From Polynucleobacter asymbioticus (lineage in GTDB: Bacteria; Pseudomonadota; Gammaproteobacteria; Burkholderiales; Burkholderiaceae), in assembly GCF_018687575.1 (NCBI RefSeq), contig NZ_CP061297.1, positions 62,001 to 126,000 of the forward strand: a stretch of DNA of 64,000 nucleotides, read 5' to 3'. Below are positions 1-64,000 of the stretch, in pieces. Below the pieces are notes generated by a model. The model was not told the DNA's origin, made no database searches, and saw only the letters and a list, made by a program, of their open reading frames with translations. Positions within the stretch are counted from its first letter, which is position 1. Every line of letters starts with the position of its first letter. Position numbers and translations under genes: made by a program.

Positions 1-744
1 CCTTCAGCAATTGGAAGCTTGCTTGAGCTAGTACGTACAGGCTCTATGAATATTTTGTCTGCTCTGTTGATCGTGGTGATTTGCGTTGCAGTGACTTATT
101 TTGTAGTGTTTGTTGAGCGCGGTCAGCGCCGTATCTTGGTGAACTACGCCAAGCGCCAAGTTGGTAATAAGGTTTATGGCGGTCAGTCTTCATACTTCCC
201 ATTGAAGTTAAATATGGCTGGTGTTATTCCCCCAATTTTTGCTTCATCAATCATTTTGTTTCCTGCAACAATTGCCGGCTGGTTTACATCAGGCGAGCCA
301 ACCAATATGTTCAGCCGAGTGATTAAAGATTTGGCAGCAACATTGGCCCCGGGTCAGCCCGTGTACACAATTTTGTATGCCGCAGCGATTATTTTCTTCT
401 GCTTCTTCTACACAGCTTTGGTTTTCAATAGCCGTGACACAGCAGATAACTTGAAGAAGAGCGGTGCTTTTGTTCCAGGTATTCGTCCTGGCGATCAGAC
501 TGGTCGCTATATCGACAAGATCTTGGTTCGCTTAACATTGGCTGGTGCGATTTACATGGTTTTGGTTTGCTTGTTGCCAGAATTCTTAGTCTTGAAGTAC
601 AACGTGCCGTTCTATTTCGGCGGTACTTCATTGTTGATTATTGTCGTTGTTGCAATGGATTTTATGGCTCAAGTTCAGTCATTCGCAATGCAGCAACAGT
701 ATGGTTCTTTGATGAAAAAAGCTAATTTTAAGATGGGCGCTTAA
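1..744 (+). CDS. secY: SecY preprotein translocase subunit, C-terminal part (cut by window start)
   Basis: The reading frame is open from base 1, so the gene begins upstream and only about 247 C-terminal residues are present. SecY forms the protein-conducting channel of the Sec translocon in the inner membrane with SecE and SecG. Several hydrophobic membrane segments are visible, separated by the basic cytoplasmic loop carrying VERGQRRI and YAKRQVG, a SecY hallmark, and by the second cytosolic loop with [13 protein letters not shown]. It lies 4 bp before infA at the end of the spc operon, the usual arrangement. The identification is secure; only the N-terminus is missing. Confidence 0.97.
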
Positions 745-748
745 CTGA

Positions 749-967
749 ATGTCTAAAGACGATGTAATTCAGATGGCGGGAGAAATTATTGAGAATTTGC
801 CGAACGCGATGTTTCGCGTGAAGCTAGAGAACGGACATGTGGTTCTAGGGCACATTTCTGGAAAGATGAGGATGCATTACATCCGCATATTGCCAGGAGA
901 TAAGGTAACGGTGGAGATGACTCCTTACGACCTAACGCGCGCCAGAATCATTTTCCGAGCGAAGTAA
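749..967 (+). CDS. infA: Translation initiation factor IF-1
   Basis: This 72-residue protein has the usual IF-1 length and is a single S1-type OB fold. IF-1 binds the A site of the 30S subunit with IF-2 and IF-3 during initiation. Recognisable stretches are [20 protein letters not shown] near the N-terminus, [18 protein letters not shown] in the middle and the C-terminal [12 protein letters not shown]. It starts 4 bp after the secY stop and is followed by rpmJ, as in other proteobacterial spc/alpha operon junctions. Many betaproteobacteria carry a second infA elsewhere; whether this genome does cannot be judged here. Confidence 0.96.
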
Positions 968-1002
968 AGATTAAGTAGTACATATTTTTTTAGAGGTGAG
1001 TT

Positions 1003-1119
1003 ATGAAAGTTTTGGCATCCGTTAAGTGTATTTGCAGAAATTGCAAGATCATTAAGCGCAAACGCGTTGTGCGTGTGATCTGTTCTTCAGACGCACGTCA
1101 TAAGCAGCGTCAAGGCTGA
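1003..1119 (+). CDS. rpmJ: 50S ribosomal protein L36
   Basis: A 38-codon gene starting at an ATG preceded by a GAGGTGAG ribosome binding site. The protein begins [15 protein letters not shown] and ends RHKQRQG, the classic bL36 pattern. Cys11, Cys14, Cys27 and His33 are the zinc-ribbon ligands, so this is the zinc-binding (C+) form. An additional Cys occurs at position 9. bL36 is the smallest protein of the large subunit. It lies between infA and rpsM, as expected. Confidence 0.95.
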
Positions 1120-1143
1120 TCTGGTTAATTAAGAGGAAATCTC

Positions 1144-1509
1144 ATGGCACGTATCGCTGGGGTAAATATCCCAAATCATCAACATACTGTTATCGGTTTA
1201 ACAGCAATTTTTGGCATCGGCACAACACGTGCTCGCAAAATTTGTGAAACCACAGGTGTTGCTATCGACAAAAAAGTTAAAGACCTTACTGACGGTGACT
1301 TGGAAAAGTTGCGTGATGAAGTAGGTAAGTTCATCACTGAAGGTGACCTTCGTCGTGAAGTAACGATGAGCATCAAGCGTTTGATGGACTTAGGCTGCTA
1401 TCGTGGCGTTCGTCATCGTAAGGGCTTGCCTGTACGTGGTCAACGTACTAAGACAAACGCGCGTACCCGCAAGGGCCCACGTAAGTCTGGCGTGCAACTC
1501 AAGAAATAA
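1144..1509 (+). CDS. rpsM: 30S ribosomal protein S13
   Basis: The 121-residue uS13 of the small-subunit head contacts the P-site tRNA and forms intersubunit bridges. It begins [14 protein letters not shown] and has the helix-two-turns-helix core followed by [20 protein letters not shown] and the very basic tail ending [11 protein letters not shown]. The start is preceded by an AAGAGGAAA ribosome binding site. It opens the alpha operon segment rpsM-rpsK-rpsD-rpoA-rplQ and is 18 bp from rpsK. Confidence 0.97.
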
Positions 1510-1527
1510 TCAAGAAAGTTTATTGAC

Positions 1528-1935
1528 ATGGCAAAACAACAATCCGCTTCTGCAGCTTCACAGCGTGCACGCAAGAAGGTTAAAAAGAACGTTGCTGACG
1601 GTATTGCACACGTTCACGCTTCTTTTAATAACACCATTATTACGATCACTGATCGCCAAGGTAATGCTCTCTCATGGGCAACATCTGGTGGCCAGGGCTT
1701 CAAGGGCTCACGTAAATCAACACCTTTTGCTGCTCAGGTAGCTGCTGAAGTTGCTGGTAAGACAGCCATTGAGTGCGGTATTAAGAATTTGGAAGTTCAG
1801 ATCAAGGGCCCAGGCCCAGGTCGTGAATCAGCAGTTCGTGCATTGAACTCATTGGGCATCAAGATCACTGAGATTCAAGACGTAACTCCAGTTCCACACA
1901 ATGGTTGCCGTCCTCCAAAGCGTCGTCGTATCTAA
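1528..1935 (+). CDS. rpsK: 30S ribosomal protein S11
   Basis: This 135-residue uS11 is a platform protein of the 30S subunit close to the E site and the Shine-Dalgarno helix. Diagnostic stretches are the central [20 protein letters not shown], then [14 protein letters not shown], and the C-terminal [16 protein letters not shown]. The N-terminus is rich in Lys, Arg and Ala, as is common in proteobacteria. It follows rpsM by 18 bp. A 116-bp gap separates it from rpsD, the largest gap in this operon. Confidence 0.97.
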
Positions 1936-2051
1936 GCTAGGTAGTTGGCAGTACAAGTTTTAGTAGTTTTTTATTAAAGCCCACCGTTCATCTGAATTAA
2001 AGGGTGAACTCACCGTAGGTCGTAAGACTGCGGCAAAGAAAGGAAAGCATC
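1936..2051 (+). promoter_or_regulatory. rpsK-rpsD intergenic leader with possible stem-loop
   Basis: This 116-bp spacer is unusually long for the operon. It holds an imperfect stem GTTCA (1986-1990) with TGAAC (2005-2009), flanked by related CCACCG and CTCACCG strings. S4 is the known autogenous regulator of the alpha operon in enterobacteria, acting on the leader before rpsM. Whether this spacer acts as an S4 target or a processing site is inference. No convincing promoter hexamers were seen. Confidence 0.25.
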
Positions 2052-2675
2052 GTGGCACGTTACTTAGGGCCTAAGGCCAAATTAGCACGTCGGGAAGGTA
2101 CCGACTTATTTTTAAAGAGCGCACGTCGCGCCCTGTCAGACAAGTGCAAGTTAGATACTAAGCCTGGTCAACATGGCCGTACATCTGGCTCAAGAACATC
2201 TGATTACGGTAATCAATTGCGTGAAAAGCAAAAGGTTAAACGTATCTATGGCGTATTAGAGCGTCAATTTCGTCGTTACTTCGCAGAAGCTGAGCGTCGT
2301 AAGGGCAACACTGGTGAAACATTGCTCCAGTTGCTTGAGTCACGTTTAGACAACGTGGTGTATCGCATGGGCTTTGGTTCAACACGCGCTGAAGCACGTC
2401 AGTTGGTTTCTCACTGCGCAATTTTGCTCAATGGCAATCCAGTAAACATTCCATCTATTCAGGTTAAGCCTGGTGATGTAGTGGCGATTCGTGAAAAAGC
2501 GAAGAAGCAAGCGCGTATTACAGAATCACTCAATTTGGTTGGGCAAATGGCAGCAGTTACTTGGGTTTCAGTTGACGCAGCCAAGCTCGAGGGAACATTT
2601 AAGCAAGTGCCTGACCGCGAAGATATTAGCGGCGAAATTAATGAAAGTTTGATCGTCGAATTGTATTCACGCTAA
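2052..2675 (+). CDS. rpsD: 30S ribosomal protein S4
   Basis: The 207-residue uS4 is a primary 16S rRNA binder that nucleates assembly of the 30S body. The start is GTG, preceded by AGGAAAGCATC. The N-terminal part [16 protein letters not shown] lacks the zinc-binding cysteines, which makes it the C-minus type; Cys33 remains in the region [11 protein letters not shown]. The S4 RNA-binding domain covers roughly residues 97-160, with [20 protein letters not shown] at its start. It lies between rpsK and rpoA (23 bp). In many bacteria S4 is also the translational repressor of this operon. Confidence 0.97.
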
Positions 2676-2698
2676 TTAGGCACTCTCAAGGAAAAAAT

Positions 2699-3679
2699 AT
2701 GCAAACAAATTTGCTCAAGCCAAAAATTATTTCTGTTGAAGCGCTTACCGCCAACCAAGCTAAGGTTGTTATGGAGCCGTTCGAGCGTGGCTATGGCCAC
2801 ACACTCGGCAATGCATTACGTCGTGTTTTGTTGTCCTCGATGGTTGGTTATGCACCAACTGAAGTAGCAATTGCTGGTGTTGTTCATGAGTACTCCACAT
2901 TAGATGGCGTTCAAGAGGATGTTGTTAACCTTTTGTTGAACCTCAAAGGTATCGTATTTAAGTTGCAGTCACGTGACGAAGTTACTATCAATTTGCGTAA
3001 AGAAGGCCCAGGCGTTGTTACTGCAAAAGATATCGATTTGCCACATGATGTAGAAATCATTAATCCTGATCACGTTATTGCTCACTTGTCAGCTGGTGGC
3101 AAGTTGGATATGCAGATCAAGGTTGAAAAAGGCCGTGGCTATGTACCAGGCAATATGCGTCAATACCATGACGAAGCTACCAAGATTATTGGTCGCATCG
3201 TGTTGGATGCCTCATTTAGCCCAGTAAGCCGTGTTAGCTATGCTGTTGAGTCTGCTCGTGTTGAGCAGCGTACCGACCTCGATCGTCTCGTAATGACAAT
3301 CGAAACAAATGGTGTGTTGTCTCCTGAAGAGGCGATTCGTCAAGCCGCTACCATTTTGGTTGATCAGTTAGTTGTATTCGCAGCCCTTGAAAGCAGCGAA
3401 GTTTCTGGTGATCTCGCACCAAGCCGCTCTTCAATGGTTGATCCAATGTTGATGCGTCCGGTTGATGATCTCGAACTCACAGTTCGCTCTGCAAACTGCT
3501 TGAAGGCTGAGAACATTTACTACATCGGTGACTTGATTCAACGTACAGAGAATGAATTGTTGAAGACGCCTAATTTAGGTCGTAAGTCTTTGAATGAAAT
3601 CAAAGATGTATTGGCGGCTCGTGGCTTAAGTCTTGGCATGAAACTCGAAAGCTGGCCTCCAGCTAACCTCGAGAAATAA
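2699..3679 (+). CDS. rpoA: DNA-directed RNA polymerase subunit alpha
   Basis: The 326-residue alpha subunit dimerises to scaffold RNA polymerase assembly. The N-terminal domain shows the assembly motif [19 protein letters not shown] at about residues 30-48. The C-terminal domain, which contacts UP elements and activators, carries [18 protein letters not shown] and [16 protein letters not shown]. The length is typical (325-330). The ATG follows an AAGGAAAAAAT ribosome binding site and the gene is 16 bp before rplQ. Confidence 0.98.
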
Positions 3680-3695
3680 TTAGAAAGGAAGCATC

Positions 3696-4088
3696 ATGCG
3701 TCACGGAAACGGCTTACGCAAACTAAATAGAACATCATCACATCGCTTGGCGATGCTGCGCAACATGTCCAATTCTCTTTTGGAGCACGAAGTGATTAAA
3801 ACCACTTTGCCAAAAGCAAAAGAATTGCGCATGGTTGTTGAGCCTTTGATTACCTTGGGTAAAAAAGACAACTTAGCAAACCGTCGCTTAGCATTCAATC
3901 GCACACGTGATCGTGACATCGTGACCAAACTCTTCACAGAGCTCGGCCCACGTTACGCAACCCGTCCAGGCGGCTACCTTCGCATTTTGAAGTTCGGCTT
4001 CCGTCATGGTGACAATGCACCAATGGCTTTGGTTGAGTTGGTAGATCGTCCAGAAGTTGAAGAAACAGCAGTAGCTGAAGAGGCTTAA
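3696..4088 (+). CDS. rplQ: 50S ribosomal protein L17
   Basis: The 130-residue bL17 lies near the peptide exit tunnel. It begins [17 protein letters not shown], the family signature, and retains [20 protein letters not shown] and [20 protein letters not shown]. The tail after residue 117 is acidic and Ala-rich, a common extension. It is the last gene of the alpha operon and is followed within 20 bp by a strong intrinsic terminator. Confidence 0.97.
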
Positions 4089-4105
4089 GCCCTTTAGCAA
4101 GATTA

Positions 4106-4133
4106 AAAGCCAGGCTTCGGTCTGGCTTTTTTC
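4106..4133 (+). terminator. Rho-independent terminator after rplQ
   Basis: A perfect 8-bp stem AAAGCCAG (4107-4114) and CTGGCTTT (4123-4130) closes an 8-nt loop and runs into a T tract. It ends the ribosomal operon and separates it from cutA. Confidence 0.85.
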
Positions 4134-4156
4134 ATTTATACGGTTATAAATACGCC

Positions 4157-4489
4157 ATGACCCAAGAGAAATCTTTCGAATTACTGATTGTCCTTACTAC
4201 TTTTGCATCACTTGAAGATGCAAAGAAAATGGCGCATCAACTGATTGAAAGGAGTCTGGCTGCCTGTGTGCAAATTCAAGAGGGCGTGCATTCCGTTTAT
4301 AGATGGGACGGCAAGGTATGCGAAGGACACGAAGTTCTGTTGTCTGCAAAGACAGTTGCAGATAAATGGGTAGATATTTCTCATTTCATCAAAAGCCATC
4401 ACCCATATGACCTACCAGAGCTGATTGCCTATGCTCCTGAGAAATATGAAGCGCAGTATGGCAAGTGGGTGCAGGCCGAGTTAAAGTGA
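4157..4489 (+). CDS. cutA: CutA-family divalent-cation tolerance protein
   Basis: The 110-residue protein matches CutA1, a small trimeric ferredoxin-like protein. It was named for copper tolerance in E. coli, but its physiological role remains unsettled. Family features are the early LIVLTTFASLEDAKKMAHQL, the LAACVQI segment with its conserved Cys, VYRWDGKVCEGHEVLL, and the C-terminal HPYDLPELIAY. In enterobacteria cutA lies beside dsbD, as it does here. The ATG at 4495 of dsbD follows 5 bp after the cutA stop, so the two are probably cotranscribed. Confidence 0.9.
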   Translation: MTQEKSFELLIVLTTFASLEDAKKMAHQLIERSLAACVQIQEGVHSVYRWDGKVCEGHEVLLSAKTVADKWVDISHFIKSHHPYDLPELIAYAPEKYEAQYGKWVQAELK

Positions 4490-4494
4490 GTCCC

Positions 4495-6168
4495 ATGAGA
4501 TTGATTAATAAATTCATTCCGGTTCTGGCTGTATTCTTATTCTTTATTGGCAATGCTTTTGCAGCCCCAGAATTTCTGCCGCCTGAGAAAGCCTTTCAGG
4601 CTGAAGCAACATGGGCGGTGAATACGAATGACATCGAGTTGGAGATTTTTCCAGCCAAAGGTTATTACATCTATCAAGAGTCCCTGCATTTCAAGATGGG
4701 CTCCCAGCCCAACAAATTAGAGGCAGTAAAGGCAACATTACCGGCAGGCATTGAAAAATTTGATGAAACTTTTCAAAAGAAAATGCAGGTTTATAAACAA
4801 GCATTTCTCCTCACGCTGGATAAAAAAGCAGAAATAGGCAAGCCACTGTACTTCGAGTTGGAATTGCAGGGGTGTGCTGAAGCCGGGATTTGTTATCCAC
4901 CCATGACCCTGAAGTTTTTACTTGCAGGGCCTGGTGTGAAGGCTAGTCCAATCCCTGAAATATTGGATGGGGTGGGCGCAGGGAATGCTGCCAAAAAAGA
5001 ATTTAGCTTGATAGATGTATGGCGTGAGCGTGATGATGTCAATGCCATCAGCCGATTCTTAGAAAGTACGCCAACAGGCTATTTATTTTTAGCCTTTTTT
5101 ATTCTTGGCTTAGCTTTAGCGTTTACGCCTTGCGTTCTCCCGATGTTGCCTATTTTGTCGAGCATCGTGTTTGGAACACAAGGCAAACAATCTATTAGCA
5201 AGACCCGCGCAAGCCTCTTGGCAGCAGCCTATGTGCTCGGAATGGCCTGTGTATACGCATTGGCAGGGGTCTTGATGGCAGCCTTGGGTGGTAGCGTTCA
5301 AAGAGCCCTACAGAGCCCTGTAGCGCTAATTGGGTTTGCATTGCTGCTATTGGCCTTATCAGGCAGTCTATTTGGCTTATACGAGCTCAGAATGCCCCAC
5401 TCATGGCAGCAAAAGGTGGATCAATTGGCAGGCCGACACAAGGGTGGCAGCTTCGCGGGTGCCTTTGCATTGGGCGGCATTTCAACATTAGTTGCCAGCC
5501 CATGCATTACGGCCCCATTAGCCGGGGTGCTGGCCTTTATTGCGCAAACAGGCTCAATGAGTTTGGGGGCAGGCCTCCTGTTTGTGATGGCCTTGGGCAT
5601 GGGCTTACCACTGCTGTTTATTGCGATTGAGGCTCGTATTTTGATCCCATCAACTGGCATGTGGATGGTTTGGCTGCAAAGAACCTTGGGCGTTTTATTG
5701 GTCGCAACGGCGGCTTGGATTGCATCTCCTTTAATGCAAATGAATGGTGGCGAAGTTGGCAAGACAATAGCCAATGGTCAGCGCCAACATCAGATTGGAA
5801 AAGCCAGTTTTGCTGTAATTGACTCAAGCGCTCAGCTGGATCAATTTTTATCTCAAGCAAAAGAACAAAAGAAATTAGTGCTCTTGGATTTCTATGCTGA
5901 CTGGTGCATCTCTTGCAAGGAGATGGAGGTCAACACTTTTGCCAATCCTGAAGTAAATCAAGAGCTGCAGAAATTTGTTTTGCTACAGGCTGACGTAACA
6001 AAAAACAGCCCTGAGAATCAGGCGTTATTGAAACGCTTTGGATTGTTCGGACCACCTGGAATTTTGATCTTTGATCTCAATTCTGAAGAGTTAAAAGAAC
6101 AGCGGGTGATTGGCTATATGCCACCTCAACGTTTTGCTGAGCGCTTGAAAAAAGCACTAGGAAATTAA
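4495..6168 (+). CDS. dsbD: Thiol:disulfide interchange protein DsbD
   Basis: DsbD carries electrons from cytoplasmic thioredoxin across the inner membrane to periplasmic DsbC and cytochrome c maturation proteins. From the ATG at 4495 the protein is 557 residues and begins with a clear signal peptide (FIPVLAVFLFFIGNAFA). The N-terminal periplasmic domain has the Cys127/Cys133 pair in CAEAGICYPP. The central membrane domain has the paired cysteine motifs TPCVLPMLP and ASPCITAPL. The C-terminal thioredoxin-like domain carries Cys471/Cys474 in DWCISCKEM. An in-frame GTG at 4465 would add 10 residues and overlap cutA, which is less likely. Its substrate gene dsbC lies at 60.4 kb. Confidence 0.95.
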   Translation: MRLINKFIPVLAVFLFFIGNAFAAPEFLPPEKAFQAEATWAVNTNDIELEIFPAKGYYIYQESLHFKMGSQPNKLEAVKATLPAGIEKFDETFQKKMQVYKQAFLLTLDKKAEIGKPLYFELELQGCAEAGICYPPMTLKFLLAGPGVKASPIPEILDGVGAGNAAKKEFSLIDVWRERDDVNAISRFLESTPTGYLFLAFFILGLALAFTPCVLPMLPILSSIVFGTQGKQSISKTRASLLAAAYVLGMACVYALAGVLMAALGGSVQRALQSPVALIGFALLLLALSGSLFGLYELRMPHSWQQKVDQLAGRHKGGSFAGAFALGGISTLVASPCITAPLAGVLAFIAQTGSMSLGAGLLFVMALGMGLPLLFIAIEARILIPSTGMWMVWLQRTLGVLLVATAAWIASPLMQMNGGEVGKTIANGQRQHQIGKASFAVIDSSAQLDQFLSQAKEQKKLVLLDFYADWCISCKEMEVNTFANPEVNQELQKFVLLQADVTKNSPENQALLKRFGLFGPPGILIFDLNSEELKEQRVIGYMPPQRFAERLKKALGN

Positions 6169-6218
6169 ATTATCTGAGGCTGAATCAGCAAGAACTGATT
6201 CAGTTTTTACCATCAAAT

Positions 6219-7887
<1,669 letters not shown>

Positions 7888-8001
7888 GTCTAGAAGCTAT
7901 TGTAAAATCACGCCAAATCATGAAATATCTCATGGTGTTGGGTAAAAGGTTGTAAAAGTAGGGCCCAAACACTTTTAGGAATTTTTGCCAAGGTAAACAT
8001 A

Positions 8002-8736
8002 ATGCGTCAAACCTCTCAAATCTCCAAATTAACTAGCGTAAGCGCTAGCCTAGCCGCCAGCTTCTTTCTGGCAATTACCAGCTTCTCTAGCGTGGTTAGT
8101 GCTGCAGATCCTGCGCCTGCCGCTGCTCCGATGGCTGAAGCCGCAGCAAAGCCGGCAGTTCCAGGTAAGCCTAAGGTCGATCTGGCTGTTGGTGAAGCCC
8201 TTTATTCAAGTGGCGATGCTAGCCGCGGTGTAACTGCCTGCCTTACATGTCATGGTCCTAAGGGTCAAAGTGCAACCCCAGCTTGGCCTAAGCTCGCTGG
8301 GCAGCATGCCGCTTACATCACCAAGCAACTGAAAAATTACAAAGACGGTACCCGAGCTAACCCAATCATGATGGGTATGGCCGCCACCTTAACTGAGCAA
8401 GATATGAATAATATTTCTGCTTATCTGGCTAGTCAGCGTGCATCCCAAGGCGTTGCCCAGAACAAAGACACAATTGAGCTAGGTCAAAGCATTTACCGTG
8501 GCGGTATTGCAGCCAAAGGTGTTCCAGCATGTGCAGGATGTCATAGCCCAACTGGCGCCGGCATCCCATCACAGTATCCACGTATGGGTGGTCAATGGGC
8601 TGATTACAACGCAGCTCAGTTGCTAGCTTTCCGCGAAGGCACTCGTAAAAATAGTACACAGATGACTACGATTGCAACTAAGCTTTCTGATCAAGAAATG
8701 AAAGCCGTTGCTGATTACATGGCAGGCTTGCATTAA
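8002..8736 (+). CDS. Dihaem cytochrome c4-type protein, periplasmic
   Basis: The 244-residue protein has an N-terminal signal peptide (residues 1-34, ending near SVVSAAD), an Ala/Pro-rich linker and two c-type haem domains. The haem motifs are CLTCH at residues 80-84 and CAGCH at 177-181; candidate axial methionines lie in NPIMMGMAATL and NSTQMTTIATKL. The two halves are internal repeats, as in cytochrome c4, which passes electrons from bc1 to terminal oxidases. Next to engB a c4 or c5 cytochrome is common in betaproteobacteria. It is monocistronic and followed by a strong terminator. Confidence 0.9.
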   Translation: MRQTSQISKLTSVSASLAASFFLAITSFSSVVSAADPAPAAAPMAEAAAKPAVPGKPKVDLAVGEALYSSGDASRGVTACLTCHGPKGQSATPAWPKLAGQHAAYITKQLKNYKDGTRANPIMMGMAATLTEQDMNNISAYLASQRASQGVAQNKDTIELGQSIYRGGIAAKGVPACAGCHSPTGAGIPSQYPRMGGQWADYNAAQLLAFREGTRKNSTQMTTIATKLSDQEMKAVADYMAGLH

Positions 8737-8753
8737 TTTACGTTAGTAGGAAA

Positions 8754-8784
8754 CAAAAACCCCGCTGATGTAGCGGGGTTTTTT
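8754..8784 (+). terminator. Rho-independent terminator after cytochrome c4
   Basis: The stem CCCCGCT (8760-8766) pairs with AGCGGGG (8772-8778) around a 5-nt loop. A-rich and T-rich flanks extend the pairing and give a T tract on both strands. It can therefore also serve lysA, which ends at 8827 on the other strand. Confidence 0.88.
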
Positions 8785-8826
8785 ATTGCCCAGAATTCAC
8801 CAAGCTCAATAAATTATGCATTGAAT

Positions 8827-10125
8827 TTAGTTTGGCAAGACAGTTTCACTCGCAAAGAGGTCGCCAACATTCTCACGCGCACGTATGACGTATGCATTTT
8901 TTCCATCAACCATAATTTCCGCAGGCTTTGGTCTGGTGTTGTAATTCGATGCCATGACAAAACCATATGCACCCGCTGACAGAATGGCGAGTAGATCACC
9001 CTCTTCAACGGCAAGCTCACGATCTCTTCCGAGCCAGTCACCAGATTCACATACGGGCCCAACGATGTCATAAGTAGAGCTTGCAACATTCTTGCTTTGG
9101 ACTGGAACGATGCCGTGATAAGCCTCGTAGAGGGCTGGACGCATCAGCTCAGTCATTGCTGCATCCACAATACAAAAGTTTTTCTCAGCACCGGGTTTGA
9201 GATACTCCACTTGGGTCAACAGCACGCCAGCATTACCTACTAGGGATCTGCCAGGTTCTAACACCACATCGAGATGCGCAAAGCCGCGCTCAGCAACGCG
9301 ATTGAGCAAGGTGTTGGTGAACTCAGTAATATCGGGCGGGTTATCGTCGCCATAGGAGATACCAAGACCACCACCCAAATCGAGATGATGAATCTCGATA
9401 CCTTCTTTTTTCAATTGAGCCACTAGCTCGAGTACTTTATCGAGCGCATCTAGATAGGGCGCAGTCGTTGTGATTTGTGAGCCAATATGACAGTCAATAC
9501 CAACCACATCAATTTGTGACAGTAGTGCGGCTTCACGATATGTTTTTAGAACCTCGTGATAAGCGATACCAAATTTATTCCCTTTTAATCCAGTAGAAAT
9601 ATAAGGGTGGGTTTGTGCATCAACATCGGGATTCACACGTAAAGAAATTGGCGCGCGGCAATTCAGCTTAGTAGCGACGCGATTAATTTGATGCAGTTCT
9701 GCAATCGATTCTACGTTGATACATTTAACGCCAGCTTCTAATGCCTGCGCAATTTCGGGGGCGGATTTACCAACACCTGCGAATACCAAGCTCTTTGGAT
9801 CTGCGCCAACTGCAAGAGCACGAGCTAATTCTCCGCCACTCACTAAGTCAAAGCCAGAGCCTAATTTTTTAAAACAGTCGATCACCGCTAAATTGCTATT
9901 AGCCTTCATCGCATAGTGGACGCGAGCACGTCTTTTGCCGGAAGAATCTACACAAGCTTTGTCATAGGCCTGATAAGCCTCGGCCAATGCTTTTTTGCTA
10001 TAGACATACAAGGGCGTGCCAAATTCTTTTGCCAAATCTGACAAAGGAATTTCTTCTGCATACCAAGTGCCATTGCGTTCTGTAAATCCAGCTAAGTCGG
10101 GGGGTGGAATCGCTTTACTTGTCAT
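8827..10125 (-). CDS. lysA: Diaminopimelate decarboxylase
   Basis: LysA decarboxylates meso-diaminopimelate to L-lysine, the last step of lysine synthesis, using PLP. The 432-residue protein is a fold-III decarboxylase. The PLP lysine is Lys74 in VHYAMKANSN, and the glycine-rich phosphate-binding loop HHLDLGGGLGISYG lies near residues 239-252. The C-terminal barrel has VGPVCESGDWLG with the substrate-contacting Cys and ends with SNYNTRPKPAEIMV. Its start overlaps lptM by 4 bp, the usual lptM-lysA pairing of proteobacteria. Confidence 0.96.
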   Translation of the reverse strand: MTSKAIPPPDLAGFTERNGTWYAEEIPLSDLAKEFGTPLYVYSKKALAEAYQAYDKACVDSSGKRRARVHYAMKANSNLAVIDCFKKLGSGFDLVSGGELARALAVGADPKSLVFAGVGKSAPEIAQALEAGVKCINVESIAELHQINRVATKLNCRAPISLRVNPDVDAQTHPYISTGLKGNKFGIAYHEVLKTYREAALLSQIDVVGIDCHIGSQITTTAPYLDALDKVLELVAQLKKEGIEIHHLDLGGGLGISYGDDNPPDITEFTNTLLNRVAERGFAHLDVVLEPGRSLVGNAGVLLTQVEYLKPGAEKNFCIVDAAMTELMRPALYEAYHGIVPVQSKNVASSTYDIVGPVCESGDWLGRDRELAVEEGDLLAILSAGAYGFVMASNYNTRPKPAEIMVDGKNAYVIRARENVGDLFASETVLPN

Positions 10126-10313
10126 TGCTTGGTCGATATTGGGTTAGTAGCAGCTGGGCTTTGGGGTGGATAGAGCTTACCTTTGGGTTCTGGCTCAGAG
10201 GGAGGGCTGGGTGCTGGTGGCACATTTGGCAGATATAAAGGCCCTCTAACCCCACATCCAACAAGGGATATTAGAAGGCTAATGCCGAGAGTTCTTTTAA
10301 GAATCGCTATCAT
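10122..10313 (-). CDS. lptM: LptM-like (YifL) small lipoprotein
   Basis: A 63-residue lipoprotein with a basic N-terminus, a short hydrophobic segment and a lipobox LVGC, so Cys20 is the probable acylated residue. The following GVRGPLYLP matches the CGxxGPLYLP core of LptM/YifL, which stabilises the oxidised LptD/LptE complex in the outer membrane in E. coli. The rest is Pro-rich and probably disordered. It overlaps lysA by 4 bp. Its start codon is only 2 bp from the longest possible cyaY start on the other strand. Confidence 0.85.
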   Translation of the reverse strand: MIAILKRTLGISLLISLVGCGVRGPLYLPNVPPAPSPPSEPEPKGKLYPPQSPAATNPISTKQ

Positions 10314-10360
10314 GAATGTCTCTAAAACGAATGATTGAATATAGCATGCAGGACTCTAAT

Positions 10361-10744
10361 ATGAAGCCAGGCAATTTAACGGTGGAAACCATTGATGACA
10401 AGCAATTCCATCAGCTGGGCAGTAATTTATTGCAGTCAATAGAAGTGGCCTTGGAAGCTGCAGACGATACGCTGGATCTAGATCTCGATGTAGAGCGTCA
10501 GGGTGGTAATGTCATCAACATCCGATTTAGGGATCGCAGTGTCATTGTGGTCAATACACAGCCACCATTGCATGAAATCTGGGTAGCTGCGAAATCTGGC
10601 GGCTATCACTATCGCTGGGCTGGTACTGTTGCCTCCCCGTTATGGCTGGATACTAAAACTGGGCGCGAGCTCTTGGGTGACCTGTCAGAGTTTGCTAGCG
10701 CTCAATCTGGGCAGACAATTACTATTGGTCTGCTGCAGAAATAG
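10361..10744 (+). CDS. cyaY: CyaY, bacterial frataxin
   Basis: CyaY binds iron and modulates iron-sulfur cluster assembly by IscS. The family core is present: a first acidic helix with an Asp/Glu-rich patch (EAADDTLDLDLD), the sheet strands GGNVINIRFRDRSVIVVN, then QPPLHEIWVAAKSGGYHY. Four in-frame ATGs exist (10316, 10331, 10346, 10361). I chose 10361, giving 127 residues, because it alone has a well-placed AGGA (about 7 bp) and leaves room for a promoter. Bacterial frataxins are usually about 105-110 residues. The gene is divergent from lptM-lysA. Confidence 0.88.
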   Translation: MKPGNLTVETIDDKQFHQLGSNLLQSIEVALEAADDTLDLDLDVERQGGNVINIRFRDRSVIVVNTQPPLHEIWVAAKSGGYHYRWAGTVASPLWLDTKTGRELLGDLSEFASAQSGQTITIGLLQK

Positions 10745-10763
10745 CATCCAATATCATGCGAAA

Positions 10764-11846
10764 TTAAACTGCCCCAGTGGCAGTTAGGGTCTCGATGACC
10801 TGAGCATCAGGAACGCTTTGAATTTGTGCCTTGCCAATCTTTTCTAAGACGACATATCGAATCTGACCGCCCTCAGTCTTTTTGTCGACTTGCATTAATT
10901 CCATATAGCGCTGTGCGCCAAATTTTGGGGGCGCAATCGGCAGATTCATAGCCTGAATAATTTGAGTCAGGCGATTGACTTCATCCTGAGTGATGAAGTT
11001 CAGGCGTCGTGAAAGGTCTGCACCCATCACCATCCCGCAGCCAACAGCCTCACCATGTAACCATTCGCCGTAACCCATGCCAGCTTCTATTGCATGACCA
11101 AAGGTATGTCCGAAATTCAGCGTGGCACGAATGCCACCTTCTCTTTCATCTGCTGACACAACGGCTGATTTAATTTCACAAGAGCGCAGCACTGCATGTG
11201 CCATTGCCTCTGTATCGCAGGCTAGCAATGCCTTTGCATTTGCTTCTATCCAGTTTAAGAACTCAGCGTCTGCAATGGCACCATGTTTAACCACTTCAGC
11301 CAGGCCTGCAGAAAGCTCGCGGGCAGGCAATGTCTTTAAGGTATTCAGGTCGGCAATGACCGCTGCTGGCTGATGAAACGCCCCAATCATATTTTTTCCG
11401 AGCGGGTGATTAATGCCTGTCTTACCGCCGACAGAAGAGTCCACTTGAGCCAATAGGGTTGTTGGCACTTGAATGAAGCGAATGCCGCGCATAAAGCTGG
11501 CAGCAGCAAAGCCAGTCATATCGCCAATGACACCTCCACCCAAGGCTACCAACATAGTTTGACGATCTGCGCCAAATTTGAGAAGGTCATCAAATATCAA
11601 CTGGAGATTTTTCCAGTCCTTATAAGACTCTCCATCAGGCAAAACAATGGTTCTGACGGGCTTACCGAGTTTTTCTAAAGTCTGGGTGAGGCGTGCTGCA
11701 TATAAAGGGGCAACAGTCGTATTGCTCACAATATAAATCGATGTCGCTTTTTCACAGGCGCTAAATAATTGTGGTTGATCGATTAAATCCGTACCAATAT
11801 GAATGGGGTAGCTGCGATTGCCTAGATCAACTTCTAATGTTTTCAT
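10764..11846 (-). CDS. aroB: 3-dehydroquinate synthase
   Basis: AroB converts DAHP to 3-dehydroquinate, the second shikimate-pathway step, using NAD and a divalent metal. The 360-residue protein has the NAD-site motif [19 protein letters not shown] near residues 104-122. It is followed by [19 protein letters not shown] and the metal-binding region with [11 protein letters not shown] and [11 protein letters not shown]. The gene is 8 bp downstream of aroK in a minus-strand operon that also contains the secretin gene, the classic pilQ-aroK-aroB order. Confidence 0.97.
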
Positions 11847-11854
11847 GGATAAAT

Positions 11855-12379
11855 TTATGCGGAGAGTTCGAGTTGCATGATTAAGGTGTTGACCAACTGA
11901 TTGACGCTGGGCTTTCCAGTCTCAATCACATAGTCAGCAATTTCGCGATAGAGTGGATCGCGGATAGCATAGAGATTTTCTAAAATCTTTTTGGCGTCGC
12001 CATTTTTAAGGAGTGGTCGACCTTCGCCGCCTTTAGTGCGGTGCCACAGCTCCATAGGATTAGCATGGAGATAAATTACGGTTCCTCTTTCACTGAGAAA
12101 TTGTCGATTCTCCGGAAGCAGTACAGCACCGCCACCGGTTGCCAAGATGACATCAGGTTCTGCGGTAATGTCTTTGATGGCCTGAGCTTCACGTTTGCGA
12201 AACCCATCCTCACCTTCCATTTCAAAAATGACTGGGATTTTGACTCCACAACGATCTTCAATCACATGGTCCGCATCTAAAAAGCGACGACCCAATTTCT
12301 TGGCCAGCAATTTGCCGACGGTCGACTTCCCAGCGCCCATGAGGCCAATGAGGAAGATATTGTTGGATGAAGAGTTCAC
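11855..12379 (-). CDS. aroK: Shikimate kinase
   Basis: AroK phosphorylates shikimate at O3 with ATP. The 174-residue P-loop kinase has Walker A GLMGAGKS at residues 12-19, a substrate-binding region with [18 protein letters not shown], and the ATGGGAVL loop of the second binding motif. KGGEGRPLL is the lid arginine region. It lies between the secretin gene (12 bp upstream) and aroB (8 bp downstream), so aromatic synthesis is coupled to the pil remnant in one transcript. Confidence 0.96.
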
Positions 12380-12391
12380 CCTTTGATTTTA

Positions 12392-13513
12392 TTAGTGTTT
12401 GTCCAGTACGGTGGGGGTTAAGAAGACTAATAGTTCCGTTTTATCCGCTAACTTCGATTTATGCCGAAATAAATACCCAATTAACGGAATATCTCCTAGG
12501 AGTGGAACTTTGACCTCATCATCACGCTCGGTAGTTTGAAAGATGCCCCCAATGATGGCTGTTCCCCCATTTTCAACCGTCACTTCAGAGCTGAGGTTTT
12601 TGGTGTCAATCGCATAGCCCTGCTCTGTTTTCATACCAATAGTGTCTTTATTGATGCCTACCAGCATGGAGATCATTCCGTCTGGATGAATTTTGGGCAA
12701 GACCTCTAGGCGCAAATTAGCCTTACGAAACTGCAATTTGCTCCCGCTTTGAGAGCTCACTTGATACGGCAACTCGGTTCCTTGCTCAATCGTGGCTTTC
12801 ACCTGATCGCCAGTCATGATGCGGGGGTTGGATAGGATCTTGCCCTGACCATCGGATTCTAGGGCTGAGAGCTCAATCTGTAAAAGACGGGCCGCATTCT
12901 TCGAAATCAGGGTTGCAGCTAAGGTAGCTGGGTTAAAGCCGGCTAAGCCAGTTCCTGCAAGATCCAGGTTGGTGCTTGCGTTTTGGCCTGGCTGCTTGCC
13001 AATGTCATTGACCTGGTATCCCAGCTTCACGCCGAGTTCACGGGCAAAGCGCTGGTCAGCTTCAACAATGCGGGCTTCTATCAGAATCTGGCGAGGGCTA
13101 TTAATATGGTCGCCTCCAAATGGCAGGGCAGCATCCTCCCGCCTAAATTTTTGGAAACTTTGAATTTCTGCGTGAGGCCCAATCCAGTAGATATCGCCAT
13201 TTCGGACTAGTCGCAACCCTCGGCTAGCTAAGATCGAGTGAAGGGCGGTTTGCCAAGGAGTGTCCTTGAGGTCAACCGAAATCTTGCCCTGAATAGATTC
13301 ACTAAGAAGAAAGTTGGTATCCCCCATTTTGGCTAAAACCTGCAAAAGCTCAGTTATTTCAATTTGGCTAAATTGCAGGCTAATGCGACTATCTTTGGGT
13401 TTGCTGGATGCGCTAATTTCGGGCTGATTTCCGAATGCTGGGCTGAGTAAGAAAACCAGGATTATCAGCGCCAAGCTGGGAGAGAATTTTGGCAAGATCG
13501 TTATCACTGTCAC
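12392..13513 (-). CDS. pilQ: Short PilQ-like secretin
   Basis: This 373-residue protein resembles type IV pilus or type II secretion secretins, which form gated outer-membrane rings. A signal peptide covers about residues 1-28. An STN/N0 domain lies at about 44-112. The C-terminal secretin domain (about 143-371) has ILIEARIVEADQRF, LSNPRIMTGDQVKATIEQG, VTVENGGTAIIGGIF and VPLLGDIPLIGYLFRHK. It is about half the length of usual PilQ: AMIN repeats are absent, and no N1 (NolW-type) domain is visible between STN and secretin. It overlaps the upstream gene by 4 bp and precedes aroK-aroB, the PilQ position. Function as a working channel is inference. Confidence 0.8.
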   Translation of the reverse strand: MTVITILPKFSPSLALIILVFLLSPAFGNQPEISASSKPKDSRISLQFSQIEITELLQVLAKMGDTNFLLSESIQGKISVDLKDTPWQTALHSILASRGLRLVRNGDIYWIGPHAEIQSFQKFRREDAALPFGGDHINSPRQILIEARIVEADQRFARELGVKLGYQVNDIGKQPGQNASTNLDLAGTGLAGFNPATLAATLISKNAARLLQIELSALESDGQGKILSNPRIMTGDQVKATIEQGTELPYQVSSQSGSKLQFRKANLRLEVLPKIHPDGMISMLVGINKDTIGMKTEQGYAIDTKNLSSEVTVENGGTAIIGGIFQTTERDDEVKVPLLGDIPLIGYLFRHKSKLADKTELLVFLTPTVLDKH

Positions 13514-14190
13514 TCCGATTGGGTGGATTTAAAAGGAATGGATTTGCCTTTGGGATGGGTCAAGATAGCCAGCTCTTTTGCTGCCTGAGTCAGGCGCCAC
13601 TCGCCTAGGGCCAGATCCCCATTGCCAACCATTCTGGTGGTCTTGCCGGTATGAAAAAAGGCCTGTTCCGTAGATCCCATTCGGGTGACGCCTAGATATC
13701 TCCAGCGACGAAGTTCTGCCTCATGGGGAATGGCTATAGACTTGATTTGGGTGGTCTGAATTGGCGGCTTTAGCTCTAATGAGTGAATGCTTACTTCTAT
13801 TTCATCTATTAACTCATATAGATCTTCCTGCTCAGACTGCCATTCGCTTTGGGAGAATTCAAATTCTTCTTTGAGGGTTAATAGTTGATTTTGTAGGGCG
13901 ATTATTTCCACCTCAACCCCTGGTTTACTGAGACCAAAATAAAAAAAGAGGGTGCCGCCGCAGATACATGAAATGACAAAAAGGATCCAAATTGGATTGA
14001 AGTTAAGTTTGTTTAGCTCAAAGGATTTGGCCAAAAAAGCGGGTTTTGGAGCCTTGGCTTGGGGTGATGGATCAACCCTGGGTGGGTTGGATGTTTTGCG
14101 AATTCCATGGGGGTCTGGAATGGCGGGGTCATCTCCCAACTCACTCAGAATGTCGTCAAACGATTGGGGGGAGATATGGCGTGGAGGCAT
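13510..14190 (-). CDS. Unknown single-pass membrane protein with possible PilP/GspC-like domain
   Basis: I do not recognise this 226-residue protein as a whole. It has a Pro-rich cytoplasmic N-terminus (1-65), one membrane segment (about 66-87), a Glu-rich probable coiled coil (92-140) and a beta-rich C-terminal part (164-221). That part reads YLGVTRMG..QAFFHTGK..VGNGD..GEWRLT..LAILTHPKGK and resembles in pattern the homology region of PilP and GspC, which docks on secretins. It overlaps the secretin gene by 4 bp and stands where pilM-pilN-pilO-pilP would be in related genomes. A role in bridging inner membrane and secretin is inference from this position and architecture. Confidence 0.6.
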   Translation of the reverse strand: MPPRHISPQSFDDILSELGDDPAIPDPHGIRKTSNPPRVDPSPQAKAPKPAFLAKSFELNKLNFNPIWILFVISCICGGTLFFYFGLSKPGVEVEIIALQNQLLTLKEEFEFSQSEWQSEQEDLYELIDEIEVSIHSLELKPPIQTTQIKSIAIPHEAELRRWRYLGVTRMGSTEQAFFHTGKTTRMVGNGDLALGEWRLTQAAKELAILTHPKGKSIPFKSTQSE

Positions 14191-14316
14191 GCCATATTGT
14201 TCGCCCTGGGGATAGTAAAAACGATCAGGAAAAGCAGAATTTAGTGTCAGAGTAATCTGCCAAAAAATATTTCAAACAAGGGTATTGGAGCTTTAAGGAA
14301 AAGTACGTAAGCACCC

Positions 14317-14322
14317 TATAAT
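14317..14322 (+). promoter_or_regulatory. Candidate -10 element of mrcA
   Basis: A perfect TATAAT sits 8 bp before the mrcA ATG. No good -35 hexamer occurs at normal spacing (TAAGGA at 17 bp is poor). Transcription would start about at the ATG, implying a leaderless or nearly leaderless mRNA, and no Shine-Dalgarno sequence precedes the ATG. Confidence 0.4.
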
Positions 14323-14330
14323 TTGACTCT

Positions 14331-16667
14331 ATGGCTCTACCCCCAAAAGACAAGCCGCCACTAAACCGGCGGTTTAACCGACAGCCTGATAGACGTCTCG
14401 GTCAGCCAAGAGCGGACCATTTCTCGTCCAGAAAATCAGGAAGTAATCCCCTGATTAAGGCGCTGCTGATTATCAGCATGGTCTTTGCGGTGGTGATTAC
14501 CTTGTTGCTGGGATACGCCTTCTTAATAGCAAAACCGAATTTGCCGAAGATCTCGGCATTGGTTGATTACAACCCGAAAACACCGTTGCGGATTTACACG
14601 GCTGATAAGGTGCTGATTGGCGAGTTTGGAGAAGAGCGCCGCAAGGTGATTCCTTTAAATGAAATACCCATGAGCATGCGTAACGCAGTTTTGGCTATCG
14701 AAGATGATCGCTTTTACTCTCATGGTGGGGTCGATTACGTCGGCATCCTGAGGGCTACGCTCACCAATTTACGTGGCAACCTCTCCCAAGGTGCATCCAC
14801 CATCACCATGCAGGTTGCTCGCAACTTCTTCCTGAGTAATGAGAAGACTTTCAGTCGCAAGATTTATGAGGTGCTCCTGTCTTGGGAAATTGAGTCTCAA
14901 CTAAGTAAAGATAAGATTCTGGAGATCTACATGAATCAGATCTTCTTGGGTCAGAGGGCATATGGATTTTCGAGTGCGGCCCAGATCTACTTCGGTAAAG
15001 AATTGAAGGACATCACGATTGCAGAGTCAGCGATGTTAGCCGGCTTACCAAAAGCGCCATCCGCTTATAACCCTGTCAGTAATTTCCGTCGCGCAAAAAT
15101 TCGCCAGGAATATATCTTGCAGCGTATGCGGGATTTGTCTTACATCACACCCGAGCAGTATCAAATTGCCATGGCGGAAGAGCTGCATATTCGAGGCCTT
15201 GGAAATGAATTTAGTACTCGCGCTGATTTTGCTGCAGAGATGGTACGTCAATTGTTGTTTACCCAATACGGTGAAGCAATTTATTCTCAGGGGATAGATG
15301 TCTACACCACGATCTTGAAGGCAGATCAGGAAGCCGCCTACAGGGCAGTGCGTCGCGGTATTTTTGAATATGATTTGCGTCACGCCTATCGTGGACCAGA
15401 AGGATTTATTGATTTACCAGAAGACACAGTGAAGCGTCAGCGGGCAATTGATGAAGCTTTATTAGCTTATCCTCAGTTAGATGATTTGCAGTCTGGGGTT
15501 GTGCTCGATGTCAAGCCAAAAGAAATGCAAGTGATGATTTCTACTGGAGATACCATCACACTCAAGGGTGAGGGCATGAAGCTTGCTGCGGCCTCTTTAA
15601 CTGACAGTACTCAACCTAAAAAACGTTTACGTCCTGGTGCGATTGTGAGATTGCTTTCGGATGGCGGCATTTGGAAACTGGCGCAATTGCCACAAGTTGA
15701 AGCAGCTTTTGTCTCTATGAATGCCGAGACAGGCGCGATTCTCTCCTTGGTGGGTGGCTTTGATTTCCGCCGCAATCAATTTAATCATGTGACTCAAGCA
15801 CAACGTCAACCAGGCTCATCATTTAAGCCATTTATTTATGCTGCTGGAATTGAAAAAGGCTTTTCTCCAAGCACAATGGTGAATGATGCCCCGCTATCGA
15901 TTGGTAGCATGGAAACTGGAAGTAAAGCTTGGGAACCAAAGAACTATGATGGTAAGTACGAGGGCATGATGCGTTTGCGTACTGCTTTAGCTAAATCAAA
16001 AAATTTGGTATCGGTACGATTAATTCGCGCTATTGGCCCATCTTACGCACAAGAATATATTCAACGTTTTGGATTTGAGGCAGAGAAGCATCCTCCTTAC
16101 TTAACAATGGCTTTGGGTGCAGGCTCTGTGACACCTTTGCAAATGGCGTCGGCTTATAGTGTGTTTGCCAATGGAGGCTATCGCGTAGATCCATTCTTAA
16201 TTAATAAGATGACGGATTCAAAAGGTGTTGTTCTTTTTGAAGCGAAGCCTACACGTGCGGGTGAGGATGCTACCCGAGTACTAGATGCTAGAACTGCTTT
16301 TGTGATGGATAGCATGTTGCAAGAGGTTACAAAAACTGGCACGGCTGGAAGTGCGAGAGCGAAATTAGGCCGCAGTGATATTGCAGGTAAAACAGGTACA
16401 ACCAATGACTCACATGATGCTTGGTTCGCAGGATATAACCCGAAGGTGGTAGCTATTGCATGGATTGGTTTTGATAAGCCGGCAAGTTTAGGTGATCGTG
16501 AAACTGGTGGCGGGCTTGCTCTGCCGATGTGGACCTCTTACATGAGTACTGCGTTAAAAGATCAACCGCAACAAGGGCGCGAAGTGCCTGCTGGTGTGAC
16601 CCAAGTTGATGGCGATTGGTTTATCCCCGAGTTCTCTAGTAATGGCGGTGTGCGCGAACTGCAGTAG
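14331..16667 (+). CDS. mrcA: Penicillin-binding protein 1A (bifunctional transglycosylase/transpeptidase)
   Basis: This 778-residue class A PBP polymerises glycan strands and cross-links peptidoglycan. It has a basic cytoplasmic N-terminus and one membrane anchor at about residues 43-66. The GT51 domain has catalytic Glu124 in EDDRFYSHGG, then GASTITMQVARN and the QIFLGQRAYGF region. An OB-like insertion follows. The transpeptidase has the nucleophile Ser496 and Lys499 in SSFK, then SKN, and KTGT at 687-690. It is divergent from the pil remnant, the same neighbourhood as in other betaproteobacteria. No Shine-Dalgarno is visible before the chosen start; the next methionine is at residue 49-51, inside the membrane segment. 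Confidence 0.95.
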   Translation: MALPPKDKPPLNRRFNRQPDRRLGQPRADHFSSRKSGSNPLIKALLIISMVFAVVITLLLGYAFLIAKPNLPKISALVDYNPKTPLRIYTADKVLIGEFGEERRKVIPLNEIPMSMRNAVLAIEDDRFYSHGGVDYVGILRATLTNLRGNLSQGASTITMQVARNFFLSNEKTFSRKIYEVLLSWEIESQLSKDKILEIYMNQIFLGQRAYGFSSAAQIYFGKELKDITIAESAMLAGLPKAPSAYNPVSNFRRAKIRQEYILQRMRDLSYITPEQYQIAMAEELHIRGLGNEFSTRADFAAEMVRQLLFTQYGEAIYSQGIDVYTTILKADQEAAYRAVRRGIFEYDLRHAYRGPEGFIDLPEDTVKRQRAIDEALLAYPQLDDLQSGVVLDVKPKEMQVMISTGDTITLKGEGMKLAAASLTDSTQPKKRLRPGAIVRLLSDGGIWKLAQLPQVEAAFVSMNAETGAILSLVGGFDFRRNQFNHVTQAQRQPGSSFKPFIYAAGIEKGFSPSTMVNDAPLSIGSMETGSKAWEPKNYDGKYEGMMRLRTALAKSKNLVSVRLIRAIGPSYAQEYIQRFGFEAEKHPPYLTMALGAGSVTPLQMASAYSVFANGGYRVDPFLINKMTDSKGVVLFEAKPTRAGEDATRVLDARTAFVMDSMLQEVTKTGTAGSARAKLGRSDIAGKTGTTNDSHDAWFAGYNPKVVAIAWIGFDKPASLGDRETGGGLALPMWTSYMSTALKDQPQQGREVPAGVTQVDGDWFIPEFSSNGGVRELQ

Positions 16668-16679
16668 TTCGTATTAGCA

Positions 16680-17384
16680 ATGGCAAGGCAAGCGCGCACC
16701 ATTATTCCTGGCCAAGCAATGCATGTCATGGTTCGTGGCAATAATCGGGAAACACTCTTTTTTAATGATGCTGATCGCTGCATCTATTTAGATTGGCTGC
16801 GAGAGGCGGCAAAACAATTTGGCAGTTCGGTACACGCATTCGCCTTGATGCCAAATCATGTTCATCTCTTAATGACCCCCCAAAATGCAGATTCGCTTGC
16901 AAAGACCATGCAGTCTTTAGGCAGGCGTTATGCCCAGTATTTCAATCAACAGCACAAGCGCTCGGGAACGATTTGGGAAGGGCGCTATCGCTCTTCACTA
17001 ATAGACCCAGATTATTTTTTACGTTGCCAGCGCTATATAGAGCTTAATCCCGTGAGGGCCGGCTTTGAATCGAGCCCCCAGGATTCCACTTGGACGAGCT
17101 TTGCTTCCCACATTGGCGGCAATGCAGAACCTTGGTTGGTGGATCACCAACACTTTTGGAGGCTAGGTAATACACCATTTGAGCGACAAATGACTTGGGC
17201 AGGATTTGTGAAAGAGGGGGCGCCACATTGGGAGGATCGCCAAATTACCGATGCCCTAGTTAGGTCTAAGCCGTGGGTGAGCGACATGTATGCCCAAAAG
17301 TTATTTAAGGACAATCCTGATCAGGTATTAATCCGTCATCGCGGGCGCCCAAAGAAATTAAATGCAACGAATTCAATAAGTTAG
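16680..17384 (+). CDS. REP-associated tyrosine transposase-like protein (Y1/IS200-like, RAYT)
   Basis: The 234-residue protein has the Y1 transposase fold. The HUH motif is His60-Val-His62 in MPNHVHLL, and candidate catalytic tyrosines are Tyr84 and Tyr87 in GRRYAQYFN. GTIWEGRYRSSLI and RYIELNPVRAG are the usual downstream signatures. Members of this group cut single-stranded REP hairpins and normally sit next to them as single chromosomal genes. A long imperfect hairpin lies 47 bp after the stop. The C-terminus (residues 190-234) ends in basic RGRPKK, possibly DNA-binding. The gene starts 13 bp after mrcA and interrupts mrcA-gltB. Activity cannot be judged from sequence. Confidence 0.88.
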   Translation: MARQARTIIPGQAMHVMVRGNNRETLFFNDADRCIYLDWLREAAKQFGSSVHAFALMPNHVHLLMTPQNADSLAKTMQSLGRRYAQYFNQQHKRSGTIWEGRYRSSLIDPDYFLRCQRYIELNPVRAGFESSPQDSTWTSFASHIGGNAEPWLVDHQHFWRLGNTPFERQMTWAGFVKEGAPHWEDRQITDALVRSKPWVSDMYAQKLFKDNPDQVLIRHRGRPKKLNATNSIS

Positions 17385-17430
17385 GCAGTTTTCTGGCGGA
17401 TTAGTTTTTAGCCTTACCGACTTGAATCTA

Positions 17431-17493
17431 TGACTCTGTCCCCTTAATAGAGGTTCAATTTGCTGGCGACCTCATTTAAATGGGACAGACTCA
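17431..17493. repeat. Long imperfect inverted repeat (REP-like hairpin) downstream of the RAYT gene
   Basis: The outer arms are TGACTCTGTCCCC (17431-17443) and TGGGACAGACTCA (17481-17493), which match at 11 of 13 positions when one is reverse-complemented. Nested inside are GAGGT (17450-17454) and ACCTC (17469-17473), and TTAA occurs on both sides. Such nested hairpins next to a Y1 gene are what RAYT proteins recognise. It lies just upstream of the likely gltB promoter. No second copy was noticed in the window. Confidence 0.6.
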
Positions 17494-17504
17494 TTTTATT
17501 TCTA

Positions 17505-17533
17505 TTGCATCAGCATGGGTATTCCCCTATATT
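17505..17533 (+). promoter_or_regulatory. Candidate sigma-70 promoter of gltBD
   Basis: TTGCAT (17505-17510) and TATATT (17528-17533) are separated by exactly 17 bp and lie 45 bp before the gltB ATG. The start codon has a GGAAATACC ribosome binding site. Confidence 0.55.
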
Positions 17534-17578
17534 TGATCCTCCAAAAGTAATCAAGCCCTAGGGGCCAACGGAAATACC

Positions 17579-20500
17579 ATGACTACACAAATGAATACAG
17601 ACCTTCGTCCAATTGCACAAGGTCTATACGACCCACAAAATGAGCACGATGCTTGCGGCGTAGGATTCGTCGCTCACATCAAGGGCAAGAAGTCACATGA
17701 GATTGTTGCTCAAGGATTGAAAATTCTTGAGAACTTAGATCACCGGGGCGCAGTTGGTGCTGACCCATTGATGGGTGACGGTGCAGGAATATTGATTCAG
17801 GTTCCCGATACTTTGTATCGCGAAGAGATGGCTAAGCAAGGCATTGAGCTACCTCCATTCGGTGAGTACGGTGTTGGTATGATTTTCTTGCCTAAAGAGC
17901 ACGCCTCTCGCTTGGCTTGCGAACAAGAGTTAGAGCGCACGGTCCGCTTGGAAGGCCAAGTGGTTTTAGGTTGGAGAGATGTGCCGATTGATGTGAAGTT
18001 GCCGATGTCTCCAACCGTTCAAATGACAGAGCCATTTATTCGTCAAATTTTTATTGGACGTGGCCGCGACATCATGACAACCGATGCGCTTGAGCGTAAG
18101 TTATATGTGATTCGTAAAACTGCAAGCCATGCAATTCAAGACTTACATTTAAAGCATGGCAAAGAATATTTTGTAGCATCGATGTCTGCTCGCACCATTG
18201 TTTATAAGGGTTTGCTGTTAGCGAATCAGGTAGGCGCGTACTACAAAGATTTGCAAGATCCACGCACAGTATCTGCCTTAGCATTAGTGCATCAACGCTT
18301 CTCTACCAATACATTCCCAGCTTGGGAATTAGCTCATCCATATCGCATGATCGCGCACAACGGAGAGATTAATACTGTTAAAGGCAACGTGAACTGGGTG
18401 AATGCACGTGAAGGTGCAATCAGCTCACCAGTGTTGGGTGATGATCTCAAAAAATTATGGCCACTGATCTATCCAGGTCAATCTGACACCGCATGTTTTG
18501 ATAACTGCTTAGAGTTGTTGGTAATGTCGGGTTACCCATTGGCACAAGCCATGATGATGATGATTCCAGAAGCGTGGGAACAGCACTCATTGATGGATGA
18601 AAATCGCCGCGCATTCTATGAATATCATGCAGCAATGATGGAGCCATGGGATGGTCCAGCAGCAATGGCATTTACTGATGGCCGCCAGATTGGCGCTACT
18701 TTGGATCGCAATGGATTGCGCCCAGCACGTTACTACGTAACTGAAGATGACTTAGTCATCATGGGTTCTGAGGCCGGTGTACTACCAATTCCAGAGAGCA
18801 AGATCGTTCAAAAATGGCGCTTGCAGCCAGGCAAGATGTTCATGATTGATATGGAGCAGGGTCGCATTATTGATGACGTTGAATTAAAGGATGCCGTCTC
18901 TAAAGCAAAGCCTTATAAGAGCTGGATTGATGCAGTGCGCGTGAAGCTTGATGAAGTTGATGCAAGTAAGGATGACTTGGTTGATGAAAAAACCACGATT
19001 CGTCCAGCAGCCAAATTGTTAGATCGTCAGCAGGCTTTTGGTTACACCCAAGAAGATATTAAGTACCTCATGGCACCAATGGCTATGAATGGTGAAGAAG
19101 CAATTGGATCGATGGGTAACGATAGCCCATTGGCCGTACTCTCTAATAAAAATAAGCCTCTCTATAACTACTTCAAGCAGTTGTTTGCGCAGGTGACCAA
19201 TCCTCCGATTGACTCTATCCGTGAAAACATGGTGATGTCTTTGGTGTCTTTCATTGGACCAAAGCCAAACTTGTTGGACACCAACAATATCAACCCACCA
19301 ATGCGCTTGGAAGTGAGTCAGCCGATATTAGATTTTGATGATATGACCAAGATTCGTCATATCGGTCATTACACCAACGGTAAGTTCCGCTCATATGAGT
19401 TGGATATTTGCTACCCAGCGTCTTGGGGCAAAGCAGGTATTGAAGCTCGCTTAGCGTCCTTGTGCGCAGAAGCAGCAGATGCCGTTCGCTCTGGTTACAA
19501 CATCTTGATCGTCAGCGATCGTCAGGTTGATGAGCAGCACGTAGCCATTCCCGCGTTGTTGGCGACTTCTGCAATACATCAGCACCTAGTAGAAAAAGGT
19601 TTGCGTACTAGCGTTGGCCTGGTTGTTGAAACAGGTAGCGCGCGTGAGACCCATCACTTTGCACTTTTAGCTGGCTATGGCGCTGAAGCAGTTCATCCTT
19701 ATTTAGCAATGGAAACTTTGGCTGAAATGGCCAAAGGTTTATCGGGTGATCTGTCAGCAGAAAAAGCGGTTAAGAATTTTGTCAAAGCAGTTGGTAAGGG
19801 CTTGCAAAAAGTGATGTCCAAAATGGGTATCTCTACTTACATGTCTTACACCGGCTCACAGATTTTTGAGGCGATTGGTTTAAATAAAGACGTCATCGAT
19901 CATTACTTCAAAGGTACGCCATCTAACGTGGGTGGCATTGGCGTATTTGAAGTGGCTGAAGAAGCTTTGCGCATGCACCAGTCTGCATTTAGTAATGACC
20001 CAGTATTGACCAATATGCTCGAAGCGGGTGGTGAGTATGCATTCCGTATTCGCGGTGAAGATCATATGTGGACTCCAGATACGATTGCGAAGTTGCAGCA
20101 CTCCACTCGCATTGGTGTAGAGAAGGGCTATCAAACCTATAAAGAGTACGCCAATCTCATCAATGACCAAACCAAACGTCAGATGACATTGCGCGGCTTG
20201 TTTGAGTTCAAGATTGATCCATCTAAAGCGATTCCATTAGATGAAGTCGAGTCCGCAAAAGAAATCGTGAAGCGTTTTGCAACGGGCGCGATGTCTTTGG
20301 GCTCTATTTCTACTGAAGCCCATGCTACTTTGGCCATTGCTATGAACCGTATTGGCGGTAAGTCTAATACGGGTGAGGGCGGTGAAGATCCAAATCGTTA
20401 TGTGAATGAACTTAAAGGCATTCCAATCAAGAAGGGTGAAACCTTAGCCAGCATTTTGGGTGATGATGTTGTTGAAGCAAATATTCCTTTGCTCGATGGC

Positions 20501-22324
20501 GACTCATTGCGCTCCAGAATTAAGCAGGTTGCATCAGGTCGTTTCGGTGTTACTACTGAGTACCTACGTTCTGCTGATCAGATTCAGATTAAGATGGCCC
20601 AAGGTGCTAAGCCTGGTGAAGGCGGTCAGTTGCCAGGCGGCAAAGTTTCTGATTACATCGGTAAGCTACGCTTCTCCGTGCCGGGCGTTGGTTTGATTTC
20701 TCCTCCTCCGCACCACGATATTTATTCGATTGAAGATATTGCCCAGTTGATTCACGATCTGAAGAACGTGAATCCAGCTGCTGACGTATCTGTGAAGCTG
20801 GTATCTGAAGTCGGTGTTGGTACGATTGCAGCCGGTGTTGCCAAGGCGAAAGCAGATCACGTCGTGATTGCTGGCCATGACGGCGGTACAGGGGCATCAC
20901 CACTGTCTTCTATTAAGCATGCTGGTTCCCCATGGGAATTGGGCTTGGCTGAAACCCAACAAACATTAGTGCTCAATGGTTTGCGTAGTCGTATTCGTGT
21001 GCAAGCTGATGGCCAAATGAAAACGGGTCGTGACGTCGTGATTGGTGCCTTGTTAGGTGCTGACGAGTTTGGTTTTGCAACTGCACCATTGGTTGTTGAG
21101 GGTTGCATCATGATGCGTAAGTGTCATTTGAATACCTGCCCGGTTGGTGTTGCTACACAAGACCCTGAGTTGCGTAAAAAGTTCTCTGGTAAGCCAGAAC
21201 ATGTCGTGAACTTCTTCTTCTTTATTGCTGAAGAAGTGCGCGAGATCATGGCGCAACTCGGCATTCGTAAGTTTGATGATTTGATTGGTCGTGTTGATCT
21301 CTTAGATACCCGTAAGGGCATTGAAAACTGGAAAGTACATGGCTTAGACTTCAGTAAGATTTTTGCTGAGCCAGCAGTGGCTAAAGATGTGCCGCGTTAT
21401 CAGGTCCTGACTCAAGATCACGGTTTAGACAGTGCGCTAGATAAGGTTCTGATTGAGAAGAGTGAGCCTGCACTGCAGCGTGGTGAGAAAGTCTCATTCA
21501 TTGTTCCAGTGAAAAACGTGAATCGTACTGTTGGTGCAATGCTCTCCGGAGAAATCGCTCAGCGTTACGGTCATGCTGGTTTGCCTGATGACACGATTCA
21601 TATTCAATTAAATGGCACTGCTGGTCAAAGTTTCGCCGCCTTCTTGGCTCGCGGTATCACCTTGGACTTAGTTGGTGATGGCAATGACTACGTCGGTAAG
21701 GGCTTATCTGGTGGACGCGTGATTGTGCGTGCTCCACATGAGTTCCGTGGCGACACAGCAAAGAACATTATTGTTGGTAACACTGTTCTCTACGGTGCAA
21801 TCGGCGGTGAAGCATTCTTCAACGGCGTTGCTGGTGAGCGTTTCGCAGTTCGTAACTCTGGCGCTACAACTGTTGTTGAAGGTACAGGCGATCACGGTTG
21901 TGAGTATATGACTGGTGGCACGGTAGTGGTCTTGGGCGCAACTGGCCGTAACTTTGCGGCAGGTATGAGCGGCGGTATCGCTTATGTTTATGACGAAGAT
22001 GGTCTCTTTGAGAAGCGTTGCAATACCAGCATGGCGACTTTAGAAAAAGTACTACCTTCCGCTGAGCAGATTGCCAAGATGCCTCAATCACAGTGGCATG
22101 CCCCTGTTGATGTGAAGGATGGTGGCGAGCGTATGACGGATGAGCAAATTCTGAAAAGCTTGATCGAGCGTCATTTCCGTCACACAGGTTCAGAGCGTGC
22201 AAAAGCACTCTTGGCTGATTGGGAAAATGCCCGCGGTCGTTTTGTGAAGGTCCTACCTACTGAGTACAAGCGTGCTCTAGGCGAGTTATGGGAAAAAGCG
22301 CAAAACAAAACTGTAGCTGCGTAA
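17579..22324 (+). CDS. gltB: Glutamate synthase (NADPH) large subunit
   Basis: GltB releases ammonia from glutamine and adds it to 2-oxoglutarate, giving two glutamates with electrons from GltD. The 1581-residue protein has the class II amidotransferase domain with catalytic Cys26 in DACGVGF after a 25-residue propeptide that must be removed. The central domain follows. The FMN synthase domain has [18 protein letters not shown] and [14 protein letters not shown]. Cysteines of the 3Fe-4S cluster are Cys1176, Cys1182 and Cys1187 (CHLNTCPVG). The C-terminal beta-helix is the GXGXG domain. gltD follows after 46 bp. Confidence 0.98.
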
Positions 22325-22370
22325 GTTGCTTAATTAATAAAACATTAAGAAAAGATACTAAGGATTCAAT

Positions 22371-23834
22371 ATGGGTAAGGTCACTGGATTTATGGAGTTT
22401 GAGCGCGTAGACGAAACCTACGAAGCTCCTGTTAAACGTCTCCATCACTACAAAGAGTTCGTTGCAGCACTAACGGATGATGAAGCTAAAGTGCAGGGTG
22501 CGCGCTGTATGGATTGTGGCATTCCGTTTTGCAATAGCGGATGCCCTGTAAACAACATCATTCCAGACTTCAATGATTTGGTATTTCATGATGATTGGAA
22601 GAATGCATTAGATGTTTTGCAATCTACCAATAACTTCCCAGAGTTCACTGGCCGGATTTGCCCAGCACCTTGCGAAGCTGCATGTACCTTAGGAATTAAT
22701 AGTGATGCGGTAGGTATTAAGTCTATTGAGCACGCCATTATTGATAAGGGCTGGGAGAATGGCTGGGTTAAGCCGCAGCCATCTAAAACTAAAACAGGTA
22801 AGAAGGTTGCCGTTGTTGGTGGTGGCCCTGCTGGTATGGCAACTGCACAGCAATTAGCTCGTGTTGGTCACGACGTTACTGTGTTTGAAAAGAATGACCG
22901 TGTTGGTGGATTATTGCGCTACGGTATTCCGGATTTCAAAATGGAAAAGTGGTTGATCGACCGTCGCGTTGAACAAATGCAAGCTGAGGGCGTGAAGTTT
23001 GAGACTGGTGTATTTGTGGGTAAAGAGGCTATTGGTGCTGAAGTAAAAAACTATTCCACAAAAACAGTTTCACCTGATCAGTTGATGAAAGATTTTGACG
23101 CTGTTGTGATTAGCGGTGGATCAGAGCAGCCACGTGATTTACCAGTTCCTGGTCGTGAGCTAAAGGGCGTTCACTATGCCTTGGAATTCTTAATTCCACA
23201 GAATAAAGAAAACGCAGGTGATTTCAAAAACGAAATTTCTGCAGCTGGCAAGCATGTAGTGGTGATTGGTGGCGGTGATACTGGATCTGATTGTGTAGGA
23301 ACATCTAATCGTCATGGCGCTGCCAAGATTACGCAGTTTGAATTGTTGCCACAGCCACCAGAAACTGAAAACAAGCCTTTGGTATGGCCTTACTGGCCAA
23401 CCAAGTTACGCACATCCTCCTCACATGAAGAAGGTTGTGAGCGCGATTGGTCTGTTGCTACTAAGCGTTTTGAAGGTAAAGATGGCAAATTAGAGAAATT
23501 AATCTGTGTGCGTTTGGAGTGGAAAGACGGCAAGATGTCAGAAATGCCAAACTCTGAGTTTGAGATTAAGGCAGACCTGGTTTTCTTGGCAATGGGCTTT
23601 GTATCTCCCGCAGCTCAGGTCCTAAATGCCTTTGGTGTTGAAAAAGACGCTCGTGGCAACGCAAAAGCCACTGTTGACGGCCAAAATGCTTACCAAACTA
23701 ACGTTCCTAAGGTATTTGCTGCGGGTGATATGCGTCGCGGACAATCTTTGGTAGTTTGGGCAATTCGTGAAGGTCGTCAAGCGGCTCAGGCAGTAGACGA
23801 GTATTTAATGGGGTCTTCTGTTCTGCCGCGATAA
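22371..23834 (+). CDS. gltD: Glutamate synthase (NADPH) small subunit
   Basis: GltD takes electrons from NADPH through FAD and two 4Fe-4S clusters and hands them to GltB. The 487-residue protein has an N-terminal cysteine-rich region with [17 protein letters not shown] and [13 protein letters not shown]. The FAD-binding motif [19 protein letters not shown] follows near residue 145, and the second dinucleotide motif [15 protein letters not shown] near residue 300. The C-terminal [18 protein letters not shown] closes the FAD site. It forms an operon with gltB, with a 10-bp gap to mlaF. Confidence 0.97.
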
Positions 23835-23844
23835 TATCGAGGAT

Positions 23845-24711
23845 ATGAATAGTGGCCACTCCAATTCGGTGGAAGTGAAGCAAAAAACCTCTAGTGGTGG
23901 CCAGGGCGAAGTTGTAGTTCAGATTAAGGACGTCAACTTTTCCTATGCCCCTGGTGAGCGGCAAATTTTATCGGGGCTCAATATGGAGTTCCGCCGCGGC
24001 CAAGTCGTTGCGGTGATGGGCGGTTCTGGTTGTGGCAAGACCACGATCCTAAGGCTTATCGGCGGTCAGTTCACTGCACAGTCGGGCGAAGTTTTATTTG
24101 AAGGCCATGATATTGGCCAAATGAATGGCGCTGAATTAATGGCTGCCCGTCGAAGAATGGGAATGCTCTTTCAGTTTGGCGCACTCTTTACCGATCTTAG
24201 TGTTTTTGAAAACGTCGCCTTTCCTTTGCGCGAACACACCGACTTAAGTGAAGAGTTATTACGCTCTTTAGTACTGATGAAACTCAATGCAGTCGGCTTG
24301 CGTGGTGCACGCGATTTGATGCCGGCACAAATTTCTGGTGGCATGGCACGTCGTGTTGCTTTGGCAAGAGCGATTGCGCTTGATCCTCCCTTGATCATGT
24401 ATGACGAGCCTTTCGCGGGCTTGGATCCGATTTCACTGGGAATTACTGCACGCTTGATTCGGGATTTGAATCAGGCTCTAGGTGCAACGAGCCTATTAGT
24501 TACACATGATGTCGAAGAGACTTTTGAGATCGCAGATTATGTGTATTTCATTGCTAATGGCCGCATTGGTGCCGAAGGTACGCCAGAAGAATTGAGTCGC
24601 TCAAGCGATCCTTTCGTTCGTCAATTCCTAGATGCATCACCGGATGGTCCTGTGCCATTCCATTATCCAGGCCAAAGCCTTGCAGAAGATTTTGGGGTGA
24701 GTCTGAAATGA
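23845..24711 (+). CDS. mlaF: Phospholipid transport ABC ATPase MlaF
   Basis: MlaF is the ATPase of the MlaFEDB inner-membrane complex, which moves phospholipids between the inner membrane and periplasmic MlaC to keep the outer leaflet asymmetric. The 288-residue protein has Walker A GGSGCGKTT, the Q-loop FQFGALFTDLSVFENV, the signature SGGMARRVALARAIA, Walker B PLIMYDEPFAGLDP and the switch histidine in LLVTHDVEE. It starts only 10 bp after gltD, so read-through from gltBD is possible, and overlaps mlaE by 4 bp. Confidence 0.95.
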   Translation: MNSGHSNSVEVKQKTSSGGQGEVVVQIKDVNFSYAPGERQILSGLNMEFRRGQVVAVMGGSGCGKTTILRLIGGQFTAQSGEVLFEGHDIGQMNGAELMAARRRMGMLFQFGALFTDLSVFENVAFPLREHTDLSEELLRSLVLMKLNAVGLRGARDLMPAQISGGMARRVALARAIALDPPLIMYDEPFAGLDPISLGITARLIRDLNQALGATSLLVTHDVEETFEIADYVYFIANGRIGAEGTPEELSRSSDPFVRQFLDASPDGPVPFHYPGQSLAEDFGVSLK

Positions 24712-25505
24712 GCATGCTTCATAAAGCCTTGGACCTCTTTGGCGATCTTGGATTTTTTATTCGTCGCAACTTAACAAGCCTTGGTCTAGCTGCACGTATG
24801 TTTGCAGCCGTCATTTGGCGCTCTGGATTTTTATTAAAAAGACCGCGCTTAGTTTCGGATCAAATTCTGTTTGTTGGTAATCACTCATTTGTAATCATTG
24901 CGGTATCTGGTTTGTTTGTTGGCTTTGTTCTGGGTCTGCAGGGCTACTACACCCTGAACCGTTATGGCTCAGAGCAGGCTCTAGGTTTGTTAGTTGCGCT
25001 GTCGCTTACCCGTGAATTAGGCCCCGTGATTACAGCATTGTTATTTGCTGGTCGCGCTGGCACATCTCTCACCGCTGAGATCGGTTTAATGAAAGCGGGT
25101 GAGCAGCTTAGCGCTATGGAAATGATGGCGGTGGATCCATTGAGCCGTGTGATTGCACCGCGACTATGGGCCGGCATTATTGCGATGCCAATTCTGGCTA
25201 CGATCTTTACGGCTGTTGGTGTGATGGGCGGTTACTTTGTTGGGGTACCCTTAATTGGGGTGGACTCCGGCGCCTTCTGGTCGCAGATGCAGGGCGGGGT
25301 AGATCTCTTTTCTGATATTGGCAATGGCCTGATTAAAAGCCTGGTTTTTGGTGTCGCAGTGACTTTTATTGCCTTGTATCAGGGTTATGAGGCAAAACCG
25401 ACACCTGAGGGTGTATCGCAAGCCACCACGAGAACTGTGGTGATCTCCTCTTTATCGGTTTTGGCATTGGACTTCTTGCTCACTGCGATGATGTTCTCGA
25501 ATTAG
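24708..25505 (+). CDS. mlaE: Phospholipid transport permease MlaE
   Basis: This 265-residue membrane protein is the permease of the Mla complex. It contains an N-terminal amphipathic region, about five hydrophobic segments, and the family core LTRELGPVITALLFAGRAGTS, followed by EIGLMKAGEQLSAMEMMAVDP. The segment YQGYEAKPTPEGVSQATTRTV near the C-terminus is also typical. It is translationally coupled to mlaF (4-bp overlap) and 21 bp before mlaD. Confidence 0.95.
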   Translation: MSMLHKALDLFGDLGFFIRRNLTSLGLAARMFAAVIWRSGFLLKRPRLVSDQILFVGNHSFVIIAVSGLFVGFVLGLQGYYTLNRYGSEQALGLLVALSLTRELGPVITALLFAGRAGTSLTAEIGLMKAGEQLSAMEMMAVDPLSRVIAPRLWAGIIAMPILATIFTAVGVMGGYFVGVPLIGVDSGAFWSQMQGGVDLFSDIGNGLIKSLVFGVAVTFIALYQGYEAKPTPEGVSQATTRTVVISSLSVLALDFLLTAMMFSN

Positions 25506-25526
25506 AAAGAATAAACTGGGACTCTT

Positions 25527-26009
25527 ATGAGAAAAAGTGCAATTGATGTTTGGGTCGGAATCTTTGTAGCCATTGGTTTATTGGCTGCTTTGTTTCTCGC
25601 ATTGAAGGTCGGCAATATGAATGCCGTTTCCTTTGCGCCTACCTACAAAATTTCTGCGCGTTTTGACAATATCGGTGGACTTAAGCCACGTGCACCAGTC
25701 AAAAGTGCTGGAGTAGTTGTCGGCCGTATTGCCAATATTTCCTTTGATGACAAGACTTATCAAGCAACTGTCACTATGACGATTGAAGACACCTATAAAT
25801 TCCCGAAAGATTCTTCCGCAAAGATTTTGACTTCAGGTTTATTAGGCGAGCAATACATTGGGCTTGAGGCCGGCGGCTCTGATGATATGTTGGCCGCTGG
25901 AGATAAGATCACTCAAACGCAGTCTGCAGTGGTTCTGGAAAATCTGATTAGCCAGTTCTTGTACAACAAGGCTGCCGACAGTGGTAAAGATAAGGGCGCT
26001 GAAAAGTAA
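25527..26009 (+). CDS. mlaD: Phospholipid transport protein MlaD (MCE domain)
   Basis: MlaD forms a hexameric periplasmic ring anchored in the inner membrane and guides lipids between MlaE and MlaC. The 160-residue protein has an N-terminal membrane anchor (about residues 8-27) and one MCE domain with ISARFDNIGGLKPRAPVKSAG and KILTSGLLGEQYIGLEAGG. The tail is Lys/Asp-rich. The stop overlaps the mlaA start by one base. Confidence 0.94.
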   Translation: MRKSAIDVWVGIFVAIGLLAALFLALKVGNMNAVSFAPTYKISARFDNIGGLKPRAPVKSAGVVVGRIANISFDDKTYQATVTMTIEDTYKFPKDSSAKILTSGLLGEQYIGLEAGGSDDMLAAGDKITQTQSAVVLENLISQFLYNKAADSGKDKGAEK

Positions 26010-26755
26010 TGCAGTGGCTTGTGAAACTGAAACGTCTTGTGCTGCTTGGTTTGGTGGCTGGCATGGTGGGCTGTGCATCTATTCCCGCTGGAGTAGAGCC
26101 TTCCCCACATGATCCCTGGGAGCCGTTTAACCGTTCTGTTTTTGAATTCAATGAAGGCTTAGATGCCTACCTGCTCAAGCCAGTAGTTGCTGGCTACCGT
26201 TTTGTCTTGCCAGAGTTTGTGCGTGACGGTATTTATAACTTCTTTAGTAACTATAGCGATATCTACACTGCATTACAGAATCTGTTGCAGGGCAAGCCAG
26301 GCGATGCTTTTAGTGATTTGATGAGGGTGGTAGTCAACACTACCTTTGGTTTGGGTGGCTTGATTGATATGGCTACACCTGGCGGCCTACCAAAGCATAA
26401 AGAAGATTGGGGTCAAACCTTTGGTGTCTGGGGCATTCCTTCTGGCCCCTATGTGGTTTTGCCATTCTTTGGACCAAGTAGCGTACGCGATACGTTTGGT
26501 ACAGCAGCTGATATGGAGTCTGATTACTTATTTAGACTGCTACCAGACGTTGCTCTCCGAAACAGTATTACTGGTTTAAGGGTAGTCAATGCGCGTAATA
26601 CGTATTACGAGGCTGGTGATCTATTGGATGGCGCTGCAATCGATAAATACAGCTTTATGCGAGATGCCTATATTCAGCGACGTGAGTATCAGATTAATGA
26701 GGGACGTGAAGGTGAGGAGACATTAATGCCTCCTTATCAGAATCCCTATGAATAA
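26009..26755 (+). CDS. mlaA: MlaA/VacJ-family outer-membrane lipoprotein
   Basis: MlaA removes mislocalised phospholipids from the outer leaflet of the outer membrane and passes them to MlaC. The 248-residue protein has a lipobox MVGC (acylated Cys22). The VacJ core reads PWEPFNRSVFEFNEGLDAY, followed by FVRDGIYNFFSNYSDI, VNTTFGLGGLIDMATPGG and GQTFGVWGIPSGPYVVLPFF. In E. coli mlaA is unlinked from the mla operon; here it is inside it, which is common in betaproteobacteria. Confidence 0.94.
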   Translation: MQWLVKLKRLVLLGLVAGMVGCASIPAGVEPSPHDPWEPFNRSVFEFNEGLDAYLLKPVVAGYRFVLPEFVRDGIYNFFSNYSDIYTALQNLLQGKPGDAFSDLMRVVVNTTFGLGGLIDMATPGGLPKHKEDWGQTFGVWGIPSGPYVVLPFFGPSSVRDTFGTAADMESDYLFRLLPDVALRNSITGLRVVNARNTYYEAGDLLDGAAIDKYSFMRDAYIQRREYQINEGREGEETLMPPYQNPYE

Positions 26756-26828
26756 AGGCCCTCAAGCCTAACCCGGTTTCCTTAAAGAGCTAAAATGGGC
26801 TCCAATGACTAGCATTAATCGAGGACAC

Positions 26829-27476
26829 ATGAAAAGCCAAAAAACTATTCAAAAATACTGTGCAGCATTGCTATCCAGCTTGTTTTTGTTTGCCGGCAGT
26901 GCTTCTGCCCAAGCAGTTGATCAGTCCACGCCAGACGGTTTGATTAAGGCTGTAGTTTCTGACGTGATGGCCTCTGTGAAGTCTGATCCGGAAATTCAAA
27001 AAGGGAATATTCCGCGTATTGTGGATTTAGTGGATAAGAAAATTGTTCCCTACACTGATATGCGCCGCACTACCGAAATGGCAATGGGCCCCAATTGGAA
27101 AAAAGCAACTCCAGAGCAGCAAGCCCAATTGGTTAGTGAGTTTAAGAATTTGTTAATTCGTACTTACTCAGGCGCCTTAAGCCAACTGCGTGATCAAACT
27201 ATTCAATTCAAGCCTTTGCGTGCAGCTCCAGATGATAAAGAGGTGGTTGTAAAGACTGTAGTGATTGGTCGCGGTGATCCCATACCACTCGACTATCGCT
27301 TAGAAAAAACCGCTAACGGCTGGAAAGTCTATGACATGAACATCATGGGCGTCTGGCTGGTTGAGGCTTATCGCAATCAGTTTGCGAATCAAATTAGCCA
27401 GAATGGTATTGAAGGTTTGGTGAAGTTCTTGCAGGACCGTAATAAGCAGCTTGCTGCTACAAAGCCGGCAAACTGA
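26829..27476 (+). CDS. mlaC: Periplasmic phospholipid-binding protein MlaC
   Basis: MlaC ferries phospholipids across the periplasm between the MlaA complex and MlaFEDB. The ATG at 26829 is preceded by CGAGGACAC and gives 215 residues. An earlier ATG at 26805 lacks a ribosome binding site. A signal peptide ends near GSASAQA. The Tol-Tol-Ttg2D domain has IVPYTDMRRTTEMAMGPNWK, LLIRTYSGALSQLRDQTI and NGWKVYDMNIMGVWLVEAYR. It lies between mlaA and mlaB. Confidence 0.93.
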   Translation: MKSQKTIQKYCAALLSSLFLFAGSASAQAVDQSTPDGLIKAVVSDVMASVKSDPEIQKGNIPRIVDLVDKKIVPYTDMRRTTEMAMGPNWKKATPEQQAQLVSEFKNLLIRTYSGALSQLRDQTIQFKPLRAAPDDKEVVVKTVVIGRGDPIPLDYRLEKTANGWKVYDMNIMGVWLVEAYRNQFANQISQNGIEGLVKFLQDRNKQLAATKPAN

Positions 27477-27510
27477 AGACTACACAAGCTCAATCAAAGA
27501 TAAACATCAG

Positions 27511-27771
27511 ATGCCATTTTTATTGCCCGCTTCAGTGACGCAGAACAATGTCCTGCAGTTGGAAAAAGATGGCCTGTTAAATCTTGCGTCATTAAGAACT
27601 ATAGATTGCATCCATCTCCAGGATTTTGACTCTACTGTGCTCACAGTTTTATTAGCATGGCAGAAAAAATTACATGCCAATGGTGAGCAAATCTCCATAC
27701 AAAACGCACCGAAAAAATTAACCGTATTGGCTGGCGTATATGGCGTTGCTGAGTTGCTAGGCTTGTCATAG
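27511..27771 (+). CDS. mlaB: STAS-domain protein MlaB
   Basis: This 86-residue STAS-domain protein matches MlaB, the small cytoplasmic subunit that binds MlaF and supports its ATPase activity. I chose the ATG at 27511 because it avoids overlap with mlaC and begins at the domain edge. The pattern LNLASLRTIDCIHLQDFDST contains the conserved Asp-Ser region of the STAS loop, followed by VLLAWQKKLHANGEQISIQN. It ends mlaFEDACB and is 1 bp from the next ABC ATPase gene. Confidence 0.85.
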   Translation: MPFLLPASVTQNNVLQLEKDGLLNLASLRTIDCIHLQDFDSTVLTVLLAWQKKLHANGEQISIQNAPKKLTVLAGVYGVAELLGLS

Positions 27772-27772
27772 C

Positions 27773-28525
27773 ATGCACTCCGCAATATCGATTAAAAACG
27801 TATCAAAAAATTATGGCGTACTCCAGGCGCTAGATGATGTTTCTTTATCAATTGAGCAAGGCGAGTTCTTTGGCCTCCTTGGTCCGAATGGTGCCGGTAA
27901 GACAACGTTGATCTCCATTCTGGCTGGTTTAGTGACTGCGGATAGGGGTCATGCTGCCATCATGGGCGCTGATGTGCAAAGTCAATTCCGTGATGCACGC
28001 CGGATGTTGGGAGTCGTGCCGCAGGAGTTGGTATTTGACCCTTTCTTTACCGTCAGAGAAACGCTGCAATTTCAGTCGGGCTATTTTGGGATTCGTCACA
28101 ACGATGCCTGGATTGACGAGATCATGGCCAACCTAGATCTCACCAATAAAGCTGACAGTAATATGCGCTCTTTATCTGGTGGTATGAAACGACGTGTGTT
28201 GGTGGCTCAGGCTTTAGTTCACAGACCGCCAGTGATTATTTTGGATGAGCCAACAGCAGGTGTTGACGTAGAGCTGCGCCAATCTCTCTGGCAATTTATT
28301 AGTCGACTAAACCAAGATGGTCATACGATTGTTTTAACAACCCATTACCTTGAAGAGGCTGAGGCTTTATGTCAGCGCATTGCCATGCTCAAGCAAGGAA
28401 AGATTGTGGCTTTAGATACCACTGCGAATCTATTGAGCCAATATGGTTCAGTAAAAATAGATGGTGAGGGTAAAACAGATCTCGAAGATGTGTTTGTCAA
28501 CATCATGTCGGGGGGTGTTCGATGA
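27773..28525 (+). CDS. ABC-2-type transporter ATP-binding protein (YadG-like)
   Basis: The 250-residue ATPase has Walker A GPNGAGKTTL, the Q-loop VVPQELVFDPFFTVRET, signature LSGGMKRRVLVAQAL, Walker B PPVIILDEPTAGVD and the switch His in TTHYLEEAE. It resembles E. coli YadG and other ABC-2 exporters; the substrate is unknown. It overlaps the permease gene by 4 bp. Placement between mlaB and ibaG-murA suggests an envelope role, but that is inference. Confidence 0.9.
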   Translation: MHSAISIKNVSKNYGVLQALDDVSLSIEQGEFFGLLGPNGAGKTTLISILAGLVTADRGHAAIMGADVQSQFRDARRMLGVVPQELVFDPFFTVRETLQFQSGYFGIRHNDAWIDEIMANLDLTNKADSNMRSLSGGMKRRVLVAQALVHRPPVIILDEPTAGVDVELRQSLWQFISRLNQDGHTIVLTTHYLEEAEALCQRIAMLKQGKIVALDTTANLLSQYGSVKIDGEGKTDLEDVFVNIMSGGVR

Positions 28526-29310
28526 AGTCCGTCTTGAAGAAATTGCCAATTGCTTATGGCAGCGGCTTCCCCACGTTGTTGCGTAAGGAAATTAAGCGTT
28601 TTTATAAAGTGGCGTTTCAGACGGTAGCTGCCCCAGTGCTTACTGCTGTTTTGTATTTAATGATTTTTGGTCATGTACTAGAGGGTAAAGAGGTCTATGG
28701 GCGTCTGAATTACACAGCCTTTCTCATTCCAGGTTTAGTCATGATGAGCGTATTGCAGAACGCATTTGCAAACACCTCATCATCCCTCATTCAGTCGAAG
28801 GTGACCGGTAACCTTGTCTTTGTTTTACTGGCTCCATTTAGTCATCTCGAGTTTTATGCTGCGTATGTTTTAGCCGCAGTATTTCGTGGAATCGTTGTTG
28901 GTGCCGGTGTATTGCTGATTACTGCATGGTTTGCCATGCCATCTTTTGAATACCCCTTATGGATCATGGCATTCGCGCTGTTGGGCGCTGCAATTTTGGG
29001 AAGCATGGGTCTAATTGCGGGTATCTGGGCCGATAAGTACGATCAATTAGCAGCCTTCCAGAATTTCATCATCATGCCGGCAACGATGTTGTCAGGTGTG
29101 TTTTATTCCATTCATTCTTTGCCGGCAGCATGGCAAGTGGTGTCTCACTTCAATCCATTCTTTTACATGATTGATGGTTTCCGTTACGGTTTCTTTGGGG
29201 TGTCAGACATATCCCCTTGGAGTAGTTTCGCGATTGTGGCGTGTTTCTTTGCCGTAGTGTCAGCGATTGCTTTGCGCTTACTGCAAAAAGGCTACAAGCT
29301 TAGAAACTAG
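28522..29310 (+). CDS. ABC-2-type transporter permease (YadH-like)
   Basis: This 262-residue membrane protein has six predicted membrane segments and the ABC-2 domain. Features are YLMIFGHVLEGKE, LIPGLVMMSVLQNAFANTSS, FVLLAPFSHLEFYAAY and, near the end, SGVFYSIHSLPAAWQVVSHF, FNPFFYMIDGFRYGF. It pairs with the ATPase just upstream. Substrate not known. Confidence 0.9.
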   Translation: MKSVLKKLPIAYGSGFPTLLRKEIKRFYKVAFQTVAAPVLTAVLYLMIFGHVLEGKEVYGRLNYTAFLIPGLVMMSVLQNAFANTSSSLIQSKVTGNLVFVLLAPFSHLEFYAAYVLAAVFRGIVVGAGVLLITAWFAMPSFEYPLWIMAFALLGAAILGSMGLIAGIWADKYDQLAAFQNFIIMPATMLSGVFYSIHSLPAAWQVVSHFNPFFYMIDGFRYGFFGVSDISPWSSFAIVACFFAVVSAIALRLLQKGYKLRN

Positions 29311-29373
29311 CTGTTAATCCTTCCTTAAATACGCATTAAAAATTACCAAGAAATTAGAAATTAGGAGATTGTG

Positions 29374-29622
29374 ATGTTGCCAACCCCAGAACAAATTGAA
29401 GGCTATATTCAGCAAGGCCTTGCATGCACCCATGTCAAAGTTGAGGGTGATGGCCAGCATTTTTTTGCGACGATTGTGAGTCCGGAGTTTGAGGGTAAGC
29501 GTTTGATTCAGCGTCATCAGTTGGTATATGGCGCTATGGGCGATCGTATGAAAGCAGAGGTACATGCTTTATCAATCAAAGCTTTCACTCCTGAAGAATT
29601 TACACAAAACACCCCAACATAA
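29374..29622 (+). CDS. ibaG: BolA-family protein IbaG-like
   Basis: The 82-residue BolA-like protein (from the ATG at 29374, preceded by TTAGGAGATT) carries HVKVEGDGQHFFATIVSPEF and the conserved RHQLVYGAMGDRMKAEVHAL with the FxGKxRVxRHRxVY-like pattern. BolA-family proteins bind 2Fe-2S clusters with monothiol glutaredoxins such as GrxD, whose gene lies at 53.8 kb. The order mla genes, ibaG, murA is shared with E. coli. Confidence 0.88.
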   Translation: MLPTPEQIEGYIQQGLACTHVKVEGDGQHFFATIVSPEFEGKRLIQRHQLVYGAMGDRMKAEVHALSIKAFTPEEFTQNTPT

Positions 29623-29655
29623 AATACGACATTAGCTTTTAACTGGAATAGATTC

Positions 29656-30930
29656 ATGGATAAATTACGAATGGTTGGCGGCACCCCCCTGAAAGGTGAG
29701 GTAGCGATTGCTGGCGCAAAGAATGCAGCGTTACCAATTTTGTGCGCTTGCTTGCTAACAGATCAACCCATTACTTTGCGTAATGTTCCAGATTTGCAAG
29801 ATGTACGCACCATGCTCAAGCTCCTCCAAGAAATTGGAGTGACAGTTACTTTTCCAGATGCAAATGATCGTAATTGTGTCGTTCTCAATGCTGCCAATAT
29901 TAAGAGTTCAGAGGCAACTTATGAGATGGTCAAAACCATGCGTGCCTCTATTTTGGTTTTGGGTCCATTGCTTGCCAGAATGCACAGCGCTAAGGTTTCA
30001 CTGCCAGGCGGCTGCGCTATTGGGGCGCGTCCAGTAGATCAGCACATTAAGGGCTTGAAGGCCATGGGTGCCACTATCAAGATTAAGAGTGGCTACATTC
30101 AGGCAGAAACTAAATCTGCTACGGGTCGCTTACAAGGCGCTTCTATCTTGACTGACATGATCACTGTAACCGGGACAGAGAATTTATTGATGGCCGCTAC
30201 TTTGGCATCAGGCACAACGATTCTGGAGAATGCTGCACGCGAGCCTGAAGTAGGTGACTTGGCTGAGTTGCTCGTTAAGATGGGTGCAAAGATTACCGGT
30301 ATCGGAAGTGATCGCTTAGTCATCGAGGGTGTGGAGAAGCTCCATAGTGCAGAGCATGCTGTCATTGCTGATCGTATTGAGGCGGGCACATTCTTATGCG
30401 CAGTCGCAGCTGCTGGGGGTGAGGTGTTGGTGAAGCACTGCCGTCCAGACACATTGGATGCAGTAATCGTCAAACTCAAAGAAGCCGGTTTAGAAATGGA
30501 AGTCGGTCCTGACTGGATAAAGGCCTCTATGAAGGGGCGCCCTAAGGCTGTCAGTTTCCGTACCTCTGAATACCCTGCTTTCCCAACCGATATGCAGGCT
30601 CAACTCATGGCAGTCAATGCGATTGCCGAAGGTAACGCCACCATCACGGAAACTATCTTTGAAAACCGCTTTATGCACGTGCAAGAGATGAACCGCCTCG
30701 GCGCCGATATCGCAATTGAGGGAAATACGGCGATTGTGCAAGGTGTAGAAAAGCTGTCAGGAGCCATCGTGATGGCTACTGACTTGCGAGCCTCAGCCAG
30801 TTTGGTGATTGCCGGCTTAGCCGCCCAAGGCGAAACCCAGGTAGATCGGATTTATCACTTGGATCGTGGATATGACCGTATGGAGCAAAAGTTGACCCTC
30901 TTAGGTGCCAACATTCAGCGAATCAAGTAA
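29656..30930 (+). CDS. murA: UDP-N-acetylglucosamine 1-carboxyvinyltransferase MurA
   Basis: MurA transfers enolpyruvate from PEP to UDP-GlcNAc, the first committed step of peptidoglycan synthesis. The 424-residue protein has the N-terminal [20 protein letters not shown] with the conserved Lys-Asn pair. The catalytic cysteine is Cys120 in [14 protein letters not shown], which is also the fosfomycin target. The C-terminal part has [11 protein letters not shown] and [17 protein letters not shown]. It is 20 bp upstream of hisG, linking cell-wall and histidine genes. Confidence 0.97.
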
Positions 30931-30950
30931 GCCTGATAGATAATTAGTCC

Positions 30951-31577
30951 ATGAAGTTAACTTTAGCCCTCTCGAAGGGGCGCATCTTCGAAGAAACCGC
31001 TGAGATCTTGTCTAAGATCGGTATTCGCCCGCTCGAGGATCCGGAAAAGTCACGCAAGCTCATTATCGAGACCTCTAATCCTGATGTCCGCCTGATTATT
31101 GTGCGTGCTTCGGATGTGCCGACCTATGTTCAGTTTGGCGGAGCTGATTTTGGGGTTGCTGGCCTGGATGTCTTGATGGAAAACGGTACTGATGGTCTAT
31201 ATGTACCTTTTGATTTAAACATCGCTAAATGCCGTATGTCAGTTGCAGTGCGAGAGGGTTTTGATTACGCCGCTGCAGTAAAGCAAGGTTCTCGTTTGAA
31301 GGTCGCAACAAAGTACGTCAATTGCGCGCGTGAACACTTTGCTAATAAAGGTGTTCACATCGATACGATTCATTTGTATGGCTCAATGGAGTTGGCTCCA
31401 TTAGTTGGTTTGGCTGATGCGATTGTGGATTTGGTATCTACAGGCAACACCTTGCGCGCTAATGGCCTCGTTGAAGTTGAGCCAATCGCTGATATCAGCG
31501 CACGCTTGGTGGTTAACCAAGCTTCGTATAAACGTAAGCGCACACAGCTCCAACCATTCTTTGAATTATTGAAGTAA
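30951..31577 (+). CDS. hisG: ATP phosphoribosyltransferase, short form HisG(S)
   Basis: HisG joins ATP and PRPP in the first step of histidine synthesis. The 208-residue length is that of the short form, which lacks the C-terminal regulatory domain and needs HisZ as partner; hisZ is not in this window. Features are [18 protein letters not shown] at the N-terminus, [20 protein letters not shown] and the PRPP loop [15 protein letters not shown]. Confidence 0.96.
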
Positions 31578-31589
31578 AGAAAAATTCAT

Positions 31590-32912
31590 ATGTCAGCGCA
31601 AGTTAAAGTCAAACGCCTTAATAGCAAAGACACAGGGTTCAAAGAAACCCTGCTCTCCAGTCTTTCTTTGCCAATGGCGGATGACGAAGCGATTGATGCT
31701 GCTGTAGTCAACATTCTGGCGAAAGTCAAAAGTGAGGGCGATGCTGCAGTGCTCTCCTTTACAAAGCAGTTTGATCGCCTCAATGTTTCCAGTGTGGCTG
31801 AGTTAGAAATTTCTCAAGAAGAATTAAAAAAATCTTACGAAGCCTTATCGGCTGAACAAAAAAATGCCTTGGATATTGCTGCACAAAGAGTCTGCGCGTA
31901 TCACGAGAAGCAAAAGATTGAGGCGGGTTGCCACTCTTGGGAGTATGAAGAGGTTGATGGCACACGCTTGGGCCAGAAAGTCACGGCCTTAGATCGCGTC
32001 GGAATTTATGTTCCGGGTGGTAAAGCAGCCTATCCATCTTCTGTTTTGATGAATGCGATTCCTGCAAAGGTGGCTGGTGTTAAGGAAGTCATCATGGTGG
32101 TGCCTACTCCAGATGGCGCTCGCAATAGCTTGGTCTTAGCTGCTGCTTACTTATCCGATGTTGATCGCGTCTTCACGATTGGTGGTGCACAAGCTGTAGG
32201 TGCTTTAGCTTATGGTACTCAAACTATTCCGCCGGTGGATAAGATTGTTGGCCCTGGTAATGCTTATGTAGCAGCTGCTAAGCGCAGAGTTTTCGGCACT
32301 GTTGGTATCGACATGATCGCTGGTCCTTCAGAAATCTTAGTTCTCTGTGATGGCTCTAGTAATCCTGATTGGATTGCAATGGATTTATTTTCTCAAGCAG
32401 AGCACGATGAGTTAGCACAATCTATTTTGCTTTGCCCAGATGAGCAATTTATTGAGCAAGTGCAAGCAAGCATTAATCAGTTGTTGCCTCAGATGCCCAG
32501 AAAGAAAGTGATTGAAACATCACTTACGAATCGTGCTTTATTGATTCAGGTAAAAGATATGGGCGAGGCTTGTGAGATTGCCAATGCCATCGCTGCTGAG
32601 CATTTAGAAATTTGTGCAACTGAGCCACGCAAGTGGGCTGAATTAATTCGTCATGCTGGCGCTATCTTCATGGGCAACTACACCAGTGAATCTTTGGGTG
32701 ATTATTGTGCAGGTCCGAATCACGTTTTACCAACAGCACGTACGGCACGCTTCTCTTCACCTTTGGGTGTATATGACTTTATCAAGCGCTCAAGCATGAT
32801 TGAAGTGAGTGAGGCGGGTGCTCAAACTCTAGGTGCTGTAGCCAGTACTCTCGCTCACGGTGAGGGTTTGACGGCCCATGCACGTGCTGCTGAAATGCGA
32901 CTGAAAAAATAA
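31590..32912 (+). CDS. hisD: Histidinol dehydrogenase
   Basis: HisD oxidises histidinol to histidine in two NAD-dependent steps and binds zinc. The 440-residue protein has [51 protein letters not shown], and the catalytic region with EQAEHD-like [11 protein letters not shown]. Later come AAEHLEI and the metal-binding end [14 protein letters not shown]. It follows hisG by 12 bp. Its stop is 2 bp from the end of hisC, which runs in the opposite direction. Confidence 0.97.
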
Positions 32913-32914
32913 AC

Positions 32915-33988
32915 TTAGGCGCTAGCCAGAATTTCTTTCAAAGCTGCAATCAATTCATTCGTTTGATCATCAGTACCGATGGTGATGCGCAAAAATTCTT
33001 CAATGCGTGGCGATTTGAAGTGACGCACAATGATTCCGCGATCACGTAAGGACTGATACAACTTTGCACCAGCGTGTTTTGGATGGCGCGTAAAAATAAA
33101 GTTGGCTGTCGACTGCAAGGTATCAAAACCCAGTGAGGCTAACTCAGTCACTAAACGCTCTCGAGTTTGAATAACTTTTTTGCTCGTCAATTCCAAATGG
33201 GCTTGATCTTGTATTGCAGCAACTGCTCCCGCTTGAGCCAAGCGTCCAAGTGGATAGGAGTTAAAGCTATTCTTCACCCGCTCCAGACCTTCAATGAGAG
33301 CTGGATGCCCCACTGCAAATCCAACGCGAAGTCCAGCTAGGGCGCGAGATTTAGATAGAGTATGTACAACCAAGAGGTTTTCTGGGCAAGCGCTGCCGCG
33401 AAGCAGCGGAATGCAAGACTCGGTTCCATAATCGACGTAGGCTTCATCAATGACCACGACTGAATCTGTATTTCTGCGCAGAAGGAGTTCTATATCGGAT
33501 CTGGGGATGGCTCGACCAGTTGGGGCATTCGGATTGGGGAAAATAATTCCACCATTAGGGGTTTTGAGGCCCTGAGTTTGAATCTCAAAATTAGGGCCTA
33601 GGGGGACCGTTTGATAGTCAATGCCGAATAATTTGCAATAGACTGGGTAGAAGCTATAAGTGATATCCGGAAACTGGACTGGTTTAGCTTGCTTTAGTAG
33701 GCCTAAAAATACGTGGGCTAGGACCTCATCGGAACCATTTCCTAGAAACACCTGTTTCGGGTCCAGACCATGTAAATCGGCAATGGCTTTTTTGAGTGCT
33801 GCCCCTTCGGGGTCTGGATAGAGTCTTAAATCATCTGTATTTTGCTGGGTTATGGCAGCTAGAGCCCTGGGGGATGGGCCATAAGGGCTCTCATTGGTAT
33901 TGAGCTTTACCAGCCGCTCCATCTGCGGTTGCTCCCCGGGAACGTAAGGGGTGAGGGTCTGAACAACGGGGCTCCAAAAGCGGCTCAT
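32915..33988 (-). CDS. hisC: Histidinol-phosphate aminotransferase
   Basis: HisC transaminates imidazole-acetol phosphate using PLP. The 357-residue class I/II aminotransferase has [13 protein letters not shown] near the start, [33 protein letters not shown] and the PLP-lysine region [15 protein letters not shown]. Its orientation is the odd feature: it lies on the minus strand between hisD and hisB, both on the plus strand, converging on hisD with a 2-bp gap. It must have its own promoter in the 126-bp region it shares with hisB. Confidence 0.96.
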
Positions 33989-34065
33989 GAGGGACTCTAG
34001 TCAAAAATCAGCAAAAGTGAATAAACGCCAGCAATCAAAATCAGCATTTATATCTGTATTAGGAA

Positions 34066-34074
34066 TGATATTAT
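34066..34074 (+). promoter_or_regulatory. Candidate extended -10 promoter of hisB
   Basis: The stretch TGATATTAT is an extended -10 (TGn then TATTAT) located 40 bp before the hisB ATG, with a weak ATTTAT-like -35 at 34046. A new promoter is expected here because hisC upstream points the other way. Confidence 0.4.
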
Positions 34075-34114
34075 GAGGCTTCAATCAACACTTCGCCTCG
34101 CGGCGCACTGAAGC

Positions 34115-34702
34115 ATGCGGCAAGCCGACGTTACCCGAAACACTTCGGAAACCAAAATTCAAATTGCTATCAATTTAGATGGCACAGGTAAGGCTGAGCT
34201 AGCCTCTGGCGTACCCTTCCTGGATCACATGTTGGATCAAATTGCCCGTCACGGCATGATTGACCTCAAAGTGGTCGCAAATGGCGATACCCACATTGAT
34301 GATCATCACACCGTTGAGGATGTAGGAATTACTCTGGGACAAGCATTTGCTAAGGCAGTTGGCGATAAGGCGGGCATTACCCGCTACGGCCACTCTTACG
34401 TTCCTTTGGATGAAACCCTTTCCCGTGTAGTAATCGACTTTTCTGGTCGCCCAGGCTTGGAATTCAACGTTCCATTTACTCGTGCGCGTGTGGGTGACTT
34501 TGACGTGGATCTCAGCATCGAGTTCTTCCGTGGTTTTGTAAACCATGCTGGAGTCACTTTGCACATCGATAACTTGCGTGGCATTAATGCCCACCACCAG
34601 ATTGAAACTGTGTTCAAGGCCTTTGGTCGTGCCTTGCGCATGGCTTTAGAGTTAGATCCACGCGCTTCCGGTGTTGTTCCTTCGACTAAGGGCAGCCTCT
34701 AA
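34115..34702 (+). CDS. hisB: Imidazoleglycerol-phosphate dehydratase
   Basis: HisB dehydrates imidazoleglycerol phosphate; this 195-residue form is monofunctional, without the phosphatase domain of enterobacterial HisB. Two manganese-binding motifs are visible: [16 protein letters not shown] and [17 protein letters not shown]. The [14 protein letters not shown] segment is also diagnostic. It starts the downstream his block hisBHAFIE and is followed by a 62-bp gap with a small CTAGAAA/TTTCTAG inverted repeat (34704-34718). Confidence 0.96.
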
Positions 34703-34764
34703 TCTAGAAAATTTCTAGTGTTGAGTAGAAGACTGTCAAAACACTTCAGAATATAGGCTAACCA

Positions 34765-35427
34765 TTGGCGCAAACCATTGCGATCGTTGACTACGGAATG
34801 GGTAACCTACGTTCCGTGTATCAGGCCTTTCATCATGTGGCGCCTGAGGCCAATATCCTGATAGCTCACACCCCAGAAGAAATCCTCTCCGCTGAGCGTG
34901 TTGTTCTTCCGGGGCAGGGTGCTATGCCCGATTGCATGAAACATCTCCAAGAGTCTGGTTTATTAGAGGCATTGCTAGATGCAGCCAAAAACAAACCGCT
35001 CTTAGGCGTTTGTGTGGGCGAGCAGATGCTCTTTGATCAAAGTGCTGAAGTGCGAGCGAACTCCAATACCGCCTGGACACCTTGTTTGGGATTAATTCCT
35101 GGTGAAGTCAGACGATTTGAATTGGCTGGCAAATTACAACCAGATGGCTCGGCATACAAAGTGCCCCATATGGGTTGGAACCAAGTACGTCAGGATCATC
35201 AGCACCCACTTTGGGATGGCATTCCAGACTTGACTAGTTTTTATTTTGTACATAGTTACTATGTTGTGCCGCAGCGTAAGGAAGATATCGCAGGCTCAAC
35301 TGAATATGGTGATTGGTTTACTTCTGCTGTTGCAAGGGATAATATTTTTGCAACGCAATTTCATCCAGAAAAAAGTGCAGAATACGGATTAAAGCTCTAC
35401 AAAAATTTTGTTTCTTGGCAACCTTAA
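34765..35427 (+). CDS. hisH: Imidazole glycerol phosphate synthase, glutamine amidotransferase subunit
   Basis: HisH supplies ammonia from glutamine to HisF. The 220-residue class I amidotransferase has the nucleophile in [10 protein letters not shown] and the His/Glu pair in [10 protein letters not shown]. The N-terminus [17 protein letters not shown] is typical. The start codon appears to be TTG at 34765, as no ATG or GTG fits before the conserved N-terminus; an AGG a few bases upstream is the only ribosome binding cue. Slow initiation is possible. Confidence 0.95.
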
Positions 35428-35447
35428 TACTTCTATAACGTACCGCT

Positions 35448-36209
35448 ATGCTGCTCATTCCCGCGATTGACTTAAAAGATGGTCACTGTGTTCGACTCGA
35501 ACAAGGTGACATGGATAAAGCTACCGTATTTTCTGAAGATCCAGGGGCGATGGCTGCGCATTGGATTAGCAAGGGCGCACGTCGCTTACACCTCGTTGAT
35601 TTGAATGGTGCATTTGCTGGCAAGTTAAAGAATGAATCTGCTATCAAATCTATTCTGAAGGCAGTGGGCGATGAGATTCCAGTTCAGTTGGGTGGCGGTA
35701 TTCGTGATCTTGAAACGATTGAACGTTTATTGGACGACGGTATTAGTACAGTGATTATTGGTACAGCTGCGGTGAAAAGTCCTGGCTTTGTGCAAGATGC
35801 TTGCACCGCTTTTCCTGGCCACATCATGGTGGGTTTGGATGCACGTGATGGCAAGGTTGCAACAGATGGTTGGAGCAAGATTACGGGTCATGAAGTAATC
35901 GACCTTGCCAAGAAATTTGAAGATTATGGTGTTGAAGCCATTATCTATACCGACATTGGTCGCGATGGCATGATGAAAGGCATCAACATGGATGCCACAA
36001 TTAAATTAGCGCAAGCGATTCGGATACCGGTAATTGCTAGCGGTGGTTTATCTAATAATCACGATATTGAAGCGCTGTGCGAAGCAGAGGCTGAGGGTGT
36101 GATGGGCGTGATTGCAGGTCGATCAATCTATGCTGGTGATTTAGATTTAACCGCGGCACAAAAATATGCTGATGAGTTAACTCTGAAGTTTGCTAAGAAA
36201 ATTATCTAG
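35448..36209 (+). CDS. hisA: ProFAR isomerase
   Basis: HisA isomerises ProFAR to PRFAR, an Amadori rearrangement. The 253-residue TIM barrel has the first catalytic Asp in [16 protein letters not shown], the phosphate-binding [13 protein letters not shown], the second Asp in [15 protein letters not shown], and [14 protein letters not shown]. It is 20 bp after hisH and 11 bp before hisF, with which it shares ancestry. Confidence 0.97.
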
Positions 36210-36220
36210 ATTGTTCAATA

Positions 36221-36979
36221 GTGCTCACTAAACGAATTATTCCTTGCCTTGATGTGACGGCAGGGCGCGTTGTGAAAGGCGTAAACTTTGTTGGGCTGCG
36301 TGATGCGGGTGATCCTGTAGAGATTGCAAAACGCTATGACACACAAGGTGCTGACGAGTTAACGTTTTTGGATATCACGGCAACCTCCGATGGGCGTGAT
36401 TTGATATTGCACATCATTGAAGATGTTGCTTCGCAGGTATTTATTCCTCTGACTGTTGGTGGTGGTGTTCGTGCGGTAGCGGACGTGCGCCGTTTACTGA
36501 ATGCAGGCGCTGATAAGGTGAGTATGAATTCATCTGCAGTGGCGAATCCAGATTTAGTTTCTGACGCTGCTGCGTATTACGGTTCGCAGTGCATCGTGGT
36601 TGCGATCGATGCTAAAAAAACGGAAGCGGGTAATTGGGAAGTATTTACTCATGGCGGACGAACTGCGACAGGCATGGATGTCGTTACATGGGCTTCTGAA
36701 GTTGCGAAACGTGGTGCTGGCGAAATTCTTCTCACCAGCATGAATCGTGACGGCAGTAAAGATGGTTTTGATTTGGAGTTAACTGCAGCAGTAAGTGATG
36801 CGGTGAGTGTCCCGGTGATTGCTTCTGGTGGCGTCGGTAATTTGCAGCACTTGGTCGATGGTATTACTAAAGGTCATGCCGATGCAGTTCTCGCAGCCAG
36901 CATTTTTCATTATGGTGAATACACTGTTGGCCAAGCGAAAGAATATATGGCAAGCCAAGGAATTCCGGTTCGGATTTAA
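36221..36979 (+). CDS. hisF: Imidazole glycerol phosphate synthase, cyclase subunit
   Basis: HisF uses the ammonia from HisH to close the imidazole ring, releasing AICAR to purine synthesis. The 252-residue TIM barrel starts at GTG with [19 protein letters not shown], which contains catalytic Asp11. Other features are [25 protein letters not shown] (second catalytic Asp near 130), [15 protein letters not shown] and [10 protein letters not shown]. It follows hisA by 11 bp. Confidence 0.97.
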
Positions 36980-37014
36980 TGTGTAGACAGATCAACTGAG
37001 AAAACCAGACGAAG

Positions 37015-37425
37015 ATGACCATGAAAAATACCTTCACTCCGATGGAGTCTTTAGAGGCTGGAGCATGGCTTGATGCCGTCACCTGGAATGAACAGGGTCT
37101 GGTCCCAGTCATCGCTCAGGAAGTCGGCAGTAAAGACATCTTGATGATGGCTTGGATGAATCGTGATGCCTTATTGGCAACTTTGCATTTAGGGGAGGCC
37201 GTATATTGGACTCGCTCTAGGCAGAAACTTTGGCATAAAGGTGAAGAATCTGGTCATACCCAAAAGGTGAAAGAAATTCGCCTCGACTGTGATGGCGATA
37301 CGATTTTGCTTATGGTGGAGCAAAAAGACGGTATTGCTTGCCATACTGGCGAGCACAGCTGTTTCTTTCTGAGGTGGGATTCTGGTAAATCTGCCTGGGT
37401 GGATGAGTCCAAAGCTCATAAATAA
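37015..37425 (+). CDS. hisI: Phosphoribosyl-AMP cyclohydrolase
   Basis: HisI opens the adenine ring of PR-AMP, the third step of the pathway, and needs zinc and magnesium. The 136-residue single-domain enzyme has [34 protein letters not shown], the metal motif [15 protein letters not shown], and [11 protein letters not shown]. It is separate from hisE, unlike the fused hisIE of enterobacteria. Two in-frame ATGs (37015 and 37021) are both possible. Confidence 0.96.
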
Positions 37426-37469
37426 GACCATCCCAGCATTCCCGGCAATAAAAGACATAAAATCACTTT

Positions 37470-37871
37470 ATGACTAGTCCAGCACAAAACCCTTCTAATT
37501 TAGACTCCGCCTTAGCCTATCTGGCTGATGTGGTGGATCAACGACGTGATGCGTTTAAAGCTGGAGTGGCCGACCCCAAGACTTCCTATACCGCCTTGCT
37601 CTTTTCTAAGGGTGATGATGGGATTTTGAAGAAAATTGGTGAAGAAGCAACTGAGGCTGTAATGGCGGCAAAAGATGCGCGTAATTCCAACCTAGCTCCT
37701 GAGCAGCAAAAGCTCTTGGTTGGGGAGATGGCTGACCTTTGGTTCCATTGCTTAATTGCGCTTTCCCAGTTTGGCTTACGCCCAGAAGATGTGGTGGCTG
37801 AACTGAATCGTCGCCTAGGTACCTCGGGTATCGAAGAAAAAGCAGCCAGAAAAGCTGCTGGTGCAGAGTAA
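37470..37871 (+). CDS. hisE: Phosphoribosyl-ATP diphosphatase
   Basis: HisE hydrolyses PR-ATP to PR-AMP. The 133-residue all-alpha MazG-like protein has [20 protein letters not shown], then [14 protein letters not shown] and [19 protein letters not shown]. The EExxE and DxxxH-type metal-binding residues are in these two blocks. The C-terminal tail is Ala-rich. It ends the his block and precedes the HIT gene by 44 bp. Confidence 0.95.
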
Positions 37872-37915
37872 ATTTAGAAAAACCCCATAAATTCATCAAA
37901 ACTAGAGGCAAAAGC

Positions 37916-38272
37916 GTGAGCCACGATCCTAATTGCTTGTTTTGCAAAATCTCCAAGGGCGAAATCCCATCCCAAAAGGTATATGAGGATGAGGAGATTT
38001 ATGCGTTTAAGGATATCAACCCAGCTGCGCCGGTCCATTTCTTAATAATTCCTAAAAAACATATCCCTATGTTGGAGTCTGCGGAAGTGGTGGATGCGCC
38101 ATTGCTAGGTAGAATGATGGAATTGGCACCGCGTCTTGCCAAAGAGCAAGGTTGTCGCCCTGGAAAAGATGGCGGCTTTCGATTGGTAGTGAACAATGGT
38201 GCAGATGGTGGGCAAGAGGTTTATCACTTGCACTTGCATGTGATGGGCGGTCCGCGCCCCTGGAAAAAATAG
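37916..38272 (+). CDS. HIT-family hydrolase (HinT-like)
   Basis: The 118-residue protein starts at GTG and belongs to the histidine triad family of nucleotide-binding hydrolases. It contains DPNCLFCKISKGEIPSQKVY, AFKDINPAAPVHFLIIPKKH and the triad HLHLHVMGG near the C-terminus. HinT proteins hydrolyse purine nucleoside phosphoramidates; the cellular role is not clear. The cysteines at the N-terminus may bind zinc. Its place between hisE and tatA is conserved in betaproteobacteria. Confidence 0.92.
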   Translation: MSHDPNCLFCKISKGEIPSQKVYEDEEIYAFKDINPAAPVHFLIIPKKHIPMLESAEVVDAPLLGRMMELAPRLAKEQGCRPGKDGGFRLVVNNGADGGQEVYHLHLHVMGGPRPWKK

Positions 38273-38287
38273 TCCGAGGAGATAAAA

Positions 38288-38518
38288 ATGGGTTCATTTA
38301 GCATTTGGCATTGGTTGATTGTTTTAGTAATTGTGATGTTGGTATTTGGTACCAAAAAATTACGTAATATCGGCTCTGACTTAGGTGGTGCCGTTAAAGG
38401 CTTCAAAGACGGCATGAAGGCGCCTGAGGCGGCTGAAGAGCCAAAAGAGCAAATTCAGAGCGCTGCTGCATCAACAGAGAAAACTGTAGATGTTCAGGCA
38501 AAAGACATCAATAAATAA
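38288..38518 (+). CDS. tatA: Twin-arginine translocase subunit TatA
   Basis: TatA oligomerises to let folded proteins cross the inner membrane. The 76-residue protein has the N-terminal membrane helix ([18 protein letters not shown]), the hinge [18 protein letters not shown] and an acidic C-terminal tail. It is 15 bp after the HIT gene and begins tatABC. The Rieske protein PetA at 47.1 kb is a typical Tat substrate. Confidence 0.95.
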
Positions 38519-38546
38519 TTGTTGATAGAAATAATGCGCAGCTGCA

Positions 38547-39023
38547 ATGATTGACCTCGGAGTTTCAAAGCTTGCACTCATTGCAGTAGTTGCATTGGTA
38601 GTGGTCGGCCCAGAGCGTCTTCCTAAGATCGCCCGCATGGCGGGTAATTTGTTTGGACGCGCGCAACGCTATATGGCGGATGTCAAATCCGAAGTGAGTC
38701 GGCAAATGGATGTTGAGGAGTTCAAAAAACTCCGTGAAGAAAGTGTCTCCGCTTTTAAAGATGTCGAGAGCTCCATTCAATCTACCGTTCAAGAAGCGGG
38801 CGCCAATTTAAGTGACCAAGCTGATATCGGTTCGAATATGTATACACGAGCCCCTTTGGATGAAAAAGAAGTCCTGCAAAAATCGATACGCCAGGGTCGC
38901 AAGAGCTGGGGTGTGAGACGCGCAGCAAGGCCGGTGTGGTTCAAGCGTTCGACTGGCATGCGCACAAGAGTTCAGTCTGGTGCTGCACGCATGAAGCGCT
39001 TTCACCACAGCGCGGGCAAATAA
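38547..39023 (+). CDS. tatB: Twin-arginine translocase subunit TatB
   Basis: TatB works with TatC as receptor for twin-arginine signal peptides. The 158-residue protein begins MIDLGVSKLALIAVVALVVV with the typical Glu in GPERLPKIARMAG, followed by an amphipathic helix. The C-terminal 60 residues are strongly basic with many Arg, ending in RMKRFHHSAGK, which is an unusual charge for a TatB tail. Confidence 0.93.
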   Translation: MIDLGVSKLALIAVVALVVVGPERLPKIARMAGNLFGRAQRYMADVKSEVSRQMDVEEFKKLREESVSAFKDVESSIQSTVQEAGANLSDQADIGSNMYTRAPLDEKEVLQKSIRQGRKSWGVRRAARPVWFKRSTGMRTRVQSGAARMKRFHHSAGK

Positions 39024-39055
39024 TTTAGCCCAAAGAAAAGTAAATACCAATATCA

Positions 39056-39850
39056 ATGACGCAAAATAACTCAACAGAAGATTCCGGCTTACAAGAATCC
39101 TTCCTATCTCATTTATTTGAGTTGCGTGATCGCATCATTAAGTCAGTATTAGCAATCATCGCAGTGTTCGTTTGCCTTGTTTATTGGGCGCCGGATATTT
39201 TTCATTTGTTCTCGCAGCCACTCTTAAATGCTCTGCCCTCTGGTGGCAAGATGATCGTGACAGATGTAACGGGTTCATTCTTTGTGCCGATGAAGGTCAC
39301 CATGTTGGTAGCTTTCTTAATTGCACTGCCCGTAGTGATGTATCAATTATGGGCGTTCATTGCCCCGGGGCTGTATCAGCATGAGCGCAAACTGATTGTG
39401 CCTTTGGTGGTGAGTAGCTATAGCCTCTTTATATTTGGCATGGCATTTGCTTACTTCTTAGTATTTCCGACGGTGTTTGAGTTTATGGCTAGCTACAACG
39501 CTCCCTTGGGCGCGGAGATGTCAACGGATATTGATAAGTACCTTGGTTTTGCCATGAATACCTTCCTAGCTTTTGGACTTACTTTTGAAGTGCCCGTTGT
39601 AGTGGTGGTTTTAGTGCGTATGGGTATGGTTCCCCTAGAAAAACTCAGAGAGATTCGTCCTTACGTAATTGTTGGTGCTTTTGTGATTTCAGCAATTGTG
39701 ACGCCACCAGATGTGTTGTCTCAACTGTTGTTGGCTGTGCCAATGTGCCTGCTCTATGAGTTGGGACTTCTCATAGCACGATTTTATGTGCCTAAGCCCT
39801 CGGACGACGAGGCTGGCACAACAAACTCAGATACTCAAGCAACTGTTTGA
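39056..39850 (+). CDS. tatC: Twin-arginine translocase subunit TatC
   Basis: TatC is the six-helix core receptor of the Tat system. The 264-residue protein has the conserved N-terminal SFLSHLFELRDRIIKS, then the cytoplasmic loop with QLWAFIAPGLYQHERK, and FGLTFEVPVVVVVLVRMG. RPYVIVGAFVISAIVTPPD is the typical fifth-helix region. Its 3' end overlaps a convergent gene by 16 bp. Confidence 0.96.
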   Translation: MTQNNSTEDSGLQESFLSHLFELRDRIIKSVLAIIAVFVCLVYWAPDIFHLFSQPLLNALPSGGKMIVTDVTGSFFVPMKVTMLVAFLIALPVVMYQLWAFIAPGLYQHERKLIVPLVVSSYSLFIFGMAFAYFLVFPTVFEFMASYNAPLGAEMSTDIDKYLGFAMNTFLAFGLTFEVPVVVVVLVRMGMVPLEKLREIRPYVIVGAFVISAIVTPPDVLSQLLLAVPMCLLYELGLLIARFYVPKPSDDEAGTTNSDTQATV

Positions 39851-41310
39851 TCTTGGGAGAAGGTGGCAGTGAGCCACTCTGTTACCCGATCAAATCGATA
39901 ACGTCTTTGCCTGAGATTTCCTTCCAAGTCTGATTCGCTTCCTGCGAATACTTTTCCTGCCGCAAGTAAAGAGCGGCGCTGTTGAGTGGTATCAATCTGA
40001 ATCAATCTAGGTAGTATCTTCGGCAATTCATGGCGAATATCGACAACGACACAATGTTCGTGTTGCAACTGCCCAACCTGGCATAGTAATAACTCTGCTT
40101 TACTCAAATTAAATTGATTGGCGATGATGAGTCGGTGGCATAGCAAGATCCACTCCTCATCTAATTTGTGTTCAGCGTGATGGCTTAATGCCTTTTCAGC
40201 ATAAGTGGCTAATTCGAACCAATCATTTTTCTTTGGGCTTGAGACATTCTCTAAAATTTTCCCAAGTAATTCTTTTGCTTCGGGTACGCCTTGTTGGTGT
40301 GCCTGCCAAATCCAATAGGAAGCTTGTAGCCCCCGAACCTTTTCTTCAATCTTTTCACGCTTGCGCCATAAATTGGCACCTTTTCTAAATTGCGAATATG
40401 CATGCCCTAAGTCTGCAGCGCGATCAAAGCATCGATCACTTTCACTGGCGTTATATCCAGAGAACTGTGGGCGACGATAAATCTCCCCAAGTGCAAACCA
40501 GGCATCGCGATCACCATCTTTTGCGGCAAGCTCTAACCAATAGGCTGCTTTCTTAAGTGAGGCATTCGACTTGCTGCTGCCCACCCCAATCAAATCTTTC
40601 GCATCAGAATCAACTTCATTGAATTGGGCTAGGCGTAAACCTAAGGTAAGTTTTGCAATCGTTAGGCCAAGTTCTGCTGCTTGTATTAATGCCGCCTCAT
40701 TCTTTTCTGAGGTCCAAGCATTCCAAAGCGAGGAGAGTGCCTCATCTTTTGGTTGTAGCTTAATAAGTAGCTCTTTGGCAGAATTGGTGAAAGGCGTTTC
40801 TGAGTCTGCTAACTCATGAAGGAAATCTTTTGCGGTTTTTTGAAGTGCAGAAAAATCACGTTCACCATCCTGCTTAGAAACCCAACTAGCAATTTCGGTT
40901 TGCAGATCTTTTTTATTGGGATCGAGTAATAACTCCGCGAGTTGCCATTGCGCCGCATATCTCGCAGAAACATTGGTTTGCGCTAGCTTCCAAAACGAGT
41001 TCCATCCAAAAGGGAATGCTGGCGAGCTCAGGGTGGCAGCAAGTGGAACCGCTGAAATCTGTTCAAACATTGCCAAAAAATCTGGGGAAGCTGCTTCAAG
41101 ATGGGTAGTTTCAATATCGCTTGAGCTTGTAGCGCTAACCAACTGATTTTTAAGTAATAAATATGATTTTTCTAACCAAATCAAAGCATTAGCAGGCTGG
41201 ATTGGGGTTTTAAAGGCCCCCGTAAGATAGGCTGAGGCCAAATTTTGTTGTGCAGAAACGTCACCTATGCGGGCTAATTGGAGGATTTTTAAGAATTCAC
41301 GGCTTGCCAT
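39835..41310 (-). CDS. Sel1-like repeat protein of unknown function
   Basis: This 491-residue protein has no signal peptide or membrane segment and is largely alpha-helical. Sel1-type repeats are recognisable at AQQNLASAYLTG, ALIWLEKSYL, AAYWLELAAKDGDRDAWFAL, CFDRAADLGHAYSQFRKGAN and SYWIWQAHQQGVPEAKELLG. Such repeats mediate protein contacts. The middle and C-terminus are less clear. It overlaps the end of tatC by 16 bp on the other strand. I do not know a gene name or role; a scaffold or regulatory protein is only a guess. Confidence 0.75.
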   Translation of the reverse strand: MASREFLKILQLARIGDVSAQQNLASAYLTGAFKTPIQPANALIWLEKSYLLLKNQLVSATSSSDIETTHLEAASPDFLAMFEQISAVPLAATLSSPAFPFGWNSFWKLAQTNVSARYAAQWQLAELLLDPNKKDLQTEIASWVSKQDGERDFSALQKTAKDFLHELADSETPFTNSAKELLIKLQPKDEALSSLWNAWTSEKNEAALIQAAELGLTIAKLTLGLRLAQFNEVDSDAKDLIGVGSSKSNASLKKAAYWLELAAKDGDRDAWFALGEIYRRPQFSGYNASESDRCFDRAADLGHAYSQFRKGANLWRKREKIEEKVRGLQASYWIWQAHQQGVPEAKELLGKILENVSSPKKNDWFELATYAEKALSHHAEHKLDEEWILLCHRLIIANQFNLSKAELLLCQVGQLQHEHCVVVDIRHELPKILPRLIQIDTTQQRRSLLAAGKVFAGSESDLEGNLRQRRYRFDRVTEWLTATFSQDQTVA

Positions 41311-41500
41311 ATGACAATTTTGACATTCAAGGCCCCAAAAAGACAGAAATCAAAGCCCTTGTTGCCCTGATACAACGAAGAAAGCCAAAAAACTGCCTTT
41401 TGACAAGCAAAAAGAGCTCCTAAATACCCTTACCCCCAGTCTAGCAAGGCAAAACAAGCAAAATTCATAGGTCCCAGTTTTGTTTGGGCATTACTTTCAA

Positions 41501-42732
41501 TTTATGGAGATTTAAAGAATGAAAAAATCGCTATTAGCAGTTGCAGCAATCGGCGCATTTGCGTCAGCAGCTCAAGCTCAGTCATCAGTAACCGTATACG
41601 GTATCATGGACGTTGGTTTCCAAGGCGTTACAACACGTAATGGCTCAACAAAAACTAACGTAACTCGTTTCTCAGGCGAAGGCTCTGAGACAACTTCACG
41701 TTTAGGCTTCCGCGGCACTGAAGATTTAGGCGGCGGCATGTCTGCTTTCTTCACAGCTGAATTTGCATTGAATTCAACCAACGCAACTCTCTCTGGTGAT
41801 GCAAACAATGGTTTGTTTAACCGCCAATCATTCGTTGGTTTGAAAAAGAATGGTATTGGTCAAGCTGCAATCGGTACTCAGTACACACCAATTCATTTGG
41901 CAGTTGGTCGTACAGACCCAGGCCAGCAGAACAACATGTTGGGTAACGTAATTTACGCAACTTCAGCAGCTCAAGGTTCAGGCCAAACAACGGCTTCTTA
42001 CACAGTTCGTTACAACAATGCTTTGACATTGGCAACTGACCGCATGGCTGGCTTTGTAGTTAGTGCAATCTATAACAACAACAACAGCGATACAAACCAA
42101 ACTGCAACTGGTGGTGGTTCTGCCAATAACAATGCATGGGGCGCTGGTGTTAACTATGTATGGAACAAGTTAAACGTTGATGCAGCAATCCAGAATTCAA
42201 GCTCTTCAAACTGGGCAGCTCAACAAACTACTGGTCCAGCTTTGCCAGCAACGCAAACTGTTGGTTTAGCTCCATCAAACCCATTGGGCGCGGCTGTTCA
42301 AATGTCCCAACAGTACTACGGCGCAACTTATGACTTCGGCATCTTGAAGGCATACGCTGGCTATGTAAGCAACAAAGTTCAGGCTCAAGCTAGCAATGCT
42401 CAGCTCGAAAGAACTGCTCAGCAGATCGGTGTTCGTAGCTTCGTAACTCCAAAAGTTGAAGCTTGGGCATCTGCTGGTACAGGTCGTTACACAGCACAAA
42501 ACTTGTCAGCATTGTCAAGTGCAACTGCTGCTTCAGCATCACAAAACTTCACTGGTTACCAGTTGGGTTCTAACTACTGGTTGAGCAAGCGTACAAACAT
42601 GTATGCAATTTTCGGCTCAACACAAGTATCAAGCTCTTCAATTGCTGTATCTGAAGGCGGTTCAAGCTACGGTGTTGGCGTACGTCACACTTTCTAATTT
42701 AACGCTAGCGTAAGCTAGTTAGAATTAGTCTT
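41501..42732 (+). repeat. Inverted repeat copy A (porin unit)
   Basis: This stretch, from 18 bp before the porin start to about 35 bp after its stop, is highly similar to the reverse complement of 44118-45407. The shared flanks are TTTATGGAGATTTAAAGA before the ATG and TTTAACGCTAGCGTAAGCTA after the stop. Outside these borders the sequences differ. Confidence 0.85.
41519..42697 (+). CDS. Gram-negative porin, copy A
   Basis: A 392-residue outer-membrane porin of the betaproteobacterial general-porin family (Porin_4/OmpC-like). The signal peptide is MKKSLLAVAAIGAFASAAQA and the mature protein begins QSSVTVYGIMDVGFQG. Typical features are LGFRGTEDLGGGMSAFFTAE, NRQSFVGLKKNGIGQAAIGT, a variable loop rich in Asn, Ser and Thr, and the C-terminal strand ending in GVGVRHTF with terminal Phe. 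It is very similar to the porin at 44154-45389, with differences concentrated in loops. Promoter hexamers were not convincing; a TATGGAG ribosome binding site precedes the ATG. Confidence 0.95.
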   Translation: MKKSLLAVAAIGAFASAAQAQSSVTVYGIMDVGFQGVTTRNGSTKTNVTRFSGEGSETTSRLGFRGTEDLGGGMSAFFTAEFALNSTNATLSGDANNGLFNRQSFVGLKKNGIGQAAIGTQYTPIHLAVGRTDPGQQNNMLGNVIYATSAAQGSGQTTASYTVRYNNALTLATDRMAGFVVSAIYNNNNSDTNQTATGGGSANNNAWGAGVNYVWNKLNVDAAIQNSSSSNWAAQQTTGPALPATQTVGLAPSNPLGAAVQMSQQYYGATYDFGILKAYAGYVSNKVQAQASNAQLERTAQQIGVRSFVTPKVEAWASAGTGRYTAQNLSALSSATAASASQNFTGYQLGSNYWLSKRTNMYAIFGSTQVSSSSIAVSEGGSSYGVGVRHTF

Positions 42733-42742
42733 GCATCAAATT

Positions 42743-42772
42743 AACCCACTGCTGAAACGCAGTGGGTTTTTT
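42743..42772 (+). terminator. Rho-independent terminator after porin A
   Basis: The perfect 10-bp stem AACCCACTGC (42743-42752) and GCAGTGGGTT (42759-42768) closes a 6-nt loop and is followed by T residues. Its sequence is unrelated to the terminator of porin B. Confidence 0.88.
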
Positions 42773-42819
42773 ATCGCCTATATAGGTGCTTAGTTTATTA
42801 AAATAGCTAATTATGGACG

Positions 42820-43977
42820 CTACTGCTTCACGGATGTTCTTTTAGATTGAAGCATTTCAATATTCATCTCAGCAGTTAGATTCGATGAATAAAATCGCTC
42901 TATCATTTCTACCGACGTTCTGGCATTTCTTGCAAGAGTAAGCAGGTCGATTCCCTGACCATATAGAAGCCTGAATGTAATCGCTGTATGTCTGAGGCTA
43001 TATAGCGTCCTTGTTTGACCCTCTTGACCAATAGTGCCGCCACTCTTTTTAAGAATTTTTCTAAAATGAGACGTAATTAGCTGAATTGCTCCAGCCCTAT
43101 CTTTTGCTTCGGGTAGAAATAGGTAGTCTTCACTTTTACCGTATCCTCTAGATGCTTGATAACGCTTTAATCTCTCGTAGATAAAAGCGCCAGCTCTTAG
43201 GGTAACTATCTGACCAGTATGAGACTTTGTTTTTGGCAAACTTAATCTTAAATAGGTATTAGCCCCTAAAATCATCTCAACATGCTTGTGTTTAATGATT
43301 TTTATATCTACTGGCCTGACAAATGAATTCACCATAAATTGTATGAGCCAAGTCATTTCCATCGGGACCGTATCACGATGCATATATGCCCCACCAGAAG
43401 TTACTCGATGGTTATTCGGTACGGTATGGCAAGTTCTAGAGAGCTGCCTACTAGCTTGCAAGATTTTCCTATACTCTTTGCATGTAAAGCTCCCCCTTGG
43501 AGTGCTTTTGGCTTTAATTTTTGGGAAAAGAGGTATCTTATAAATCCACTCTAACTCTAGTGCAATTTGTAGGATTCTTTTCAGTAGACCTAGATATTGT
43601 TTAATTGTTATTGGTTTAATGTCTTTTGAATTTAAAAAATTCACGAATTGAGCCACGGTACTGTAGTCAATTTCAATGATATTTATACCGGTAAAAAATG
43701 GAAGAAGTTTTGACTTAAGTCGACTTTGAAACATTCCAAGGGTCTGGGCGGTAATTTCACCCCGGGAATGCTTGGCAATCTCCCTTCTGAGTGCAATTTT
43801 TACTGCGTCGTCAAAAATGATTGGGTTAGGCTTCGCTATAAATTCAGAAAGAAATTGAGAGGACTTCTGAGATGGCTTGGCTACCAAGTATTCAATATTT
43901 ATCGGATTGACCGCTCCGATGCAGTCATCATTGGCTGCATTGCATTTGATATGGGGATGCAAATAAATACTTATCAT
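42820..43977 (-). CDS. Tyrosine recombinase/phage-type integrase
   Basis: The 385-residue protein has an N-terminal SAM-like core-binding domain (about 70-160) and a C-terminal catalytic domain. The first Arg is in FVRPVDI, a beta-hairpin Lys in LPKTKSHTG, Arg329-His330 in YSLRHT and the nucleophile Tyr363 in IERFYSSN. Box II has Ser where many members have His (HxLRH), and the later LGH is replaced by NARTS, as in a known subfamily with NMGTS at this place. It lies alone between two facing porin genes, in visibly AT-richer sequence than its neighbours. No attachment-site repeat was identified, so acquisition by transfer is inference. Confidence 0.88.
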   Translation of the reverse strand: MISIYLHPHIKCNAANDDCIGAVNPINIEYLVAKPSQKSSQFLSEFIAKPNPIIFDDAVKIALRREIAKHSRGEITAQTLGMFQSRLKSKLLPFFTGINIIEIDYSTVAQFVNFLNSKDIKPITIKQYLGLLKRILQIALELEWIYKIPLFPKIKAKSTPRGSFTCKEYRKILQASRQLSRTCHTVPNNHRVTSGGAYMHRDTVPMEMTWLIQFMVNSFVRPVDIKIIKHKHVEMILGANTYLRLSLPKTKSHTGQIVTLRAGAFIYERLKRYQASRGYGKSEDYLFLPEAKDRAGAIQLITSHFRKILKKSGGTIGQEGQTRTLYSLRHTAITFRLLYGQGIDLLTLARNARTSVEMIERFYSSNLTAEMNIEMLQSKRTSVKQ

Positions 43978-44083
43978 TTTTAATTATAAATTTGATGTAT
44001 TTATACAACCCAACAAAATGATTTCATACGAGTATTTGTAATGATTGGCAATAATAGTTATAAGATTGACACTAAAAAAATTT

Positions 44084-44112
44084 AATAAAAAAACCACCCC
44101 GAAGGGTGGTTT
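44084..44112 (-). terminator. Rho-independent terminator after porin B
   Basis: The stem AAACCACCC (44091-44099) pairs with GGGTGGTTT (44104-44112) around CGAA. Read on the minus strand it is followed by a T-rich run. It lies 42 bp after the porin B stop. Confidence 0.85.
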
Positions 44113-44117
44113 TTAAG

Positions 44118-45407
44118 AAGACCTAATTCTGACTAGCTTACGCTAGCGTTAAATTAGAAAGTGTGACGTACGCCAACACCGTAGCTTGAGCCACCTTCAG
44201 ACATGGCAACACCAGAGCTAGATACTTGTGTTGAGCCGAAAATTGCATACATGTTTGTACGCTTGCTCAACCAGTAGTTAGAACCCAACTGGTAACCAGT
44301 GAAGTTTTGGCTAGCTGAACTCTTAACTGCTAAGGCTGCTGCAGATTGTGCAAGGTTCTGGCCTTCAAAACGGCCTGTACCGGCAGATGCCCAAGCTTCG
44401 ATTGTTGGAGTTACGAAGCTACGAACACCAATTTGCTGAGCAGTACGTTGTAAGTAGCTGCTTGGTGTAGCTTGGTTTGAGTACTTTGCTGAAATATAGC
44501 CAGCGTATGCCTTCAAGATACCAAAGTCATAAGTTGCACCGTAGTACTGTTGAGCCATATTGATTGCTGTACCTAATGGGTTAGCTGGCAAGTTAGCTGC
44601 GGCAGTGCTGGCTGAAGCTGGCAATGCTGGACCAGTAGTTTGCTGAGCTGTCCAGTTTGAAGAGCTTGAATTCTGGATTGCTGCATCAACGTTTAACTTG
44701 TTCCATACATAGTTAACACCAGCGCCCCATGCATTGTTGTTGGTAGAGCCACCAGCAGCTGCGGTCTGATTTGTATCAGTGTTGTTATTGTTGTAGATAG
44801 CGTTTACCTGAAAGCCAGCAATTCGATCAGTCATTAATGTCAAAGCATTGTTGTAACGAACTGTGTATGAAGTAGCTGTTTGACCTGAACCCTGTGAAGC
44901 ATTAGTTGCGTAAATTACGTTACCCAACATGTTGTTTTGCTGACCTGGGTCTGTACGACCAACTGCCATGTGGATTGGGGTGTACTGAGTACCGATTGCA
45001 GCTTGACCAATACCATTCTTTTTCAAACCAACAAATGTTTGACGGTTAGCTAAACCATTGCCGTATGTGCCAGATAGTGTTGCATCTGTTGGCGAGAGTT
45101 GAAATTCAGCCGTGAAGAAAGCAGACATGCCGCCGCCTAAATCTTCAGTGCCGCGGAAGCCTAAACGTGAAGTTTGCTCAGAGCCTTCGCCAGAGAAACG
45201 TGTTTGATTAGATTTACCACCAGCTACTGGGTTTTGAACTGCTGTGCTTGTTGATGAAGCAGCAGTACCACGTGTTGTTACACCTTGAAAACCAACGTCC
45301 AAGATACCGTATACGGTTACTGATGACTGAGCTTGAGCTGCTGACGCAAATGCGCCGATTGCTGCAACTGCTAATAGCGATTTTTTCATTCTTTAAATCT
45401 CCATAAA
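44118..45407 (-). repeat. Inverted repeat copy B (porin unit)
   Basis: This is the counterpart of 41501-42732 in opposite orientation, about 1.29 kb because the porin loops carry small insertions. The homology ends about 18 bp upstream of the start codon and about 36 bp after the stop. Confidence 0.85.
44154..45389 (-). CDS. Gram-negative porin, copy B
   Basis: A 411-residue paralogue of porin A, with the same signal peptide, the same QSSVTVYGI start and the same C-terminal GVGVRHTF. It differs by a longer loop after GVTTRG (Ala/Ser/Thr-rich insertion with QNPVAGGKSNQ), by ATLSGTYGNGLANRQTF, and by extra residues in the loop after TTGPALPAS. Porin loops set pore size and surface exposure, so the two copies probably differ in those. 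Its 5' leader can form a hairpin touching the ribosome binding site, which copy A lacks. Confidence 0.95.
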   Translation of the reverse strand: MKKSLLAVAAIGAFASAAQAQSSVTVYGILDVGFQGVTTRGTAASSTSTAVQNPVAGGKSNQTRFSGEGSEQTSRLGFRGTEDLGGGMSAFFTAEFQLSPTDATLSGTYGNGLANRQTFVGLKKNGIGQAAIGTQYTPIHMAVGRTDPGQQNNMLGNVIYATNASQGSGQTATSYTVRYNNALTLMTDRIAGFQVNAIYNNNNTDTNQTAAAGGSTNNNAWGAGVNYVWNKLNVDAAIQNSSSSNWTAQQTTGPALPASASTAAANLPANPLGTAINMAQQYYGATYDFGILKAYAGYISAKYSNQATPSSYLQRTAQQIGVRSFVTPTIEAWASAGTGRFEGQNLAQSAAALAVKSSASQNFTGYQLGSNYWLSKRTNMYAIFGSTQVSSSGVAMSEGGSSYGVGVRHTF

Positions 45408-45429
45408 CTAAGGGATGAAGATTTAAAGA
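45390..45429 (-). promoter_or_regulatory. 5' leader hairpin next to the porin B start codon
   Basis: On the minus strand, TCTTTAAATC (45429-45420) is followed after 20 nt by GATTTAAAGA (45399-45390), a perfect 10-bp inverted repeat ending directly at the ATG. The 3' arm includes the last G of the GGAG ribosome binding site. The stem is AT-rich, so it could act as a weak, temperature- or protein-sensitive translational block. Porin A has the 3' arm but not the 5' arm. Confidence 0.5.
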
Positions 45430-45455
45430 TTTTTTGACGCTGTTTTTATTTAAGA

Positions 45456-45983
45456 CTAGCGCCGCATTCTTCGATATAGATGATTTGAGAGCTTGATGGT
45501 GTATAAAAAGAAAATAGCCCCAGAAATATTCGACGCTAGAGTGTTGATGATCAGAGCGCTCGAAACTTGATTATCGTTATAAAAAATGTATGAAAACCTC
45601 AATAATGAAGTAACCATGCCGTTTAAAGCAATTAGATAAAAAAGCTGAAGAGGACTTACTCCGCTAAATGAATCACTTATGGTGGCTAGCTTTTGCCATA
45701 ACTTGTAAGAAAATAGAGCGGCAGAGGACGATAGTAGCGCTAACCAGATGGCATCGTTTGGTTCGTAATCACGCCAAAGGATGCTTGAAAATGCATTTCC
45801 AAAAAAGATGCCGAAGAATCCAACATAGCCAAATAATATAACTGCCAGCAATCTTAGGCCTGCCAATAAATATACTGAATAAAGAAATTTTTCAGATTTA
45901 AGAAAATGAAGTGCTTCATGATTAATAAAATCACAAATACTCCAGATTACTGCTATGCAGATAACAGTTAAAGCTTGGATCAT
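45456..45983 (-). CDS. Integral membrane protein of unknown function
   Basis: From the ATG at 45983 (preceded by CAAGAAAAA) the protein has 175 residues and about five hydrophobic segments. An open frame upstream extends 57 codons but lacks a plausible N-terminus. The stretch LLAGLRLLAVILFGYVGFFGIFFGNAFSS vaguely recalls MASE1-type sensory membrane domains (pattern G..L...L.GY....I..GN), but no signalling domain follows. It diverges from the winged-helix gene at 46157, with 173 bp between them. Function is not known. Confidence 0.6.
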   Translation of the reverse strand: MIQALTVICIAVIWSICDFINHEALHFLKSEKFLYSVYLLAGLRLLAVILFGYVGFFGIFFGNAFSSILWRDYEPNDAIWLALLSSSAALFSYKLWQKLATISDSFSGVSPLQLFYLIALNGMVTSLLRFSYIFYNDNQVSSALIINTLASNISGAIFFLYTIKLSNHLYRRMRR

Positions 45984-46156
45984 TTTTTCTTGATTTATTA
46001 ATCGATATTGGTAATTACAGATAATTCTAATTTGAATCAAGAAAATACACACAGTGGGGGGTAACCCTGAAAGCCTTTTAAAAAAATCGGACCTGCGTGA
46101 GGTTTGGTTTAAAGTAAGGGAATAAGAAAATAAAAAACAAGTAGCTGGAGGCAAAT

Positions 46157-46507
46157 ATGCAATCTTCTTTACTCAATGATGCGTATCTCAGATTTACGCA
46201 ATTGCTGGAGGCCCTAGAGGCATCCCCATCTTTTCCAAAGTTGGATCATGTTGAGAAAAAATTACTCGAATTTATTGTCACCCATGAAAAGCAGGGTAAG
46301 CCACTCTTAGTTGGGGATGTGATTTATGCAAATGACATAGGATCCCCTGCCACCCTGCATAGGCGTATTGCATATTTAGAAAAGCAGGATCTTATTCGCT
46401 ATGGTCCCGACACTGACGGTCGTAAAAAGTGTATTGAGCTGACACCCAAGGCTCGAGACTATTGGGCTAAGCTGAGCAAATGCGTTATCAAGGCGGCTGG
46501 GAAGTAG
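46157..46507 (+). CDS. Small winged-helix DNA-binding protein (MarR-like), copy 1
   Basis: The 116-residue protein has an N-terminal helix pair and a winged helix with PLLVGDVIYANDIGSPATLH and RRIAYLEKQDLIRYGPDTDG, then RKKCIELTPKARDYW, the wing and dimer helix. This is the general MarR/PadR pattern. A GGAGG ribosome binding site precedes the ATG. It is clearly related to the protein at 63548-63898 (same length, shared LVGD, ATLH, DGRKK). Target unknown; the divergent membrane protein gene is a candidate. Confidence 0.8.
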   Translation: MQSSLLNDAYLRFTQLLEALEASPSFPKLDHVEKKLLEFIVTHEKQGKPLLVGDVIYANDIGSPATLHRRIAYLEKQDLIRYGPDTDGRKKCIELTPKARDYWAKLSKCVIKAAGK

Positions 46508-46520
46508 GCTTCCCGCCCTT

Positions 46521-46943
46521 CTATCTCTTGAGGCTATCCCGAATTTCCCTCAGCAGCACAATATCTTCTGGTGTAGGAGGTGCTGGAGGGGCATCCATTG
46601 CCCTAACTCTATTGACTAACTTCACCATCTGAAAGATGACAAAAGCTAAAAGGATGAAGTTAATTGAGATTGTGATGAAGTTCCCATAGGCAAAAATTGG
46701 TATTCCTGCCTTTTTAAGAGCATCAAAGGTGCGTGGAACGCCTTCTGGAATCTTGCCCAAAACGAGGAAGAGATTGGTGAAGTCAATATGACCCCCCAGG
46801 AGGGTCGAAATGACGGGCATAACAATGTCATTTACGAGTGAGTCAACAATCTTGCCAAAGGCCCCGCCAATAATGACACCAACGGCCAAATCAATGACGT
46901 TACCCTTGACCGCAAAGTCCCGAAATTCCTTTAAAACAGCCAT
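46521..46943 (-). CDS. mscL: Large-conductance mechanosensitive channel MscL
   Basis: MscL is a pentameric inner-membrane channel that opens under high membrane tension to release solutes in hypo-osmotic shock. The 140-residue protein starts with [20 protein letters not shown] and [20 protein letters not shown], the family signature around the pore helix. The second helix is [20 protein letters not shown], and a cytoplasmic bundle with Pro-rich linker ends the protein. The Gly-rich pore-lining pattern is intact. It has a GAGAGGGA ribosome binding site. Confidence 0.96.
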
Positions 46944-47000
46944 AAATCCCTCTCTTTTCTAATTCGTTGGGATTATCTCAAGATTAACCCCATAACTTTC

Positions 47001-47028
47001 TTGCATACCCCACTTTTTACTTTAAAAT
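47001..47028 (+). promoter_or_regulatory. Candidate sigma-70 promoter of petABC
   Basis: TTGCAT (47001-47006) and TAAAAT (47023-47028) are separated by 16 bp and lie 53 bp before the petA ATG. Confidence 0.5.
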
Positions 47029-47080
47029 CTTACCTTTAAGCAATTTCCATCTAAAAATGCTCTATCAAGGAATTCTGTAA

Positions 47081-47683
47081 ATGAGTGACAAGCCCTGTAT
47101 GGATAAGGATCGTCGTAATTGGTTGATCGCGACCTCGGCGGTCGGTGGTGTTGGTGCAGCCGCAGCCCTTTACCCTTTTGTGAACAGTTTTGAGCCTTCC
47201 GAGCGTGCAAAAGCCGCTGGAGCCGCTGTTGAAATTGATATCTCTGGCATGCAGCCAGATGAGATGCGTATGGTTGAGTGGCGCGGTAAGCCAGTTTGGG
47301 TTGTGCGTCGCACGCCTGAGCAAGTTGCCGAACTGTCTAAAATTGATTCTGAGCTTGCAGACCCTGATTCTTTAAGGGATCCAGCCCAATTTACTCCTCC
47401 TTATGCCCAGAACCAATGGCGTTCAATTAAGCCTGAGTACCTTGTTGTAGTGGGTATTTGCACCCATTTAGGCTGCTCTCCAACAGCGAAATTTGAGTCA
47501 GGTCCACAGCCTTCTTTACCAAATACTTGGCCAGGCGGCTTCTTGTGCCCATGTCATGGCTCTACATTTGATATGGCAGGCCGCGTATTTAAGAACAAAC
47601 CAGCCCCAGACAATATGGAAGTACCGCCACATATGTATTTGAGCGATACCAAGATTCTGGTTGGCGAAGATAAGAAGGCCTAA
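47081..47683 (+). CDS. petA: Ubiquinol-cytochrome c reductase, Rieske iron-sulfur subunit
   Basis: The Rieske subunit of the bc1 complex takes the first electron from ubiquinol and moves it to cytochrome c1. The 200-residue protein has a twin-arginine-like N-terminus (DKDRRNWLIATSAVGG) followed by one membrane helix. It therefore probably depends on TatABC. The 2Fe-2S ligands are in CTHLGCSPTA and CPCHGSTFD. It is the first gene of petABC, 10 bp before petB. Confidence 0.96.
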   Translation: MSDKPCMDKDRRNWLIATSAVGGVGAAAALYPFVNSFEPSERAKAAGAAVEIDISGMQPDEMRMVEWRGKPVWVVRRTPEQVAELSKIDSELADPDSLRDPAQFTPPYAQNQWRSIKPEYLVVVGICTHLGCSPTAKFESGPQPSLPNTWPGGFLCPCHGSTFDMAGRVFKNKPAPDNMEVPPHMYLSDTKILVGEDKKA

Positions 47684-47693
47684 GGAGAGATAA

Positions 47694-49094
47694 ATGGCAT
47701 TTCACGAAAAAGAAGTCCCAGCAAACGCTTCAGGCGCACAAAAGCTCATGGCTTGGGTGGATTCACGCTTGCCAGTAACAGAAGCGTTTAAGCGTCACAT
47801 GAGCGAGTACTACGCTCCTAAAAACCTGAATTTCTTCTATATTTTTGGTGCGTTAGCAATTGTTGTATTGGCAATTCAGATCATTACCGGCATTTTCTTG
47901 GTAATGAACTACAAACCAGATGCAGCGAAAGCATTTGAATCAGTTGAATACATCATGCGTGAAGTACCATGGGGTTGGTTGATCCGCTACATGCACTCCA
48001 CTGGCGCTTCAATGTTCTTTGTTGTTGTGTACATGCACATGTTCCGTGGCTTGATCTACGGTTCATATCGTAAGCCACGTGAATTGATTTGGATCTTCGG
48101 TTGCGCAATTTTCTTGTGCCTCATGGGTGAAGCATTCTTTGGCTACTTGCTCCCATGGGGTCAAATGTCCTATTGGGGTGCTCAAGTGATCGTAAACTTG
48201 TTCTCTGCTATCCCATTAATTGGTCCAGATCTTTCTTTGTGGTTACGTGGTGACTACGTAGTTGGCGATGCAACACTAAATCGCTTCTTTGCATTCCATG
48301 TCATTGCGATTCCATTGGTGTTGATTGGATTAGTTGCCGCTCACATTCTTGCTTTGCATGAAGTTGGTTCAAACAATCCAGATGGCGTTGAAATTAAAGA
48401 CACGCTTGATGCAAATGGTCATCCAGTAGATGGCATCCCATTCCATCCTTATTACAGCGTCCATGACGTCATGTATTTGGGCGGATTCTTGATGGTATTT
48501 GCTTGCATCGTATTCTTTGCACCGGAGATGGGCGGTTACTTCCTCGAGGCAAATAACTTTATCCCTGCAAATCCATTTGTAACTCCAACACACATTGCAC
48601 CGGTTTGGTATTTCACACCGTTCTACTCCATGTTGCGTGCAACGACTTCTAACTTCCTATTGCCGTTGTGGATTTTCTTGGCAGTGATTTTAGGAATGTT
48701 TGCCCTGAAGTCTAAAGATCTTAGGGTCAAAGGTGCATGTGCTGCAATTGCAGTAGTGTTAGCTGCTGGCTTCTATGCATTTGATGCGAAGTTCTGGGGT
48801 GTTGTGATCATGGGTGGTTCTGTTGTGATCCTGTTCTTCTTGCCATGGTTAGATCACTCCCCAGTGAAGTCTATTCGTTACCGTCCGAAGTTCCATAAAT
48901 ACATCTATGGAGTATTTATTGTGAGCTTCGTGATCTTGGGTTATTTAGGTATCGAGCCACCATCACCAGTATTTGAAAAGATTTCTCAGATTTGCACTAT
49001 TTATTATCTGGGCTTCTTCTTAGCAATGCCTTTCTGGAGCAAGCTTGGCACGTTCAAGCCAGTTCCAACTCGCGTTACTTTTAAGTCCCATTAA
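47694..49094 (+). CDS. petB: Ubiquinol-cytochrome c reductase, cytochrome b subunit
   Basis: Cytochrome b holds haems bL and bH and both quinone sites. The 466-residue protein has eight or nine membrane helices. Haem-ligand histidines occur in RYMHSTGASMFFVVVYMHMF and in FFAFHVIAIPLVLIGLVAAH. The Qo-site motif PVWY is in HIAPVWYFTPFY. EAFFGYLLPWGQMSYWGA is another hallmark. It follows petA by 10 bp and precedes petC by 28 bp. Confidence 0.97.
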   Translation: MAFHEKEVPANASGAQKLMAWVDSRLPVTEAFKRHMSEYYAPKNLNFFYIFGALAIVVLAIQIITGIFLVMNYKPDAAKAFESVEYIMREVPWGWLIRYMHSTGASMFFVVVYMHMFRGLIYGSYRKPRELIWIFGCAIFLCLMGEAFFGYLLPWGQMSYWGAQVIVNLFSAIPLIGPDLSLWLRGDYVVGDATLNRFFAFHVIAIPLVLIGLVAAHILALHEVGSNNPDGVEIKDTLDANGHPVDGIPFHPYYSVHDVMYLGGFLMVFACIVFFAPEMGGYFLEANNFIPANPFVTPTHIAPVWYFTPFYSMLRATTSNFLLPLWIFLAVILGMFALKSKDLRVKGACAAIAVVLAAGFYAFDAKFWGVVIMGGSVVILFFLPWLDHSPVKSIRYRPKFHKYIYGVFIVSFVILGYLGIEPPSPVFEKISQICTIYYLGFFLAMPFWSKLGTFKPVPTRVTFKSH

Positions 49095-49122
49095 TTCAGA
49101 TACCGAGAAATTAGGAACTAGT

Positions 49123-49896
49123 ATGAAACGAATTCTGCAAACTTTGATGGGCATCTGCCAAGCAACTGTTCTAGTTGCTGCCCTAGGCTTTGGCGTAAGT
49201 GCTAATGCCAGTGAAGGCGGCTTTCCATTGGATAAAGCGCCAGATCGCGTCAGTAACAACGCATCTCTACAAAATGGTGCCAAGTTGTTTGTAAACTATT
49301 GCTTGAACTGTCACTCAGCTACCAGCATGCGTTACAACCGCTTGCGTGATATCGGCCTGACTGATCAGCAAATCAAAGATAACTTGATTTTTACTGATGC
49401 TAAGGTTGGTGATCTGATGACGATCTCCATGACACCAAAAGAAGGTAAAGCGTTCTTCGGTAAAACTCCGCCTGACTTATCTGTAGAGGCGCGCGCACGT
49501 GGCACCGATTGGCTCTATACCTATTTCCGTACTTTCTACAAAGACGACACTACTCAAACCGGGTGGAATAACTTGGTATATCCAAACGTTGGTATGCCAC
49601 ATGTTCTATGGGAGCTGCAGGGTGAGCGTGCTGCGAAATTTGAAGAGCGCAAAGATCCACATGATGCAACCCGCATGGAAAAGGTATTTGTTGGTTTTGA
49701 GCAGTTGACGCCTGGAACCATGAAGCCACAAGAGTATGACGACAACATGGCTGACTTAGTTGCCTTCATGTCATGGATGGCTGAGCCAGTACAACTAGAG
49801 CGCAAGCGTCTGGGTGTGATTGTGCTGATCTTCTTGGCAATCTTTACGCTCTTAGCTTCACGTTTGAATAAGGCTTACTGGAAAGACATTCACTAA
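49123..49896 (+). CDS. petC: Ubiquinol-cytochrome c reductase, cytochrome c1 subunit
   Basis: Cytochrome c1 accepts electrons from the Rieske protein and donates to soluble cytochromes, possibly the c4 at 8.0 kb. Starting at the ATG at 49123 (TTAGGAACTA ribosome binding site) gives 257 residues with a signal peptide ending GVSANAS. A longer frame would overlap petB. The haem c site is Cys60-Cys63-His64 in CLNCH. A methionine ligand is likely in GMPHVLW or later. A C-terminal membrane anchor covers RLGVIVLIFLAIFTLLAS. Confidence 0.95.
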   Translation: MKRILQTLMGICQATVLVAALGFGVSANASEGGFPLDKAPDRVSNNASLQNGAKLFVNYCLNCHSATSMRYNRLRDIGLTDQQIKDNLIFTDAKVGDLMTISMTPKEGKAFFGKTPPDLSVEARARGTDWLYTYFRTFYKDDTTQTGWNNLVYPNVGMPHVLWELQGERAAKFEERKDPHDATRMEKVFVGFEQLTPGTMKPQEYDDNMADLVAFMSWMAEPVQLERKRLGVIVLIFLAIFTLLASRLNKAYWKDIH

Positions 49897-49975
49897 GCCA
49901 AGGTTTTCTAAGATTTAAAGTCGCAGTTGTTTGTGCGTTTGTTGTATTGAAGTAGATATTTAAGGAAATAAATTT

Positions 49976-50587
49976 ATGATGGTGTTGTACTCGGGCACAA
50001 ACTGCCCATTCTCGCAACGCTGCCGTTTGGTGCTTTTCGAAAAAGGCATGGACTTTGAGATCCGTGATGTTGACTTGTTTAACAAGCCAGAAGATATCTC
50101 GGTGATGAACCCTTATGGCCAAGTGCCAATCTTGGTTGAGCGCGACTTGATTTTGTATGAGTCAAACATCATCAATGAATATATTGATGAGCGTTTCCCT
50201 CATCCACAATTAATGCCGCCTGATCCAGTTGCTCGCGCACGCGCACGCCTCTTCCTCTTCAATTTTGAGAAAGAATTGTTTGTACACGTTGCAGCCTTGG
50301 AGAACGAAAAAGGTAAGGCAGCAGAGAAGTCTCACGAAAAGGCTCGTTTGGCTATTCGTGATCGCCTAACTCAGCTGGCACCTATTTTTGTGAAGAACAA
50401 GTACATGCTGGGTGAAGAGTTTTCTATGCTTGATGTGGCTATAGCTCCATTACTATGGCGTTTAGAGCATTACGGCATTGACCTCTCGCGCAATGCAGCC
50501 CCTCTCTTGAAGTACGCTGAGCGTATTTTCAGTAGACCTGCTTATATCGAGGCTTTAACGCCTTCAGAAAAGGTAATGCGTCGCTAA
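49976..50587 (+). CDS. sspA: Stringent starvation protein A (GST-like)
   Basis: SspA binds RNA polymerase and adjusts transcription in starvation in enterobacteria. The 203-residue protein has a glutathione-S-transferase fold: thioredoxin-like domain with YSGTNCPFSQRCRLVLFEKG, NPYGQVPILVERD and YESNIINEYIDERFPHP, then an alpha domain. It lies after petABC and 31 bp before sspB, a conserved arrangement in beta- and gammaproteobacteria. Confidence 0.95.
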   Translation: MMVLYSGTNCPFSQRCRLVLFEKGMDFEIRDVDLFNKPEDISVMNPYGQVPILVERDLILYESNIINEYIDERFPHPQLMPPDPVARARARLFLFNFEKELFVHVAALENEKGKAAEKSHEKARLAIRDRLTQLAPIFVKNKYMLGEEFSMLDVAIAPLLWRLEHYGIDLSRNAAPLLKYAERIFSRPAYIEALTPSEKVMRR

Positions 50588-50618
50588 GCGGCTCATTGTC
50601 CATGCTGGCAAGATAAGC

Positions 50619-51020
50619 ATGTCTGATATCCCAAGCAATAAACCTTACCTAATCCGTGCCCTACATCAGTGGTGCACGGATTTTGGTTTTACACCCTTCA
50701 TGGCAGTTTTTGTTGATGAAAACGTCGAAGTGCCCATGGAGTTTGTGAAGAATAATGAAATCGTTCTCAATCTTTCTCTTGAGGCCTGTCATCAGCTCAA
50801 TTTAGACAATGACTGGATTAGCTTCCAGGCAAGATTTGGCGGAGTCCCAAGAAAAATCATGGTTCCAGTAAGCCATGTTTTAGCTATCTATGCCCGTGAA
50901 AATGGCCAGGGCATGTCCTTTCCATTTGATGCTAGCCAGTCAGTTAAACCTCAAGATTCGGATCCCGAGAATCCTGAAAAACCAAAAGCTGGCAGACCTT
51001 CCTTAACGATTGTGAAATAG
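50619..51020 (+). CDS. sspB: ClpXP protease specificity-enhancing factor SspB
   Basis: SspB delivers ssrA-tagged peptides to ClpXP. The 133-residue protein has the substrate-binding domain with KPYLIRALHQWCTDFGFTPF, VPMEFVKNNEIVLNLS and RFGGVPRKIMVPVSHVLAIY. A flexible acidic linker leads to a short C-terminal ClpX-binding tail GRPSLTIVK. It pairs with sspA. Confidence 0.94.
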   Translation: MSDIPSNKPYLIRALHQWCTDFGFTPFMAVFVDENVEVPMEFVKNNEIVLNLSLEACHQLNLDNDWISFQARFGGVPRKIMVPVSHVLAIYARENGQGMSFPFDASQSVKPQDSDPENPEKPKAGRPSLTIVK

Positions 51021-51038
51021 GTTAAAATATTATCCGTT

Positions 51039-51114
51039 GCCCCTTTAGCTCATCTGGTAGAGCAACTGATTTGTAATCAGTAGGTGGTCTGTTCGAGTCG
51101 GACAAGGGGCACCA
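51039..51114 (+). tRNA. tRNA-Thr (anticodon UGU)
   Basis: A full cloverleaf of 76 nt. The acceptor stem is GCCCCTT (51039-51045) with AAGGGGC (51104-51110), then discriminator A and encoded CCA (51112-51114). The anticodon stem ACTGA/TCAGT encloses loop TTTGTAA, so the anticodon is TGT at 51072-51074, reading ACA threonine codons. The T arm has GTTCGAGTC. A TAAAAT at 51023-51028 may be its -10 element. Confidence 0.95.
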
Positions 51115-51121
51115 AAAATTT

Positions 51122-51156
51122 AAAAAAACCTAAGTTCTCGCGAATTTAGGTTTTTT
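51122..51156 (+). terminator. Rho-independent terminator after tRNA-Thr
   Basis: The stem AAAAAACCTAA...TTC pairs with GAA...TTAGGTTTTTT around a small loop with TCGC and ends in a T tract. It may also serve the minus-strand transporter gene that ends at 51194. Confidence 0.8.
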
Positions 51157-51193
51157 CTTTTTATGGGATCCAATAAAGCATATTGCAAAGAAT

Positions 51194-52510
51194 TTAATTC
51201 AGTAGATTCGTTTTTCTAGTTTCCGGCAAATAGAGTATTGCCACAATTGCACCGCTAGCCAAGAATATAGTCGGATACCAGAGTCCTGCAATGCTACTTT
51301 CCCAGTATTGATTCAACCAGGTCACAATTAAAGGAAGCAGTCCACCAATCCAGCCTGCAGCTAAGTTATGTGGAAGAGTGGCTGCACTATTTCTGGTTTT
51401 AGCTGGAAATAATTCTGCAAGAAGGGCTGTTTGTGGCCCAACCACTAGTGCCAGGATTGCTGATAAAGCAATTAAGATTAGGCTTATCAATAGAGTGGAT
51501 TCACCATTAGCTTGCAGAAGATGAAATGCCGGCAGTATTAGTGCGGCTCCCAAGATCAGACCACTGACTACAACAGGTTTTCTACCAACCTTGTCTGAGA
51601 GCCATCCTGCGAATACGGTGAGGGGTAGCAGAGCAACTGTTGCATAAACGCTTAACTGGTCAACTACTTGTGGTGCAAGCTTTACGGTAGTTTTCAGAAA
51701 GATCGAGGTGTAGACCTGCACGCAGAAAAAAAGTACTGCGCCACCAGCAGATATGCAGAAGAAAAGTAGAAACATTCTCTTTCTGGTTTCAGGATCTTTG
51801 AGATTGTCTCGTAATGGGCTCTTGGATTGAGATTCTGTTTTACTGAGCTGCAAGTAGATCGGCGTTTCCTCTAAAGCCATGCGCGCTTTAAATGCAATCA
51901 ATAAAAGAATGAGAGAAACCCAAAATGGCACACGCCAGCCCCAAGATAGAAATTCTTCTGGAGTCAGGTAGAGCTGAAGCAGGGCAATTTGTAAGGTGGA
52001 TACCAGGATCCCCAGCGGCCCCATCAGTTGTAAAAAGCTTGTCTTAAAACCACGATTAGAGTCGCCAGCATGCTCTGTTAGGTAGACTGCGCTTCCTCCA
52101 ATTTCACCGCCGGCTGAAAGGCCTTGAAGCAATCTTAAGCTGACTAGCATGGTGGGCGCCCATATTCCAACTTGAGCATAGGTCGGCAAAAAACCAACGC
52201 AGACCGTTGCGATACCCATGAGGGTAATGGTGATCATAAAAACAGGACGGCGCCCAATACGGTCACCAATGCTGCCGAATATGGCCGCACCAATGGGCCT
52301 TACCACCATACCTACCCCAAAGGTTGCTAGGCTGGCTAATAAGGCTGTGCTGGGATCACTAGACGGAAAAAAGAGTGGACCAAAAACTACAGCCAGAGTG
52401 GCAAAAGTAAGAAAGTCATACCACTCTAGAAATGTTCCAAAGCAGGCTGCGATGGCAACTTTTCTATAGGAATGAGATGGGGCTTGAGAGTCTGATGCTG
52501 TAGCAGTCAA
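51194..52510 (-). CDS. MFS transporter, metabolite:H+ symporter (MHS) type
   Basis: The 438-residue protein has twelve predicted membrane segments. Family motifs are ACFGTFLEWYDFLTFATLA near the start, GSIGDRIGRRPVFMITI between helices 2 and 3, RLLQGLSAGGEIGGSAVYLTEH and the central loop ARMALEETPIYLQL, as in ProP, KgtP and ShiA-type transporters. Such proteins import organic acids, osmolytes or shikimate. The substrate cannot be told from sequence. It is followed upstream on the same strand by rmuC, 14 bp away. Confidence 0.9.
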   Translation of the reverse strand: MTATASDSQAPSHSYRKVAIAACFGTFLEWYDFLTFATLAVVFGPLFFPSSDPSTALLASLATFGVGMVVRPIGAAIFGSIGDRIGRRPVFMITITLMGIATVCVGFLPTYAQVGIWAPTMLVSLRLLQGLSAGGEIGGSAVYLTEHAGDSNRGFKTSFLQLMGPLGILVSTLQIALLQLYLTPEEFLSWGWRVPFWVSLILLLIAFKARMALEETPIYLQLSKTESQSKSPLRDNLKDPETRKRMFLLFFCISAGGAVLFFCVQVYTSIFLKTTVKLAPQVVDQLSVYATVALLPLTVFAGWLSDKVGRKPVVVSGLILGAALILPAFHLLQANGESTLLISLILIALSAILALVVGPQTALLAELFPAKTRNSAATLPHNLAAGWIGGLLPLIVTWLNQYWESSIAGLWYPTIFLASGAIVAILYLPETRKTNLLN

Positions 52511-52524
52511 TTTTTGTTCTGCGT

Positions 52525-53799
52525 TTATTCTGGATCTGTTGAAGATTCAATCAGGGGTGCAGGGATGTTTTTACTAGGCTTAACGCCAAGCTCGCGCACC
52601 TTCTCAGCGGTACGAATCAGATTACCCTTACCTGATTTCAGTTTATTAAAGGCATCGTGATAACTGGTTTGTGCTTGATCTAGACGTTGACCTAGTTTTT
52701 CAAGATCATCTACAAAACCAACAAATTTATCGTAGAGCGTGCCACATTGTTTTGCAATTTCTAAGGCGTTGCGATTTTGGTGATCCTGACGCCATAAGTG
52801 AGCAACGGTACGCAGTGTGGCCATCAAGGTGCTGGGGCATACCAGCACAATGTTCTTCGCTAGCGCTTCTTGGTAAAGGTTGGGTGCAGTTTTTAGGGCC
52901 AATAGAAAAGCTGGCTCGATGGGCACAAACATCAAGACAAAATCTACCGAGCCAATGCCATATAAAGAACTGTAGTTCTTGCTCGAGAGCCCCTGAATAT
53001 GTTGTCTTAGCGACTGGATGTGTGCAGCCAACTCTTGTTCTGAGACTATCGGATCGGTTGCTTCAGCATGGCGTGAATATGCTGTGATGGAAACCTTGCT
53101 ATCGACCACCAAACTCCTGCCTTCCGGCAATTTAACAACAACGTCTGGTTGAAGGCGTGAGCCATCAGTCTGGGTATGGCTGTCTTGAACAAGATATTCT
53201 TCGCCCTTGCGCAAGCCTGAAGATTCAAGGATGGACTCGAGAACCAATTCACCCCAATTGCCTTGTACTTTCGAATCGCCCTTGAGCGCTTGGGTCAGCG
53301 AACGCGTTTCATCTGACATACGTAAATTTAGATTAGCTAGACGCTCGATCTCGCTCTTGAGGGCAAAGCGTTCACGTGCTTCATTACCGTAGGAGGTATT
53401 TACCTGCTCTTTAAATTCTGAAAGCTTGTTTTGCAGTGGTTTGAGTAATGCATCTAGATTGGCAACATTTTGTTCGGTGAAGCGCTTCGACTTATCTTCC
53501 AGAATTTCATTAGCTAAATTTTTGAACTGATTGGTCAGCGCTTCTTTAGCCTCATTGAGGGATTCAATTCTGCCAAGACCTTGCTTGCGCTCGGAATCTA
53601 GCTCCGCCTCGAGGCGAATTGCATTTTGTAAGGCCTGGTCTCTTTCAGAGCGCAGGCTGATAGTAAGGGCTGCTTCAGTTTGCGCTTCTTGTTCGCTACG
53701 CTGCAGCGCGGACCTCAGATTGAGCGCGTAAACCAAAAGGCCTGCGCATAAACCGAATGGCAGGCCAAAAAGGAGTAGGGCGCTGAAATCAAAAGTCAC
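52525..53799 (-). CDS. rmuC: DNA recombination protein RmuC
   Basis: RmuC limits recombination at short inverted repeats in E. coli. The 424-residue protein has an N-terminal membrane helix, a long coiled coil (about residues 25-170, Glu/Arg/Leu-rich) and the RmuC nuclease-like domain with VQGNWGELVLESILESSGL, QPDVVVKLPEGRSLVVDSKV, DFVLMFVPIEPAFLLAL and CPSTLMATLRTVAHLW. Its known link to inverted repeats is noteworthy beside the porin pair, but no direct connection is implied. Confidence 0.93.
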   Translation of the reverse strand: MTFDFSALLLFGLPFGLCAGLLVYALNLRSALQRSEQEAQTEAALTISLRSERDQALQNAIRLEAELDSERKQGLGRIESLNEAKEALTNQFKNLANEILEDKSKRFTEQNVANLDALLKPLQNKLSEFKEQVNTSYGNEARERFALKSEIERLANLNLRMSDETRSLTQALKGDSKVQGNWGELVLESILESSGLRKGEEYLVQDSHTQTDGSRLQPDVVVKLPEGRSLVVDSKVSITAYSRHAEATDPIVSEQELAAHIQSLRQHIQGLSSKNYSSLYGIGSVDFVLMFVPIEPAFLLALKTAPNLYQEALAKNIVLVCPSTLMATLRTVAHLWRQDHQNRNALEIAKQCGTLYDKFVGFVDDLEKLGQRLDQAQTSYHDAFNKLKSGKGNLIRTAEKVRELGVKPSKNIPAPLIESSTDPE

Positions 53800-53827
53800 A
53801 AATACAGTCTATGCAAGCTATGAAGTC

Positions 53828-54136
53828 TTAGCCTTGAACTAACTTTTGCAATTCACCGCTTTGGAACATCTCAGTCATGATGTCAGAGCCACCAATGAAT
53901 TCACCATTGATATAGAGCTGAGGAATGGTTGGCCAGTTAGCAAATTCTTTAATACCCTGACGAATTTCTGCATCCTCTAATACGTTCACTGTATGTAGCT
54001 TGTCTACGCCACAAGTGCGCAGAATATTGACTGCATTTCCAGAGAAACCACATTGTGGAAATTGAGCATTGCCCTTCATGAACAATACAACGGGATGGCT
54101 GCTAACGATTTCTTGAATTTTTGCTTGGGTATCCAT
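53828..54136 (-). CDS. grxD: Monothiol glutaredoxin (Grx4/GrxD type)
   Basis: The 102-residue protein carries the CGFS active site (Cys29-Ser32) in [15 protein letters not shown]. It also has [18 protein letters not shown] and [15 protein letters not shown], with the cis-Pro and GG glutathione-binding motifs. Such glutaredoxins carry 2Fe-2S clusters and form complexes with BolA-family proteins, such as the IbaG-like protein at 29.4 kb. It lies downstream of prmC in the conserved hemA-prfA-prmC-grxD order. Confidence 0.95.
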
Positions 54137-54241
54137 AATTTTCTTCCTGAATTAGCGCTGTAAGGCGATCTTGAATTGCAATTAACAATGAGGGTAATTT
54201 TAAGGCTATCTGCAGAAAAGGGTTAATTCCCTTTATGGGTT

Positions 54242-55090
54242 TTAGAGCCTTTTTCGTCCAGAGGCTGCACGGCAGTGGCCCGCCAAATCGAGATGAGCCT
54301 GCACATCTATTAGGCCTGCTTCTTTCATAAGCTCTAGCACCGCTTGAGATTGATCAAAGCCATGCTCGACGGCAATCAAGCCACCAGCTTTCAGATATTG
54401 ATCTGCCCCGGCAATAATGACCTCTAGGCAGCTCAGCCCGCTAGCGTAATCGGTCAGCGCAGATTCAGGCTCAAATCGGAGATCCCCCTGGGTGAGATGG
54501 GGGTCTTGGTTAGCGATATAGGGCGGATTGCTGACAATGACATCAAATTGGTTTCCTTGGACTAGCGCCTCGTACCAACTGCCCTGTGAAAACTGGACTC
54601 GATCCGTCAGGTTGAGGAATTCAGCATTTTGCTTGGCGATACCCAGAGCATGTTCTGATTGATCTGTTGCAAACAGTAACGCCAGAGGCGCAGCACTAGC
54701 AATCGAGAGGGCAATAGCGCCAGAGCCGGTGCCGAGGTCCAATACCTTGGTAGCCCTGTTGAGCTTGGTGATATCGGTAAGAGCAATCTCTACCAGGAGC
54801 TCGGTTTCTGGGCGGGGAATCAGTACTCCAGGCCCTACCTGTAACTCAATATTATGAAAACCCTTCTTACCCAAGATATAAGCGATGGGCTCACCATGCA
54901 ATCTTCTGGAGACTAGACTTTCCCATTCTTCAAAGGCTTGCTCATTCAGGCCCATATCGTCGCGCGATAGGAGGGCAGAACGTGGGAGTTGATAGTGCTT
55001 CTCTAGTAAGTGGGCTAGCAATATCCGCGCCTCATTGACTGGCAATGCGCAGTTGCTCATTAATTCTCGTAAAGACTGGCTAATACTCAT
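54242..55090 (-). CDS. prmC: Peptide chain release factor N5-glutamine methyltransferase PrmC
   Basis: PrmC methylates the glutamine of the GGQ motif of RF1 and RF2. From the ATG at 55090 the protein has 282 residues; a longer frame would overlap prfA. It has the N-terminal helical domain and the SAM-binding motif VLDLGTGSGAIALSIASAAP. The substrate motif FDVIVSNPPYI is present, as is GVLIPRPETELLVEIAL. It lies 10 bp downstream of prfA, whose product is its substrate. Confidence 0.94.
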   Translation of the reverse strand: MSISQSLRELMSNCALPVNEARILLAHLLEKHYQLPRSALLSRDDMGLNEQAFEEWESLVSRRLHGEPIAYILGKKGFHNIELQVGPGVLIPRPETELLVEIALTDITKLNRATKVLDLGTGSGAIALSIASAAPLALLFATDQSEHALGIAKQNAEFLNLTDRVQFSQGSWYEALVQGNQFDVIVSNPPYIANQDPHLTQGDLRFEPESALTDYASGLSCLEVIIAGADQYLKAGGLIAVEHGFDQSQAVLELMKEAGLIDVQAHLDLAGHCRAASGRKRL

Positions 55091-55100
55091 CCTACCTACA

Positions 55101-56180
55101 TTAACTATCACCAAGTGCTGCAAGAAGCTCTGCTTGATGTTCTGATGCCAAAGCATTGCACAGGTCGTCTAAATCTCCATCCATCATGGCATCAATCTTA
55201 TAGAGCGTGAGATTAATACGATGATCAGTAATGCGACCTTGCGGAAAGTTGTAAGTACGAATTCGGTCGCTACGATCACCAGAACCAATCAGAGACTTTC
55301 TGGTTTGGGCTTCGAGCTGATGTTTCTCGCGTTCACGCGCATCCATGATGCGTGATACCAGCACTTTCATCGCTTGTTCACGGTTACGGTGTTGGCTACG
55401 GTCATCCTGACACTCAACTACTGTGCCCGTGGGTAAGTGCGTGATACGTACTGCAGAATCTGTTTTATTAATATGCTGGCCACCAGCACCTGATGCTCTA
55501 AAAGTATCAATACGCAGTTCAGCGGGATTAATTTTGACTGCCTCTAATTCATCTGCCTCGGGCATCACTGCCACTGTACAAGCAGATGTATGTATACGAC
55601 CTTGGGTTTCTGTTTGGGGTACACGTTGCACGCGGTGACCACCAGATTCAAATTTGAGGCGCGAGTAAACGGATTGACCAACCAAGCGAAGAACAACTTC
55701 TTTGTATCCACCAAGATCAGATTCGGCGGCATTTACCACTTCCACCTTCCAGCCTTGACGCTCAGCGAAGCGCGTATACATCCTCAATAAGTCGCCAGCA
55801 AAGAGGGCGCTCTCATCACCACCCGTACCCGCACGAATTTCTAAGAAGACGTTGCGCTCGTCATTCACATCTTTAGGTAATAGTAGTTTTTGAAGTACGC
55901 CCTCAAGCTCCTCCATAGTAGCCTGAGCTTGCTTCTGTTCGTCATCGGCAAAGTCTTTCATCTCCGGATCTTTGCGCATCTCTTCAGCGGCTTGAGCATC
56001 AGCCTCAGCTTGTTTGTATAAGCCAAACTGCTCAACTACCATCGCAATATCAGAATGCTCACGCGTGAGCTTCCGATAGTTGTCCATGTCCTTCGTGGAC
56101 TCTTCGGTAGTTAATAGGGAATTGAGTTCGGCTAAGCGCGTGTCTAGGTGGTCTAGCTTAGCCCGCATGCTGGGCTTCAT
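55101..56180 (-). CDS. prfA: Peptide chain release factor 1
   Basis: RF1 ends translation at UAA and UAG codons. The 359-residue protein has the tripeptide discriminator PQT (188-190) in the stop-codon reading domain, and GGQ at 233-235 in [16 protein letters not shown], whose glutamine is methylated by PrmC. The N-terminal coiled domain and the C-terminal helices are intact. The start codon lies directly after the hemA stop with no gap. Confidence 0.97.
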
Positions 56181-57497
56181 CTAATGGTCTTCTGGCTTGG
56201 AGTGCGAGGCGAACAATTTGGGAAGCAACTTAATCAGGGCGTCACGCTCAGCGCCATTAGAGTGTTGTAAAGCATGTAGTGAGCCATGCAAGAACTTATT
56301 GGTTAAGCCTTGAGCCATCGCATTAAGAACTTCTTGGGGATCCTCGCCACGCATCAATCGTTTCATGGCGCGATCGAGTTCGAGCTGTCTGAGATGTTCA
56401 CCTTGTTGCTGAATATCCTGAATCAATGGCACAGTCTTGCGACCCTGCATCCAATGCATAAAACTACCAACGCGATCTTCAATGATCGCTTCAGCTTGGC
56501 TTACAGCAGCTTGGCGTAGAGACGTTCCCGTTTGAATCATGACGCCTAAATCATCGACTGTATAAAGATAAATGTCATTTAAACGAGCAATCTCAGGCTC
56601 AAAGTCACGAGGTACCGCTAAGTCAATCATCACCATCGGTTTATGGCGACGTTGCTTCAGAGCGCTCTCCACCATTCCCAAGCCAATGATCGGAAGCGAT
56701 GAGGCAGTGCTTGAAATAATGATGTCGAATTCATGTAATCGTGAAGGTAATTCTGAAAGCTTGAATGATTCCGCCTCAACATCTTGAATTGAAATCGAAT
56801 CTGCTAATTCTTGGCCACGCTCAATGGTGCGATTAGCAATTGCAACGGCCTTGGGTTTACGTGCCACAAAATGGGTTGCACATAAAGTGATCATATCGCC
56901 AGCACCGATAAACAGAACACGTTGATCAGCAATACTTTCAAAAATACGTTCGGCTAATCGAACTGAGGCAGCTGCCATCGAGATTGAATGAGCGCCAATT
57001 TCTGTAGAGCCACGAACTTCTTTGGCAACGGCAAAAGTTTTCTGAAAGAGTTGATTGAGATAAGTACCAAGGACGCCTGCATCATTTGCAGTGCGCACAG
57101 CATCTTTCATCTGACCCAAAATTTGGGTTTCACCAATCACCATGGAATCCAATCCACAGGCAACCCGAAAGGCGTGACGTACCGCATCAGATTGCGGTAG
57201 TGAATAAATATGCGGCTCCAAACTGCTTGGAGCAAGTTGTTGGGTTTTGGCTAGCCAGTCAAACGTTGCTTCATGCAAAAGACTTGCAGCGTCTGCGTCA
57301 TTAGCGGCGCAATAGACTTCAGTGCGATTGCAGGTCGACAAAATAGTGGCCTCAGGCAGGCCGGCCTGATTCGCGCCAACGAGATGTTGGCGAAGATCAT
57401 GCAACGCTTCTTGAAGAAATTCGGGGTCAAAGGCGACCTTTTCCCGAATGGCGACCGGCGCTGTGTGATGATTGATGCCGAGTGTCAACAACTTCAT
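56181..57497 (-). CDS. hemA: Glutamyl-tRNA reductase
   Basis: HemA reduces glutamyl-tRNA to glutamate-1-semialdehyde, the first committed step of tetrapyrrole synthesis and one step before the ALA used by HemB at 6.2 kb. The 438-residue protein has the catalytic Cys56 in [32 protein letters not shown], the NADPH-binding [10 protein letters not shown] and the [10 protein letters not shown] motif. It begins [15 protein letters not shown]. It is the first gene of the hemA-prfA-prmC-grxD cluster. Confidence 0.97.
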
Positions 57498-57540
57498 AAT
57501 GGTGATTATAGATTTGATGTCAGCAACAATGGGGGTAGCA

Positions 57541-57798
57541 ATGGGGTTTTTAGCTTTTCTGGTGATTGGCGGTCTATCTAGCGTATTTGCTTTGGTTTTT
57601 TACCCCAGACAAGGTAAATCCAAGCCAAAGACCAAGAAATTCCTCATGGCAGTCTTAGTTGGCAGTATTGCTGCCCTAGCTAGCTCCTATATAGGGCAAT
57701 TTGTAGGTTTATTTCAGGCTGGCCAGATGCTGGAATGGCTCAGTGCAATAGTGGCCGCATGTTTGGCTGGCTGCCTGTATGCAGCAGCCAAACCTTAG
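57541..57798 (+). CDS. Small membrane protein, GlsB/YeaQ/YmgE-like
   Basis: This gene is divergent from hemA. The frame is open from 57472 with several ATGs (57499, 57517, 57529, 57541). The start at 57541 gives 85 residues, close to the about 82 of YeaQ, and follows a GGGGGT stretch. The protein has three hydrophobic segments: [39 protein letters not shown] and [19 protein letters not shown], with a basic loop GKSKPKTKK. This is the transglycosylase-associated family pattern, of unknown role. It overlaps the end of ung by 4 bp on the opposite strand. Confidence 0.6.
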
Positions 57799-58571
57799 TT
57801 AAAGAGCTTGGCTTGAAGGGCGACGCTGGCTGTGGGCTCGTTCGAGGTGACCCAGCAAATAGGGGTTTCATGGCGCCTCATGAGCCACTCATTGGCTTTA
57901 GTGAAGTGCCCGCAGCTTGCCCTTGCACCAGGCTGTAGAAAGGGTTGATCCGTTTTGTAGACTCCCAGCCCAGAGGGGTGGGAGGATTGCAGAATCAATT
58001 GATCTGGGGCTGCCTCAATCAGGGGTAGCTTGGATTGGGCGTGACCACCCCACAGCATCCAAACCAGGCAAGGTTTTTGCTTTGCCAAGGTACTGATCAG
58101 TCTATCAACGAGGGGCTTCCAGCCTATGTTGGTATGGCTGCCCGCTACGCCTAATTTGACGCTGAGGGCGGTATTAATAAGGAGGACACCTTGCTCAGCC
58201 CAAGTATGAAGATCACCGTTGGGAAGGGTACCAAAACCTTCCAGTGCTAGGGCTTTGCTGATATTGCGCAAGGAACTAGGAAATTGTCGGGAATTAGTTG
58301 GAATATTGCTGGGTATCGAAAAAGCCAAGCCCTGAGCTAGACCGGGGGAGTGGTACGGATCCTGCCCCAAAATGACGACCTTAACTTTAGTAAGCGGGGT
58401 TAATGTCAGCGCTTTGAAGAAATTCTGGGGCTCAGGACACATCATTCCTGCAGATGTATTTAGCTCGGCCCTGAGATTAGTTTGTAGTTGTTGCCACTCA
58501 GGCGATTCAAAATAGTCTCCGAGGAGCGCGCGCCAATCTTCTGGAATATCAGCTGCAGAAAATGAATGCAT
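57795..58571 (-). CDS. ung: Uracil-DNA glycosylase
   Basis: Ung removes uracil from DNA in base excision repair. The 258-residue family 1 enzyme has the catalytic Asp71 in GQDPYHSPGLAQGLAFS, the uracil-binding VLLINTALSVKLG region with VWMLWGGHAQ, and the His-containing loop SSHPSGLGVYK that inserts into the minor groove. The C-terminus is slightly longer than in E. coli. Its start overlaps the M61 peptidase stop by one base. Confidence 0.95.
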   Translation of the reverse strand: MHSFSAADIPEDWRALLGDYFESPEWQQLQTNLRAELNTSAGMMCPEPQNFFKALTLTPLTKVKVVILGQDPYHSPGLAQGLAFSIPSNIPTNSRQFPSSLRNISKALALEGFGTLPNGDLHTWAEQGVLLINTALSVKLGVAGSHTNIGWKPLVDRLISTLAKQKPCLVWMLWGGHAQSKLPLIEAAPDQLILQSSHPSGLGVYKTDQPFLQPGARASCGHFTKANEWLMRRHETPICWVTSNEPTASVALQAKLFN

Positions 58572-60355
58572 TACTCAGTTGGCGTGAGGGTGTATTGGTT
58601 TGGAATTTGCTCGTCTTCAAGAACTGTCATGCACTCGTGCTCTAAATCATCTCGATAAAAACAAATCTGAATAACTTGTCCAGGGATCAAGCTAGCTAAA
58701 ACCTTATCCCAGCGGGCAGTTGTGATGCGCTCGCCATTAATGCTAGCCAACAGATCTCCAGGTGCTAGGCCTGCTAATTGTGCAGCTCCACCATCAAGCA
58801 CATGCGTTACCTTTAGCCAGCCATTGCTATCACTATGACGCATTCCGAATTGCAGCTTTATTTGCTCTAGTTTGGAATGTTTTTTTGGTCTAGCTGTAAT
58901 GAATTTGGAGTCAATCCATTTCTGAATTGGAATATCTTCCGCGCCAAAAATATAACGAGATTTAAATTGAGCCCAAGTTTTGGAGAATCCTTTGCCAAGC
59001 AGCTTGGATATCAACCCATCCAAACCATCTTCAGTAATACCATCCAGAGTGACCCCATGTGTTTTCCAGATGAGGCGCATCAAATCATCTAAAGACTGAC
59101 GGTTATTTGTAAATGCGCGAATCTGGAGATCCAATCCTAAGGCGAGCAATGCGCCCTTACCGTAATAGCTCACGACCGCATTGGGCGTGTTCTCATCAGC
59201 TTGGTAGTACTTGGTCCAGGCATCAAAAGAGCTGTCTGCCAGACTTTGCTTCAATCGTCCAGGGCCACGCAAAATACCGTTCCAATTATTCGCAACTAGC
59301 TTGAGGTAGGTTTTGAGATCAATGCGTTTGCTGCGGAATAATTGCAAGTCATCGTAGTAACTCGTAAAGCCTTCAAACAACCAGAGTAGGCGAGTATGGT
59401 TTCTGCGATCGAGTTGGTAAGGTTGAAATGCTTTGGGCTGAATCCGTTTGACTAACCAAGCATGAAAGTACTCATGACTACAAAGACCTAAGAACTCACG
59501 ATAGGATGCCTCATCTAAGGGAGTGTTGACTTGAGGAATCTGATCGCGACGGCATAGCAGAGCAGTGCTATTACGATGCTCAAGTCCACCATACCCAGAA
59601 AGAACGGCATTAACTAAAAATAAATAATTCTGGAAGGGTGCGTTTTTAGTTTTCGGTTCAAAAAGATTGATAGTGCAAGTGCAGATAGCCTGAAGGTCTG
59701 TTGCCAAGCGCTCTAGATCAATTTCATGAATGCAACCTTGTATCGCCATACTGTGTGACACACCATTGGATTTCCAGTAGGTAATCTGGAACTCGCCCAT
59801 GGCAATTGGATGATCAAGTAAGTCATCATAGTTTTTGGCAAGATAAAAGCCATAACCTTGACTATCTATTTTGGCGGGTTGTAAGCCTGTCTGAACGATC
59901 CATGAGTTTGCGCAAGTATCTTTAGGCGGAATCAACACTAAAGCGCAGGGCAAAGATTCTTGACCTTTGACTGCCAAACACAAGCTGCTTGGATTAATAA
60001 ATGCACGTTCAGTATCGAGATAGGCGGCGCGCACAGAAGAATCAAATGCATAAACAGTTGTCAGAATTTCTACTGCACCAGCTACCTTGGGTAAGCGCCA
60101 CTGATCATTGTCGATTCTTTCTAATTCCAATGCTTGATTTGGATTTTCAAGTGCAAATGCTTCAATCGTTTCAATTTGTTTGCTGAAGTCTCGTATTAAA
60201 TAACTTCCTGGAATCCAGGCAGGCATTTGCAGAATTTGCCCATTCGGCAATGGGTTTTCAATGCGCAGCTTCACATGAAAGCGGTGACCGTGTAGATCAG
60301 CTGACCAAATGGTGTATTGAATTGCAGGTAGATCAGAAGTATTTAATTTGTTCAT
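58571..60355 (-). CDS. M61-family glycyl aminopeptidase-like metallopeptidase with PDZ domain
   Basis: The 594-residue protein belongs to the M61 family. The zinc site is His294-Glu295-x-x-His298 in SHEYFHAW with the third ligand probably Glu328 in WLFEGFTSYYDD. The N-terminal beta domain contains PAWIPGSYLIRDFSKQIE. A PDZ domain near residues 500-590 has the carboxylate loop region LAGLAPGDLLASINGERI. No signal peptide is visible, so it is probably cytoplasmic. Substrates are unknown. Confidence 0.88.
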   Translation of the reverse strand: MNKLNTSDLPAIQYTIWSADLHGHRFHVKLRIENPLPNGQILQMPAWIPGSYLIRDFSKQIETIEAFALENPNQALELERIDNDQWRLPKVAGAVEILTTVYAFDSSVRAAYLDTERAFINPSSLCLAVKGQESLPCALVLIPPKDTCANSWIVQTGLQPAKIDSQGYGFYLAKNYDDLLDHPIAMGEFQITYWKSNGVSHSMAIQGCIHEIDLERLATDLQAICTCTINLFEPKTKNAPFQNYLFLVNAVLSGYGGLEHRNSTALLCRRDQIPQVNTPLDEASYREFLGLCSHEYFHAWLVKRIQPKAFQPYQLDRRNHTRLLWLFEGFTSYYDDLQLFRSKRIDLKTYLKLVANNWNGILRGPGRLKQSLADSSFDAWTKYYQADENTPNAVVSYYGKGALLALGLDLQIRAFTNNRQSLDDLMRLIWKTHGVTLDGITEDGLDGLISKLLGKGFSKTWAQFKSRYIFGAEDIPIQKWIDSKFITARPKKHSKLEQIKLQFGMRHSDSNGWLKVTHVLDGGAAQLAGLAPGDLLASINGERITTARWDKVLASLIPGQVIQICFYRDDLEHECMTVLEDEQIPNQYTLTPTE

Positions 60356-60367
60356 CAGCGTTACCTA

Positions 60368-61093
60368 TTACTTCAAACTACTAAATTTCTTTTCAATATC
60401 AGTGATTTGAACTGCGCCTGGAAAGCGACTGCCATCTGTAAAGAAGATGGTCGGAGTTCCTGTAATGCCATAGGTTTTAGCAAAGGCTATATTTTTATCT
60501 AACGGAGTCGTGCAGTCACCCTTACCGCTGGGTGCAATCCCATTAATCATCCAATCAACATAGGCTTTCTGGGGATCCGCAGAGCACCAAATTTGTTTGG
60601 ACTTCTGCGCAGAGTCGGCTGACAGAATCGGAATTAAATAAGTATAGATAGTCACGTTATCGAGTTGCTGCAACGATTTATCTAAACGCTTACAGTAGCC
60701 GCAATTAGGATCAGAGAAAACCGCCAATTGTCGACTACCATTTCCACGGACCGACTTTAAAGCGTTAGATGGAATAAGTTCAGACCATTTAATGCGATTG
60801 AGGTCTGCCTGCTTTTGTTCGGTAATATTTTTTCCTGTAGCGATCTCAATGATTTCACCTTGGATTAAATATTTACTATTCGCATCGGTGTAGAACACAT
60901 CATTTCCAACTAAGACCTCATAAATGCCTGGAATAGGGGATTGAGACACACCTTTAATTTTCGTATTGGAACCAATCTTTTTTTGTAGCTCAGACCGGAC
61001 TTGCTGTTCTGGTTGTGCATTGACTACTCCCACTAAAAAGGTAAGAGAGCAAGCTAAAGCAATTGTAGAAAATAATTTATTCAAAATCAGCAT
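60368..61093 (-). CDS. dsbC: Thiol:disulfide isomerase DsbC
   Basis: DsbC reshuffles wrong disulfides in the periplasm and is kept reduced by DsbD. From the ATG at 61093 the protein has 241 residues with a signal peptide ending VGVVNAQ; the longer open frame runs through ubiH-like sequence and is not a likely start. The N-terminal dimerisation domain precedes the thioredoxin fold with Cys131/Cys134 in DPNCGYCKRL and the cis-Pro in GITGTPTIFF. It overlaps the upstream hydroxylase gene by 17 bp. Confidence 0.93.
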   Translation of the reverse strand: MLILNKLFSTIALACSLTFLVGVVNAQPEQQVRSELQKKIGSNTKIKGVSQSPIPGIYEVLVGNDVFYTDANSKYLIQGEIIEIATGKNITEQKQADLNRIKWSELIPSNALKSVRGNGSRQLAVFSDPNCGYCKRLDKSLQQLDNVTIYTYLIPILSADSAQKSKQIWCSADPQKAYVDWMINGIAPSGKGDCTTPLDKNIAFAKTYGITGTPTIFFTDGSRFPGAVQITDIEKKFSSLK

Positions 61094-62351
61094 CTCCGAG
61101 GGCGCGTTCAATGAGGCGCCGTTTAATAAAGTGACTGCGATTGACCATACCGAGCCCCCAATTGCGTAATTGCTTTTCAGTGCTACTACTCGCTGAAAAT
61201 AGTTTCTTAAGCCTATCCGTGACCCATAGCAATGCACTCGTATCGCCTTGGCGTTGCCGCTCGTAGCGGCGTAATAAAACTTTATCGTTTGGCAGGCGGA
61301 AGGATTCGCGTTTGCTCAAAATATTGAGTAGGGTTGCGACATCTCTTAATCCTAGGTTCAAGCCTTGCCCTGCCAATGGATGCATCACATGGGCTGCATC
61401 TCCGACCAGGATTACCTTGGGATTTTCATCTGGACCAATAAATCGGCTTGACCGCATTCTTCTTAATGGAAAGGCAGCCGGTATGGAATTGAGTTTGAGT
61501 GATCCGAGTTGTTCGACTATTGCCCCATTGGCAATGGCGAAAAACTTTTTAGTCCATGCTGCTTGATCAAGCTTTAAGAGTTCCGCGGCATTTTCGGGCG
61601 AAGTTGACCACACCATCGAGACTTGTTGATTTGGTAGCGGTAACATCGCCACAATATCGCCACCTGGTAAAAACCATTGATAGGCAGTTTCTAAATGCGC
61701 ATGACTACAAAGCCAATTTGCTACCACCCCATTTTGTGAATAACTTTCTTCTTGCGCGGAAATACCTAGCTCGCTACGAATCGGAGAGTTGGCGCCATCA
61801 GCAGCAATCACGAGTTGGGCGCGTAATGTAGAACCATTTGTGAGCTGGAGGCTCGCACCATCGGCATCTACTTGAATATTTTCAACTGCATCAGATATAC
61901 GCTCCAATTTACTTTGGAAGCGTGAGGCTTGATCCAAAGTGTGTTCGATCACATTCGACTCACCAATCCAGGCTAATTGAGGTGTCCCCGCCTCAAAAGC
62001 AGATAAATGAAGTTGGTCCTGCTTTTCTCCGCGATCGCCAAAAATCCGCATATCTCGAACGGGCTGCATGCGGCTGTGATCAATCGCATCCCAAACTTGA
62101 AGATGGGCTAGTAATTTTTGAGTGCTGGGAGAAAATGCATAAATTCGCTGCCCCCATTGATTTCCTTGGGGTAGAGCGACTGCTTGCCCTAAGTCGGGGG
62201 CAATCTGAATGGTTTGCAGACCAAGCTGAGCTAAACCTAAGGCGCAAGCCTTGCCTGTTATACCTCCACCCACTACGGCGACGTCGATCATCCGGATTTG
62301 AGAGGTATTTTTAGGCAATTTAGCCGAGGTATTTTGGGAGACTTCTGACAT
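61077..62351 (-). CDS. FAD-dependent UbiH/UbiF/VisC-family hydroxylase
   Basis: The 424-residue flavoprotein belongs to the class A monooxygenases of ubiquinone synthesis. The FAD motif [20 protein letters not shown] is near the N-terminus. [19 protein letters not shown] carries the DG motif, and the second FAD motif is [23 protein letters not shown]. Which ring position it hydroxylates cannot be told, so no gene symbol is assigned. It is divergent from ychF with 39 bp between the starts. Confidence 0.9.
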
Positions 62352-62378
62352 ATCTCGATGATATCGAAACTAGCCCTT

Positions 62379-62384
62379 TACAAT
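62379..62384 (+). promoter_or_regulatory. Candidate -10 element of ychF
   Basis: TACAAT lies 6 bp before the ychF ATG; no good -35 is seen at 17 bp and there is no Shine-Dalgarno sequence. If used, the message would start at or inside the start codon. Confidence 0.35.
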
Positions 62385-62390
62385 ACGGCT

Positions 62391-63485
62391 ATGTCTTTGA
62401 AATGTGGCATCGTCGGCCTGCCTAACGTCGGCAAATCTACCCTCTTTAACGCGCTTACCAAGGCTGGAATCGCGGCGGAAAACTATCCTTTCTGCACGAT
62501 CGAGCCTAATGTGGGTGTGGTCGAGGTTCCTGACCCCCGTCTTGCCGCTTTGGCTGAGATCGTCAAGCCTGAGCGCATCCTGCCTGCGGCTGTCGAATTT
62601 GTCGACATTGCTGGCTTAGTGGCTGGAGCCTCTAAGGGCGAAGGCCTGGGAAATCAATTTTTAGCCAATATTCGTGAAACTGACGCTATTACCCATGTAG
62701 TGCGCTGTTTTGAGGATGCTAACGTGATTCACGTGGCCGGCAAGATCGATCCTATCTCTGATATCGCAGTGATTGATACAGAGCTGGCCTTATCGGATTT
62801 AACTACGGTTGAAAAAACGCTACAGCGCTCAAGCAAGGCCGCCAAGTCAGGTAACGATAAAGAGGCAACTGCTTTAGTCGCTGTTCTCACTAAGGTGCAG
62901 GCCCATTTAGACCAAGCGCAGCCAGTGCGTAGCCTCAAGCTGAGCGATGAAGAGAATCTACTCTTAAAGCCACTTTGCTTAATTACTGCAAAGCCAGCGA
63001 TGTACATCGCTAACGTCAAGGAAGATGGCTTTGACAATAATCCGCATCTAGAGGCAGTTATTCAGCATGCAGCTAAAGAGGGTGCGCCAGTAGTTGCAGT
63101 CTGCGCCGCAATCGAAGCTGAGATTGCCGATTTGGATGACGCTGACAAAGTGGAGTTTTTGGCAGACCTCGGTATGGAGGAGTCTGGATTAGATCGCGTG
63201 ATTCGTGCGGGCTATAAGTTATTGGGCCTCCAGACCTACTTTACTGCTGGCGTCAAAGAGGTTCGCGCCTGGACAATCCATCAAGGTGATACTGCTCCGC
63301 AGGCTGCCGGGGTGATTCATACGGATTTTGAGCGTGGCTTTATTCGTGCGCAAACGATTGCTTTTGAGGACTTTATTCAATTTAAAGGTGAGTCTGGCGC
63401 CAAGGAAGCTGGAAAGATGCGTGCTGAAGGTAAGGAGTATGTCGTTAAAGATGGCGATGTTTTGAACTTCCTCTTTAACGTCTAA
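62391..63485 (+). CDS. ychF: Redox-regulated ATPase YchF (OLA1 family)
   Basis: YchF is an Obg-related P-loop protein that prefers ATP and binds ribosomes. From the ATG at 62391 it has 364 residues, matching the usual 363. The P-loop is GLPNVGKS at residues 9-16. The G3 region is [17 protein letters not shown] and the G4 variant is NVKE in YIANVKEDG, which accounts for ATP preference. The C-terminal TGS domain includes [16 protein letters not shown] and ends in [14 protein letters not shown]. An upstream in-frame extension from 62358 adds an unrelated N-terminus. A terminator follows. Confidence 0.96.
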
Positions 63486-63503
63486 ATTTGCCCCGCCAAA
63501 TGA

Positions 63504-63531
63504 AAAAAGCCCTTACTAGTAAGGGCTTTTT
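63504..63531. terminator. Bidirectional terminator between ychF and the winged-helix gene
   Basis: A perfect palindrome AAAAAGCCCTTACT and its mirror AGTAAGGGCTTTTT forms a stem with A/T tracts on both sides. It can end ychF on the plus strand and the minus-strand gene at 63548. Confidence 0.82.
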
Positions 63532-63547
63532 GCTATCTAAGGGCTAA

Positions 63548-63898
63548 TTAGCTCGCTTCAACTGCCTTTTTGAGGCACTTAGCAATTTCTTCATAGCGCT
63601 TGATAGCGATCTTGCTAGGAACTACTTCTTTTTTACGCCCATCTTCATTGGCAGCCATTTTGATGTAACCCATAGCGCTCAGATTCTTCAGTCGTCCATG
63701 GAGGGTCGCCTGGGATCCTAGATCAGAAAGGGAAATCAGGTCACCAACCAAAATAGACTGTTTGGCATGAAAGCTCAAGATAATTTTATCCAGAAGACTC
63801 TCTTCAATGGAGTCGAGTTTCTTGCCAGGGTTAATTCGATCAAGAACATCAATCAAGTTCAGAAAGCGAATGTAGCAAGAAGATTTGGTTGTTGACAT
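63548..63898 (-). CDS. Small winged-helix DNA-binding protein (MarR-like), copy 2
   Basis: This 116-residue protein is the paralogue of 46157-46507. Shared features are the spacing of the helices, SILVGDLISLSDLGSQATLH followed by GRLKNLSAMGYIKM, then the wing NEDGRKKEVV. It carries a Cys at residue 8 and a Lys-rich C-terminus. No partner gene is apparent; upstream sequence to the window end shows only a short intergenic region. Role unknown; it could be one of a lineage-specific family of small regulators. Confidence 0.75.
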   Translation of the reverse strand: MSTTKSSCYIRFLNLIDVLDRINPGKKLDSIEESLLDKIILSFHAKQSILVGDLISLSDLGSQATLHGRLKNLSAMGYIKMAANEDGRKKEVVPSKIAIKRYEEIAKCLKKAVEAS

Positions 63899-64000
63899 TT
63901 TTTGGTAGGTTTATGAAGTGTAGTTAGCCTTAGGGTTAACGCTATTGTAGGCTCATTTACCTTGTTCGTAACTTGTCTGCATTTATAAAATCAACCATAC

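Follow-up and report, generated by a model that had tools for sequence, protein, structure and literature searches.

To our knowledge, changes of surface proteins by DNA inversion are known mostly from host-associated bacteria. DNA inversion governs outer-membrane proteins at the invertible surface-protein loci of Bacteroides, and it reportedly exchanges Gram-negative outer-membrane protein genes in the Omp1 system of Dichelobacter nodosus, which is attributed to Moses et al. in 1995. The Bacteroides studies among the matches listed by our literature search (best 12 of 38) deal with promoter inversions, whereas in Polynucleobacter gene bodies would move between fixed 5' contexts. Among all matches listed by our literature searches (in three cases the best 10 of 13, 12 of 38, and 12 of 57), which mostly fall outside subscription papers, we found neither a porin inversion in Polynucleobacter nor paired inverted porins with a recombinase. 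In the Vpma system of Mycoplasma agalactiae, the parts of the source consulted here describe the recombinase Xer1, one unique promoter, silent copies, switching by inversion, and putative recombination sites that lie from -1 to -72 relative to the start codons (PMC2268961).

Here, we analyzed a window of 64,000 nucleotides from Polynucleobacter asymbioticus, in which two porin genes surround a recombinase gene. As far as the consulted parts of the Vpma source go, the likeness lies in the surface-protein genes, the recombinase gene in the locus, and the putative sites at 5' ends (PMC2268961). Unlike the Vpma locus as presented there, the Polynucleobacter locus belongs to a Gram-negative freshwater bacterium and encodes trimeric porins, mostly in two facing slots with the recombinase gene inside the putative inverting segment; it carries a shared core that includes the ribosome-binding site (RBS) and start codon, with an RNA lock predicted at the putatively silent slot. 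The reading toward which we lean, with modest confidence, is a two-slot porin switch, in which inversion would exchange the porin bodies of an open expression site (slot A, on the tatC/Sel1 side) and a locked silent site (slot B, on the mscL side).

Organization of the locus

The two porin genes of the window are convergent and inverted, not direct, and a solitary tyrosine recombinase gene (int) with an open frame is the only gene between them (Table 1). A preliminary description made from the DNA alone had reported this arrangement, together with homology ending 18 bp upstream and about 35 bp beyond the stop codon and a different terminator for each copy, and we confirm all of these points. 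It had also called the porins near-identical, which is an overstatement: they share 82% of nucleotides and 83 to 84% of amino acids, with the first 75 nt identical and other 75-column stretches down to 25 to 28%. Six pairs of inverted-repeat arms lie in register across both genes (81 to 444 nt, 83 to 97% complementary), and a seventh pair, of 26 nt, is out of register. Direct target repeats around a cargo, as sought for a mobile island that uses the porin gene as its attachment site, were not found in the window; this result is limited to the window, since G089 and G182 contain two porins in the same orientation flanking larger inserts.

Table 1. Features of the porin-recombinase locus (positions in the window)
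Feature	Position	Strand	Remarks
A-side leader with the region upstream of porin A (proposed expression site)	41349-41518	+	170 bp, conserved
Core at A, -15 to +10 over RBS and start codon	41504-41528	+	Identical between all same-locus porins
Porin A	41519-42697	+	392 aa, barrel of the trimeric-porin type
3' UTR of porin A with small hairpin	42698-42732	+	Common to single-porin relatives; sequence comparison
Terminator T1, 3' side of recombinase gene	42743-42768	+	T1 and T2 swap sides in flipped relatives
Tyrosine recombinase (Int)	42820-43977	-	385 aa, PF13102
Terminator T2, 5' side of recombinase gene	44092-44111	-	Placed by eye
Shared 3' UTR of porin B	44118-44153	-	Sequence comparison
Porin B	44154-45389	-	411 aa, PF13609 (Porin_4)
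Core at B, -15 to +10	45380-45404	-	Identical to core at A
Predicted B hairpin, right arm ATGGAGATTTAAAGA	45390-45404	-	Contains Shine-Dalgarno sequence; RNA fold, z -3.9
Predicted second dyad, left arm CATCCCTTA	45409-45417	-	Pairs with TAAAGAATG at 45387-45395
Predicted B hairpin, left arm	45415-45429	-	Complement of RBS; RNA fold

Both proteins match the Pfam family Porin_4 (PF13609) above the curated cut-off (E values of 1.1e-37 for porin A and 1e-33 for porin B), and the AlphaFold model of porin A (mean pLDDT, 72.9) has BpsOmp38 and Omp32 as its best Foldseek matches. By profile and by barrel fold, the latter taken from the model of porin A only, they are trimeric general porins, of the same family and fold as BpsOmp38, Omp32, and PorB. 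A search of the genome with porin A as the query (E ≤ 0.001) returned no copies beyond these two. The two porins differ at 44 of 145 residues in the loops, compared with 22 of 226 in the barrel (P = 7e-7).

At the 3' side, T2 is also found behind single porins in three genomes (G097, G098, and G077), and T1-like terminators end both porins in G123. We rejected the hairpin CTAGC-GTAA-GCTAG located after the stop codon as a recombination site, since it is present in single-porin genomes that lack the recombinase and is thus not specific to a switch; its stem varies by paired changes, as judged by eye.

A 25-bp core shared by the porins of each locus

The 25-bp core is identical among all porins of one locus in 15/15 genomes and exists in five versions across genomes, so that each of these 15 genomes has the short identical 5' site in all copies that a Vpma-like switch calls for. 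Allowing up to 3 mismatches, the core of the window occurs at only 2 places in the genome to which it belongs. The core overlaps translation signals, where conservation is expected anyway. All copies have the 5' part of the porin in common, from -15 to about +75, and the upstream sequence differs; inversion would therefore swap nearly whole porin bodies between two upstream contexts, rather than the 3' portions named in the preliminary description. In all 15 pairs, the homology has its left edge at -15 to -18, across several different upstream contexts.

Over the first 66 nt, same-locus pairs are on average 94.5% identical, versus 84.9% for different-genome pairs matched for body identity. This excess had a P value of ≤5e-5 by resampling, for which 14/18 pairs were usable, the other 4 having too few matched pairs; G153_X (misplaced start) and G184_A (a duplicate of L074) were left out of the comparison. 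Identity to porins at other loci of the same genome ranged from 50 to 83% in seven comparisons. Between the copies of G002, G065, and G011, it is only 86, 85, and 68%, respectively, and exact identity in G011 and G065 is limited to -15 to +10 or -16 to +29, the remainder having diverged. We did not accept the identity of the first 66 nt as standalone proof of site-specific exchange, since gene conversion would give an equal pattern.

The homogenized 5' zone reaches into the signal peptide, beyond any plausible core, which would be in keeping with another origin of these patterns: homologous recombination between the inverted porins may both make the inversions and homogenize the 5' ends, with the recombinase as a bystander left by a mobile island and settled between the copies. 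Such recombination would be feasible in the window, where the 5' arm covers 138 nt at 97% and the other arms reach 83 to 89%, and in G083, G010, and G105, whose porin bodies are 76 to 80% identical. However, both the left edge of homology, fixed across varied upstream contexts, and the narrow exact identity in G011 and G065 argue against this origin, as do several properties of the recombinase itself.

The recombinase and its distribution in Polynucleobacter

Int matches PF13102 above the cut-off and PF00589 below it (19.5 versus 27.1 bits). Residues R221, K251, R329, H330, and Y363, which we take to be the catalytic R, K, R, H/Y, and Y, are invariant among 23 aligned sequences, and the HxxR box has a Tyr in place of His. 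Together with a SAM-like N-terminal domain, the catalytic residues place Int among the tyrosine recombinases on sequence grounds. We found the subfamily in 20 of the 186 genomes of the genus and, as a decayed copy, in a further one. Of these 21 genomes, 17 have a porin on the contig that carries Int; in the remaining four (G153, G095, G166, and G133), the contig has no porin and Int lies at most 0.5 kb from one contig end. The same locus and layout recur in Polynucleobacter relatives, including minimal loci where Int is the sole gene between the porins. In some relatives, accessory modules that encode Int, AAA, and DUF6641 proteins are located near tRNA-Thr.

The association with porins and the minimal loci speak for a role of Int at the locus, and so does the purifying selection that its sequences indicate in three close pairs of relatives, those that were measurable (dN/dS of 0.07 to 0.16). 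On the side of a bystander, Int is disrupted in 5/21 genomes (G034, G095, G123, G182, and G129), including G123, where the locus is flipped; the tRNA-Thr modules would fit a mobile-island origin. Four distant relatives of Int occur in Comamonadaceae (three at 38 to 39% and one at 46% over a part), and the porin profile detected no porin beside them (L108 to L111). In viral contigs, 11 pattern stretches yielded no Int relatives. Weighing these points, we regard inversion by homologous recombination next to a bystander Int as somewhat unlikely and the resident tyrosine recombinase as the likely catalyst.

Orientation of the segment in relatives

The segment is present in opposite orientations among relatives: with the flanks as reference, the recombinase gene, the terminators, and the attached porin bodies are turned around, with T1, T2, and Int on swapped sides in G000, G105, and G028 versus G083, G010, and G173. 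The inversion put forward in the preliminary description thus found support between species, and the comparison of related genomes that it had proposed revealed no single fixed orientation at that level (one genome per species). On a species tree of 26 genomes, built from six proteins, not all of them available in every genome, we counted at least three flips, one of them between the sister taxa G173 and G028 (support, 100), whose states are opposite.

An inversion of the enclosed mscL-petABC block was seen in only 2 of 116 surveyed genomes, G044 and G002. Both have the recombinase, giving 2/13 recombinase-positive genomes versus 0/103 others (Fisher P = 0.012). The survey considered 129 genomes at least 95% complete, 128 of which had tatC; 12 were left out since the two genes were not on one contig, 8 of the 21 recombinase genomes are outside the 116, and G034, where the gene pair spans the contig ends, was counted as near by hand.

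These differences in orientation might also be rare neutral rearrangements or whole-locus transfers around a static pair, both porins being expressed from their own signals. The flips are known only between species, and the loci of G173 and G028 are far diverged (porins at 56 to 59%, Int dN of 0.17), as would be compatible with such events. However, the occurrence of at least three flips at so small a locus, together with one or two core inversions, the core identity within genomes, and the RBS-pairing sequences of the B slots, which differ in their pairings between lineages, make a static pair quite improbable. The sequences support inversion at this locus over species time, and switching may also take place within one culture.

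Predicted occlusion of the ribosome-binding site in slot B

Across the 17 aligned genomes, of which five lack this recombinase, the 170-bp A leader shows strong conservation; the A leaders of G001, G065, G011, G123, and G182 were outside the alignment, and those of G065, G011, and G123 look different. Single-porin genomes also have the A leader and side B does not; upstream of slot B, conservation does not extend further than about 30 bp. No match to a sigma-70-like promoter was obtained upstream of either porin, the one match in the region being inside int, and a search of positions 41300 to 45500 against Rfam gave four matches at E ≤ 1, all under the curated thresholds.

The 5' sequence of slot B is predicted to form a hairpin that would lock the RBS. 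The mean predicted cost of opening the RBS was 4.9 kcal/mol at A (n = 16), 4.1 in single-porin genomes (n = 24), and 12.9 at B (n = 15; P = 2e-6 for A versus B; the upstream shuffles kept base composition, not dinucleotides). Occlusion is predicted to be weak at the B slots of G065, G123, and G153 (z of 0.8, 0.4, and 1.3), and the A site of G011 is also costly to open (10.1 kcal/mol). The B slots are predicted to pair with the RBS via different pairings in different lineages.

One of these pairings, the CATTCTTTA / TAAAGAATG dyad, is found at a fixed geometry in eight B slots with 7 to 9 of 9 pairs (7/9 in the window and 9/9 in three relatives), and its arms change jointly in three TACGAATG species, with one base lost per side. 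Over 15 B rows, including the mis-indexed G153, the dyad fit averaged 7.2/9 with the own right arm, 6.3 with right arms of other types, and 5.6 (best, 6.5) for shuffled upstream sequence. The B slots of G044, G002, and G001 lack the dyad, and the first two of these genomes show the core inversion. The fixed geometry, the joint changes, and the better fit of the own arm could be those of a DNA-binding site for the recombinase, with 12-bp arms and a 7-bp spacer and no effect on translation. Yet the A sites mostly lack the left arm, their best match being at chance level (mean of 5.8/9 versus 5.6 shuffled), and in G000, G083, G010, G105, and G034 the strongest fold is centered elsewhere, with arms of about 15 bp and a loop of 10 to 12 nt, and still hides the Shine-Dalgarno sequence. 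We consider a purely DNA-binding role unlikely. In view of the leader conservation and the predicted occlusion, slot A may be an active site and slot B a silent one.

Proposed switch and its implications

We propose that the porin residing in slot A would be expressed from the conserved leader and open RBS, and that the porin in slot B would probably be translated poorly or not at all, because the 5' sequence there would pair with the constant ribosome-binding/start region. Recombination in or beside the 25-bp core, probably catalyzed by Int, would invert the whole interval, including int, T1, T2, and the porin bodies, which would thereby trade slots, perhaps in a reversible manner. Gene conversion between the copies would probably add the homogenization of the first ~75 to 100 nt. 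We advance more tentatively, at a little less than an even chance, the specific form in which the RBS and start codon themselves serve as the recombination core and an upstream complement of this core locks the silent slot at the RNA level; inversion would then free the stored porin with no promoter being moved. The surface-loop differences suggest that cells may benefit by changing how they are exposed to phages, grazers, or solutes.

Porins often serve as receptors for phages, and they determine the uptake of solutes. If our proposal is true, porin changes through DNA inversion take place in a free-living freshwater genus and, given these two roles of porins, would provide a concrete, testable cause of within-population differences in susceptibility to phages and in the use of nutrients. 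Keeping a gene in a locked silent slot would then be an economical form of storage, and the locus shows how such a switch could pull housekeeping genes (mscL and petABC) into inversions.

Layout of the locus and of its porins

The window (C1:62001-126000) comes from a genome assembled as one contig (1.84 Mb). The porin-Int-porin locus, with Int the tyrosine recombinase, has hinT-tatBC-Sel1 as its left flank, and its right flank comprises genes for a membrane protein and a small HTH-like protein along with mscL and petABC; the hinT, tat, pet, ssp, and HTH labels of neighboring genes are names that we assume to apply. We term the tatC/Sel1-side position slot A and the mscL-side position slot B, and we refer to the genus genomes compared by G numbers and to locus stretches taken from them by L numbers.

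Features of the porin locus and of related loci (window positions unless an L stretch is named)
Feature	Position	Strand
Region upstream of porin A, with conserved dyad	41349-41518	
Porin A	41519-42697	+
3' UTR hairpin of porin mRNA	42698-42732; 44118-44153	
Tyrosine recombinase Int	42820-43977	-
Porin B	44154-45389	-
Accessory module adjoining porin locus	L046:7045-13172; L139:9856-15861; L045:10836-14375	
Four-gene operon beside or between porins	L039:11907-15136; L135:8655-11792; L052:4491-7669; L048:10530-13708; L040:10815-14050	
TPR protein gene adjoining porin (G044)	L085:4203-6092	

A search of the genome (E ≤ 0.001) found porins A and B and no third copy. Their nucleotide identity of 82% is uneven, since the first 75 nt are identical and stretches elsewhere fall to 25-28%. 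Homology extends from -18 upstream to about 35 bp beyond the stop codon, beyond which lie distinct terminators, T1 after porin A and T2 after porin B. The 3' UTR hairpin, also present in single-porin relatives, has a small, often GNRA-like loop, and its stem changes are paired across relatives; no Rfam family matched it above threshold in the window.

The model of porin A adopts a porin barrel fold (mean pLDDT, 72.9), and its best five Foldseek matches were BpsOmp38 and Omp32 (TM by query, 0.64-0.66). With loop borders set by hand from the model, 44/145 loop residues differ between porins A and B, with 19 indel columns, versus 22/226 barrel residues and 0 indel columns (P = 7e-7). Greater divergence in loops than in the barrel is also seen in G083, G010, G105, and G028, and the contrast is small between the 93% identical A and B porins of G173 (12/188 versus 11/226). 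As for Int, R221, K251, R329, H330, and Y363 are kept in 23 aligned sequences, and the three pairs of relatives with unsaturated dS gave dN/dS values of 0.157, 0.095, and 0.067; dS was saturated in three other pairs, including both pairs with the window.

Distribution of the locus in the genus

The Int subfamily is present in 20 of 186 genus genomes (E ≤ 3.2e-89; 22 rows), besides which G129 has a decayed copy; 105 genomes had some Int hit, the weaker matches outside the subfamily being taken as other integrases. A porin lies on the same contig as Int in 17/21 genomes. In the other four (G153, G095, G166, and G133), Int is ≤0.5 kb from one end of its contig, and its other side yielded no porin across the whole contigs, two of which (G095 and G133) also carry mscL-petA. 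Opposed porin pairs occupy the locus in 13 of the 17 genomes, with same-orientation pairs in G089 and G182 and single porins in G027 and G129. Int is intact in 15/21, truncated where the contig stops in G027, and disrupted, by stops or a two-frame split, in G034 (L010/L042), G095 (L012), G123 (L021), G182 (L138), and G129 (L027).

A single porin with the same leader occupies the corresponding site in many genomes that lack this Int. Among genomes with at least two porin matches at E ≤ 1e-60, two separate porin genes ≤15 kb apart were found in G000, G001, G002, G028, G044, G089, and G173, all of which have Int; other multi-porin genomes carry extra copies at different loci or contigs, and in G018 one porin frame is split into two matches. 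The single chromosomal contig of G034 starts and ends within porin A (L133 end, L042 start), and the assembler may have been unable to resolve the locus. Six distinct porins occur in the metagenome-assembled G142 (L094-L099), of which five carry the A leader and one is truncated at a contig end; 4/6 lie no more than about 120 bases from a contig end, and the assembly is probably a strain mixture.

Orientation states among relatives

Relative to int, T1 is the 3'-side terminator and T2 the 5'-side one. For G000, G105, and G028, T1 ends the A porin and T2 the B porin; the reverse holds in G083, G010, and G173. This exchange of sides implies that int, the terminators, and the attached porin bodies are inverted with respect to the flanking sequence. 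The direction of Int agrees with the terminator states and adds G027, G034, G129, G065, and G011 as window-like. Judged by the direction of its Int, G123 is flipped; that Int is disrupted, and T1-like terminators follow both of its porins. T2 also follows the single porins of G097, G098, and G077.

In a tree built from up to six neighboring proteins, the flipped G173 and the window-state G028 are sisters (support, 100), and their tree neighbors G129 and G027 also have the window state; G083 plus G010, and G123, are separate flips. Provided that the loci were inherited with the species, orientation would have changed at least three times. The G173 and G028 loci are far diverged (porins, 56-59%; Int dN, 0.17).

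A candidate crossover site at the 5' end of the porins

Among divergent same-locus pairs, with porin bodies at 51-62%, identity over the first 66 nt is 97-100% in G028, G001, G173 A/M, G044 A/M, G044 M/B, and G182 (M, a further, middle copy), 94% in G173 B/M, and 86% in G002; other low same-locus values are 85% in G065 and 68% in G011. The same-locus mean was 94.5%, versus 84.9% for different-genome pairs matched by body identity, matching being possible for 14/18 same-locus pairs, and 0/20,000 resamplings were as high. In seven comparisons with same-genome porins encoded at different loci, identity was 50-83%. Exact identity starts at -15 to -18 in 15/15 pairs examined, with quite different contexts upstream. 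The 25 bases from -15 to +10, around the ribosome-binding site and start codon, are identical among all same-locus porins in 15/15 multi-porin genomes; this core has five versions across genomes and occurs in the window's own genome at the two porins only (≤3 mismatches). The 5' identity pattern is consistent with site-specific exchange in the core. For the homogenized signal-peptide region, gene conversion is required in addition, or could suffice on its own as the explanation.

Upstream regions of slots A and B

Ahead of porin A, 170 bp show strong conservation (17 genomes aligned, five without this Int, with the A leaders of G001, G065, G011, G123, and G182 outside the alignment), and conservation before porin B spans only about 30 bp (8 genomes). 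The A leaders of G065, G011, and G123 differ in appearance. A conserved dyad upstream of porin A, TTGTTGCC-CTGATACAAC, is perhaps a regulator site.

The sequence upstream of porin B includes a stretch complementary, in inverted orientation, to the constant ribosome-binding/start region. The predicted 15-bp stem in the window covers the Shine-Dalgarno sequence (RNA fold z, -3.9); z was -3.4, -3.5, -1.5, and -5.3 for the B slots of G010, G028, G173, and G011 and +0.6 and -0.3 for the A slots of the window and G010. In G173, G028, and G176, CATTCTTTA pairs with TAAAGAATG; in G011, G065, and G123, both arms are altered in sequence and length, the right arm being TACGAATG and the left arm CATTCGTA, CATTCCTA, or TATTCGTA. 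Across 15 B rows, one of them mis-indexed, the B dyad scored 7.2 of 9, compared with 6.3 for other-type right arms and 5.6 for shuffled upstream sequence; it is absent at A sites (5.8 versus 5.6 shuffled) and from slot B in G044, G002, and G001.

The mean cost of opening -15 to +3 was 4.9 kcal/mol at A (n = 16) versus 12.9 at B (n = 15), with a P value of 2e-6 that overstates significance because the genomes are related. Means were 4.1 for single-porin genomes (n = 24), 2.3 for other-locus porins (n = 5), and 8.4 for middle copies (n = 4). Exceptions to B occlusion are G065, G123, and G153, weak at B; the A slot of G011 is costly. The B dyad may serve RNA, the recombinase, or both.

The inverted mscL-petABC block, and accessory genes

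In G044 and G002 (L045/L085, L046/L086), the mscL-petABC-sspAB block lies between two inverted porins and is reversed as a whole; G001 (L139) has a comparable arrangement, unreversed. Both G044 and G002 have tRNA-Thr(TGT) on both sides. Among 129 genomes ≥95% complete, 116 had tatC and petA near each other on one contig, 114 colinear and 2 inverted, both of the latter carrying the recombinase (2/13 recombinase-positive genomes versus 0/103 others; P = 0.012). Since the B flanks of G044 and G002 are closely similar (96% over 1.6 kb), one inversion event or two are possible.

The accessory module contains Int, a short XerC-like protein (PF00589), DUF6641, and family-less proteins, with an AAA protein in G002, the set on which Pfam was run. 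The four-gene operon looks like an amino-acid ABC transporter, which is our guess from sequence. The G044 TPR protein has a glycosyltransferase family 41 domain.

Relation to a known system

None of the literature matches listed concerned this Polynucleobacter locus. In the Vpma/Xer1 system, putative sites fall between -1 and -72 relative to each start codon, with a unique promoter ahead of them (PMC2268961). The likeness to the present locus is one of mode of action. Our genomic comparisons support an evolutionary inversion hot spot that would work as a porin switch between an expression slot and a silent slot, with a putative recombinase of its own.
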